DNA of 32,789 bases from Actinospica acidithermotolerans (GTDB taxonomy: Bacteria; Actinomycetota; Actinomycetes; Streptomycetales; Catenulisporaceae). Shown piece after piece: positions 1 to 32,789 of this stretch. Numbering within the stretch: the stretch's first letter is position 1; each line of letters opens with the position of its first letter. The translations under genes were made by a program, and so were the position numbers. The stretch is from positions 1-32,789 of the forward strand of contig NZ_JAGSOH010000083.1 in assembly GCF_018139625.1 (NCBI RefSeq). The letters run 5' to 3'. The notes under the pieces are model-generated. The model worked only from the letters and a program-made list of their open reading frames with translations, was not told the origin of the DNA and did not search any database.

Positions 1-210
1 GAACCAGCGCAAACCGGGGAGCAGCAAAGCTGCGACTCGGAACCCAGGGAACCGCAGGCATGCCGCCACACCCGGGGATAACCGTTGCCAGGCACGCCAG
101 AGGCGAATTCGACGTGACTTGAAGACACCTACTTTGGAAGACGTCGATGTCGATGTTAAAGGCATCCACATTCAGGGTGAGACCTCAGCTGCCAGCACCG
201 CGCGCTCTGC

Positions 211-564
211 CTACCTCAGTGCCACCGTCAGCCCGCTGCGGCGCTCGGTGAAGGTGACGATCGTGCTGCGGCTGACGCCTTCGCTGTCGGCTACGGTGAC
301 CGTGCAGCAGCCTACGTGGGCGCTGACGACGTCTACCTGGGCGACGCCGTAGTGGTTGGTCACCGCGTCGCTGGCGAGGACGGCGGCGCCGTTGTCCGCG
401 CTGAAGGCTATGGGGAGGCCGACGCATGGGGTGTCGTCGGGTCCGCTGACGCGGATCAGGACGCAGTTCGCGCTGAAGCCGTTTGCGGGGGCGTTGTCGT
501 CTATCACGGCGACTGAGTATTTGAGCCCAGAAGTAGTTGCGCTCACGTCGCACCAGGTTTCCAC
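211..564 (-). CDS. Single-domain Big-1 (bacterial Ig-like) protein
   Basis: This 117-residue ORF looks like one complete bacterial Ig-like (Big-1/invasin type) domain. Residues about 15-107 alternate short hydrophobic strands with the motifs VLIRVSGPDDTPCVGLPIAF, GVAQVDVVS and CCTVTVADSEG, ending in a final STIVTFTE strand. The GTG start is the first after an in-frame TAG four codons upstream and has an AGGGG-type ribosome binding site, so no longer N-terminus is available here. Big-1 domains usually occur as repeats in large secreted or surface proteins. Here there is one domain, no signal peptide and no membrane segment. Five cysteines are present, which is unusual for such a small domain. 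It could be a stand-alone protein or a relic of a larger adhesin. It is transcribed away from the ABC transporter operon. The fold call is fairly secure; the function is unknown. Confidence 0.6.
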   Translation of the reverse strand: METWCDVSATTSGLKYSVAVIDDNAPANGFSANCVLIRVSGPDDTPCVGLPIAFSADNGAAVLASDAVTNHYGVAQVDVVSAHVGCCTVTVADSEGVSRSTIVTFTERRSGLTVALR

Positions 565-604
565 GAAACACCCCTACCCGCTACCCCTTGTGCTGAGGCC
601 GTTG

Positions 605-637
605 TCCACCGATCGGTGGATGGCGCGGTCCACCGCG
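605..637. promoter_or_regulatory. Two adjacent palindromes upstream of ABC/two-component operon
   Basis: Positions 605-620 form a perfect 16-bp palindrome, TCCACCGATCGGTGGA. Positions 624-637 form a second one, CGCGGT-CC-ACCGCG. Both share the TCCACC half-site, repeated 24-25 bp apart. They lie between the divergent Big-1 gene and the ABC operon, about 65-95 bp before the first ABC start codon. A dimeric regulator is the natural inference. The operon's own response regulator is the first candidate, because NarL-type regulators often control the linked transporter. Confidence 0.45.
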
Positions 638-700
638 GCGGGGCGGGGATGAGGCCTGGTGGTCGATCCGGTGGGGCGTCGTCGGCGGGATGCTCGGGGT

Positions 701-1618
701 ATGCCAGTTATCGAAGTCACCAATCTGCATAAGGAGTACGGCCGGGTCACGGCCGTCGACGATGTGTCGTTCAGCGTGGAGCCGGGGGAGATCTTCGGGA
801 TTCTCGGTCCTAACGGCGCCGGCAAGACCACGACGGTGGAGTGCATCTCCGGGCTGCGTGCTGCGGACGGCGGCAGCGTGCGGGTGCTCGGGCTCGACCC
901 GGTCGCCGACCGCGACGAGCTGCACCAGACGGTCGGCGTGCAGTTGCAGGAGGCCGGGCTGCCGGACAAGCTGCAGGTCCGCGAGGTCATGCGGCTGTTT
1001 GCGTCGTTCTACCGGGATCCGGCGGATATCGACGTGCTGCTGCGGCGGCTCGGGCTCGCCGGGAAGGCGCAGGCGCGCTACAAGAAGCTGTCCGGCGGGC
1101 AGAAGCAGCGGCTCGCGATCGCGCTCGCGCTGGTCGGGAACCCACGCGTAGTCATTCTCGACGAGCTGACCACGGGGCTCGATCCGCACGCGCGGCGCGA
1201 GACCTGGGGGCTCGTCGAGCAGGTGCGCGACCAGGGGGTCACCGTGCTGCTGGTCACGCACTTCATGGAGGAGGCCGAGCGGCTGTGCGACCGGCTCGCC
1301 CTCATCGACCGCGGCCGGGTCGTGGCCGTGGACACGCCCGCCGGCCTGGCCGAGCGGACCGGCGGCGGACAGCGGATGCGCTTCCGGCCGTCCGCGCCGG
1401 TCTCGGATGCCGAACTGCTCGCGCTGCCGGAGGTCGAGACCGTCACCCGGCACGGCGCGCAGATCGAGCTCGCGGGCACGTCGCAGCTGGTCCAGGCCGT
1501 GACCTCGCTGCTCGCTCGCTCGCAGATCATCGCCGAGGGGCTGCGCGTCGAGCAGACCAGCCTCGACGACGCGTTCGTGTCCTTGACCTCGCACATGGAA
1601 ACCGCAAAGGAGAACTGA
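701..1618 (+). CDS. ABC transporter ATP-binding protein (DrrA/CcmA-like)
   Basis: This is a cytoplasmic ATPase subunit that would power the ABC-2 permease encoded next. Motifs are in canonical order: Walker A GPNGAGKTT (residues about 35-43), signature LSGGQKQR, Walker B VVILDELTTGLD, and the switch histidine in LLVTHFMEE. The proline usual after the Walker B glutamate is leucine (LDEL), a variant also familiar in actinobacterial DrrA-like ATPases. The C-terminal ~80 residues form the accessory region common in this export subfamily. I chose ATG 701 (PVIEVTNLHKEYG follows) over the upstream GTG at 659 because alignment to family members normally begins there. That gives 305 residues. The stop is 2 bp before the permease start, whose ribosome binding site lies inside this gene. 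Family members export drugs, lipids or peptides; the substrate here cannot be read. Confidence 0.93.
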   Translation: MPVIEVTNLHKEYGRVTAVDDVSFSVEPGEIFGILGPNGAGKTTTVECISGLRAADGGSVRVLGLDPVADRDELHQTVGVQLQEAGLPDKLQVREVMRLFASFYRDPADIDVLLRRLGLAGKAQARYKKLSGGQKQRLAIALALVGNPRVVILDELTTGLDPHARRETWGLVEQVRDQGVTVLLVTHFMEEAERLCDRLALIDRGRVVAVDTPAGLAERTGGGQRMRFRPSAPVSDAELLALPEVETVTRHGAQIELAGTSQLVQAVTSLLARSQIIAEGLRVEQTSLDDAFVSLTSHMETAKEN

Positions 1619-1620
1619 TC

Positions 1621-2406
1621 ATGACCGCTATGACTGTGGACACCGCCGCAGCTCCGGCGCGCCTGCGTCGCGGGCTGACGGTGAAGGGCTTCTTCGCTCT
1701 GGCCGCCATGCACCTCAAGCTGATGCGGCGGGAGCCGGGGGCGTTCGTGACGATCCTGCTGCCGGTGGTGCTGCTGACCATCTTCGGCAGCATCGCGAGC
1801 GCGAAGACGCCGCAGGCGGACCTCGGGGGACGCAGCGTGCTCGACGTATACGTGCCGACGATTGCCGCGATGACGCCGCTGATGGTCGCCTGCACGGTGC
1901 TCCCGGGCGCGATGGCCTCGTTCCGTGAACGCAACACGCTGCGACGCTTCCAGGTCAGCCCGGTGCCGCCGGGCGGAATGCTTGCCGCGCTTGTGAGCGT
2001 GCTGGCCGCGTTCGCCGCGCTCAGCGTCGTGCTGATCGTGCTTCTCGGCACGCTCGTGTTCGGCGCCAAGCTGCCTCCGAACCTCGGCGCCGTGATCAGC
2101 GCGTTCGCGCTCGGGTTCGTGGCGGTCATCGCCGTCGGCATGGTGCCGGCCGCGGTCGCCACCACGAACACGATGGCCAACGGCATCGGGATCCCCTTCA
2201 TGATCCTGAACTTCTTCTTCGCCGGCCTGTACATCCCGATCGCGCAGATGCCGCACGTCATGCAGACCATCGGCGAGTACGTGCCCTTCGGCGCGGTGAT
2301 GGACGCCTGGTCCGGTACCGGGGCGTTGTGGCAACACCTTGCGGTACTGGCCGGTTACACTGTGCTCGGGGGACTCGCCTCCGCCAAGCTCTTCCGCTGG
2401 GAGTGA
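1621..2406 (+). CDS. ABC-2 type transporter permease
   Basis: This 261-residue membrane protein has about six hydrophobic segments, including FVTILLPVVLLTIFGSI, the long AALVSVLAAFAALSVVLIVL stretch, and a C-terminal helix ending in the charged FRWE. This matches the DrrB-like ABC-2 export permeases in length and topology. AAAGGAG at 1606-1612 gives a clear ribosome binding site for ATG 1621. The preceding ATPase ends 2 bp upstream. The kinase gene starts 5 bp downstream, with its binding site overlapping the end of this gene, so the three are co-transcribed and probably translated in a chain. An ABC exporter followed by a NarL-type two-component pair is a common arrangement for sensing and responding to antibiotics or envelope stress. 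The ligand is not deducible. Confidence 0.92.
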   Translation: MTAMTVDTAAAPARLRRGLTVKGFFALAAMHLKLMRREPGAFVTILLPVVLLTIFGSIASAKTPQADLGGRSVLDVYVPTIAAMTPLMVACTVLPGAMASFRERNTLRRFQVSPVPPGGMLAALVSVLAAFAALSVVLIVLLGTLVFGAKLPPNLGAVISAFALGFVAVIAVGMVPAAVATTNTMANGIGIPFMILNFFFAGLYIPIAQMPHVMQTIGEYVPFGAVMDAWSGTGALWQHLAVLAGYTVLGGLASAKLFRWE

Positions 2407-2411
2407 GAGCA

Positions 2412-3677
2412 GTGCCGCCGACGTCGCCGATCGAGGTGCGCGAGCGCCGGATCGACCTGGCCTTCGCGGTCGTCCCGTACGTCGCGCTCGCCGTCTCGCT
2501 GATCCTCTCGCTCAGCACCGAGCAGCCGCTGACGGAGCGGTTCGTCGCCTGGTCGGTCGGCCTGTCCGGCCTGGCAGCCGTCTGGTTGCTCACGATGCGG
2601 CCGCGGCACGGTGAGCAGAGCGAGCACGTGGCGAAGTCCGTCGTGTTCTACGTCGGGCACTTGGCGCTGATCGGCGCGCTGATCATCGTCAATCCCTTCT
2701 TCGCGATCTTCGGCTTCACCGGCTACCTCTTCGTGCAGTACGTGCCCGGCCGCTGGAAGGTGGCCGGCATGGTGGTCAACGCCGGGCTGATGGCGCTGTC
2801 CGAGATCGGCGGCGCGGCTCAGCTCACCGGCAGGGGGTGGATCCCGTACATCGGGCTGTTCGCGGCGAACGTCTTCATCGTCGGCGCGATGACCAGGGCC
2901 GCGATGGACGAGGATCGGCGCGCCGAGCAGCGCACGCGCACCATCGACGAGCTCTCCGAGGCGAACCAGCGGCTCGAGCAGATGATGGAGGAGAACGCGG
3001 GGCTGCACGCGCAGCTCGTCGCGCAGGCCCGGGAGGCAGGAGTCTTCGACGAGCGCCAGCGGATGGCCGGCGAGATCCACGACACGCTCGCGCAGGGCCT
3101 GACCGGGATCCTCGCGCAGCTCGAAGCGGCCGAGCTGGCCGACGGCGACGAAGCGCGCCGCCGTCGTCACCTCGGCCTGGCGAAGGATCTCGCCCGCGAC
3201 AGCCTCGCCGAGGCGCGGCGCTCCGTGCAGGCGCTGCGTCCGCAGAAGCTGGAGGGCGCGCGGCTGCCCGACGCGGTGCGGACGCTCGCTGAGGAGTGGA
3301 AGCAGACCTCCGGCGTTCCCGTGCGCGTCGAGGTGGATGGCGAGGCGACGCCGTTGCAGCCCGCGCTGGAGGTCGTCCTGTTCCGCGCCGCGCAGGAGGC
3401 GCTCGCCAACATCGCGAAGCACGCGCAGGCCACGCGCGCCGGCATGACGCTGACGTATATGCACGATCAGGTCTCACTCGACGTGCTGGATGATGGCAAG
3501 GGCTTCGACGCGGGGCGGACGAACGGCGACGGCTACGGGCTCGCGGCGATGCGCCAGCGGCTCCGGCAGGTCGGCGGCGGCCTGGAGATCGAGAGCACAC
3601 CCGGCGACGGGACGACTGTGAGCGCGTGCGTCCCGGCGCTGTACCGGGCCGAACCGATGGAGGCACGGGAGTCGTGA
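2412..3677 (+). CDS. Sensor histidine kinase, HisKA_3 (NarL/DesK) type
   Basis: This is a membrane-bound sensor kinase that would phosphorylate the regulator starting at 4010. Residues about 15-160 contain roughly five or six membrane helices with little extracellular loop, so the signal is probably sensed in or near the membrane. A coiled-coil-like segment (about 170-215, DELSEANQRLEQMMEENAGL) leads to the phosphoacceptor His223 in GEIHDTLAQG, typical of HisKA_3. The ATPase domain has the N box around Asn333 (EALANIAKHA), the G1 box DVLDDGKGFD (357-366) and the G2 box GYGLAAM (about 374). GTG 2412 is chosen because GGGAG precedes it at the end of the permease gene. The last ~12 residues (LYRAEPMEARES) lie beyond the normal end of the ATPase domain. 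They are encoded by the first half-copy of the 56-bp repeat that follows, so the tail looks repeat-derived. Its TGA overlaps the GTG of the first mini-ORF. Confidence 0.93.
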   Translation: MPPTSPIEVRERRIDLAFAVVPYVALAVSLILSLSTEQPLTERFVAWSVGLSGLAAVWLLTMRPRHGEQSEHVAKSVVFYVGHLALIGALIIVNPFFAIFGFTGYLFVQYVPGRWKVAGMVVNAGLMALSEIGGAAQLTGRGWIPYIGLFAANVFIVGAMTRAAMDEDRRAEQRTRTIDELSEANQRLEQMMEENAGLHAQLVAQAREAGVFDERQRMAGEIHDTLAQGLTGILAQLEAAELADGDEARRRRHLGLAKDLARDSLAEARRSVQALRPQKLEGARLPDAVRTLAEEWKQTSGVPVRVEVDGEATPLQPALEVVLFRAAQEALANIAKHAQATRAGMTLTYMHDQVSLDVLDDGKGFDAGRTNGDGYGLAAMRQRLRQVGGGLEIESTPGDGTTVSACVPALYRAEPMEARES

Positions 3678-3733
3678 CGGAGCGGCGGGTCAGGCTGTAC
3701 CGGGCCGAACCGATGGAGAGAGGGGAGTCGTGA
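3674..3733 (+). CDS. Mini-ORF 1 of coupled ladder (19 aa)
   Basis: This runs from a GTG that overlaps the kinase TGA to a TGA overlapping the next GTG. The predicted peptide is V/M-TERRVRLYRAEPMERGES. It is preceded by GGAGGCACGGGAG. Its start resembles the regulator N-terminus and its end resembles the kinase tail. Whether the peptide or only the act of translating it matters is unknown. Confidence 0.4.
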   Translation: MTERRVRLYRAEPMERGES

Positions 3734-3789
3734 CGGAGCGGCGGGTCAGGCTGTACCGGGCCGAACCGATGGAGGCACGGGAGTCGTGA
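3730..3789 (+). CDS. Mini-ORF 2 of coupled ladder (19 aa)
   Basis: GTGA overlaps occur at both ends. The peptide after the start is TERRVRLYRAEPMEARES. Its second half is identical to the kinase C-terminus at both DNA and protein level, pointing to a recent two-unit (112-bp) copying step. Confidence 0.4.
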   Translation: MTERRVRLYRAEPMEARES

Positions 3790-3845
3790 CGGAGCGGCGG
3801 GTCAGGCTGTACCGGGCCGAACGGATGGAGGAAGGGGAGTCGTGA
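3786..3845 (+). CDS. Mini-ORF 3 of coupled ladder (19 aa)
   Basis: GTGA overlaps occur at both ends. The peptide after the start is TERRVRLYRAERMEEGES. The purine tract GGAGGAAGGGGAG first appears in this unit. Confidence 0.4.
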   Translation: MTERRVRLYRAERMEEGES

Positions 3846-3901
3846 CGGAGCGGCAGGCCAGGCTGTACCGGGCCGAACCGATGGAGGAAGGGCAGCCGTG
3901 A
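3842..3901 (+). CDS. Mini-ORF 4 of coupled ladder (19 aa)
   Basis: GTGA overlaps occur at both ends. The peptide after the start is TERQARLYRAEPMEEGQP. From this unit on, the fourth residue after the start is Gln, as in the regulator. Confidence 0.4.
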   Translation: MTERQARLYRAEPMEEGQP

Positions 3902-3957
3902 CGGAGCAGCAGGTCAGGCTGTATCGGGCCGAACCGAAGGAGGAAGGGGAGCCGTGA
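3898..3957 (+). CDS. Mini-ORF 5 of coupled ladder (19 aa)
   Basis: GTGA overlaps occur at both ends. The peptide after the start is TEQQVRLYRAEPKEEGEP. It is among the most diverged units, yet length, start, stop and purine tract are intact. Confidence 0.4.
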   Translation: MTEQQVRLYRAEPKEEGEP

Positions 3958-4013
3958 CGGAGCGGCAGATCAGGCCGCTGTGGGCCGAACCGATGGAGGA
4001 AGGGGAGTCGTGA
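3954..4013 (+). CDS. Mini-ORF 6 of coupled ladder (19 aa)
   Basis: GTGA overlaps occur at both ends; the last one is the start of the response regulator. The peptide after the start is TERQIRPLWAEPMEEGES. The first 22 bases match the regulator gene start exactly. Its middle (AGGCCGCTGTGG) also resembles the regulator (AGGCTGCTGATTGTGG), not the CTGTACCGGG of the other units. Confidence 0.4.
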   Translation: MTERQIRPLWAEPMEEGES

Positions 4014-4648
4014 CGGAGCGGCAGATCAGGCTGCTGATTGTGGACGACCATCCGATCGTGCGCGACGGCCTGCGCGCGGTTTTCGAGAGCGAGCCCGCGT
4101 TCGAGGTCGCGGGCGACGCGGCGGACGGCGTCGAGGCGGTGGACCGCGCGGTGGCCCTTGGCGTGGACGTCGTGCTGATGGACCTGCGGATGCCGCGGAT
4201 GGGCGGCGTCGAGGCGATCCGGGTGCTGCGCGAGAAGGCGCCCGGCATCAGGGTTCTGGTCCTCACGACCTTCGACAGCGACTCGGACGTGCTGCCCGCG
4301 GTCGAGGCCGGCGCCACCGGGTACCTGCTCAAGGACGCGCCACGCGACGAACTGCTGCGCGCGGTCCACGCGGCGTACCTCGGCCAGGCCGTGCTCGCGC
4401 CGTCGGTCGCGCAGAAGGTGCTCGGCCGCGTCCGCACGCCGGCTGTGCCCGTGGAGCAACTGACGGACCGCGAGCTCAAGGTGCTCGCGTTGGTGGCCTC
4501 GGGCACGACCAACCGCGAGGCCGCGAAGCAGCTGTTCATCAGCGAGGCGACGGTCAAGACGCATCTGCTGCACGCCTACGCCAAGCTGGGTGTGCGCGAC
4601 CGGGCCGCGGCCGTCGCGGAGGCCTACAAGCGCGGCCTGCTCGGCTGA
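4010..4648 (+). CDS. NarL/LuxR-family response regulator
   Basis: This 212-residue DNA-binding response regulator is the partner of the kinase upstream. The receiver domain shows the acidic pair Asp12-Asp13 (LLIVDDHP), the phosphoacceptor Asp58 (LMDLRMP), a Thr in VLVLTTFD and Lys108 (LLKDAPR). A LuxR-type helix-turn-helix begins near residue 151 (LTDRELKVLALVASGTTNRE), with the recognition region ISEATVKTHL. GTG 4010 is the start because TERQIRLLIVDDHP is the normal N-terminus for the family and GGAGGAAGGGGAG lies just before it. That start is the seventh GTG of the 56-bp ladder, so translation is expected to be coupled to the last mini-ORF. It probably controls the ABC operon; the palindromes at 605-637 are candidate targets. 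Confidence 0.95.
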   Translation: MTERQIRLLIVDDHPIVRDGLRAVFESEPAFEVAGDAADGVEAVDRAVALGVDVVLMDLRMPRMGGVEAIRVLREKAPGIRVLVLTTFDSDSDVLPAVEAGATGYLLKDAPRDELLRAVHAAYLGQAVLAPSVAQKVLGRVRTPAVPVEQLTDRELKVLALVASGTTNREAAKQLFISEATVKTHLLHAYAKLGVRDRAAAVAEAYKRGLLG

Positions 4649-4724
4649 TCACCCGCGAGTCGTGCCTCGGCTAAGCTCGACGTGCGGTGCTGCCCCCGAC
4701 CCGAGACGTGACCCTGGAGCGACC

Positions 4725-5582
4725 ATGGTAGACGTGCTGATCAGCGCGAAAGAGCTGCACGACCGGCTCGCGCGGGAGGCCGGCCGGCCGCTGGTGCTCG
4801 ACGTGCGCTGGGTGCTCGGCGACCCGCACGGCCACGCGCACTACGTCGAGCGCCGCATCCCCGGCTCGGTCTACGTGGACCTCAACGAGGATCTCGCCGC
4901 GCACGCCACCCCGGCCGAGGGGCGCCATCCGCTGCCGAGCCCCGAGAACTTCCAGGCGACGGCGCGACGCTGGGGGCTGCGCAACGGCCAGAGCGTCGTC
5001 GTGCTGGACGACAACGGCGGCCAGGCCGCGGCGCGCGCCTGGTGGCTGCTGCGCTGGGCCGGCCACGAGGATGTGCGCCTGCTGGACGGCGGGCTCAGGG
5101 CGTGGGTTGAGGCGAATTACGTACTCGACGGTCCGGATGACCCGATCCCGGCGCCGCAGCCGGGCGACGTGGACCTTGGCTCGGGGCACATGCCGACGCT
5201 GGACATCGACGAGGCGGCGGCTTTCCCGTCGAACGGCGTGCTGCTGGATGCGCGCGCGGGGGAGCGCTACCGCGGCGAGCAGGAGCCGGTCGATCCGAAG
5301 GCGGGCCACATCCCGGGCGCGCTGAGCGCGCCGACGTCGGAGAACCTCCAGGGCAACGGCCGGTTCAAGGACCCGCACGAGCTGCGCGCGCGCTTCGAGG
5401 CGCTGGGCGCGGTGGCGGGCAAGCCGGACGCGGTCGCGGCGTACTGCGGCTCCGGGGTGACCGCGGCGCACGAGGTCGCGGCGCTGGCGGTGGCCGGGAT
5501 CCACGCCGCGCTCTATCCGGGCTCGTGGTCGCAGTGGTCGAACCAGCCGGACCGGCCGGTCGCCACCGGATCCGAGGCGTAG
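4725..5582 (+). CDS. sseA: Sulfurtransferase with two rhodanese domains (SseA-like)
   Basis: This 285-residue protein has an inactive N-terminal rhodanese domain (about 1-145) and a catalytic C-terminal one (about 160-280). The active-site loop is YCGSGVTAAHE, with the sulfur-carrying Cys241. The CGSGVT loop is the form usually linked to 3-mercaptopyruvate sulfurtransferase (EC 2.8.1.2), whereas thiosulfate sulfurtransferases typically have CRKGVT. ATG 4725 has GGAG seven bases upstream. The AfsR-like gene begins 7 bp after the stop, so the two may share a transcript, though no functional link is evident. Substrate preference rests only on the loop sequence. Confidence 0.9.
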   Translation: MVDVLISAKELHDRLAREAGRPLVLDVRWVLGDPHGHAHYVERRIPGSVYVDLNEDLAAHATPAEGRHPLPSPENFQATARRWGLRNGQSVVVLDDNGGQAAARAWWLLRWAGHEDVRLLDGGLRAWVEANYVLDGPDDPIPAPQPGDVDLGSGHMPTLDIDEAAAFPSNGVLLDARAGERYRGEQEPVDPKAGHIPGALSAPTSENLQGNGRFKDPHELRARFEALGAVAGKPDAVAAYCGSGVTAAHEVAALAVAGIHAALYPGSWSQWSNQPDRPVATGSEA

Positions 5583-5589
5583 CCCGGCG

Positions 5590-8500
5590 ATGCGCGTCGC
5601 CATCCTCGGGACGCTCGAAGTCCGCGCGGCGGACGGGCTCGTCGAGATCCCCGGCCGCCGGCTTCGCGCTCTGCTGATCCGCCTCGCGCTCGACCCCGGC
5701 CGCGTCGTCTCGGCCGAGCGGCTGATCGACGACCTCTGGCAGGACGAACCGCCGAACGCCGCGCACAACGCGCTGCAGGCACTGGTCTCCCGACTGCGCG
5801 CGCTCGTCGGCCGCGCGACGATCGAGCAGGGCGGCGGCGGTTACCGGCTCAACGTGCGCCCCGAGGACGTCGACCTCGTCCGCTTCGAGAATTACGTCCG
5901 CCACGGTCGCGCGTGCCTGGAGTCCGGCGACGCCGCCTCCGCCGCGCAGAGCCTGCGCGATGCGCTCGCGCTCTGGCGCGGTACGCCGCTCTCCGACGTC
6001 GAGGGAATGCCGTTCGCCGAGCCGGAGACCGCCGCGCTCGACGAGCAGCGTGTCGCAGCCGTCGAATACCTCGTGGACGCGCTGCTCGCGCAACCGGCCC
6101 CCGCGGCCGACCTGCTGCCCGAGCTCGAGCAACTGCGCATCGCCTTCCCGTTCCGCGAGGGCCTGCACGCGCGCTATATGAAGGTGCTCTACGCGCTCGG
6201 CCGCCAAGCCGAAGCCCTGGCCGCGTACGAGGAGCTGCGCGCCACGTTGGCCGGCCGGCTCGGCGTCGACCCGTCGCCGGAGCTGACGAAGCTGCATCTC
6301 GCGATGCTCCGTCAGGAGCCTGCGGCCGCCCCCGTCGCGCCCATCGTGCCAATTCCGCTGCGCCAGGTCGCCCCGCGTCGCGGAAACCTGCCCGCGCAGC
6401 TCACCAGCTTCATCGGCCGCGAATCCGAGCTCGAACTCGTCAGCGAGCTGCTGTGCAACGCCCGCCTCGTCACGCTCAACGGCCCGGGCGGTGCCGGAAA
6501 GACGCGGCTCGCGCAGGAATGCGGTGCACGCCTCAGCGAGCTAGCTCCGGACGGAGTGTGGTTCGCGCCGCTCGCAGCGGTGGCAGACGGAGCGCACGTG
6601 GCGCAGGCGGTGCTCACGGCGCTCGGCGGCGAGAACACGCTCACCCTCGCCGAGATCGCGATCGAGGGCGTCGATACGGTGGACCCGCGCGAGCGCCTGC
6701 ATTCGCTGGTCGCCGAGCGCAGGATGATCCTGATCCTGGACAACTGCGAGCACGTGCTCGACGCGGTGGCAGACCTCGTCGACAAGCTGCTCGCGGCCGC
6801 GCCGGGAGTCAGGGTACTGGCGACGAGCCGCGAACCGCTCGCGCTGACCGGCGAGACGCTCTGCCCGGTCGCCTCGCTCGCACTCCCGCCGGAGGCCGCG
6901 ACTGACTTAACGGTCGAGGCGCCGCCGGCCGAATCCGCCGCCGAGTACGCGGCGGTCCGGCTGTTCGTCGAGCGCGCGGGCTCGGTGCGCCCCGGCTTCC
7001 AGCTCACGGCCGCGAACGCCGAGCCCGTCGTCCGCATCTGCCGCGCCCTCGACGGCATCCCGCTCGCCATCGAACTCGCCGCCGCGCGGCTGCGCTCGCT
7101 TACGGCACAGCAGGTCGCGGACCGGCTCGACGACCGCTTCCGGCTGCTGTCCAGCGGCAGCCGAACCGCGCTGCCGCGGCACCAGACGCTGCGCGCGATC
7201 GTCGACTGGAGCTGGGACCTGCTCACGCCCGGGGAGCGCACGGTCCTCGCGCGGCTGTCCGCCTTCGCGGGCGGCGCGATGCCCGAGGCCGCGACGCACG
7301 TATGCGGCACCGAGCCCGACGAGGTGATCGACGTGATCGCCTCCCTCGTCGACAAGTCGCTGGTCGTGGCCCAGGAGGACGACGCGGGCGAGGTGCGCTA
7401 CCGCCTGCTCGAAACGGTCCGTGCCTACGCTGCCGACCGTCTGGAGGAGTCCGGCGAACGCGCCCGCGTCCAAGATGCGCACGCCGCGCACTTCGCCGCG
7501 CTCGCCGAGCGTGCCGAGCCGGAGTTGCGGACTGCGGACCAGCTGCGCTGGATCACCCGGATCACGCTCGAACACGACAACTTCAGCGCCGCGCTGCGGC
7601 ATTGCGTGGCCGGCGAAGACGTCGTGACCGCGCTGCGCATCTTCCATGGACTGCTCTGGTTCTGGATGATGCGCAACTTCGAGAAGGAAGCCACCGAGTG
7701 GGCTGAGGAGATCGGCGCGCTGGTCGAGCGCTCGACCCCCGAGATCCCCGCCGAGCTCACCGAGGCGCAGCTGCTCTGCACGCTGATGCGGAAGATCGTG
7801 CGCGCGACGCAGAAGAACGCCGACGACGCCGAAGCCGTCGGCAAGGTCCTGCTCGAGGGCCTGCCCGAGGACACCTCCGGCTTCCGCCACCCCCTGCTCG
7901 CCCTCGCCCGGCCCGTCGCCAGCGTGCTCATCACCCGCGGCGCGGACGCGGCCCGCACGCGCGGCCGCCTCGAAGCCCTCGCCGGCCATCCCGATCCCTG
8001 GGTGCGCGCAGCCCGGTACTCGTTCGCCGCGCTGCTCGAACTCAACGACGCGAACCCCGAGGCCGCCGAGCAACTGCTGCTCACCGGCTACGCGCGCTTC
8101 CGCGAAATCGGCGAGCGGCAGGGGCTGATGTTCACGCTCGTCGTCCTCACCGAGTTCGCGCTGGCCAAGGGCCGGTTCCGGGACGCCGTGGACTACGCGG
8201 AGGAGGCGCACGCCCACGCGACCGACGGGATGACCCGGGAGTCGGGCTCGATGCTGCTGATCAGGGTCGGCCTCGCGCGCAGCCACGCCGGGGAGATGGA
8301 GCAGGGCCGCCGGACGATGGAGCGGGCGGTCGCCACCGCCGAGCGCTGCGGCGAGTTCTCCGACGCGGCGACCGGGCACGCCGAGCTCGCCGCCCTCGCG
8401 TTCCGGGCCGGCGACCGGGCCGAGGCGCGCCGCCGACTGAGCAGCGCGACCGAGCTGATCGAGGCGCACTCCGAGCGCCGCGACGTGAGCATGGCCCGCT

Positions 8501-8862
8501 CGAACACCCTGGCCCGCCGCGGCTACCTGGCCATCCTGGACGGCGACTTCGACATCGCCAGGGACTGCTTCCGGCGGGCCGTGGACGTAGTGTGGGATGG
8601 TCCGTTCCTGAGCTTCATGTCCGGGCTCGACGAGGTGCTGCGCGGTCTGGCCGCCCTCGCCGCCGCGGAGTGCGACCACGTCCGCGCGGCGGAGCTGCTG
8701 GGCGCGGCCTTCGCGGTGACCGGCATGGAGAACCAGGCCTCCTACGCCGATCCGCACACCCGCGCAGCCGCCCTCGCCGCCCTCGGCCAGGACGCCTTCG
8801 ACGCCGCGTTCGCGCGCGGCCGCCGCCTGCCCAAGGCGGACGTGCTCGCCCTCGCACCGTAG
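5590..8862 (+). CDS. AfsR/SARP-family regulator with NB-ARC and TPR-like regions
   Basis: This 1090-residue regulator starts with an OmpR-like winged helix (residues about 1-95, MRVAILGTLEVRAADG, RRLRALLIRLALDPGRVVS). A bacterial transcriptional activation (BTAD) domain follows (about 100-240). An STAND/NB-ARC ATPase comes next: Walker A GPGGAGKTR at 298-306, Walker B LILDNCEHVLD at about 381, and the GIPLAIELAAARL motif near 490. The rest, about 620-1090, is alanine-rich helical sequence consistent with TPR-like repeats. The architecture matches the AfsR group that controls secondary metabolism or stress genes in actinomycetes. No biosynthetic cluster is visible nearby, so the target is unknown. 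The binding site before ATG 5590 is weak; reinitiation from the sulfurtransferase 7 bp upstream is possible. Confidence 0.92.
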   Translation: MRVAILGTLEVRAADGLVEIPGRRLRALLIRLALDPGRVVSAERLIDDLWQDEPPNAAHNALQALVSRLRALVGRATIEQGGGGYRLNVRPEDVDLVRFENYVRHGRACLESGDAASAAQSLRDALALWRGTPLSDVEGMPFAEPETAALDEQRVAAVEYLVDALLAQPAPAADLLPELEQLRIAFPFREGLHARYMKVLYALGRQAEALAAYEELRATLAGRLGVDPSPELTKLHLAMLRQEPAAAPVAPIVPIPLRQVAPRRGNLPAQLTSFIGRESELELVSELLCNARLVTLNGPGGAGKTRLAQECGARLSELAPDGVWFAPLAAVADGAHVAQAVLTALGGENTLTLAEIAIEGVDTVDPRERLHSLVAERRMILILDNCEHVLDAVADLVDKLLAAAPGVRVLATSREPLALTGETLCPVASLALPPEAATDLTVEAPPAESAAEYAAVRLFVERAGSVRPGFQLTAANAEPVVRICRALDGIPLAIELAAARLRSLTAQQVADRLDDRFRLLSSGSRTALPRHQTLRAIVDWSWDLLTPGERTVLARLSAFAGGAMPEAATHVCGTEPDEVIDVIASLVDKSLVVAQEDDAGEVRYRLLETVRAYAADRLEESGERARVQDAHAAHFAALAERAEPELRTADQLRWITRITLEHDNFSAALRHCVAGEDVVTALRIFHGLLWFWMMRNFEKEATEWAEEIGALVERSTPEIPAELTEAQLLCTLMRKIVRATQKNADDAEAVGKVLLEGLPEDTSGFRHPLLALARPVASVLITRGADAARTRGRLEALAGHPDPWVRAARYSFAALLELNDANPEAAEQLLLTGYARFREIGERQGLMFTLVVLTEFALAKGRFRDAVDYAEEAHAHATDGMTRESGSMLLIRVGLARSHAGEMEQGRRTMERAVATAERCGEFSDAATGHAELAALAFRAGDRAEARRRLSSATELIEAHSERRDVSMARSNTLARRGYLAILDGDFDIARDCFRRAVDVVWDGPFLSFMSGLDEVLRGLAALAAAECDHVRAAELLGAAFAVTGMENQASYADPHTRAAALAALGQDAFDAAFARGRRLPKADVLALAP

Positions 8863-8906
8863 CCGCCCGAACGGCACCCGAACGGCGGGCGCGGGTGGCG
8901 GAATGC

Positions 8907-8940
8907 GAGCCGATCGTTTAATGTTCAACTATCCGAGCGG
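8907..8940 (+). promoter_or_regulatory. Possible promoter/operator of pirin gene
   Basis: An AT-richer patch, GATCGTTTAATGTTCAACTA, interrupts GC-rich DNA about 45-75 bp before the pirin start. TTTAAT could serve as a -10 element. TTCAACTA resembles half of a MarR-type operator, though the second half is not convincing. This is suggestive only. Confidence 0.25.
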
Positions 8941-8982
8941 ACGCGAGACGCCCCGCTCGGACGGAATCCGAAGGAGGACGAG

Positions 8983-9957
8983 ATGCCCGCCGTGACCACC
9001 GACAGGCTGCTGGAACTGCCGCGCGTCCCCGTGCCCGACCCGCAGGTCGCCACGCCGCGCAAGGTGCGCTCGATCACGAGCGCGCCGCAGGGTTTCGAGG
9101 GCGAGGGATTCCCCGTCTACCGGGCCTTCGCGGGCGTGTCCAAGCAGACCCTCGACCCCTTCATCCACATGGACCAGATGGGCGAGGTCGAGTACGCCGC
9201 GGGTGAGCCGAAGGGCACCCCGTGGCACCCGCACCGCGGGTTCGAGACCGTGACCTACATCATCGACGGCACCTTCGTGCACCAGGACTCGCACGGCGGC
9301 GGCGGTGTGATCACCGACGGCGACACGCAGTGGATGACCGCGGGCAGCGGGCTGCTGCACATCGAGACCCCGCCGGAGTCCCTCGTGATGTCGGGCGGCC
9401 TGTTCCACGGCATCCAGCTGTGGGTGAACCTGCCCGCGGCCAACAAGTGGAACCCGCCGCACTACCAGAGCATCGAGGGCCCGCAAGCCACGCTGTTGAC
9501 CACGCCGGATGGCGGCGCGCTGATCCGCGTGGTGGCTGGCGACGTCGGCGAGCACCGCGGCCCGGGCTCCACGTTCACGCCGATCACGATGCTGCACGCC
9601 ACGCTCAGCCCCGGCGCCTCGATGACGCTGCCGTGGAACCCGGCGTACAACGCGCTGGCCTACTCGCTCTCCGGCCGCGGCACGGTCGGCGCCGACTCCC
9701 GGCCGTTCGACGCGCACCATCTGACGGTCTTCGGCGCCGGCGACACGATCACCATCGCCGCCACCGACCGTCCGGACAGCCGGACGCCGAACTTCGACGT
9801 CCTGCTGCTCGGCGGCCAGCCGATCCGCGAGCCGGTCTTCGCCTACGGTCCCTTCGTGATGAACACGCAGGCCGAGGTCGTCCAGGCGTTCGAGGACTAC
9901 AAGAAGGGCAAGCTGGGCGTCATCCCGGCCGACCCGATCCCGCACATCGGCGCTTGA
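8983..9957 (+). CDS. Pirin family protein
   Basis: This 324-residue cytosolic bicupin belongs to the pirin/YhhW family. The metal-binding residues are present: His82 and His84 in WHPHRGFETV, and His126 and Glu128 in GSGLLHIET. AAGGAGGACGAG directly precedes ATG 8983, an excellent ribosome binding site. Characterised relatives include quercetin 2,3-dioxygenases and proteins that interact with metabolic enzymes or respond to oxidative stress. Which applies here cannot be told. It is a single-gene unit, convergent with the GT39 gene whose stop lies 56 bp downstream. Confidence 0.93.
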   Translation: MPAVTTDRLLELPRVPVPDPQVATPRKVRSITSAPQGFEGEGFPVYRAFAGVSKQTLDPFIHMDQMGEVEYAAGEPKGTPWHPHRGFETVTYIIDGTFVHQDSHGGGGVITDGDTQWMTAGSGLLHIETPPESLVMSGGLFHGIQLWVNLPAANKWNPPHYQSIEGPQATLLTTPDGGALIRVVAGDVGEHRGPGSTFTPITMLHATLSPGASMTLPWNPAYNALAYSLSGRGTVGADSRPFDAHHLTVFGAGDTITIAATDRPDSRTPNFDVLLLGGQPIREPVFAYGPFVMNTQAEVVQAFEDYKKGKLGVIPADPIPHIGA

Positions 9958-9970
9958 TCCGACTAAGGAC

Positions 9971-10029
9971 AGCGGTCGATCAAGGGCAGCGGTCGATTGG
10001 GCGCAGCGTTCGATCAAGGGCAGCGGTAC
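9971..10029. repeat. 17-bp tandem repeat across the GT39 stop codon
   Basis: Units AGCGGTCGATCAAGGGC at 9971, AGCGGTCGATTGGGCGC at 9988 and AGCGTTCGATCAAGGGC at 10005 follow each other without gaps. A partial fourth begins at 10022. The third unit contains the GT39 stop (10014-10016) and the fourth its last codons. The array therefore extends the gene's 3' end into the convergent intergenic space. Confidence 0.9.
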
Positions 10030-11960
10030 AGCGGGGCCGTCTCTTCGGGGACGGCCCCGTACGCCGTTCCAGGCACCAGCGCGCAGTGCGCGGCGACGTC
10101 GGCCGCGATCTTCGTGACGTCCGTCTGCTGCACCTTGACCGCTTTCGCCGACGCGCTGCGCACCTGCGGCATGTGCATGCCGGATCCGGTCAGCAGCACG
10201 TAGTGCAGCTTGCCGGACCTGAGCAGGCTGTCGAACTGCTGCGGCTGCGGGAAGTCCGCGTCGCCGGAGAAGCCCCCTATCGGCAGCACCGATGCCTCTT
10301 CGCTCAGGATGTAGGGCGACGCAACCGACCACGACTCCGTCGCCACCAGATAGCGCGATCCGTCGCGGTGATCGGTGAGGTACGTGAGCAGCCGGCTCTG
10401 CGCGGCGCTGAGTCTGCTCGGCGGATCGAACGGGTTGAAGGCGACGGCCTTGGCGGAGGCGGCCTGGCGGGTGCGGGGAACCGTGGTGTCGGGCAAGGCC
10501 CTGGCGAAGTGCGTGAACATGCCGCCGGTGTAGCCGCCCGCGTTCGCGTTGCCGGAGCTTCCAGCGTAGTTCGAGTCGAAGACCGAGAGCGACCAGAGCG
10601 CCGGGACCGCGAGCATCGTCGCGCAGCAGGCGGCGGCAGCCCACGCGGTCCGTCGTACGGCGATCGCGACCACGACAATCGCCGCGATCGCGAGCGGCAG
10701 CGCGATGCCGGGGACGAACGCGGGGAAATCGGCGCTCAGCCGCACCGCCCAGGCGAGGGTGACGGCGGTCAGGACGGGGAGCGCGAGGCGGTCCAGCCTG
10801 GTCTGCGCGTTGCGGTACATGGCGACGGTGCGGGTGAGCGCGTACGCGGAGAGCGCGGCCAGGGGAGGGGCGAGCGCTACGACGTATGTCGAATGCGGGA
10901 CGCTGCCCGCCGAGAGCGCGAGGCCGGTCATCAGAAGCCAGATGGTCCACATGAGCGCGCTGCCGCGCACCGGGTCGGTGCGCGGGCGGTCGCGGCGCAG
11001 CAGCAGCGCGAGGACGATTCCTGCCGCCGCCACCGGGTAGAGCCAGCCGACCTGCGAGGCGAAATCGTGCTCGAAGAGCTTGAACCAGCCGCTTTCGGCG
11101 CCGCCGCCGAAGCGCCCGCCCTGCATCGAAGCCACACTGCCGGTGCCGGCAGCCGAGATGCCCACCGAGCCGAAGCGGGCCAGGCCGTTGTAGCCGAAGA
11201 CCATCGCGATCGCGCTGTTGTTCGTCGAGCCGTCGATGTACGGGCGGTCCGCGGCCGGGGTCAGGGTCGCGACGATCACCCAGGACAGCGACACGGCGAC
11301 GCAGACCGCGCCCGCCGCGAGCGTGTGCCACAGCCGGGTGGCCCGGCGCGGGGGAGCGGCGACGAGGTAGGCGATGGCCAAGGCCGGAAGGACGGCCCAG
11401 GCCTGCATCATCTTGGCCTGGAACCCGAGGCCGACGAAGACGCCGCACAGCATGAGCCAGCGCAGCCGTCCGCTCAGCACCGCGCGTTGCCACGCGGCCG
11501 CGGCCAGCACCAGTGCGCAGGTGAGCGCCGCGTCCTCCAGCGCCTTGCCGAACAGCGACGCCGCCACCGGCGTCAGCGCGAAGATCCCGGCCGCGAGCAG
11601 GCCGCCGGCCGGCCCAATCCAGCGGCGCACGGCCGAGTTCAGCGCCAGCACGGTCACGATGCCCTCGATCACCTGGGGCAGCACCAGCGACCAGGGATGG
11701 AAGCCGAAGATCTGCGCGCTGACCGCCTGCGGCCACAGGAAGCCCGGGATCTTGTCGATGGTGATCGACGCGTCCGGGTCCAGCGCGCCGAACAGAAAGG
11801 CCCGCCAGCCCGTCGTCATCGAGCGCACGGCCACGGCGTAGAAGCCGTGGTAGCCCGCGTGCGCCGCCTCCCAGCCATACATGGTCGCGGCGAGCAGCAC
11901 GACGCCGGCCAACAGCAGCCGTTCTCGTCTCGTGCGCGGCACGGTGCGCGCGTGGTCCAC
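10014..11960 (-). CDS. Membrane glycosyltransferase, GT39 / YkcB-like
   Basis: This integral membrane protein of about 648 residues has some ten or more hydrophobic helices (for example LLLAGVVLLAATMYGWEAA, AAAIVVVAIAVRR) and a C-terminal extracytoplasmic domain. The N-terminal region YHGFYAVAVRSMTTGWRAF followed by DASITIDKIPGFLWPQ is characteristic of actinobacterial GT39/ArnT-like enzymes. These transfer a sugar from a polyprenyl-phosphate donor to lipid or protein acceptors outside the cell. The usual DKPP segment reads DKIP. The C-terminal domain (LVATESWSVASPYIL, PIGGFSGDADF) matches the YkcB type. Two GTG starts are possible: 11969 lacks a spaced binding site, whereas 11960 has GAGGGG eight bases upstream and is preferred. 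It is transcribed convergently to pirin. Confidence 0.88.
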   Translation of the reverse strand: MDHARTVPRTRRERLLLAGVVLLAATMYGWEAAHAGYHGFYAVAVRSMTTGWRAFLFGALDPDASITIDKIPGFLWPQAVSAQIFGFHPWSLVLPQVIEGIVTVLALNSAVRRWIGPAGGLLAAGIFALTPVAASLFGKALEDAALTCALVLAAAAWQRAVLSGRLRWLMLCGVFVGLGFQAKMMQAWAVLPALAIAYLVAAPPRRATRLWHTLAAGAVCVAVSLSWVIVATLTPAADRPYIDGSTNNSAIAMVFGYNGLARFGSVGISAAGTGSVASMQGGRFGGGAESGWFKLFEHDFASQVGWLYPVAAAGIVLALLLRRDRPRTDPVRGSALMWTIWLLMTGLALSAGSVPHSTYVVALAPPLAALSAYALTRTVAMYRNAQTRLDRLALPVLTAVTLAWAVRLSADFPAFVPGIALPLAIAAIVVVAIAVRRTAWAAAACCATMLAVPALWSLSVFDSNYAGSSGNANAGGYTGGMFTHFARALPDTTVPRTRQAASAKAVAFNPFDPPSRLSAAQSRLLTYLTDHRDGSRYLVATESWSVASPYILSEEASVLPIGGFSGDADFPQPQQFDSLLRSGKLHYVLLTGSGMHMPQVRSASAKAVKVQQTDVTKIAADVAAHCALVPGTAYGAVPEETAPLYRCP

Positions 11961-12049
11961 TCCGATCACCCCTCACTACTCGCTGCGATCAGATCGATGC
12001 AAAGAGTAGCGGATCACTGTGAGGGTGTGTCAGTTCTGAACCGGGAGAC

Positions 12050-12847
12050 TCAGCCGGCCGAGTGCTCCATCAGCAGCCGGCCGAGCAGGCCGCCGCCGAA
12101 GAGCACGAAGCCGATGCCGATCAGCCACGAGGTGAGCACCACGACCGTGCCGATCGCGCCGTAGGCCGCGGCGCTGGAGACGACCAGCGGGGAGAAGACC
12201 ACCGCGGAGAACAGCCGCAGGCCGACCAGCCCGGCGGCCGTCAGCATCGCGCCGGGCAGCAGCTGCATCCAGCCCATCCGGCCGGCCAGCAGGAACCTGG
12301 CGGTCCACCAGAAGAAGCCGGTCGAGCCCGCCGTCGCCACCACCGTCTGCACCAGGGTGCGCAGCAGCGAGTCGCGCGGCAGCAGGCTGGTGTCCGCCGC
12401 GACGAACAGGAAGCCGATCAGCGCGGCCAGCCAGACCACCCGCCGCCACACGCTCATCAGCCGGGCCGGCGGCAGCATCCAGATCCGCTCGAAGCCCACC
12501 TGCACGGCCGAGACGAAGGACAACCCGAACGCCGCAAGCCCGGCCAGGCCGAGCGCGGTCGTCGCGGACAGCGCGCGGGCCGGCGAGCCGAAGACCGGCC
12601 CGAGTTCCTTCGCCGCCGTCGCGGACAGGCCGATCGCCGCCGCCAGCCAGGACGGGAACTGCCGGCCGCCCACCGGATCGGCCGCGGAGACCACCAGCAG
12701 CAGCGGGATCAGCGTCACCAGGCCGAGCGCCGCGAAGCCCAGCGCGCGGTGCATCAGCTCCAGCTCCTGGCTCTCCCGCCAGGCGCGGTGCAGGAAGCCG
12801 CGCATTCCCCCGACGTGCGCCGGCTCGCTCGGCGGCTCGGTCGTCAT
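12050..12847 (-). CDS. YihY/BrkB (virulence factor BrkB-like) membrane protein
   Basis: This 265-residue protein has about six membrane helices, in the order typical of the YihY/BrkB family. An N-terminal amphipathic stretch (GGMRGFLHRAWRESQELELM) is followed by GLVTLIPLLLVVSA, then the FGLSFVSAVQVGFERIW segment and a glycine-rich end (FGGGLLGRLLMEHS). The family is often annotated as ribonuclease BN by an old error; its transport or envelope role is not settled. ATG 12847 has a GGGGGG tract five bases upstream. A longer frame to 12979 exists but its extra residues are low-complexity and not conserved-looking. An inverted repeat lies just upstream at 12871-12895. Confidence 0.88.
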   Translation of the reverse strand: MTTEPPSEPAHVGGMRGFLHRAWRESQELELMHRALGFAALGLVTLIPLLLVVSAADPVGGRQFPSWLAAAIGLSATAAKELGPVFGSPARALSATTALGLAGLAAFGLSFVSAVQVGFERIWMLPPARLMSVWRRVVWLAALIGFLFVAADTSLLPRDSLLRTLVQTVVATAGSTGFFWWTARFLLAGRMGWMQLLPGAMLTAAGLVGLRLFSAVVFSPLVVSSAAAYGAIGTVVVLTSWLIGIGFVLFGGGLLGRLLMEHSAG

Positions 12848-12870
12848 GCGCACCCCCCGCTGCCCTGGGA

Positions 12871-12895
12871 TCCTCGAGGTCGGCCGTCTCGAGGA
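12871..12895. promoter_or_regulatory. Inverted repeat upstream of the YihY gene
   Basis: TCCTCGAG (12871-12878) and CTCGAGGA (12888-12895) are perfect 8-bp arms around a nine-base spacer. A flanking GGG/CCC pair extends the symmetry with a one-base bulge. It sits 23-48 bp before the YihY start codon, inside the divergent region shared with thioredoxin. It could be an operator or a leader hairpin. Confidence 0.4.
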
Positions 12896-13086
12896 CCCGG
12901 GAGTGAGCACGGACACTGAAACTCCTCGATGATCACCACGGGTCGGCTCCGTGCCACCGACTGTAGCGTCTTTGCGCACGCCACGCCGACCCGGGTCGCG
13001 CCCGGGCCGCGCCCGCCCTGCGCGCTGGTGGGCAACCGCTCTCGGCGTCTAGGGTGGAATGAACCGATCGGAGTCGGAGGACCAAG

Positions 13087-13473
13087 ATGGCCACGCTCGA
13101 ACTGACCGTACAGAACTTCGAGGAGCACACCGACCGCGAGGGGATCACCCTCGTCGATTTCTGGGCCTCCTGGTGCGGGCCGTGCCGCCAGTTCGCCCCG
13201 ATCTTCGAGCGGGTCGCGGAGAAGAACCCGGACGTCGTGTTCGGCAAGGTGGACACCGAGGCCAACCCGGACCTCGCCGCCACCTTCAACGTCTCGGCCA
13301 TCCCGACGCTGATGGTCATCCGCGACCGGGTCGTGCTCTACGCGCAGCCGGGCGCGCTGCCCGAGGCCGCGCTCGAGGACCTGCTGCAGCAGGCCCGCAC
13401 GCTCGACATGGACAAGGTGCGGCGCGAGGCCGGCATCGAGGAGGGCCAGGACCAGGAGCAGAGCCAGGCCTGA
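13087..13473 (+). CDS. trxA: Thioredoxin
   Basis: This 128-residue cytosolic thiol-disulfide oxidoreductase carries the active site WCGPC (Cys30 and Cys33) within LVDFWASWCGPCRQF and the cis-proline in AIPTLMVI. The first ~107 residues cover a whole thioredoxin fold. The ~20-residue acidic, Gln-rich tail (EEGQDQEQSQA) is an addition. GGAGGACCAAG precedes ATG 13087. TAGGGT at 13051-13056 could be a -10 hexamer, but no good -35 partner is seen. It ends 7 bp from the convergent deacetylase gene. Confidence 0.93.
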   Translation: MATLELTVQNFEEHTDREGITLVDFWASWCGPCRQFAPIFERVAEKNPDVVFGKVDTEANPDLAATFNVSAIPTLMVIRDRVVLYAQPGALPEAALEDLLQQARTLDMDKVRREAGIEEGQDQEQSQA

Positions 13474-13480
13474 AACGCCG

Positions 13481-14233
13481 TCAGGAGCCGATCTCGGCGT
13501 CGGCGTCCGCGATCCCGTGCTCGCGCAGCGGGCCGGCCTTCCAGCCCTGCTCGGCACAGTGCTCAAGCAGCAGCGGGAGCGCGCCGAGCGTCGAGCGCCA
13601 GGACTCCGGCTTCGAGGTGCAGTCGGAGTCGTGCAGCAGGATCGTGCCGCCGCCGCGCAGGTCGCGCGCGACGGTGTGGAACACCGATTCCGGCGTCGCG
13701 GTCGCGGTCCAGTCGCGGCCCCAGGCGCTCCACAGCACCGGCCGCAGGCCCAGCTTCCGGCAGGCCGAGAAGGTCGCGGCGGTGGCCACGCCGTAGGGCG
13801 GCCGGTACCAGTACGGCGCCCGGCCGGTCGCGCTGGCCACCTCGTCCCGGCCCTGGCGCAGGTCGCGCAGGGTCTGCGCGGGGGTGAGCGCGATGTGCGC
13901 GCGGTGCCCCCAGCCGTGCAGCGCCACCTCGTGGCCCGCGTCGGAGATCCGCCGGGCCAGCGCGGGCGCGCGCTGCACCATCCGGCCGAGCAGGAAGAAC
14001 GTCGCGCGCACGCCGGCCTCGTCGAGGGCGTCCAGGAACCGCGGCGTGGAGGCCGGGTCGGGCCCGTCGTCGAAGGTCAGCGCCACGTGCCCGGGCCGGC
14101 CGAGGCCGGTCAGCCGCGGGAAGACGGCGGCGCGCACCGGCCCGAGACTGGTCACCATCGGCGCCGCCTGCGCGAACGCGCCGAGCGCGGCCAACCCGGC
14201 CATCCGCTTGGTCAAGCCGGCGACGTCGCTCAT
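13481..14233 (-). CDS. Polysaccharide deacetylase (NodB domain)
   Basis: This 250-residue carbohydrate esterase family 4-like protein probably removes N-acetyl groups from a GlcNAc-containing substrate. It has the metal-binding TFDDGPD (Asp55, Asp56), HGWGH (His106, His110), RPPYGVATAAT and a C-terminal LLHDSDC. The second motif usually reads H-S/T-x-x-H; here Gly follows the first His. A short hydrophobic N-terminus (MAGLAALGAFAQAAP) may anchor or export it. The ATG overlaps the upstream glycosyltransferase stop as ATGA, so the two are translationally coupled. The pairing suggests the enzyme acts on that glycosyltransferase's product, for example a GlcNAc-containing glycolipid. That is inference from context. 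Confidence 0.9.
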   Translation of the reverse strand: MSDVAGLTKRMAGLAALGAFAQAAPMVTSLGPVRAAVFPRLTGLGRPGHVALTFDDGPDPASTPRFLDALDEAGVRATFFLLGRMVQRAPALARRISDAGHEVALHGWGHRAHIALTPAQTLRDLRQGRDEVASATGRAPYWYRPPYGVATAATFSACRKLGLRPVLWSAWGRDWTATATPESVFHTVARDLRGGGTILLHDSDCTSKPESWRSTLGALPLLLEHCAEQGWKAGPLREHGIADADAEIGS

Positions 14234-15492
14234 GCCACTTCCCGCGTCTCGTAGTCGAACTCGTCCTGCTCGCCGGCGTCCCGCCCGGCCGTGCCGAAGC
14301 GCACGCCGCGCAGCCTGCGCTCCCAGCGGCGGTTGCGCCGGTCCCGCTGCTTCGGGATCCGGCCGATCGAGGCGGCGCCCTGCTGCGGCGCCATGCCCAG
14401 GATCACCGCGACCGGGTCGGCCGCGAAGTCCGGCACCACCTGCCAGGGCAGCTCCCGCAGCGCCTTCTCCAGGGTGACACGCAGATCGGCCGCGTCGCGC
14501 ACCCAGGGAGCCGTTCCGGCCTCGTCCAGGGCCTGCGCGTTCGTCTCGCCGTGCCCGGGCAGCGTGCGGTAGGTCACGACCGGCAGGCGGCACGCGCGCG
14601 CCTCGTACACGGTCATCCCGCCCGCGTTCTGGACCAGCACGTCGCACGCGTGCATCAGGCCGGGCATGTCGTCCACCCAGCCGTACACGTGCTCGACGCC
14701 CTGTTCGAGCAGCCGCTTGCGGAGGTCGTCGTTCTGGCCGCACACGACCACGCACTGGGCGAGGCCGGTCGCCTTGATGTCGCGGACGGTCTGATCGAAC
14801 TCGCCGATGCCCCAGGAGCCGCCGACCAGCAGAGCGAGTTTGCCCTCGGCCGGCAGGCCGAACTTGGCGCGCGCCCGGGCGCGTGAGGCCTCCGTGCTCG
14901 GATAGAAACGCGGATCCACGGCAGGGTCCACAGTCACCACCTGCGCGGCGCCGAGAGCCCGTGCCTGGGCCGCGGCGACGTCGTGCACCGCTGTATGTCC
15001 GTCCACGCCCTCGGCCACCCACAGCCGGTGCACGGAGTAGTCGGTCAGGTATGTCACGACCGGGACGTGCAGCCGTCCATGCGCGCGCAGACGTCCGAGG
15101 ACCTGGCTCGCCAGCGGGTACGTGGAGACCACGACCCGCGCGTCCGTGCCGATCGCGTCGAGCATGCGGCGCGTGGAGAGTGCGGAGAAGAAGGAGACCT
15201 GCAGCGACAGGCCGCGCGAGCGGTCCAGCGCCCCGTAGAGCATCTGGTAGCTCCACGGCGCCGCGACCAGCATGTTGTGGTACGAGTCGCACATCATCCG
15301 GCCGACCGCGCCCGGCAGTTGGTCCAGGAAGTCGTACCGGTCCACCTGCAGACCGGCGCCCGCGAGGCGGCGCGAGATCTCGTTCGCCGCGGCGTCGTGG
15401 CCGGCGCCGACCCGGGCCGAGAAGACCACCGCCCTGCCCTGGTGCGGCGCCTGCGCCGTTCGGGCGGGTCGGCGTATTCGTCCTCCGGCCAC
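14230..15492 (-). CDS. MurG/MGDG-synthase-like glycosyltransferase (GT28)
   Basis: This 420-residue GT-B fold enzyme belongs to the group containing diacylglycerol glucosyl/galactosyltransferases and MurG. The N-terminal MGDG-synthase motif is visible as VVFSARVGAGHDAAANEI, then YDFLDQLPGAVGRMM. The C-terminal nucleotide-sugar domain has LLVGGSWGIGEFDQ, VYGWVDDMPGLMHACDVLVQ, NAGGMTVYEA and the LPGHGETNAQ region. It probably transfers a sugar from a UDP donor to a membrane lipid on the cytoplasmic face. GTG 15492 has a strong GGAGG six bases upstream. Its TGA overlaps the deacetylase ATG. The last ~60 residues are basic and then acidic and may be a flexible tail. Confidence 0.87.
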   Translation of the reverse strand: MAGGRIRRPARTAQAPHQGRAVVFSARVGAGHDAAANEISRRLAGAGLQVDRYDFLDQLPGAVGRMMCDSYHNMLVAAPWSYQMLYGALDRSRGLSLQVSFFSALSTRRMLDAIGTDARVVVSTYPLASQVLGRLRAHGRLHVPVVTYLTDYSVHRLWVAEGVDGHTAVHDVAAAQARALGAAQVVTVDPAVDPRFYPSTEASRARARAKFGLPAEGKLALLVGGSWGIGEFDQTVRDIKATGLAQCVVVCGQNDDLRKRLLEQGVEHVYGWVDDMPGLMHACDVLVQNAGGMTVYEARACRLPVVTYRTLPGHGETNAQALDEAGTAPWVRDAADLRVTLEKALRELPWQVVPDFAADPVAVILGMAPQQGAASIGRIPKQRDRRNRRWERRLRGVRFGTAGRDAGEQDEFDYETREVA

Positions 15493-15580
15493 CGGGTTCC
15501 TCCGTGTCGTCGTCCGCTAGGGCCTCGCCGGCGAGGGGACCTGCCGACGGCAACAGAGGCCCAAGGTAGCGGCTCGAAAA

Positions 15581-15655
15581 CCGAAATGCCTAGGTTCCTC
15601 AGAAGGAACTTAGGGAGGACATCTCCTCCTTGGGAGGGATACGGACCCCTAGGGG
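15581..15655. promoter_or_regulatory. Cluster of palindromes between divergent genes
   Basis: Three elements follow one another: CCTAGGTTCC with GGAACTTAGG around a five-base loop (one mismatch), the overlapping GGAGG/CCTCC/GGAGG arms beyond it, and the perfect palindrome CCCCTAGGGG. They occupy the space between the minus-strand glycosyltransferase and the plus-strand hydrolase promoter. They may be operators or leader structure of the glycosyltransferase transcript. The intrinsic terminators seen elsewhere in the window look different. Confidence 0.4.
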
Positions 15656-15663
15656 CGGACGGC

Positions 15664-15696
15664 TTGACAGCCAAAGCTAATGCAGTTAGCTTTATG
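15664..15696 (+). promoter_or_regulatory. Promoter with embedded operator for hydrolase-tetR unit
   Basis: A perfect -35 TTGACA lies at 15664-15669. TAGCTT at 15687-15692, 17 bp further on, is the best-placed -10. The spacer holds the perfect inverted repeat AAAGCTAA-tgcag-TTAGCTTT (15673-15693). An operator between the two hexamers is the classic arrangement for repression. The TetR-type gene at 16658 is the obvious candidate repressor. Confidence 0.6.
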
Positions 15697-15733
15697 GCTA
15701 TCGGAAGTAACCGCGACCGCTGAGGAGCGCGTC

Positions 15734-16576
15734 ATGAGCACCGTCACCAACCCGGGAACCACGCAGTTCGTCCAGGTCGAGCGCCCCGACGGCTCCGTCG
15801 GCCGGATCGCGTACGACGACCAGGGCACCGGCCCCGCCGTGCTGCTCGCCCCCGGGATGGGCACCACCCGGGCCACCTTCCGGCACCTGGTCCCCGTCCT
15901 GCTGCGCGCCGGATACCGCGTCATCACCACGGACTACCGCGGTCTCGGCGAATCGGACACCGGCTGGGACGAGTACAGCTCCGCCGCGACCGCCGACGAC
16001 CTCGCCGCGCTCATCCGGCACATCGACGCCGGGCCGGTGCTGCTCTACGGCAACTCCTACACGGCCGCCTCCGCGGTCCACCTCGCCGCCGACCACCCGG
16101 AGCTGCTGCGCGGCGCGGTCCTGTCCGGGCCGTTCGTGCGGAGCCTGCCCGCGCCGAACCTCGTCGGGAAGATCACCTACGCGCTGATGGCGAAGCCGCT
16201 GTTCACCCGCACGCTCTGGATGGTCTGGTTCCCGCACATGTTCCCGAAGCGGCCCGCCGACTACGCCGAGATGCGGGCCGCCGTCGACGCGAACCTGCGC
16301 GAGCCGGGCCGGGCCAAGGTGTTCGCCCAGATGTGCGCCGGCACCCACGACGCCGCCGAGGCGAAACTGCCGCGGGCGAAGGCGTCCGGCGTGCCGATGC
16401 TCGTCATCATGGGCACCGCGGACGAGGATTTCCCGAACGCGGTGGACGAGGGCCGGTTCGTCGCCGAGAGCGTGAACGGCCGCCTCGAACTGCTCGACGG
16501 ATACGGCCACCAGCCGCACGAGGAGACGCCCGAGCAGATCGCCGACCTCATCACCGGCTTCGACCCCGCGCGCTGA
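15734..16576 (+). CDS. Alpha/beta hydrolase
   Basis: This 280-residue cytosolic alpha/beta hydrolase has the oxyanion-hole stretch LLAPGMGTTRATF. The nucleophile is Ser108 in LLYGNSYTAAS, the acid is probably in MGTADEDF, and His259 lies in GYGHQPHEE. The nucleophile elbow reads G-N-S-Y-T rather than the usual G-x-S-x-G. The start is ATG 15734, with GAGGAG eight bases upstream. The longer frame from 15680 would begin inside the promoter. The operator at 15673 and the TetR-type gene downstream suggest an inducible hydrolase acting on a small ester or xenobiotic. The substrate is unknown. Confidence 0.9.
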   Translation: MSTVTNPGTTQFVQVERPDGSVGRIAYDDQGTGPAVLLAPGMGTTRATFRHLVPVLLRAGYRVITTDYRGLGESDTGWDEYSSAATADDLAALIRHIDAGPVLLYGNSYTAASAVHLAADHPELLRGAVLSGPFVRSLPAPNLVGKITYALMAKPLFTRTLWMVWFPHMFPKRPADYAEMRAAVDANLREPGRAKVFAQMCAGTHDAAEAKLPRAKASGVPMLVIMGTADEDFPNAVDEGRFVAESVNGRLELLDGYGHQPHEETPEQIADLITGFDPAR

Positions 16577-16589
16577 GCCTTGCTGACCG

Positions 16590-16614
16590 AATCCGCACTG
16601 TTAAGTCAGTAAGC
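16590..16614. promoter_or_regulatory. Inverted repeat before tetR gene
   Basis: TGCTGAC and GTCAGTA arms (one mismatch) flank an AT-richer spacer containing TGTTAA. The repeat lies between the hydrolase stop and the regulator start. It could be an autoregulatory site but does not resemble the 15673 operator, so this is weak. Confidence 0.25.
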
Positions 16615-16657
16615 CCGCTCGCCGCCGAGTCCGCGATACGTAATACAGGAGTCATCT

Positions 16658-17212
16658 ATGCCTCGCGCCGGACTGACCCCCGCCGCCGTCACCCGCCTCG
16701 CGCTGGCCGAGCTCGACGAGTCCGGACCCGACGCCCTGACCCTCAAGGCCGTCGCGGTCCGGGCCGGGGTGGCGACCCCGTCCCTCTACAAGCACGTGCA
16801 GAGCATCGACCACCTGCGCGACCTGATGACGGTGACGGTGCTGGACGAGGCCGCCGCGGAGATCGGCGGGGCCGTGATGGGCCGCGCCGGCCGGGACGCG
16901 CTCGAGGTCTTCCTGCGCGCGTACCGCGACTACGCGCTGCGCTACCCGCACCGCTGGACCCTCATGGAACATCCGACCTCCGACCCCGCCGTCCAGGCCT
17001 CGGCCGCCCGGCTCGTCGAGGTCGGATACGCCGTCGTCCGGGGCTTCGGGCTCGGCGCGGAAACCCAGGTCGACGCGGTGCGCGCGCTGCGGGCCGCGGT
17101 CACCGGATTCATCGCGCTCGAGCACGGCGGCGGCTACCGGCTGGAACGGGATCCGGACGCGAGTTTCAGTTATCTGATCGGGATTCTGGCGAAAGGTCTG
17201 AACCCCAGCTGA
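16658..17212 (+). CDS. TetR-family transcriptional regulator
   Basis: This 184-residue repressor-type protein has an N-terminal helix-turn-helix at about residues 25-60 (LTLKAVAVRAGVATPSLYKH). The C-terminal ligand-binding half, with YALRYPHRWTLMEHP, resembles the WHG-type TetR C-terminal domain. AGGAG stands before ATG 16658. It is 81 bp downstream of the hydrolase and in the same direction. It probably controls that gene and possibly itself through the 15673-15693 operator. The ligand is not known. Confidence 0.9.
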   Translation: MPRAGLTPAAVTRLALAELDESGPDALTLKAVAVRAGVATPSLYKHVQSIDHLRDLMTVTVLDEAAAEIGGAVMGRAGRDALEVFLRAYRDYALRYPHRWTLMEHPTSDPAVQASAARLVEVGYAVVRGFGLGAETQVDAVRALRAAVTGFIALEHGGGYRLERDPDASFSYLIGILAKGLNPS

Positions 17213-17220
17213 AAGCCCGT

Positions 17221-17281
17221 CACCGGCTATCGGTGCGTTCAATACAGGCTATTGCGTCGCCGTCCGCAACCGTGATATCAC
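17221..17281. promoter_or_regulatory. Short palindromes in tetR to 17359 intergenic region
   Basis: Three small symmetric elements lie in a row: CACCG-gctat-CGGTG (17221-17235), CAATA-caggc-TATTG (17240-17254) and the perfect GTGATATCAC (17272-17281). The first may help terminate the tetR transcript. The other two are positioned as operators for the amide-uptake genes that follow. Confidence 0.3.
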
Positions 17282-17358
17282 TTCACCGATCATTGTCAAG
17301 GGTGTATGTGGATCAGGGATCGGCGGTCTGTGGTCCGCCGCGGAAGGCGGAGCCGGTT

Positions 17359-18501
17359 GTGCCTGTGTTCAACCCGCGATCCCGTCGTGCCAAGTTGGAT
17401 CCCGATCCCGCCTTCGAGGACTCCGAGCTGCGCCGCGCCCGCGACGACGCGGCGATGGGCGGCTGGGAGGCGATCCGCGACCTGCTCGCGCACACCGGCT
17501 CCGACTGGCCGCTGCGCACGCACCGGATGACGGTCCTGGCCAACGCCGCCGTGGGCCTCGAATGGCCGCGCGCCTGGAGCACGGCCGAGCCCGACAACCC
17601 CGACGCGCAGGTCATGACGGCCTTCGCGGCGGCGGTGCAGATGCGCGGCATGATCGCGCGCCGCGACCCGTCCGTCGACGACCAGGCCGCCGCCCGCGCC
17701 GTGGCCCGCTGCCGGGCCGCCGCCGAGGCCGCGCCGGACGACCCCACCCCGTGGATCAGCCTGCTGACACTGGCCGGCGTGCTCGGCGACAACGGCGTCT
17801 CGATGGTGCAGTGGCACGAGCTCTCCTTCGAGGCCGGCCAGCGCAGCTGGGGCTGGTTCAAGGAGGCCGTGACCCGGCACCCGGACAGCTGGCACGCCCA
17901 CCACCGGATGCGCGAGGCGCAGACCGCCCGGCTGCGCACCGGATCCCCGCGCGACCTGACCGGCCTGCTGGACTTCGCCACGGCCGCCGCGGCGCACGCG
18001 GGGGACCACTCGCCGCTGCGGGTGCTGCCGCTCTACGCGCACACCGAACTGCGCGTCGCCAACACCGTCGACCTGCTCGGCGCCGCCGAACGCGACTGGC
18101 TCTCCCAGCGCAACGAGCAGGATCTGCACGACGCCTACCGCGACTGGTTCCGCGGTCCCGAGCGCGAGCACCCGGCCATGCCGTACGACCTGAACATGCT
18201 GGCCTACCAGCTCGTCGCGACGGGCCGGCCGAGCCTGGCCCACCCCGTGTTCACCGCCATCGGACCCTACGCGACCGCGGCCCCGTGGTCGCAGGCCGCG
18301 CAGCTGTCCGGCGCCCGGAACGGCAACGACGCCTTCACCGCGGCGCGCACCGCCGCCGAGACCGCCGCCGCGAAGGCCCCCCGGAACGTCACCGAGCCCG
18401 ATCCGTTCCCGGAGAGCCCGGCACCGCCCGTCCCCGCCGCCGTGGACGACCCAGACGCACAACGCACCTTCCCCGTCAACACACTCACCTCCCCGGAGTG
18501 A
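17359..18501 (+). CDS. Uncharacterised helical protein upstream of permease
   Basis: I do not recognise a named family. The 380-residue product is soluble and rich in alanine and tryptophan. Helical stretches such as RRARDDAAMGGWEAIRDLL, AARAVARCRAAAEAAPDD and SWHAHHRMREAQTARLRTG suggest TPR-like alpha-alpha repeats. The last ~45 residues are proline-rich and probably disordered. GTG 17359 is chosen because GGAG lies six bases upstream; a second GTG follows two codons later. The frame stays open far upstream through the hydrolase and tetR genes, but that is a GC-bias artefact. The permease starts 7 bp after the stop, so co-expression is likely and a role in regulating or supporting amide or amino-acid use is possible. 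Confidence 0.75.
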   Translation: MPVFNPRSRRAKLDPDPAFEDSELRRARDDAAMGGWEAIRDLLAHTGSDWPLRTHRMTVLANAAVGLEWPRAWSTAEPDNPDAQVMTAFAAAVQMRGMIARRDPSVDDQAAARAVARCRAAAEAAPDDPTPWISLLTLAGVLGDNGVSMVQWHELSFEAGQRSWGWFKEAVTRHPDSWHAHHRMREAQTARLRTGSPRDLTGLLDFATAAAAHAGDHSPLRVLPLYAHTELRVANTVDLLGAAERDWLSQRNEQDLHDAYRDWFRGPEREHPAMPYDLNMLAYQLVATGRPSLAHPVFTAIGPYATAAPWSQAAQLSGARNGNDAFTAARTAAETAAAKAPRNVTEPDPFPESPAPPVPAAVDDPDAQRTFPVNTLTSPE

Positions 18502-18508
18502 CCCCCAC

Positions 18509-20116
18509 ATGTCCGAAGACGACGTCATCCGAATAGACAGCATGAAGGCGGCCGCGGTCAGCGACGCGGACACTGACCAGCTGCACCAGCTCGGCTACCC
18601 GCAGCTGCTGCATCGAGGCCTGACCGGCTTCCGGAACATGGGTGTCTCCTTCTCCATCATCTGCATCATCGGCGGCGTCTCGCTGATGTACTCGACGGGC
18701 ATGGCGGACGGCGGTCCGGTCGACCTGTTCTGGGGCTGGCTGCTGGTCTCCGGCCTGATCCTCGCGCTCGGCGCGGCGATGGCCGAGGTCTGCTCCTCCT
18801 ACCCGACCTCCGGCGGCCTCTACTACTGGTCGGCCAAGCTCGCCAAGCGCAACGCAGCCGTCTGGGCCTGGTTCACCGGCTGGTTCAACGTACTCGGCCA
18901 GATCGCCGGCACCGCGGGCGCCGCGTTCGGCGCCGCGTACTTCATCGTGGCGTTCGGCGTGCTCGAGGGATGGTGGGTGTACACGACCGGCACCGTCGTG
19001 ACGGTCTACATCATCGCCACGGTCGTGCTCGGCCTCGTCGTCACCTTCGGCCGCGCGCTGGTCGGCTTCATCGGCGGCCTGAGCGTGTGGTGGCACACGG
19101 TCTTCGCCCTCGTGATGATCGGCGCGCTGATCTTCGCGCCGGCCCACCACCAGACCACCTCGCAGGCGCTGTTCCACTTCGTGAACGGCACGGCGTTCCA
19201 CTGGCCGATCTACGCCGCGCTGCTCGGCCTGCTCGTCGGCGCCGAGACCTACACCGGCTACGACGCCAGCGCGCACCTGACCGAGGAGACCAAGCAGCCG
19301 GGCATCGCCGCCCCGCGCGCCATGGTCCGCGCGATCGCGATCGCCGCCGTCCTCGGCACCCTGATGATCGGCTCGCTCAACTTCGCCATCCAGGACTACG
19401 CGAGCGAGTCCGCGGGCACCAAGACCAGCAACGCGGTCGGCGACATCCTGGTCGACGCCGTCGGCCTGAACTTCGGCAAGGTGCTCATCGCCGCGATCGC
19501 CATCGCGCTGCTGATCTGCGTCAACGGCAACCTGACCTCGAACTCGCGGATGATCTACGCGTTCTCCCGCGACTTCGCCCGGGTCGACGACGGCCGTCCG
19601 CACCCGGTCTCCCGCAAGCTCAGCGAGGTGCACACCGGCAGCCGGGTGCCGCGCTACGCCGTGTGGGTCGCCGTCCTCGGCGCCAGCATCCTCGGCGTGC
19701 TGAACCTGTGGAGCACGGTGGCGTTCAACGCGGCCATCACCATCAACGTGATCGGCCTCTACACCGCCTACGCGATCCCGGTCTTCCTGCGGCTGCGCCA
19801 GGGCGAGAACTTCCAGCGCGGACCGTGGCACCTCGGCCGCTGGTCCTCGGTGGTCGGCTGGATCGCGGTCGGCTGGGTCGTCGCGGCGGACATCCTGTTC
19901 GTGCTCCCGTCCACCCAGCCGGTCTTCGCCACCGCCACCTTCCCGTACACCCTCCCGGTGTTCGTGATCGTGATCGGCGGCGCCGCCCTGTGGTGGAAGC
20001 TGTCCGCGCACAAGTGGTTCGTCGGCCCGCGCTCGCTCGGCACGCCGGAGGAACTCGCCGAGATGGAGCGCGAGATCGGCTCCGGCGAGACGGTCGCGGA
20101 GCCCGTCGCCGGCTGA
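18509..20116 (+). CDS. APC-family amino-acid permease
   Basis: This 535-residue cytoplasmic-membrane transporter has about twelve helices. The hydrophilic N-terminus (1-40) leads to the family signature GFRNMGVSFSIICIIGG, followed by AEVCSSYPTSGGLYYWSAKL in helix 3. The conserved ASAHLTEETKQPGIAAPRAM loop identifies the GABA/choline-like amino-acid permease branch. The ATG is 7 bp after the preceding stop and GGAG lies 11 bases upstream, so coupling is likely. Neighbouring acetamidase suggests it brings in an amine, amide or amino acid whose nitrogen is then used. The substrate itself is inferred only from that context. Confidence 0.92.
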   Translation: MSEDDVIRIDSMKAAAVSDADTDQLHQLGYPQLLHRGLTGFRNMGVSFSIICIIGGVSLMYSTGMADGGPVDLFWGWLLVSGLILALGAAMAEVCSSYPTSGGLYYWSAKLAKRNAAVWAWFTGWFNVLGQIAGTAGAAFGAAYFIVAFGVLEGWWVYTTGTVVTVYIIATVVLGLVVTFGRALVGFIGGLSVWWHTVFALVMIGALIFAPAHHQTTSQALFHFVNGTAFHWPIYAALLGLLVGAETYTGYDASAHLTEETKQPGIAAPRAMVRAIAIAAVLGTLMIGSLNFAIQDYASESAGTKTSNAVGDILVDAVGLNFGKVLIAAIAIALLICVNGNLTSNSRMIYAFSRDFARVDDGRPHPVSRKLSEVHTGSRVPRYAVWVAVLGASILGVLNLWSTVAFNAAITINVIGLYTAYAIPVFLRLRQGENFQRGPWHLGRWSSVVGWIAVGWVVAADILFVLPSTQPVFATATFPYTLPVFVIVIGGAALWWKLSAHKWFVGPRSLGTPEELAEMEREIGSGETVAEPVAG

Positions 20117-20148
20117 CCCCCGGTACCAGGACACCAGAGCAACGCCCA

Positions 20149-20180
20149 CGCGGCGGCCGGGACACCTTCCGGCCGCCGCG
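20149..20180 (+). terminator. GC hairpin between permease and amidase genes
   Basis: CGCGGCGGCCGG and CCGGCCGCCGCG pair perfectly (12 bp) around an eight-base loop, 32 bp after the permease stop and 26 bp before the amidase start. There is no T-tract beyond TTCG. It could be a partial terminator or a stabilising hairpin setting the expression ratio in the operon. Confidence 0.55.
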
Positions 20181-20205
20181 TTCGCACGAAACGAAGGAGC
20201 GCACG

Positions 20206-21114
20206 ATGCACCTCGGAACCGACACCGTCCACTACGCGTGGGACCGGGACCTGGCCCCCGCCCTCGAGATCGAAGGCTCGGGCACCGTCGAACTCGACCT
20301 GCTCGACTCCGGCGCCGGCCAGTTCGACGCCTCCTCCACGCACGAGAGCCTGGCCGCCCTCGACTTCACGCGGGTCAACCCCGTCACCGGCCCGATCCTG
20401 GTGCGCGGCGCCGAACCGGGCGACGCGCTGCTGGTCAGGGTGCGCGAGCTGGGCACCGCCGGCTGGGGCTGGTCCGCCAACATCCCCGGATTCGGCCTGC
20501 TCGCCGAGGACTTCCCGGACCCGGTGCTGGTCCACAGCCGGATCGGCGAGAAGGAGGTCGAGCTCGACTTCGGCCCGGTGCTGCCCGCGCTGCCGATGAT
20601 CGGCACGCTCGGCCTCGCCCTGCCGGAGCCCGGCGAGCACCCGCTGCTCCCGCCGTCCCGGCACGGCGGCAACATGGACATCCGGCAGCTCGGCGCGGGC
20701 AGCAGCGTGCTGCTCCCGGTCGGCGTGCCGGGCGCGCTGCTCTCCCTCGGCGACGGCCACGCGGCCATGGGCGACGGCGAGATCTGCGGCACCGGCGTGG
20801 AGACCTCGGCGCGCGCCGTGCTCGAGATCGAGCTCGTCAAGGAGCGCCCGATCACCGCCCCGGTCCTGGAGACCCCGGCCGCCGCGCGCCGCACCGGTGC
20901 CGCGCTGGTGACCACGGGCATCGGCCCGGACCTGCACAGGGCGGCCAAGGACGCGGCGCGCTCCCTGGTCGACGAGACGGTGCGGCGGACAGGCCTGAGC
21001 GCCGTGCACGCCTACATCCTGGCCTCGCTCACCGCCGACCTGATCGTCAGTGAGATCGTGGACCTGCCCAACTACGTCGTCTCGATGCACCTGCCGATCG
21101 ACGTGCTGAGCTGA
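20206..21114 (+). CDS. Acetamidase/formamidase family protein
   Basis: This 302-residue protein matches the FmdA/AmdA family: the DASSTHESLAALDFTRVNPV start region, VNPVTGPILVRGAEPGDALL, GGNMDIRQLGAGS and GDGHAAMGDGEICGTGVE. The family hydrolyses short amides to ammonia and a carboxylate in the cytoplasm. AAGGAG stands before ATG 20206. The gene follows the APC permease in the same direction with only a hairpin between. A bidirectional terminator follows at 21129. Whether formamide, acetamide or another amide is preferred is not visible. Confidence 0.93.
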   Translation: MHLGTDTVHYAWDRDLAPALEIEGSGTVELDLLDSGAGQFDASSTHESLAALDFTRVNPVTGPILVRGAEPGDALLVRVRELGTAGWGWSANIPGFGLLAEDFPDPVLVHSRIGEKEVELDFGPVLPALPMIGTLGLALPEPGEHPLLPPSRHGGNMDIRQLGAGSSVLLPVGVPGALLSLGDGHAAMGDGEICGTGVETSARAVLEIELVKERPITAPVLETPAAARRTGAALVTTGIGPDLHRAAKDAARSLVDETVRRTGLSAVHAYILASLTADLIVSEIVDLPNYVVSMHLPIDVLS

Positions 21115-21128
21115 GCACCGGTCGCACA

Positions 21129-21164
21129 GAGAACGGCGCCCCCCTTTCGGGAGGCGCCGTTCTC
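21129..21164. terminator. Bidirectional intrinsic terminator
   Basis: GAGAACGGCGCC (21129-21140) pairs perfectly with GGCGCCGTTCTC (21153-21164) around a 12-base loop. It lies between the convergent amidase and the 21185 gene. The 3' flank on the plus strand is GTTTGCTG, so it can serve both genes. Confidence 0.85.
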
Positions 21165-21184
21165 GTTTGCTGCCTGAGCGGATG

Positions 21185-21646
21185 TCAGATCACACCGGGC
21201 CGGGGGAACGCGTCCGCCGTCACCAGGCCGTCCTTCACCGCCTCGCGCTGCACCGCGTGGATCGTGCGCCCGTGCACGTCCGCGATCCTTTGCCAGCTGT
21301 GCCCGCCGCTGAGCTCGGTGGCGAGCTGGTCCCGCTCCTCGGTCGACCAGCGGGTGTGCGAGTTCGGGTACTGCTTGCGCCGCGAGCGGAGCCACTCGGC
21401 GAACGTGGGCCGGTCCACGAACCAGGCCATGGACCTGAAATAGCGGCGGTCGAGCTGGAAGACCACCTCGTCCGAGCACAGGAACACCAGCGCGCCCTCG
21501 TCGACCGCGACCCGGTCCGCGCGCAACACCAACTCGCCCTCGGTCAGCGAAACACCCCGCGGGCCGCTCGGGTCCTGCGGCGCGGTCAGCCGCACCCGCA
21601 CCCATCCCGCGGTCCTCGGCCGGTCATCCTGAACAGTCCTCGACAC
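21185..21646 (-). CDS. Small protein with HTH/Myb-like C-terminal domain
   Basis: I do not recognise a named family. The 153-residue product has a beta-rich N-terminal half (WVRVRLTAPQD, VSLTEGELVLRADRVAVDEG). Its C-terminal segment (about 98-142: RWSTEERDQLATELSGGH, then SWQRIADVHGRTIHAVQRE) has the spacing of a Myb/SANT-like or sigma-70 region 4-like helix-turn-helix. It is probably nucleic-acid-binding. GTG 21646 has GGGGAGGA six bases upstream. It follows the RNA helicase gene in the same direction, but two terminator-like hairpins separate them, so independent expression is likely. Confidence 0.7.
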   Translation of the reverse strand: MSRTVQDDRPRTAGWVRVRLTAPQDPSGPRGVSLTEGELVLRADRVAVDEGALVFLCSDEVVFQLDRRYFRSMAWFVDRPTFAEWLRSRRKQYPNSHTRWSTEERDQLATELSGGHSWQRIADVHGRTIHAVQREAVKDGLVTADAFPRPGVI

Positions 21647-21716
21647 GAAGGATCCTCCCCGGAAAGTCGCCGTCTCCTCCTGCTGTGAGATACCCGCGGC
21701 AGGGCTCGAACAAACG

Positions 21717-21753
21717 TTCCGCAGGCCCGGAAAACAGCTCCGGGCCTGCGGAA
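21717..21753. terminator. 15-bp perfect hairpin downstream of helicase
   Basis: TTCCGCAGGCCCGGA (21717-21731) and TCCGGGCCTGCGGAA (21739-21753) pair perfectly around AAACAGC. With the hairpin at 21767 it forms a tandem terminator after the helicase gene and before the 21646 start. Confidence 0.8.
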
Positions 21754-21766
21754 ATCCGAGAAAGCG

Positions 21767-21786
21767 AGGGGCCCCGAAGGGCCCCT
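21767..21786 (-). terminator. Helicase intrinsic terminator
   Basis: AGGGGCCC-cgaa-GGGCCCCT is a tight 8-bp stem with a four-base loop, ending 6 bp after the helicase stop codon. On the minus strand it is followed by CGCTTTCTCGG. Confidence 0.8.
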
Positions 21787-21792
21787 TGAGAC

Positions 21793-23436
21793 TCAGTTGG
21801 AACGCTGGGCGAACCGGTCCCTGTTGTAACCGCCGCCGCGCTCGTCGCGGCGCGGACGGTCACCGTAGCCGCCGCCGTGGCCGCCGCTGGCACCGCTGCC
21901 GCCACGGCCCTCGTAGCCGCCGCGGCCGCCCTGGCGCGCGGCGCCGCCGCGCTCGTCCCGGTCGCGCTTGGCGTAGTTGCCGCGGTCGTCGCGGCGCGGG
22001 CGGTCGCCGTAGCCGCCGCCCGACTCGCGGTTGCGGTCGCCGTAGCCGCCGCGCCGCTCGCCGTACCCGCCGCTGCGCTCGCGCCGGTCGCCGTAGCCGC
22101 CGCGGCCCTGGCGGCCGCGCGACTCGCGCTCGCGCACCGGGAGGGTGAAGACCGGCACGTCGCCGGCCTCCGGGACCTCCTGAGCGCCCGTCAGGCCGGC
22201 CAGCGCGTCGCCGCCCTTCTCCCAGCGGCCGCCAGCGCCGATCGGCGCCACGTCGAGGCTCTCCGCCTCCACGCCGGCGTCCCGCATCAGCCGCTCGGCC
22301 TGCCGGGTCTGCTTCGGCAGGATGAGCGAGGCCACGATGCCGGCCTGCCCGGCCCGCGCGGTGCGCCCGGCGCGGTGCAGGTAGTCCTTCGAATCGCGCG
22401 GCGGGTCGATGTGCACGACCAGGTCGACGCCGTCCACGTGGATGCCGCGCGCGGCGACGTCCGTCGCGATCAGGACGGGCGTGCGCCCCTCCTTGAAGTC
22501 CTCGAGCGTCTTGGTGCGCGCCACCTGCGTCATGCCGCCGTGCAGCGCCGCCGCCGGCAGGCCGCGCTCGCGCAGCTGCTCGGTGACCCGGTCCGCCGCC
22601 ATCTGCGTGCGCACGAAGAAGATCGAGCGCGCGTCGGCCAGTTGCTCACCGGTGTGCCGGCCCGCGATCTGCGCCGCGACCCGGGCCTTGTGCTGCGGGG
22701 TGACCAGCAGCAGGTGGTGGCTCATGGTCGAGACGACGCCCGCGTGCGGGTCCACCTCGTGCAGCACCGGCTCGCTCATGAACTTGGTGACGATCTCGTC
22801 CACCGCGCCGTCCAGCGTGGCGGAGAACAGCAGCCGCTGGCCGCCCTCGGCGACCTGCTCCATCAGCTCGCACACGTGCGGCAGGAAGCCCATGTCGCAC
22901 ATCTGGTCGGCCTCGTCCAGGATCGCGATGTCCACGTCGCCGAGCTCGCACTCGCCGCGCTCGATCAGGTCGGAGAGCCGGCCCGGGGTGGCCACCAGCA
23001 GCTCCACGCCGTAGCGCAGGGCGTCGATCTGCTTGCGCATCGGGGCGCCGCCGAAGACCGAGCGGATGCGCAGCCGCATCGCCCGGGCGTAGGGCCGCAG
23101 CGAGTCCTCGACCTGCATGGCCAGCTCGCGGGTCGGCACCAGCACCAGCGCGAGCGGCTTGTGCGGACGGGCCCGCAGGCCCTCCAGGCGGGCCAGGGTG
23201 GGCAGGCCGAAGGCCAGCGTCTTGCCGGAGCCGGTCCGGCCGCGGCCGAGCACGTCCCTGCCCGCGAGGGCGTCCGGGATCGTCGCGGCCTGAATCGGGA
23301 AGGCGGTGGTCACGCCCGCCTCGGTGAGCACCTCGAGCAGCGGCTTCGGCAGCTCGAGCGCGGTGAAGGGGACGCCGGCGGGCTCCTGGGCCTCGTTCTC
23401 GGTGTCCAGCACGCCGTTGTCCAGCACGGCAGTCAT
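21793..23436 (-). CDS. DEAD-box RNA helicase with Gly/Arg-rich tail
   Basis: This 547-residue ATP-dependent RNA helicase has the Q motif FPIQAATIP (about 46-54), motif I GRGRTGSGKT (64-73), motif Ia PTRELAMQ, DEAD at 174-177, SAT at 205-207 and motif VI HRAGRTARAG. Residues about 435-547 are a low-complexity tail of GYGDR, RGG-like and DRPRRDERG repeats, which in this family binds RNA. Such proteins unwind structured RNA in ribosome assembly and mRNA decay and are often cold-induced. ATG 23436 has GGAGG ten bases upstream. The long upstream region holds several inverted repeats, in keeping with a structured leader. A tandem terminator follows. Confidence 0.95.
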   Translation of the reverse strand: MTAVLDNGVLDTENEAQEPAGVPFTALELPKPLLEVLTEAGVTTAFPIQAATIPDALAGRDVLGRGRTGSGKTLAFGLPTLARLEGLRARPHKPLALVLVPTRELAMQVEDSLRPYARAMRLRIRSVFGGAPMRKQIDALRYGVELLVATPGRLSDLIERGECELGDVDIAILDEADQMCDMGFLPHVCELMEQVAEGGQRLLFSATLDGAVDEIVTKFMSEPVLHEVDPHAGVVSTMSHHLLLVTPQHKARVAAQIAGRHTGEQLADARSIFFVRTQMAADRVTEQLRERGLPAAALHGGMTQVARTKTLEDFKEGRTPVLIATDVAARGIHVDGVDLVVHIDPPRDSKDYLHRAGRTARAGQAGIVASLILPKQTRQAERLMRDAGVEAESLDVAPIGAGGRWEKGGDALAGLTGAQEVPEAGDVPVFTLPVRERESRGRQGRGGYGDRRERSGGYGERRGGYGDRNRESGGGYGDRPRRDDRGNYAKRDRDERGGAARQGGRGGYEGRGGSGASGGHGGGYGDRPRRDERGGGYNRDRFAQRSN

Positions 23437-23773
23437 TACTCTGCGACCTCCAGGTCATTCGGCACGTGACAAGTGACATGGAGGCACGGCGAACGCGAGA
23501 TTCGCGACCGCGCCGACCACAAGTACGGGCCCATCATCGGGGCAATGCCGCGCCTGTGTTCGGCGGTCCGCCGAAAGGTTCCCTCTTGAGAACACACGAA
23601 CCGGCCGCATTCGAAAGGCGGCCGGACACACCAGGGAGCGCGCGGGCATCACATGGTTACCTGGACCATGATAGACGGCTCCCGCGTGACACCGTTAACC
23701 GTGCAGGTCAGCGTATGGATGGCGCGGGCCGGGTAGGGTGTGGGCCGATCATCCTGACCCGGAGGCGCCACCG
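23437..23773. promoter_or_regulatory. Divergent helicase/fumarylacetoacetase control region
   Basis: This 337-bp region has no convincing gene. It contains a 17-bp palindrome, TTCGGCGG-t-CCGCCGAA (23559-23575), and CCGGCCGC...GCGGCCGG (23601-23625). A nested pair lies at 23634-23683, with GGGAGC/GCTCCC outside and CATGGT/ACCATG (23652-23670) inside. On the minus strand TATCAT (23668-23673) is a good -10, with a TTAACG -35 candidate 19 bp away. That would give the helicase a leader of about 225 nt covering the two hairpins nearer the gene. On the plus strand TAGGGT at 23734 may be a -10 for the hydrolase. Confidence 0.45.
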
Positions 23774-24991
23774 ATGACAGACAGCTGGCTCACCACCCCC
23801 GAGCCCACCGGCTTCGGCCTGGACAACCTGCCCTACGGCACCGTCGTGCACGGCGACCGCCCGCCGCAGATCGCCATCGCGATCGGCGGGCACGCCTTCC
23901 CGCTCGGCGCCGCCGCCGAAGCAGGGCTCTTCGACGGCGTGCTGCCCGACACCGGCGTGCTGACCGCGCCGAACCTGGACCGGCTGCTGGCCGCCGGGCC
24001 GGCCGCGTGGCGCGCCGTGCGCGCGCGGGCCACCGAACTGCTCGGCTCGCGGTCGCACGCCGAGGCCGTCCGCCCGCTGCTCGTGCGGCTCGACGCGGTC
24101 TCCAACCCGCTGCCGTTCACCGTCGCCGACTACGTGGACTTCTACTCCTCGCGCGAGCACGCGGAGAACCTCGGCCGGATCTTCCGCCCGGACAGCGCGC
24201 CGCTGCTGCCCAACTGGACCCACCTGCCGATCGGCTACCACGGCCGCTCCGGCACCGTCGTGGTCTCCGGCACCCCGATCATGCGCCCGCACGGCCAGCG
24301 GCTGCCCGCGCCCGGCGCCGAGCCCGTCTTCGGCCCGACGACCCGGCTGGACATCGAGGCCGAGGTCGGCTTCGTGGTCGGCGTGCCCACCCGGATGGGC
24401 CAGACCGTGTCAGTGGACGAGTTCGCCGACCACGTCTTCGGCGCCGTGCTGGTCAACGACTGGTCGGCCCGGGACATCCAGGCCTGGGAGTACCAGCCGC
24501 TCGGCCCCTTCCTGGGCAAGTCCTTCGCCACCTCGATCTCGCCCTGGATCGTGCCGCTGGAGGCGCTCGCCGAGGCGCGCGTGGCCCCGCCGCGCCAGGA
24601 CCCGGTCCCGCTGCCGCACCTGCTCGGCGACCACTGGGGCTACGACCTGAGCCTGCGGGTGGACCTGAACGGCACCACCGTCTCCCGGCCGCCGTTCGCA
24701 GGCCTCTACTGGACCCCGGCGCAGCAGCTCGCGCACATGACCAGCAACGGCGCGAGCCTGCGCACCGGCGACCTGTTCGCCTCCGGCACCGTCTCAGGGC
24801 CGCAGCCCGGCCAGCGCGGCTCGTTGATCGAGCTCACCTGGAACGGCGCCGAGCCGGTGCGGCTGGCCGACGGATCGACGCGCGGCTTCCTCGCGGACGG
24901 CGACACCGTCGTGCTCGGCGGCAGCGCGCCGGGCCGCGACGGGACACGGATCGGTTTCGGCGCGGTAACCGGCACGATCCATTCGCGGTAG
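23774..24991 (+). CDS. fahA: Fumarylacetoacetase
   Basis: This 405-residue enzyme would cleave fumarylacetoacetate to fumarate and acetoacetate, the last step of tyrosine/homogentisate breakdown (EC 3.7.1.2). The metal and catalytic residues fall where expected from the mammalian enzyme, shifted by four: Asp122 and His129 in YVDFYSSREHAEN, Glu195 and Glu197 in DIEAEVGF, Asp229 in VNDWSARDIQ, and Lys249 in FLGKSFATSISPW. The N-terminal SH3-like region is present, so the protein is full length. ATG 23774 has GGAGG eight bases upstream. Homogentisate dioxygenase and maleylacetoacetate isomerase are not in the window, so the gene is separated from its pathway partners here. Confidence 0.95.
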   Translation: MTDSWLTTPEPTGFGLDNLPYGTVVHGDRPPQIAIAIGGHAFPLGAAAEAGLFDGVLPDTGVLTAPNLDRLLAAGPAAWRAVRARATELLGSRSHAEAVRPLLVRLDAVSNPLPFTVADYVDFYSSREHAENLGRIFRPDSAPLLPNWTHLPIGYHGRSGTVVVSGTPIMRPHGQRLPAPGAEPVFGPTTRLDIEAEVGFVVGVPTRMGQTVSVDEFADHVFGAVLVNDWSARDIQAWEYQPLGPFLGKSFATSISPWIVPLEALAEARVAPPRQDPVPLPHLLGDHWGYDLSLRVDLNGTTVSRPPFAGLYWTPAQQLAHMTSNGASLRTGDLFASGTVSGPQPGQRGSLIELTWNGAEPVRLADGSTRGFLADGDTVVLGGSAPGRDGTRIGFGAVTGTIHSR

Positions 24992-25142
24992 ATCGTCTGC
25001 GGACGCTCAGGTCCGGTCGGTATCCTGGCCGCCTGGGACCGCCGCGTCCCGGCCCGGCGCAGCAGAGCCGCGGGCGTCGTCGCGAAGGCGTCCGCCCGGC
25101 CGGCCGGGCGGACGCGGCCGAGGTCAGGAAGGCGGGCCGGCC

Positions 25143-25799
25143 ATGACGTACATCAGCACAGACCGGGCTAACGCGCGCGGTCGACTCTCCGGCATGCGCA
25201 GGCGCCGCGAGCATCCGGACCCGGTCGCCGCCTTCGTCGCCCGCGGCCTGGCCGTGGTCCCGGCCGCCGCCCCGAGCAGCGCCGGCCCCGGCTGCTCCTG
25301 TACCAGGATCGGCTGTCCGATGCCGGCCGGGCACCCGCTCTCCCGCGGCTGGCGCAAGGAGGCCAGCGCCGACCCGGCCCAGCTCGAGCGCTGGCGCACC
25401 CGCATCCCGGACGCCAACTACGCCAGCCCCACCGGCGAGACGCACGACGTCCTCGAGGTACCCGCGGCCGCCGGGGCCCGAGCGCTGGCGAGCCTGACCG
25501 CCGCCGGCATCCCGTTCGGCCCGGTGGCCCGCAACGCGGCCGGCGACCGCTATCTGTTCTTCACCACCGCCAGGCCCGGCGAAGCAGACCTCGACGAATG
25601 GTGGTCCTCCGACCTGGACGCCCGCCCCGAGGAGACCGAGACCACGGGACTGCGCTGGCACACCCGCGGCTCGTACGTGCTGATCCCGCCGGCCCGCGCC
25701 GTCGGCGGCGGCGTCGCCCGCTGGGTGCACGACCCCGAGGCGGACCTCCCGGACCCGCTGCGCATCCTCGAGGCCCTCGCCGACGCCTGCGAGGCGTAG
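25143..25799 (+). CDS. Primase/polymerase-like (prim-pol) domain protein
   Basis: This 218-residue protein resembles the short actinobacterial proteins annotated as bifunctional DNA primase/polymerase. It has an FVARGLAVVPAAAP start and a Cys cluster CSCTRIGCPMPAGHP. WRKEASADPAQLERWRTRIP and the segment THDVLEVPAAAGARAL align with the position of the acidic catalytic motif. A later region reads RWHTRGSYVLIPP. In true prim-pol enzymes the acidic motif is Asp-x-Asp/Glu; here it is spaced D-V-L-E and may not support catalysis. No helicase or replication partner adjoins it, so activity is uncertain. A tandem repeat follows the stop directly. Confidence 0.75.
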   Translation: MTYISTDRANARGRLSGMRRRREHPDPVAAFVARGLAVVPAAAPSSAGPGCSCTRIGCPMPAGHPLSRGWRKEASADPAQLERWRTRIPDANYASPTGETHDVLEVPAAAGARALASLTAAGIPFGPVARNAAGDRYLFFTTARPGEADLDEWWSSDLDARPEETETTGLRWHTRGSYVLIPPARAVGGGVARWVHDPEADLPDPLRILEALADACEA

Positions 25800-25804
25800 C
25801 GGCC

Positions 25805-26029
25805 CGCTCCGGCGGCCTTCCCGCCTGTCGCCGCCTTACTACGGCCTCCGCGCCCGTCCCCGCCTTACTTCGGCCTTCCCGTCCGTCCCCGCCACCCGCC
25901 TTGCTTCGGCCTTCCCGCTTGTCCCCGCCTTACTTCTGCCTCCGCGTCCGTCCCCGCCTTACTTCTGCCTCCGCGTCCGTCCCCGCCGTGCTTCGGCCTT
26001 CTGCCCGTTCCCGCCTACCTACGGCAGCG
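25805..26029. repeat. 29-bp tandem repeat running into the end of map
   Basis: Units beginning CGCCTTACTTC or CGCCTTACTAC start at 25832, 25861, 25897, 25926, 25955 and 25984. All are 29 bp, with one seven-base insert at 25890-25896. A degenerate copy precedes them at about 25805. A partial copy (CGCCTACCTACGGCAG) at 26013 contains the map stop codon. The units at 25926 and 25955 are identical. It is pyrimidine-rich on the plus strand and uninterrupted by spacers, so it is not CRISPR. Confidence 0.93.
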
Positions 26030-26867
26030 TGAGGATCTCCGCGCCGGTCTCCGTGACCACGAGGGTGTGCTCGAACTGCGCGGTGAGCTTGCCGTCCATC
26101 GTGACCGCGGTCCAGCCGTCCGGCCACATCCGGTGCTCGATCGTGCCGAGGGTCAGCATCGGCTCGATCGTGAACGTCATCCCCGGCGTCATCTCCTGCG
26201 TCGAGCGCGGGTCGTCGTAGTGCGGGATGATCAGGCCGCTGTGAAACGCGGTCGAGATCCCGTGCCCGGTGAACAGACGCACCACGCCGTACCCGAACCG
26301 GGCCGCGTACGCCTCGATCACCCGGCCGATGACGTTGATCTGCCGACCCGGACGCACCGCCTTGATCGCCCGGTTCAGCGATTCGCGGGTCCGCTCGACC
26401 AGCAGATGCGCCGTCTCGTCCACCTCGCCGACCTCGAAGGTCGCGTTCGTGTCGCCGTGCACGCCGTTGATGAACCCGGTGATGTCGATGTTCACGATGT
26501 CGCCGTCCTTCAGGACGGTCGAGTCCGGGATCCCGTGGCAGATCACCTCGTTGATCGAGGTGCACAGCGACTTCGGGTAGCCGCGGTAGCCGAGCGTCGA
26601 GGGGTAGGCGCCGTGGTCGCACAGGAACTCGTGCCCGATCCGGTCGAGCTCGTCCGTCGTCACGCCCGGCTCGACCGCGCGCCCGACCTCGGCCAGCGCC
26701 TGCGCGGCGATGCGCCCGGCGATGCGCATCTTCTCGATGGTCTCGGGCGTCTGCGCGTCCGGCCCGGTGTACCGGCTCGGCATCTTCTTCCCGACGTACT
26801 CCGGACGGGGGATGCTCGCCGGAACGCGCCGGGTGGGGGAGAGGGTGCCTGCGACCAAAGGAGCCAT
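26019..26867 (-). CDS. map: Type I methionine aminopeptidase
   Basis: This 282-residue cytosolic enzyme removes the initiator methionine from new proteins. The dinuclear metal ligands are visible: Asp128 (VNIDITG), Asp139 (HGDTNATF), the His of FTGHGIS, Glu of TIEPML and Glu of FEHTLVV. The substrate-binding His111 lies in VICHGIP. The N-terminal ~40 residues, with [18 protein letters not shown], are the linker extension typical of actinobacterial MetAP1c. It is monocistronic and divergent from the 60-residue gene. Its stop codon lies within the last copy of the 29-bp repeat. Confidence 0.96.
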
Positions 26868-26925
26868 GCCGACGAGTCTAGACGCCCCTCAGCGGGCACG
26901 ACGTACCTGGAGAAGGGAGCGATCG

Positions 26926-27108
26926 ATGATCGACGAAGGACCGCAGTTCTTCTACTGCCTCAAGCACCACACGGTGGAGGGGCCGGTCGGCTGCAAGGCC
27001 AAGGACCGGCTCGGCCCGTACGCGACCAGGGAGGAGGCGGAGCACGCGCTGGAGAAGGTCAAGGAGCGCAACGAGGCCTGGCACGCCCAGAACGGCGGCG
27101 GCGACTGA
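26926..27108 (+). CDS. Conserved 60-residue actinobacterial protein
   Basis: This small soluble protein reads IDEGPQFFYCLKHHTVEG, then GCKAKDRLGPYATREEAE. It then has a charged helix (HALEKVKERNEAWHAQN) and an acidic Gly end. I recognise the pattern as a small protein widespread in actinobacteria, sometimes labelled SPOR-domain-like, with no established role. The FYCLKHHTVE and GCKAKDR segments put two Cys and two His close together, compatible with a small beta fold or metal site. AAGGGAG precedes ATG 26926. It is divergent from map and ends 12 bp before the convergent gene. Confidence 0.85.
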   Translation: MIDEGPQFFYCLKHHTVEGPVGCKAKDRLGPYATREEAEHALEKVKERNEAWHAQNGGGD

Positions 27109-27120
27109 CGCCGCCGGGCG

Positions 27121-27714
27121 TCACCAGCGCTCCACCCGCGGCCCGTTGGCCGCCTCGATCCAGCGGCGCAGCCGGACGAGCAGCCCGCCAGGCCTGAGCT
27201 CGACGGCCGCGGTGGACACCAGGTGCTGGGCGCCGTCGAACGACGGCGCCTCCGGGTTGTCCGGCACGCCGAGGCTCTCGTGCGCCAGGCCGGCGGAGAG
27301 CGGCACGTCCTGACCGAGCGTCAGGATCCGCGCGCCCTGCCGCCTGGCATCGTCGACCCGTTCCAGCACCAGGGAATCCGGGTCGTCCTCGGCGACGATG
27401 AGCACCGCCTCGCTGCGTCCGGCCGCGCTGATCCGATCCAGGCCCGCGGCCAGATGCGGCGGCGCGTCCGGCCGCGGCGTCCGCTGGATCAGGGTCGGGC
27501 TGAGCTGCCCGAGCCCGGCGATCCGCGCCTCGTCCGACAGGTGCGCGGCCATGTGCCAGGGCTCCGCCCGCTCGGCGCCGACCAGCAGCAGCCCGCCCGG
27601 GCGCCGCGGTGCCGCGCGCAGCGCCGCGGCGAAGTCGTCGGCCTCCTCGAGCCACGCCCGGCCTCGGCCGAGCTCCAGCAGCTCGCGCAGCACCCGCGCC
27701 TCGGACCGATCCAT
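27121..27714 (-). CDS. Uncharacterised protein with Rossmann-like core
   Basis: I do not recognise a named family. The 197-residue product has an acidic helical N-terminus (MDRSEARVLRELLELGRG). Alternating hydrophobic strands and helices follow, for example GGLLLVGAERAEPWHMAAHL, AVLIVAEDDPDS and ARRQGARILTLGQ, giving the look of an alpha/beta (SIS- or Rossmann-like) core without a clear catalytic motif. It ends in a basic tail. I chose ATG 27714 over the track's far-upstream start at 27837 because the intervening residues are proline- and glycine-rich and lie in a G-rich repeat. The binding site (GGGCGG) is weak. It is convergent with the 60-residue gene. Confidence 0.7.
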   Translation of the reverse strand: MDRSEARVLRELLELGRGRAWLEEADDFAAALRAAPRRPGGLLLVGAERAEPWHMAAHLSDEARIAGLGQLSPTLIQRTPRPDAPPHLAAGLDRISAAGRSEAVLIVAEDDPDSLVLERVDDARRQGARILTLGQDVPLSAGLAHESLGVPDNPEAPSFDGAQHLVSTAAVELRPGGLLVRLRRWIEAANGPRVERW

Positions 27715-27734
27715 CCGCCCATCGTGCCAGGGCC

Positions 27735-27790
27735 CCGGGGCAGAGGGCCAGGGGCACAGGGCCGGGCGCAGGGGGCAGAGGGCCGGGGCC
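27735..27790 (+). repeat. G-rich 35-bp direct repeat with G-quadruplex pattern
   Basis: GGGGCAGAGGGCC occurs at 27737 and again at 27772. The plus strand reads GGGG-CAGA-GGG-CCA-GGGG-CACA-GGG, which fits the four G-run quadruplex rule. The rest of 27715-27860 is similar low-complexity GGGCC/CCAGG sequence with no gene. Confidence 0.6.
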
Positions 27791-27860
27791 AGATGGCCAG
27801 GGAGCAAACGGCCCGGGCCGGACGGCCCGGGGGGCACACGGTCAGGGGGGCAGACGGCCA

Positions 27861-27890
27861 GGGCCGCGACCGTATATCCGGTCGCGGCCC
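27861..27890. terminator. 12-bp perfect hairpin downstream of panB
   Basis: GGGCCGCGACCG (27861-27872) and CGGTCGCGGCCC (27879-27890) pair perfectly around TATATC. It is the only strong hairpin between panB and the 27714 gene, although about 225 bp from the panB stop. On the plus strand it is followed by TTCGTCGTGC. Confidence 0.7.
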
Positions 27891-27941
27891 TTCGTCGTGC
27901 TCTCGCGCCAGGCGCTTCCTCGCGTCGATCGCGTCATTGGC

Positions 27942-28054
27942 GCGTCGGTCGCGTCCCCGCGTCAGGCGTCGGTCGCGTCCCCGCGTCAGGCGTCGGTCGC
28001 GTCCCCGCGTCAGGCGTCGGTCGCGTCCCCGCGTCAGGCGCGTCCTCGCGTCAG
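27942..28054. repeat. 24-bp tandem repeat, four identical copies
   Basis: Units beginning GCGTCGGTCGCGTCCCC start at 27942, 27966, 27990 and 28014 and are identical over 24 bp. A 17-bp partial copy follows at 28038 and a related sequence (CGCGTCGATCGCGTC) precedes at 27920. Perfect identity suggests very recent expansion. The 24-bp length keeps a frame open on both strands, but no gene is supported. Confidence 0.95.
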
Positions 28055-28074
28055 CTGCCTGCCTGACTGCTCCC

Positions 28075-28133
28075 ATGGAAGCTTGAAGCTGGAAGCTGTT
28101 CCCGTGGACGCTGTCCTAGTGGAAGCTGTTCTC
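28075..28133. repeat. 15-bp tandem repeat across the panB stop codon
   Basis: CTGGAAGCTGTTCCC (28089), GTGGACGCTGTCCTA (28104) and GTGGAAGCTGTTCTC (28119) are consecutive 15-bp units. A shorter copy, ATGGAAGCTTGAAG, lies at 28075. On the minus strand the unit at 28119 encodes the last PanB residues (NSFH), the stop codon falls at the unit boundary, and the rest lies beyond the gene. Confidence 0.85.
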
Positions 28134-28997
28134 CGCCGCCGGGAAGGCCCCGGAGACGACGTCCGCCGCGTACGCGCGCGCCGCCTCGGTCAGCACACCG
28201 CGCACGTCCGCATACTTCTTCGCGTGCTTCGGCGCGTTGCCCGGGGTCATGCCCGCCATGTCCGTCCACACCTGCACCTGGGCGTCGCAGCCCGCCCCGG
28301 CGCCGATGCCCACGGTCGGCACGTGCAGCAGCTCGGTCACCCGCTGCGCCAGCTCGGCCGGAACCAGCTCGAGCACGACCGCGAACGCGCCGGCGGCCTC
28401 CAGCGCCTTGGCGTCGGCCAGCAGCCGCTCGGCCTCCTCGTCGCCGCGCCCCTGCACCCGGTAGCCGCCGAGCACGTTGACCGACTGCGGGGTGAGGCCG
28501 ATGTGCGCCATCACCGGTATCCCGGCCTGGACCAGCGCCTCGACCTGGTGCACGACCCGGCGCCCGCCCTCCAGCTTGACCGCGCCTACCCCGGCCTCCT
28601 TCAGGAAGCGGGTGCCGGTCTCCAGCGCCTGCCGCGGCGAGGACTGGTACGAGCCGAACGGCAGGTCCGCGACGATCAGCGAGCGGTGCGTGCCGCGCAC
28701 CACGGCCGCGGAGAGCGTGATCAGCTCCTCGACCGTGACCGGCACCGTGTTGCTGTACCCCAGGTGGTTGTCGCCCGCCGAGTCGCCGACGAGCAGCACC
28801 GGGATCCCGGCCTCGTCGAAGACCCCGGCGGTCATCGCGTCGTACGCGGTCAGCATGGGCCAGCGCTCGCCGCGCGCCTTGGCCAGCGCCAGGTCCCGCA
28901 CGGTCACCCGGCGGCCGGTGCCGGTCGAGCCGTTGTAGAGCGTGAGCTTCGGTTCGCCGGACGCGCCGACGGTGGGAGAAGTCCCGGATATGGACAT
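28116..28997 (-). CDS. panB: 3-methyl-2-oxobutanoate hydroxymethyltransferase
   Basis: This 293-residue enzyme makes ketopantoate from 2-oxoisovalerate and methylene-tetrahydrofolate, the first committed step to pantothenate and coenzyme A (EC 2.1.2.11). The family motifs appear in order: [66 protein letters not shown], the catalytic Glu in VLELVP, and [20 protein letters not shown] 28997 has AAGGAG ten bases upstream; the 35 residues upstream of it in the open frame look non-coding. Other pantothenate genes are absent from the window. The C-terminus lies in a 15-bp tandem repeat. Confidence 0.95.
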
Positions 28998-29144
28998 AGG
29001 TGAAGCACTCCTTGAGAGATCTCGTGGCGCCGCGCACGGCGTCCCCGGACTGTCTCGGATCGTCTCACCTCCGCCCCGTCCGCGCCAGACGGAAGCCCGC
29101 ATCCGCCGGGACACGCACGGTGACCGGCGGCCGGACGGCGGCCG

Positions 29145-30008
29145 TCAGGAGGAGCGCCAGAACTGGAACAGCAGTTGCCCCTGCCCGGCGCCCTCGGTGG
29201 GCTGCTGCCCGGCCCTGAGGATGTCGTTGACCAGCGTGGAGAAGCCGTCGCGGACCGGCGGGAAGAGCAGCAGCAGCACCAGCACGATCAGGATTCCGTA
29301 CTGCCGGACCGGCTCCAGCGCGCGCCGAGTCTCGTAGCGCAGGTACGGTTCGATGATCCCGTAGCCGTCCAGCCCGGGCACCGGGATCAGGTTCAGGATG
29401 GCGACCGCGACCTGCAGGTAGGCGAAGAAGGCCAGGCCCATCCAGAAGTAAGCGTGCGGCTGGGCCTGGTCGATCCAGCTCACCGTGCCGAAGCTCTGCG
29501 TCTTCGCGAAGATCGAGACCAGCGCCATCGAGATCCCGGCCGCCGCGATGTTGGTCAGCGGCCCGGCCGCCGAGACCAGCGCCGCGCCCCGCTTGGTGCG
29601 GATCGCCCCCCGGTTGACCAGTACCGCGCCGCCCGGCAGCGGCAGCGCGCCGATGATCAGGTAGAACGCCGGCAACAGCAGCGAGAGCACCGGGTTGACG
29701 TATCGCATGGGGTTGAGATCGAGGTAGCCACGCTGTGCGATGGACGTGTCGCCCTCGCGGTGCGCGGTGTACGCGTGGCCGAACTCGTGCAGGCACAGCA
29801 CCGTGAAGTACAGGCCGAACACGAACACGAACACCGCGAACTTCGGCTCGGTGCCGCCGCTGGAGGGCGAACTGAGCCAGGACACCACCCCGCCGGTCGC
29901 GGTCGCCGCGACCACCCCGAGGAAGACGGTGCTGATCCGCCCGGTTCCGTGCCCTGACCTGCGCGTGTCGAAGGCTCCGCGCCCGCCGACCCGCTGCCTG
30001 AAGTTCAT
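29145..30008 (-). CDS. Site-2-protease-like M50 metallopeptidase
   Basis: This 287-residue integral membrane zinc protease has HEFGH at 74-78 within FTVLCLHEFGHAYTA and the second metal motif NLIPVPGLDG near 205. Some five or six hydrophobic helices surround them, including AVFVFVFGLYFTVLCL and YGILIVLVLLLLFPP. That is the S2P/RseP-type fold that cuts substrates within the membrane, commonly anti-sigma factors. There is no PDZ domain. ATG 30008 is preferred because GAGG lies five bases upstream, whereas the GTG at 30014 lacks spacing. Its substrate is not nearby. It is divergent from the SIS gene. Confidence 0.9.
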   Translation of the reverse strand: MNFRQRVGGRGAFDTRRSGHGTGRISTVFLGVVAATATGGVVSWLSSPSSGGTEPKFAVFVFVFGLYFTVLCLHEFGHAYTAHREGDTSIAQRGYLDLNPMRYVNPVLSLLLPAFYLIIGALPLPGGAVLVNRGAIRTKRGAALVSAAGPLTNIAAAGISMALVSIFAKTQSFGTVSWIDQAQPHAYFWMGLAFFAYLQVAVAILNLIPVPGLDGYGIIEPYLRYETRRALEPVRQYGILIVLVLLLLFPPVRDGFSTLVNDILRAGQQPTEGAGQGQLLFQFWRSS

Positions 30009-30153
30009 GTCCACCTCATCGTCCCGGCGGCCGTCCGGCCGATTTCCCTCATCGTATCGACCGGCCGTCGATCACCGCCCCTACTCCCGCAACGCGCGAA
30101 GGTGCAGTAGCGTTCCGACGGCACGCCGACCTTCTCGCTTCCTGGGAGCCTTG

Positions 30154-30909
30154 ATGCCCGTGACCGGCGCCGCGGTGTACGCGGAGATCCGTGCGACGCT
30201 CGACCGTATCGAGAAGGGGCAGGGTGCCGCCGTCGCCCGCGCCGCCGACCTGATCGCGGACAGCCTGGCGGCCGGGGGAGTGCTGCACGTCTTCGGCACC
30301 GGCCACTCCGAGGCGCTCGCCATGGAGCTCAGCGGCCGCGCCGGGGGGCTGATCCCCACCAACAAGCTGGCGCTGCGGGACGCCGTGCTGCTCGGCGACC
30401 TGCCCGCCGAGGCACTGGCCGACCCCAAGGCCGAGCGCGACCCCGAGCTCGCCCGCAAGGTCTGGGACCTCGCCCCGATCGAGCCCGGCGACGTCGTCCT
30501 GATCGCCTCGCAGTCCGGCGGCAACGGCTCGACCGTCGAAATGGCCAGGATCGCCAAGGACGCCGGCCACATCGTCGTCGCGCTGACCTCGCTGGAGCAC
30601 TCCAAGGCGATCACCTCGCGCCACCCCTCGGGCAAGCGCCTGTTCGAACTCGCCGACGTCGTCATCGACAACGGCGCCCCGCACGGCGACGCCTTCCTGC
30701 CGCTCCCCGACGGCGGCACCGTCTGCGCCATCTCCTCGATCGCCAACGCCGCCCTGGCCCAGGCCCTCGTCGCCGAGGTCACATCCCGCCTCATCGAGCG
30801 CGGCGTCGAACCGCCCGTCTACCGCTCGGCCAACGTCGCGGGCGGCGACGTCCACAACGACGCCTGGGAGGCCCGCTACGCCGGCCGCATCCGCCGCAGC
30901 GCCTACTGA
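30154..30909 (+). CDS. SIS-domain phosphosugar-binding protein
   Basis: This 251-residue cytosolic protein has one SIS (sugar isomerase) domain. The first half contains LHVFGTGHSEALAMELSGRA, and the second VVLIASQSGGNGSTVEMARI, where the Ser-Gln-Ser loop binds the sugar phosphate. VVALTSLEHSKA and the late RSANVAGGDVHN follow. The overall pattern is that of the sugar-isomerase family near MurQ/GmhA-like proteins. The substrate is probably an aminosugar phosphate, but this is inference. GGGAG precedes ATG 30154. The gene end seeds a degenerate tandem repeat of about 74 bp. Confidence 0.88.
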   Translation: MPVTGAAVYAEIRATLDRIEKGQGAAVARAADLIADSLAAGGVLHVFGTGHSEALAMELSGRAGGLIPTNKLALRDAVLLGDLPAEALADPKAERDPELARKVWDLAPIEPGDVVLIASQSGGNGSTVEMARIAKDAGHIVVALTSLEHSKAITSRHPSGKRLFELADVVIDNGAPHGDAFLPLPDGGTVCAISSIANAALAQALVAEVTSRLIERGVEPPVYRSANVAGGDVHNDAWEARYAGRIRRSAY

Positions 30910-31130
30910 CGCTCGGCTGGGGCGTAGCGCGCCGTCCGCTACGTACGTATGCCGTGCTTGTGGCTGCTGTCGTGGCGCGTACTGTCGCTCAACTCGGGTG
31001 TCGCGCGCGGTCCGCAACGCATGCCGTACCGCTAGCAACTGTCGCGGCGCGTGCTGACGCTCGGCTGGGGCGTCGCGCGCGGCCCGCTACGCGCGCTGTA
31101 GTGGCGGCCATCGCCGCAGCGCGCACTGAC
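30891..31130. repeat. Degenerate ~74-bp tandem repeat from SIS gene end
   Basis: A block containing CGCAGCGCCTACTGACGCTC, then GGCTGGGGCGT and GCGCG-CCGCTACG, starts at about 30893. It recurs at about 30972 and 31044, and a shortened copy begins at about 31113. Anchors TG(A/T)C at 30907, 30983, 31055 and 31127 give spacings of 76, 72 and 72 bp. The first copy includes the SIS stop codon. Confidence 0.8.
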
Positions 31131-31151
31131 TGCCCGACGGCAGGCCGATCG

Positions 31152-31258
31152 GGCACTCAATGCGGCTGAAGCACTCAAAGCGGCTGGGCACTCCATGCGG
31201 CTCAGGCACTCAAAGCGGCTCGGGCACTCAAAGCGGCTCGGGCACTCAATACAACAGG
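31152..31258. repeat. 18-bp tandem repeat, about six copies
   Basis: GGCACTCAAAGCGGCTCG-type units start at 31152, 31170 (17 bp), 31187, 31205, 31223 and 31241 (degenerate end). The units at 31205 and 31223 are identical. The array begins about 20 bp after the 74-bp repeat, so 30910-31273 is almost entirely repetitive and holds no gene. Confidence 0.92.
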
Positions 31259-31273
31259 TCCCTCAATATCGCC

Positions 31274-31540
31274 TCAATATCGGATGCGCTGCAGCTGCGT
31301 GGTTGCTGCCCCGTCGCCGTTGGCCCCCCGATGACGCGAGTTCGGGTTGTACGGCGCCGGAATCGAGATCGACCGGGGCTGATAGCCGTCCTCCCCGGTC
31401 CGGTCCCCGGGGAGGGTGCGCAGCGCCAGGCGGTACTCGTCGACCAGGGCGTCGTACAGCGGCGTGTTGCGCACCAACACCCGGTCCGAGCCCGGGGGCA
31501 CTGGGCGGACTTGGGCTACGGAAAGGAGCGATGCTGTCAC
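31274..31540 (-). CDS. Small uncharacterised ORF (88 aa)
   Basis: I do not recognise this protein. It reads VRPVPPGSDRVLVRNTPLY, then DALVDEYRLALRTLPGDRTG, then a Gly/Asn-rich end. The middle section looks like a real amphipathic protein rather than a GC-bias shadow. GTG 31540 has AGGGA four bases upstream; a later GTG (PPGSDRV...) is an alternative start. An 11-bp direct repeat, CCTCAATATCG (31261 and 31272), contains its stop codon, as at other gene ends here. It lies between the SIS repeats and the HAD gene, on the HAD strand and downstream of it, so it may share that transcript. Confidence 0.5.
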   Translation of the reverse strand: MTASLLSVAQVRPVPPGSDRVLVRNTPLYDALVDEYRLALRTLPGDRTGEDGYQPRSISIPAPYNPNSRHRGANGDGAATTQLQRIRY

Positions 31541-31626
31541 ATCGTCCCTAACGAACCGTCAAGCCGCCCGATACTCGGCCGTTCGGGTGATGCCGCGCCA
31601 GCCCGTGCCCCGCGAGCTTCCCTCGT

Positions 31627-32409
31627 TCAGCCGAGTTCCGGGATGAGCTCCGCGATCGACTTCACGATCCGCGACGGACGGTACGGGAAGCGCTCGACGT
31701 CCGCCGGCTGGGTGATTCCGGTGGTGACCAGGATCGTCTCCAGGCCCGCCTCGATGCCGCACTTCACGTCCGTGTCCATCCGGTCGCCGATCATCGCCGA
31801 GGACTCGGAGTGCGCCTTGATCTTGTTCAGGCCCTCGCGCATCATCACCGGATTCGGCTTGCCGACGAAGTACGGCTCGATCCCCGTCGCGCGGGTGATC
31901 AGCGCCGCGACCGAGCCGCAGGCGGGCAGCGCGCCCTCCAGCGAGGGCCCCGTCGCGTCCGGGTTCGTCGCGATGAAGCGGGCGCCGTTGTCGATCAGCC
32001 GGATTGCGCGGGTGATCGCCTCGAAGCTGTAGGTCCGGGTCTCGCCGAGCACGACGTAGTCAGGGTCGGCCTCGGAGAGCGTGTAGCCGGCCTCGTGCAG
32101 CGCGGTGGTCAGGCCGGCCTCGCCGATCACGTAGGCAGAGCCGCCGGGCCGCTGCGAGTCCAGGAACTTGGCGGTGGCCAGCGCGGAGGTCCAGATGTTC
32201 TCCTCCGGCAGGTCGATGCCCGTCGCCAGCAGCCGCGCCCGCAGGTCGCGCGGCGTGTAGATCGAGTTGTTGGTCAGCACCAGGAACGGAGCGCCGTTGT
32301 CGCGGAGCTTGCGGATGAACTCGTCGGCTCCCGGGATCATCACGCCCTCGTGGATGAGCACGCCGTCCATGTCGGTCAGCCAGCTCGCCACCGGCTCGCG
32401 GTCCTTCAC
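31627..32409 (-). CDS. HAD-IIA family phosphatase (NagD-like)
   Basis: This 260-residue cytosolic phosphatase of the haloacid dehalogenase superfamily has motif I WLTDMDGV (nucleophile Asp13, acid Asp15). Motif II is LTNNS (Thr46), the motif III lysine is Lys184 in VGKPNP, and motif IV is GDRMDTD (Asp209, Asp214). The large cap between residues about 85 and 180 identifies the IIA class, which includes NagD nucleotidase and p-nitrophenyl phosphatases. GTG 32409 has AGGAGA six bases upstream. Natural substrates are probably sugar phosphates or nucleotides; no neighbour narrows this. Confidence 0.93.
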   Translation of the reverse strand: MKDREPVASWLTDMDGVLIHEGVMIPGADEFIRKLRDNGAPFLVLTNNSIYTPRDLRARLLATGIDLPEENIWTSALATAKFLDSQRPGGSAYVIGEAGLTTALHEAGYTLSEADPDYVVLGETRTYSFEAITRAIRLIDNGARFIATNPDATGPSLEGALPACGSVAALITRATGIEPYFVGKPNPVMMREGLNKIKAHSESSAMIGDRMDTDVKCGIEAGLETILVTTGITQPADVERFPYRPSRIVKSIAELIPELG

Positions 32410-32695
32410 CCTGTTTCTCCTCTCCCGGCAATCCGCTCGCCGGGCTCGATGCCGAACGGACGCGCGGCCCGCACCCGCGCCGGAAACGCCAGGTGACGTC
32501 GCCGGCGCCCATTATTCCGTGCGCACCGCGCCGGTGCGCGACCGGGCCACCAACGCCACGCGCCGCCGCTCCGGTGATCACGATGACCTGATCACGGCGC
32601 GACGGCGCGAGAAGTTTGAGCGCCGGTACGCGTGTCGCCTCTCGGCGAGTGGCTCGGCGCGGCTCCAGCCTGACGGTATTCCGCGCCGGCTATAG
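32410..32695. other. Intergenic stretch without a supported gene
   Basis: No convincing gene is seen upstream of the HAD gene. A tight hairpin, GCGCACCG-cgc-CGGTGCGC, lies at 32521-32539 in the HAD promoter region. Open frames across the stretch are short and arginine- or alanine-biased. Confidence 0.5.
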
Positions 32696-32730
32696 GTGAG
32701 GCCCGGGGACATCGTACGTACCGGCCTCAC
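32696..32730 (-). terminator. Terminator overlapping the right-edge gene's stop
   Basis: Read on the minus strand, GTGAGGCCGG and (C)CGGGCCTCAC pair around a loop of about 13 bases with one bulge. The TGA stop of the edge gene is inside the first arm. CTATAG follows. Confidence 0.55.
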
Positions 32731-32789
32731 GAGGCTAACACAGCCGAGTGGATCAGCGCATGGCCCAGCACGCCGCCGTGGATGCAACC
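32727..32789 (-). CDS. C-terminal fragment of a gene entering from the right
   Basis: Only 20 codons are inside the window. They read GCIHGGVLGHALIHSAVLAS and then TGA, a plausible hydrophobic, Gly/His-containing C-terminus. A hairpin overlapping the stop supports a real gene end. The product cannot be identified from this length. Confidence 0.4.
   Translation of the reverse strand, partial: GCIHGGVLGHALIHSAVLAS

Follow-up and report, generated by a model that had tools for sequence, protein, structure and literature searches.

The window analyzed here, the whole 32,789-nt stretch of Actinospica acidithermotolerans DNA, carries an array of 56-bp units between a sensor histidine kinase gene and its response regulator gene (Table 1). 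This array is probably a lineage-specific minisatellite, which would have formed when a normal kinase/regulator junction, with the two genes overlapping by 4 nt, was duplicated in tandem. It is a locally arisen analogue of an architecture that is already known in kind. Its distinctive point is not the ladder of mini-ORFs but the nature of the repeated piece: a junction of two genes that brings along a Shine-Dalgarno (SD)-like tract.

Table 1 Features in and around the array (window coordinates)
Feature	Position	Strand	Description
Sensor histidine kinase	2403..3677	+	HisKA_3 and HATPase_c by Pfam on 2328-3674; start uncertain
Tandem array	3638..4033	+	Tandem Repeats Finder (TRF), unit list; each unit repeats the kinase/regulator junction
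Kinase-side GCTG	3638..3641	+	In-phase Leu CTG 3639-3641; 5' boundary presumed for the first duplication
Unit 1	3638..3693	+	Real kinase C-terminus LYRAEPMEARES and stop, plus first GTGA; unit list, aligned congener kinase tails
Mini-ORF 1	3674..3733	+	VTERRVRLYRAEPMERGES and stop
Mini-ORF 2	3730..3789	+	VTERRVRLYRAEPMEARES and stop
Mini-ORF 3	3786..3845	+	VTERRVRLYRAERMEEGES and stop
Mini-ORF 4	3842..3901	+	VTERQARLYRAEPMEEGQP and stop
Mini-ORF 5	3898..3957	+	VTEQQVRLYRAEPKEEGEP and stop
Mini-ORF 6	3954..4013	+	VTERQIRPLWAEPMEEGES and stop
Regulator SD-like tract	3995..4007	+	GGAGGAAGGGGAG; variant forms precede each earlier GTG; duplex energies
Response regulator	4010..4648	+	Response_reg and GerE by Pfam; ORF list
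Regulator-side GCTG	4030..4033	+	In-phase Leu CTG 4031-4033; 3' boundary presumed for the first duplication

TRF described the array as a 56-bp period with 7.1 copies, 91% matches and 0% indels, and its score (624) was the highest among the 27 TRF rows within the window. The tandem repetition itself is far beyond chance, and its head-to-tail units, being longer than 10 bp, are those of a VNTR or minisatellite. The initial annotation had reported seven GTG codons at exact 56-bp spacing, each inside a GTGA; both points were confirmed (3674, 3730, 3786, 3842, 3898, 3954, and 4010; 7/7). Its reading of each unit as 19 codons plus a stop, in which 56 = 60 − 4, holds for all six mini-ORFs. Among the seven units, only units 1 and 3 form an identical pair, and units 2, 4, 5, 6, and 7 are each distinct from the others. 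A gradient of divergence was also seen: units 1-3 differ by 0-3, and 7-9 differences separate unit 7 from the others. Because the longest exact repeat within 3601-4100 is 73 bp and only one pair of units is identical, ordinary 150-base reads could be sufficient to order the copies. The assembly is a 422-contig draft, and the copy number could be wrong. Nevertheless, an assembly artefact or a miscounted array in this short-read draft, for which the identical units and the 73-bp exact repeat also speak, is very unlikely, since the distinctness of units 2 and 4-7 means that most of the array is no assembly echo of one unit.

The kinase gene ends with the TGA at 3675-3677, and an ABC-2 permease ORF (Pfam) lies upstream of it. 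The longest mechanically called ORF for the kinase begins at 2328, and two start candidates were found: GTG 2403, which is in the kinase phase, forms a GTGA overlap with the permease stop and has an SD duplex energy of −3.3 kcal/mol, and GTG 2412, which has the better SD (−9.0 kcal/mol). On the other side of the array, the last GTG (4010) had been taken as the regulator start, and this assignment proved to be the most likely one: its SD energy is −12.4 kcal/mol, as compared with −9.9 kcal/mol for the alternative in-frame mechanical GTG at 3980.

A ribosome passing from the kinase to the regulator would have to restart seven times, at the six mini-ORFs and then at 4010, and not six times as initially counted. 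All three frames are closed in rotation, and since each frame has a stop every 168 bp, no ribosome can read through the array; it is therefore impassable without termination, as had been proposed. The SD tract that had been claimed before each GTG is present at all seven, but the tracts are unequal in strength and three of them are middling. Four of the seven GTGs, the regulator GTG among them, are preceded by a tract with a predicted anti-SD pairing of −12.4 to −13.0 kcal/mol, and GTGs 3674, 3786, and 3898 by one of −9.7 kcal/mol. The latter three fall short of the 5% tail (−10.3 kcal/mol; median −5.0 kcal/mol) of the background, which was obtained from 2000 random window positions. The fraction predicted to be unpaired is 0.75 for the last SD-like tract and only 0.29 for the first. 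All seven GTGAs thus combine a stop/start overlap with an upstream SD, strong at four and middling at three, as in overlapping gene pairs.

The content of the unit provides a clue to its origin. Each unit contains the last 12 codons of the kinase (or variants of them), the GTGA overlap, and the first codons of the regulator. The kinase C-terminus reads VPA-LYRAEPMEARES followed by the stop, the regulator N-terminus reads VTERQIR-LLIVDD, and mini-ORF 2 reads VTERRVR-LYRAEPMEARES followed by the stop. Since mini-ORF 2 joins the regulator head to the kinase tail at a CTG leucine codon, the unit is the gene junction, and since each unit is a copy of that junction, the start, the stop, the SD, and the frame are inherited together. 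In the first duplication, the CTG leucine codon of the regulator head would have been joined to that of the kinase end. With both CTGs in phase and a gene overlap of 4 nt, the period is forced to be 2 mod 3. Each new copy would then be an in-frame fusion of a regulator head and a kinase tail that ends at the next GTGA, and the copy number would have been raised later via slippage or unequal exchange. The frame fit is explicable without design. The kinase tail and the regulator head of the congeners align with the array flanks, and the distance between the two Leu codons, bound to be 2 mod 3 in the same way, is 56 in the unit, 167 in congener G001, and 71 in congener G002. The regulator-side CTG is replaced by CTC in G002, and thus the proposal of microhomology rests on the window genome and G001.

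Both congeners have a single ATGA junction and no such array. In G002, a kinase ending in VPALYFHERNQGNEAGQA and its stop is joined through ATGA to a regulator beginning with MTDQEQPIRLLIVDD; in G001, the kinase tail is longer, and the junction is also ATGA. The fetched stretch of each congener contains one TRF row of about two copies, and since the 24-bp row of G001 sits in its long kinase tail, small duplication is not foreign to the genus. Relatives were collected by a protein search of genome records, of which the best 80 of 517 were used, with records very near the window's genome possibly omitted. No ladder was found at the kinase-regulator junctions of these best 80 of 517. Under a nearest-start rule, the two genes overlap by 4, 8, or 11 nt in 64 of the 80 (11, 8, and 4 nt in 23, 22, and 19 relatives, respectively), 14 showed no overlap, and no kinase was found in 2; in 9 of the 14, an earlier ATG would give an 11-nt overlap. 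Short arrays occur at the junction in 6 of the same 80 relatives, in seven rows with periods of 12, 15, 24, 15, 27, 16, and 21, and they are unable to chain because no period is 2 mod 3. One junction (L083) carries an in-frame 15-bp array of 2.9 copies with the ATGA inside. When the TRF rows with a period of 17 or more at the relatives' loci were subjected to the ladder test, only one-link matches were obtained, off the junction, at L073 and L082. Judging from these comparisons, overlapping junctions are common among relatives, and the array seems to be new to this one lineage.

Tandem repeats are abundant in the window genome. From this genome, a sample of 1516 kb was taken, comprising the first 14.5-20 kb of each of contigs 1-60 and 20 hand-picked stretches, 19 of which come from contigs with HisKA_3 matches. 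Array places with a period of at least 20 numbered 246 in this sample versus 68 in 800 kb of G002, and those with at least three copies numbered 78 versus 13, although this contrast in density is rough, because contig starts and picked stretches are set against regular steps in G002 and the sampling is non-random. Within the 1516 kb, 93 TRF rows had a period of at least 20 and at least three copies, and the period was 2 mod 3 in 22 of them. At least two links were found in four of these 22 rows (the window, 6; L237, 5; L249, 3; L202, 2), and one link each in L200 and L245. The chain of L237 is made of TGATG-type links and separates two divergent ORFs, the first stop of L249 is preceded by an ORF of just 1 aa, and L202 is flanked by a long + ORF and a long − ORF. 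Even with the one-link ladders included, the window ladder alone is flanked on each side by over 150 open codons in the chain direction (582 before and 212 after). The 800 kb of G002 contained no ladders.

Junction arrays were also surveyed at the 20 HisKA_3 matches in the genome, 14 of which have a regulator motif within 450 nt past the stop. An array spans or adjoins the junction at two of these 14 kinase-regulator loci, namely, the window locus (L160) and L154. The L154 array has a 30-bp unit in 5.7 copies and adds codons to the regulator without breaking its frame; as judged by match ends, this locus is 153 nt shorter in both congeners, and no 30-bp repeat was seen by eye in the G002 sequence there. 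Two-copy 18-bp rows were found at L161, deeper in its regulator, and at L166, which has no regulator motif, at +274. Two junctions with different frame outcomes favor a general expansion process over selection on mini-ORFs.

The chance of obtaining such a ladder was estimated from 5000 random 56-bp pieces of the genome, each repeated seven times, in which NTGA and TGATG-type links were counted. Ladders of at least five links appeared on the + strand for 27% of the segments and on either strand for 47%, which rules out that the ladder is improbable in itself. Functional peptides were also ruled out: the six mini-ORFs gave a pN of 0.144, a pS of 0.038, and a pN/pS of 3.75, the pairs not being independent, and the peptides are not conserved. 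In another explanation, the array is a selected, copy-number-variable translation attenuator: each unit would pass a fraction of the ribosomes, and the kinase:regulator ratio would follow from the number of units, which would differ among isolates. A link is broken by 10.9% of the possible single substitutions, and yet the six links are intact after about 18-28 substitutions, for which the chance is 0.125 to 0.039 depending on the count. This integrity despite divergence favors attenuation, as does the SD-like tract at every GTG, strong at four of seven. Moreover, the repeat length of the M. tuberculosis ETR-F/VNTR3239 array before fpg1 is linked to expression level (PMC2734929), which makes copy-number effects plausible. 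On the other hand, the ladder shape is readily produced by random repeats as described above, the invariance of the four GTGA columns is no more than expected by chance (P 0.25), and such an array is absent from both congeners and the best 80 of 517 relatives. The longest stretch free of variation spans 11 columns and likewise has a P of 0.25. We thus regard the attenuator as unlikely, while the lack of indels and the P values of the link and column tests leave room for weak selection on the chain.

For a junction-derived minisatellite, the following consequences for translation can be considered. The ribosomes leaving the kinase would cross the array solely by serial termination and reinitiation, with the SD-like tracts helping, and the reinitiation steps need not be equal because the SD-like pairing differs between the GTGs. 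By arithmetic, if half of the ribosomes pass at each of the seven restarts, less than 1% arrive, and if 90% pass, about half arrive. Fresh initiation at 4010 may also feed the regulator directly, since the last SD-like tract is predicted to be mostly unpaired. Overall, translation of the two genes would likely be linked less tightly and more variably, with a changed ratio, and the array would likely be tolerated rather than selected. Serial reinitiation may possibly tune the kinase:regulator ratio. A more far-reaching idea is a natural ribosome relay, in which seven serial restarts and a slippage-variable number of mini-ORFs would let the ratio drift or phase-vary among cells; we consider this rather doubtful. 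If true, the ratio would shift without change to the kinase or regulator protein, and the literature searched yielded no earlier ladder built from a junction.

The array could also act at the DNA or RNA level, by providing the regulator with an internal promoter or an RNA structure or by offering repeats for protein binding. Promoter activity has been reported for the senX3-regX3 intergenic region (PMC4213456). However, neither a promoter match, in a search for those of the sigma-70 type, nor a terminator match was found in 3400-4300, the folding z-score was −0.92, and no Rfam match reached the gathering score in the whole window. An RNA structure or a known RNA family is thus unsupported by the z-score and Rfam, and action at this level as a whole is quite improbable.

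In comparison with known systems, the MIRU array that Supply et al. reportedly described in 1997 between senX3 and regX3 of Mycobacterium tuberculosis is the first to be considered. The gene pair here consists of a HisKA_3 kinase and a GerE regulator (Pfam), whereas SenX3 and RegX3 belong to other kinase and regulator classes. Both arrays are tandem units between a sensor kinase and its regulator, and the unit lengths of 77, 53, and 56 bp all leave a remainder of 2 on division by 3, which is what chaining at −4 nt demands. Between senX3 and regX3 there are either three units of 77 bp or two of 77 bp and one of 53 bp (PMC4213456). According to a 2025 review, MIRU appear to insert at start codons, by which the MIRU ORF becomes coupled at −4 nt (PMC12548453), and the senX3-regX3 MIRU may control translation of downstream genes (PMC7884335). 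The initial claim that no serial mini-ORF system had been described between two-component partners therefore fails (PMC4213456; PMC12548453). With its 56-bp unit, 19-codon ORF, and GTGA, the arrangement here has the layout described for MIRU, in which a repeat of about 40-100 bp carries a small ORF placed at −4 nt to the next gene.

This small ORF, its −4 nt coupling, and its position between kinase and regulator, as described for MIRU, would also suit a mobile MIRU-like element that entered at the start codon and was subsequently amplified. Nevertheless, MIRU are dispersed and seemingly mobile, occurring at 41 places in H37Rv (PMC2734929), while the 56-bp unit occurs at a single genomic locus (genome search, E <= 0.001). 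Nor is the unit foreign to its flanking genes, as it is composed of their own codons, C-terminal for the kinase and N-terminal for the regulator. A mobile element is ruled out on these two grounds, and the MIRU-like origin is extremely improbable.

Two further systems are related. ETR-F/VNTR3239 of M. tuberculosis also consists of tandem repeats between two genes, rnc and fpg1, whose gap in relatives outside the complex ranges from a few bases up to 54; its unit is complex (55 and 79 bp), and the part of the source available mentions no mini-ORF chain (PMC2734929). Ordinary 4-nt overlap pairs (PMC6728339; PMC12548453) share the ATGA/GTGA overlap and the SD before the downstream start, which is the junction state of the congeners, but they have one overlap instead of seven in series. 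Of 14 overlapping gene pairs examined in Haloferax volcanii and E. coli, 13 were strictly coupled in translation (PMC6728339), and coupling works best between −4 and +3 nt and is influenced by the SD (PMC12548453). The latter review leaves open whether the same ribosome reinitiates or upstream translation merely opens the RNA structure (PMC12548453), and the array offers a natural seven-step test object for this question. Simple duplication can turn a coupled overlap into a chain of mini-ORFs with the frame and signals ready-made, and duplication of a gene junction is thus a second route to the MIRU-type architecture.

The same genome as that of the window carries another HisKA_3 kinase/regulator junction with a tandem array (L154, on G000:C390). 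The array is in-frame and gives a longer regulator N-terminus with VEDARPV-type repeats; in both congeners, as judged from the match ends, the junction is 153 nt shorter at this place. It was also found that L237, a stretch of G000:C386, has an array placed between divergent ORFs, in which five mini-ORFs of ~20 codons each are chained by TGATG overlaps. The last of them continues in frame into the downstream ORF, the product of which looks secreted. In L073, a locus from a Streptosporangiaceae MAG, the perfect repeat across the regulator stop codon yields a GTGA-linked mini-ORF of six codons.

Tandem repeats and gene features
Stretch	Positions	Feature	Copies	Matching
L154	2129-2299	30-bp unit	5.7
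L237	1789-2135	62-bp unit	5.6
L073	4632-4668	17-bp unit	2.2	perfect
Window	2403	GTG overlapping ABC-2 permease stop
Window	5590-8862	large transcriptional activator of the BTAD type; contains AAA and TPR regions
Window	25813-26016	29-bp unit	6.8	76%
Window	27942-28040	24-bp unit	4.1	100%
Window	31149-31266	nested repeats, 18/35/53 bp

Among the other repeats in the window, the 29-bp array shows higher-order periods of 65 and 94 bp, and the 24-bp repeat is probably of recent origin, since its units match completely. A GTGA overlap also joins the stop codon of the permease to a GTG that lies in phase with the kinase. Either this GTG or GTG 2412 may be the kinase start, and permease, kinase and regulator may thus form a single operon.
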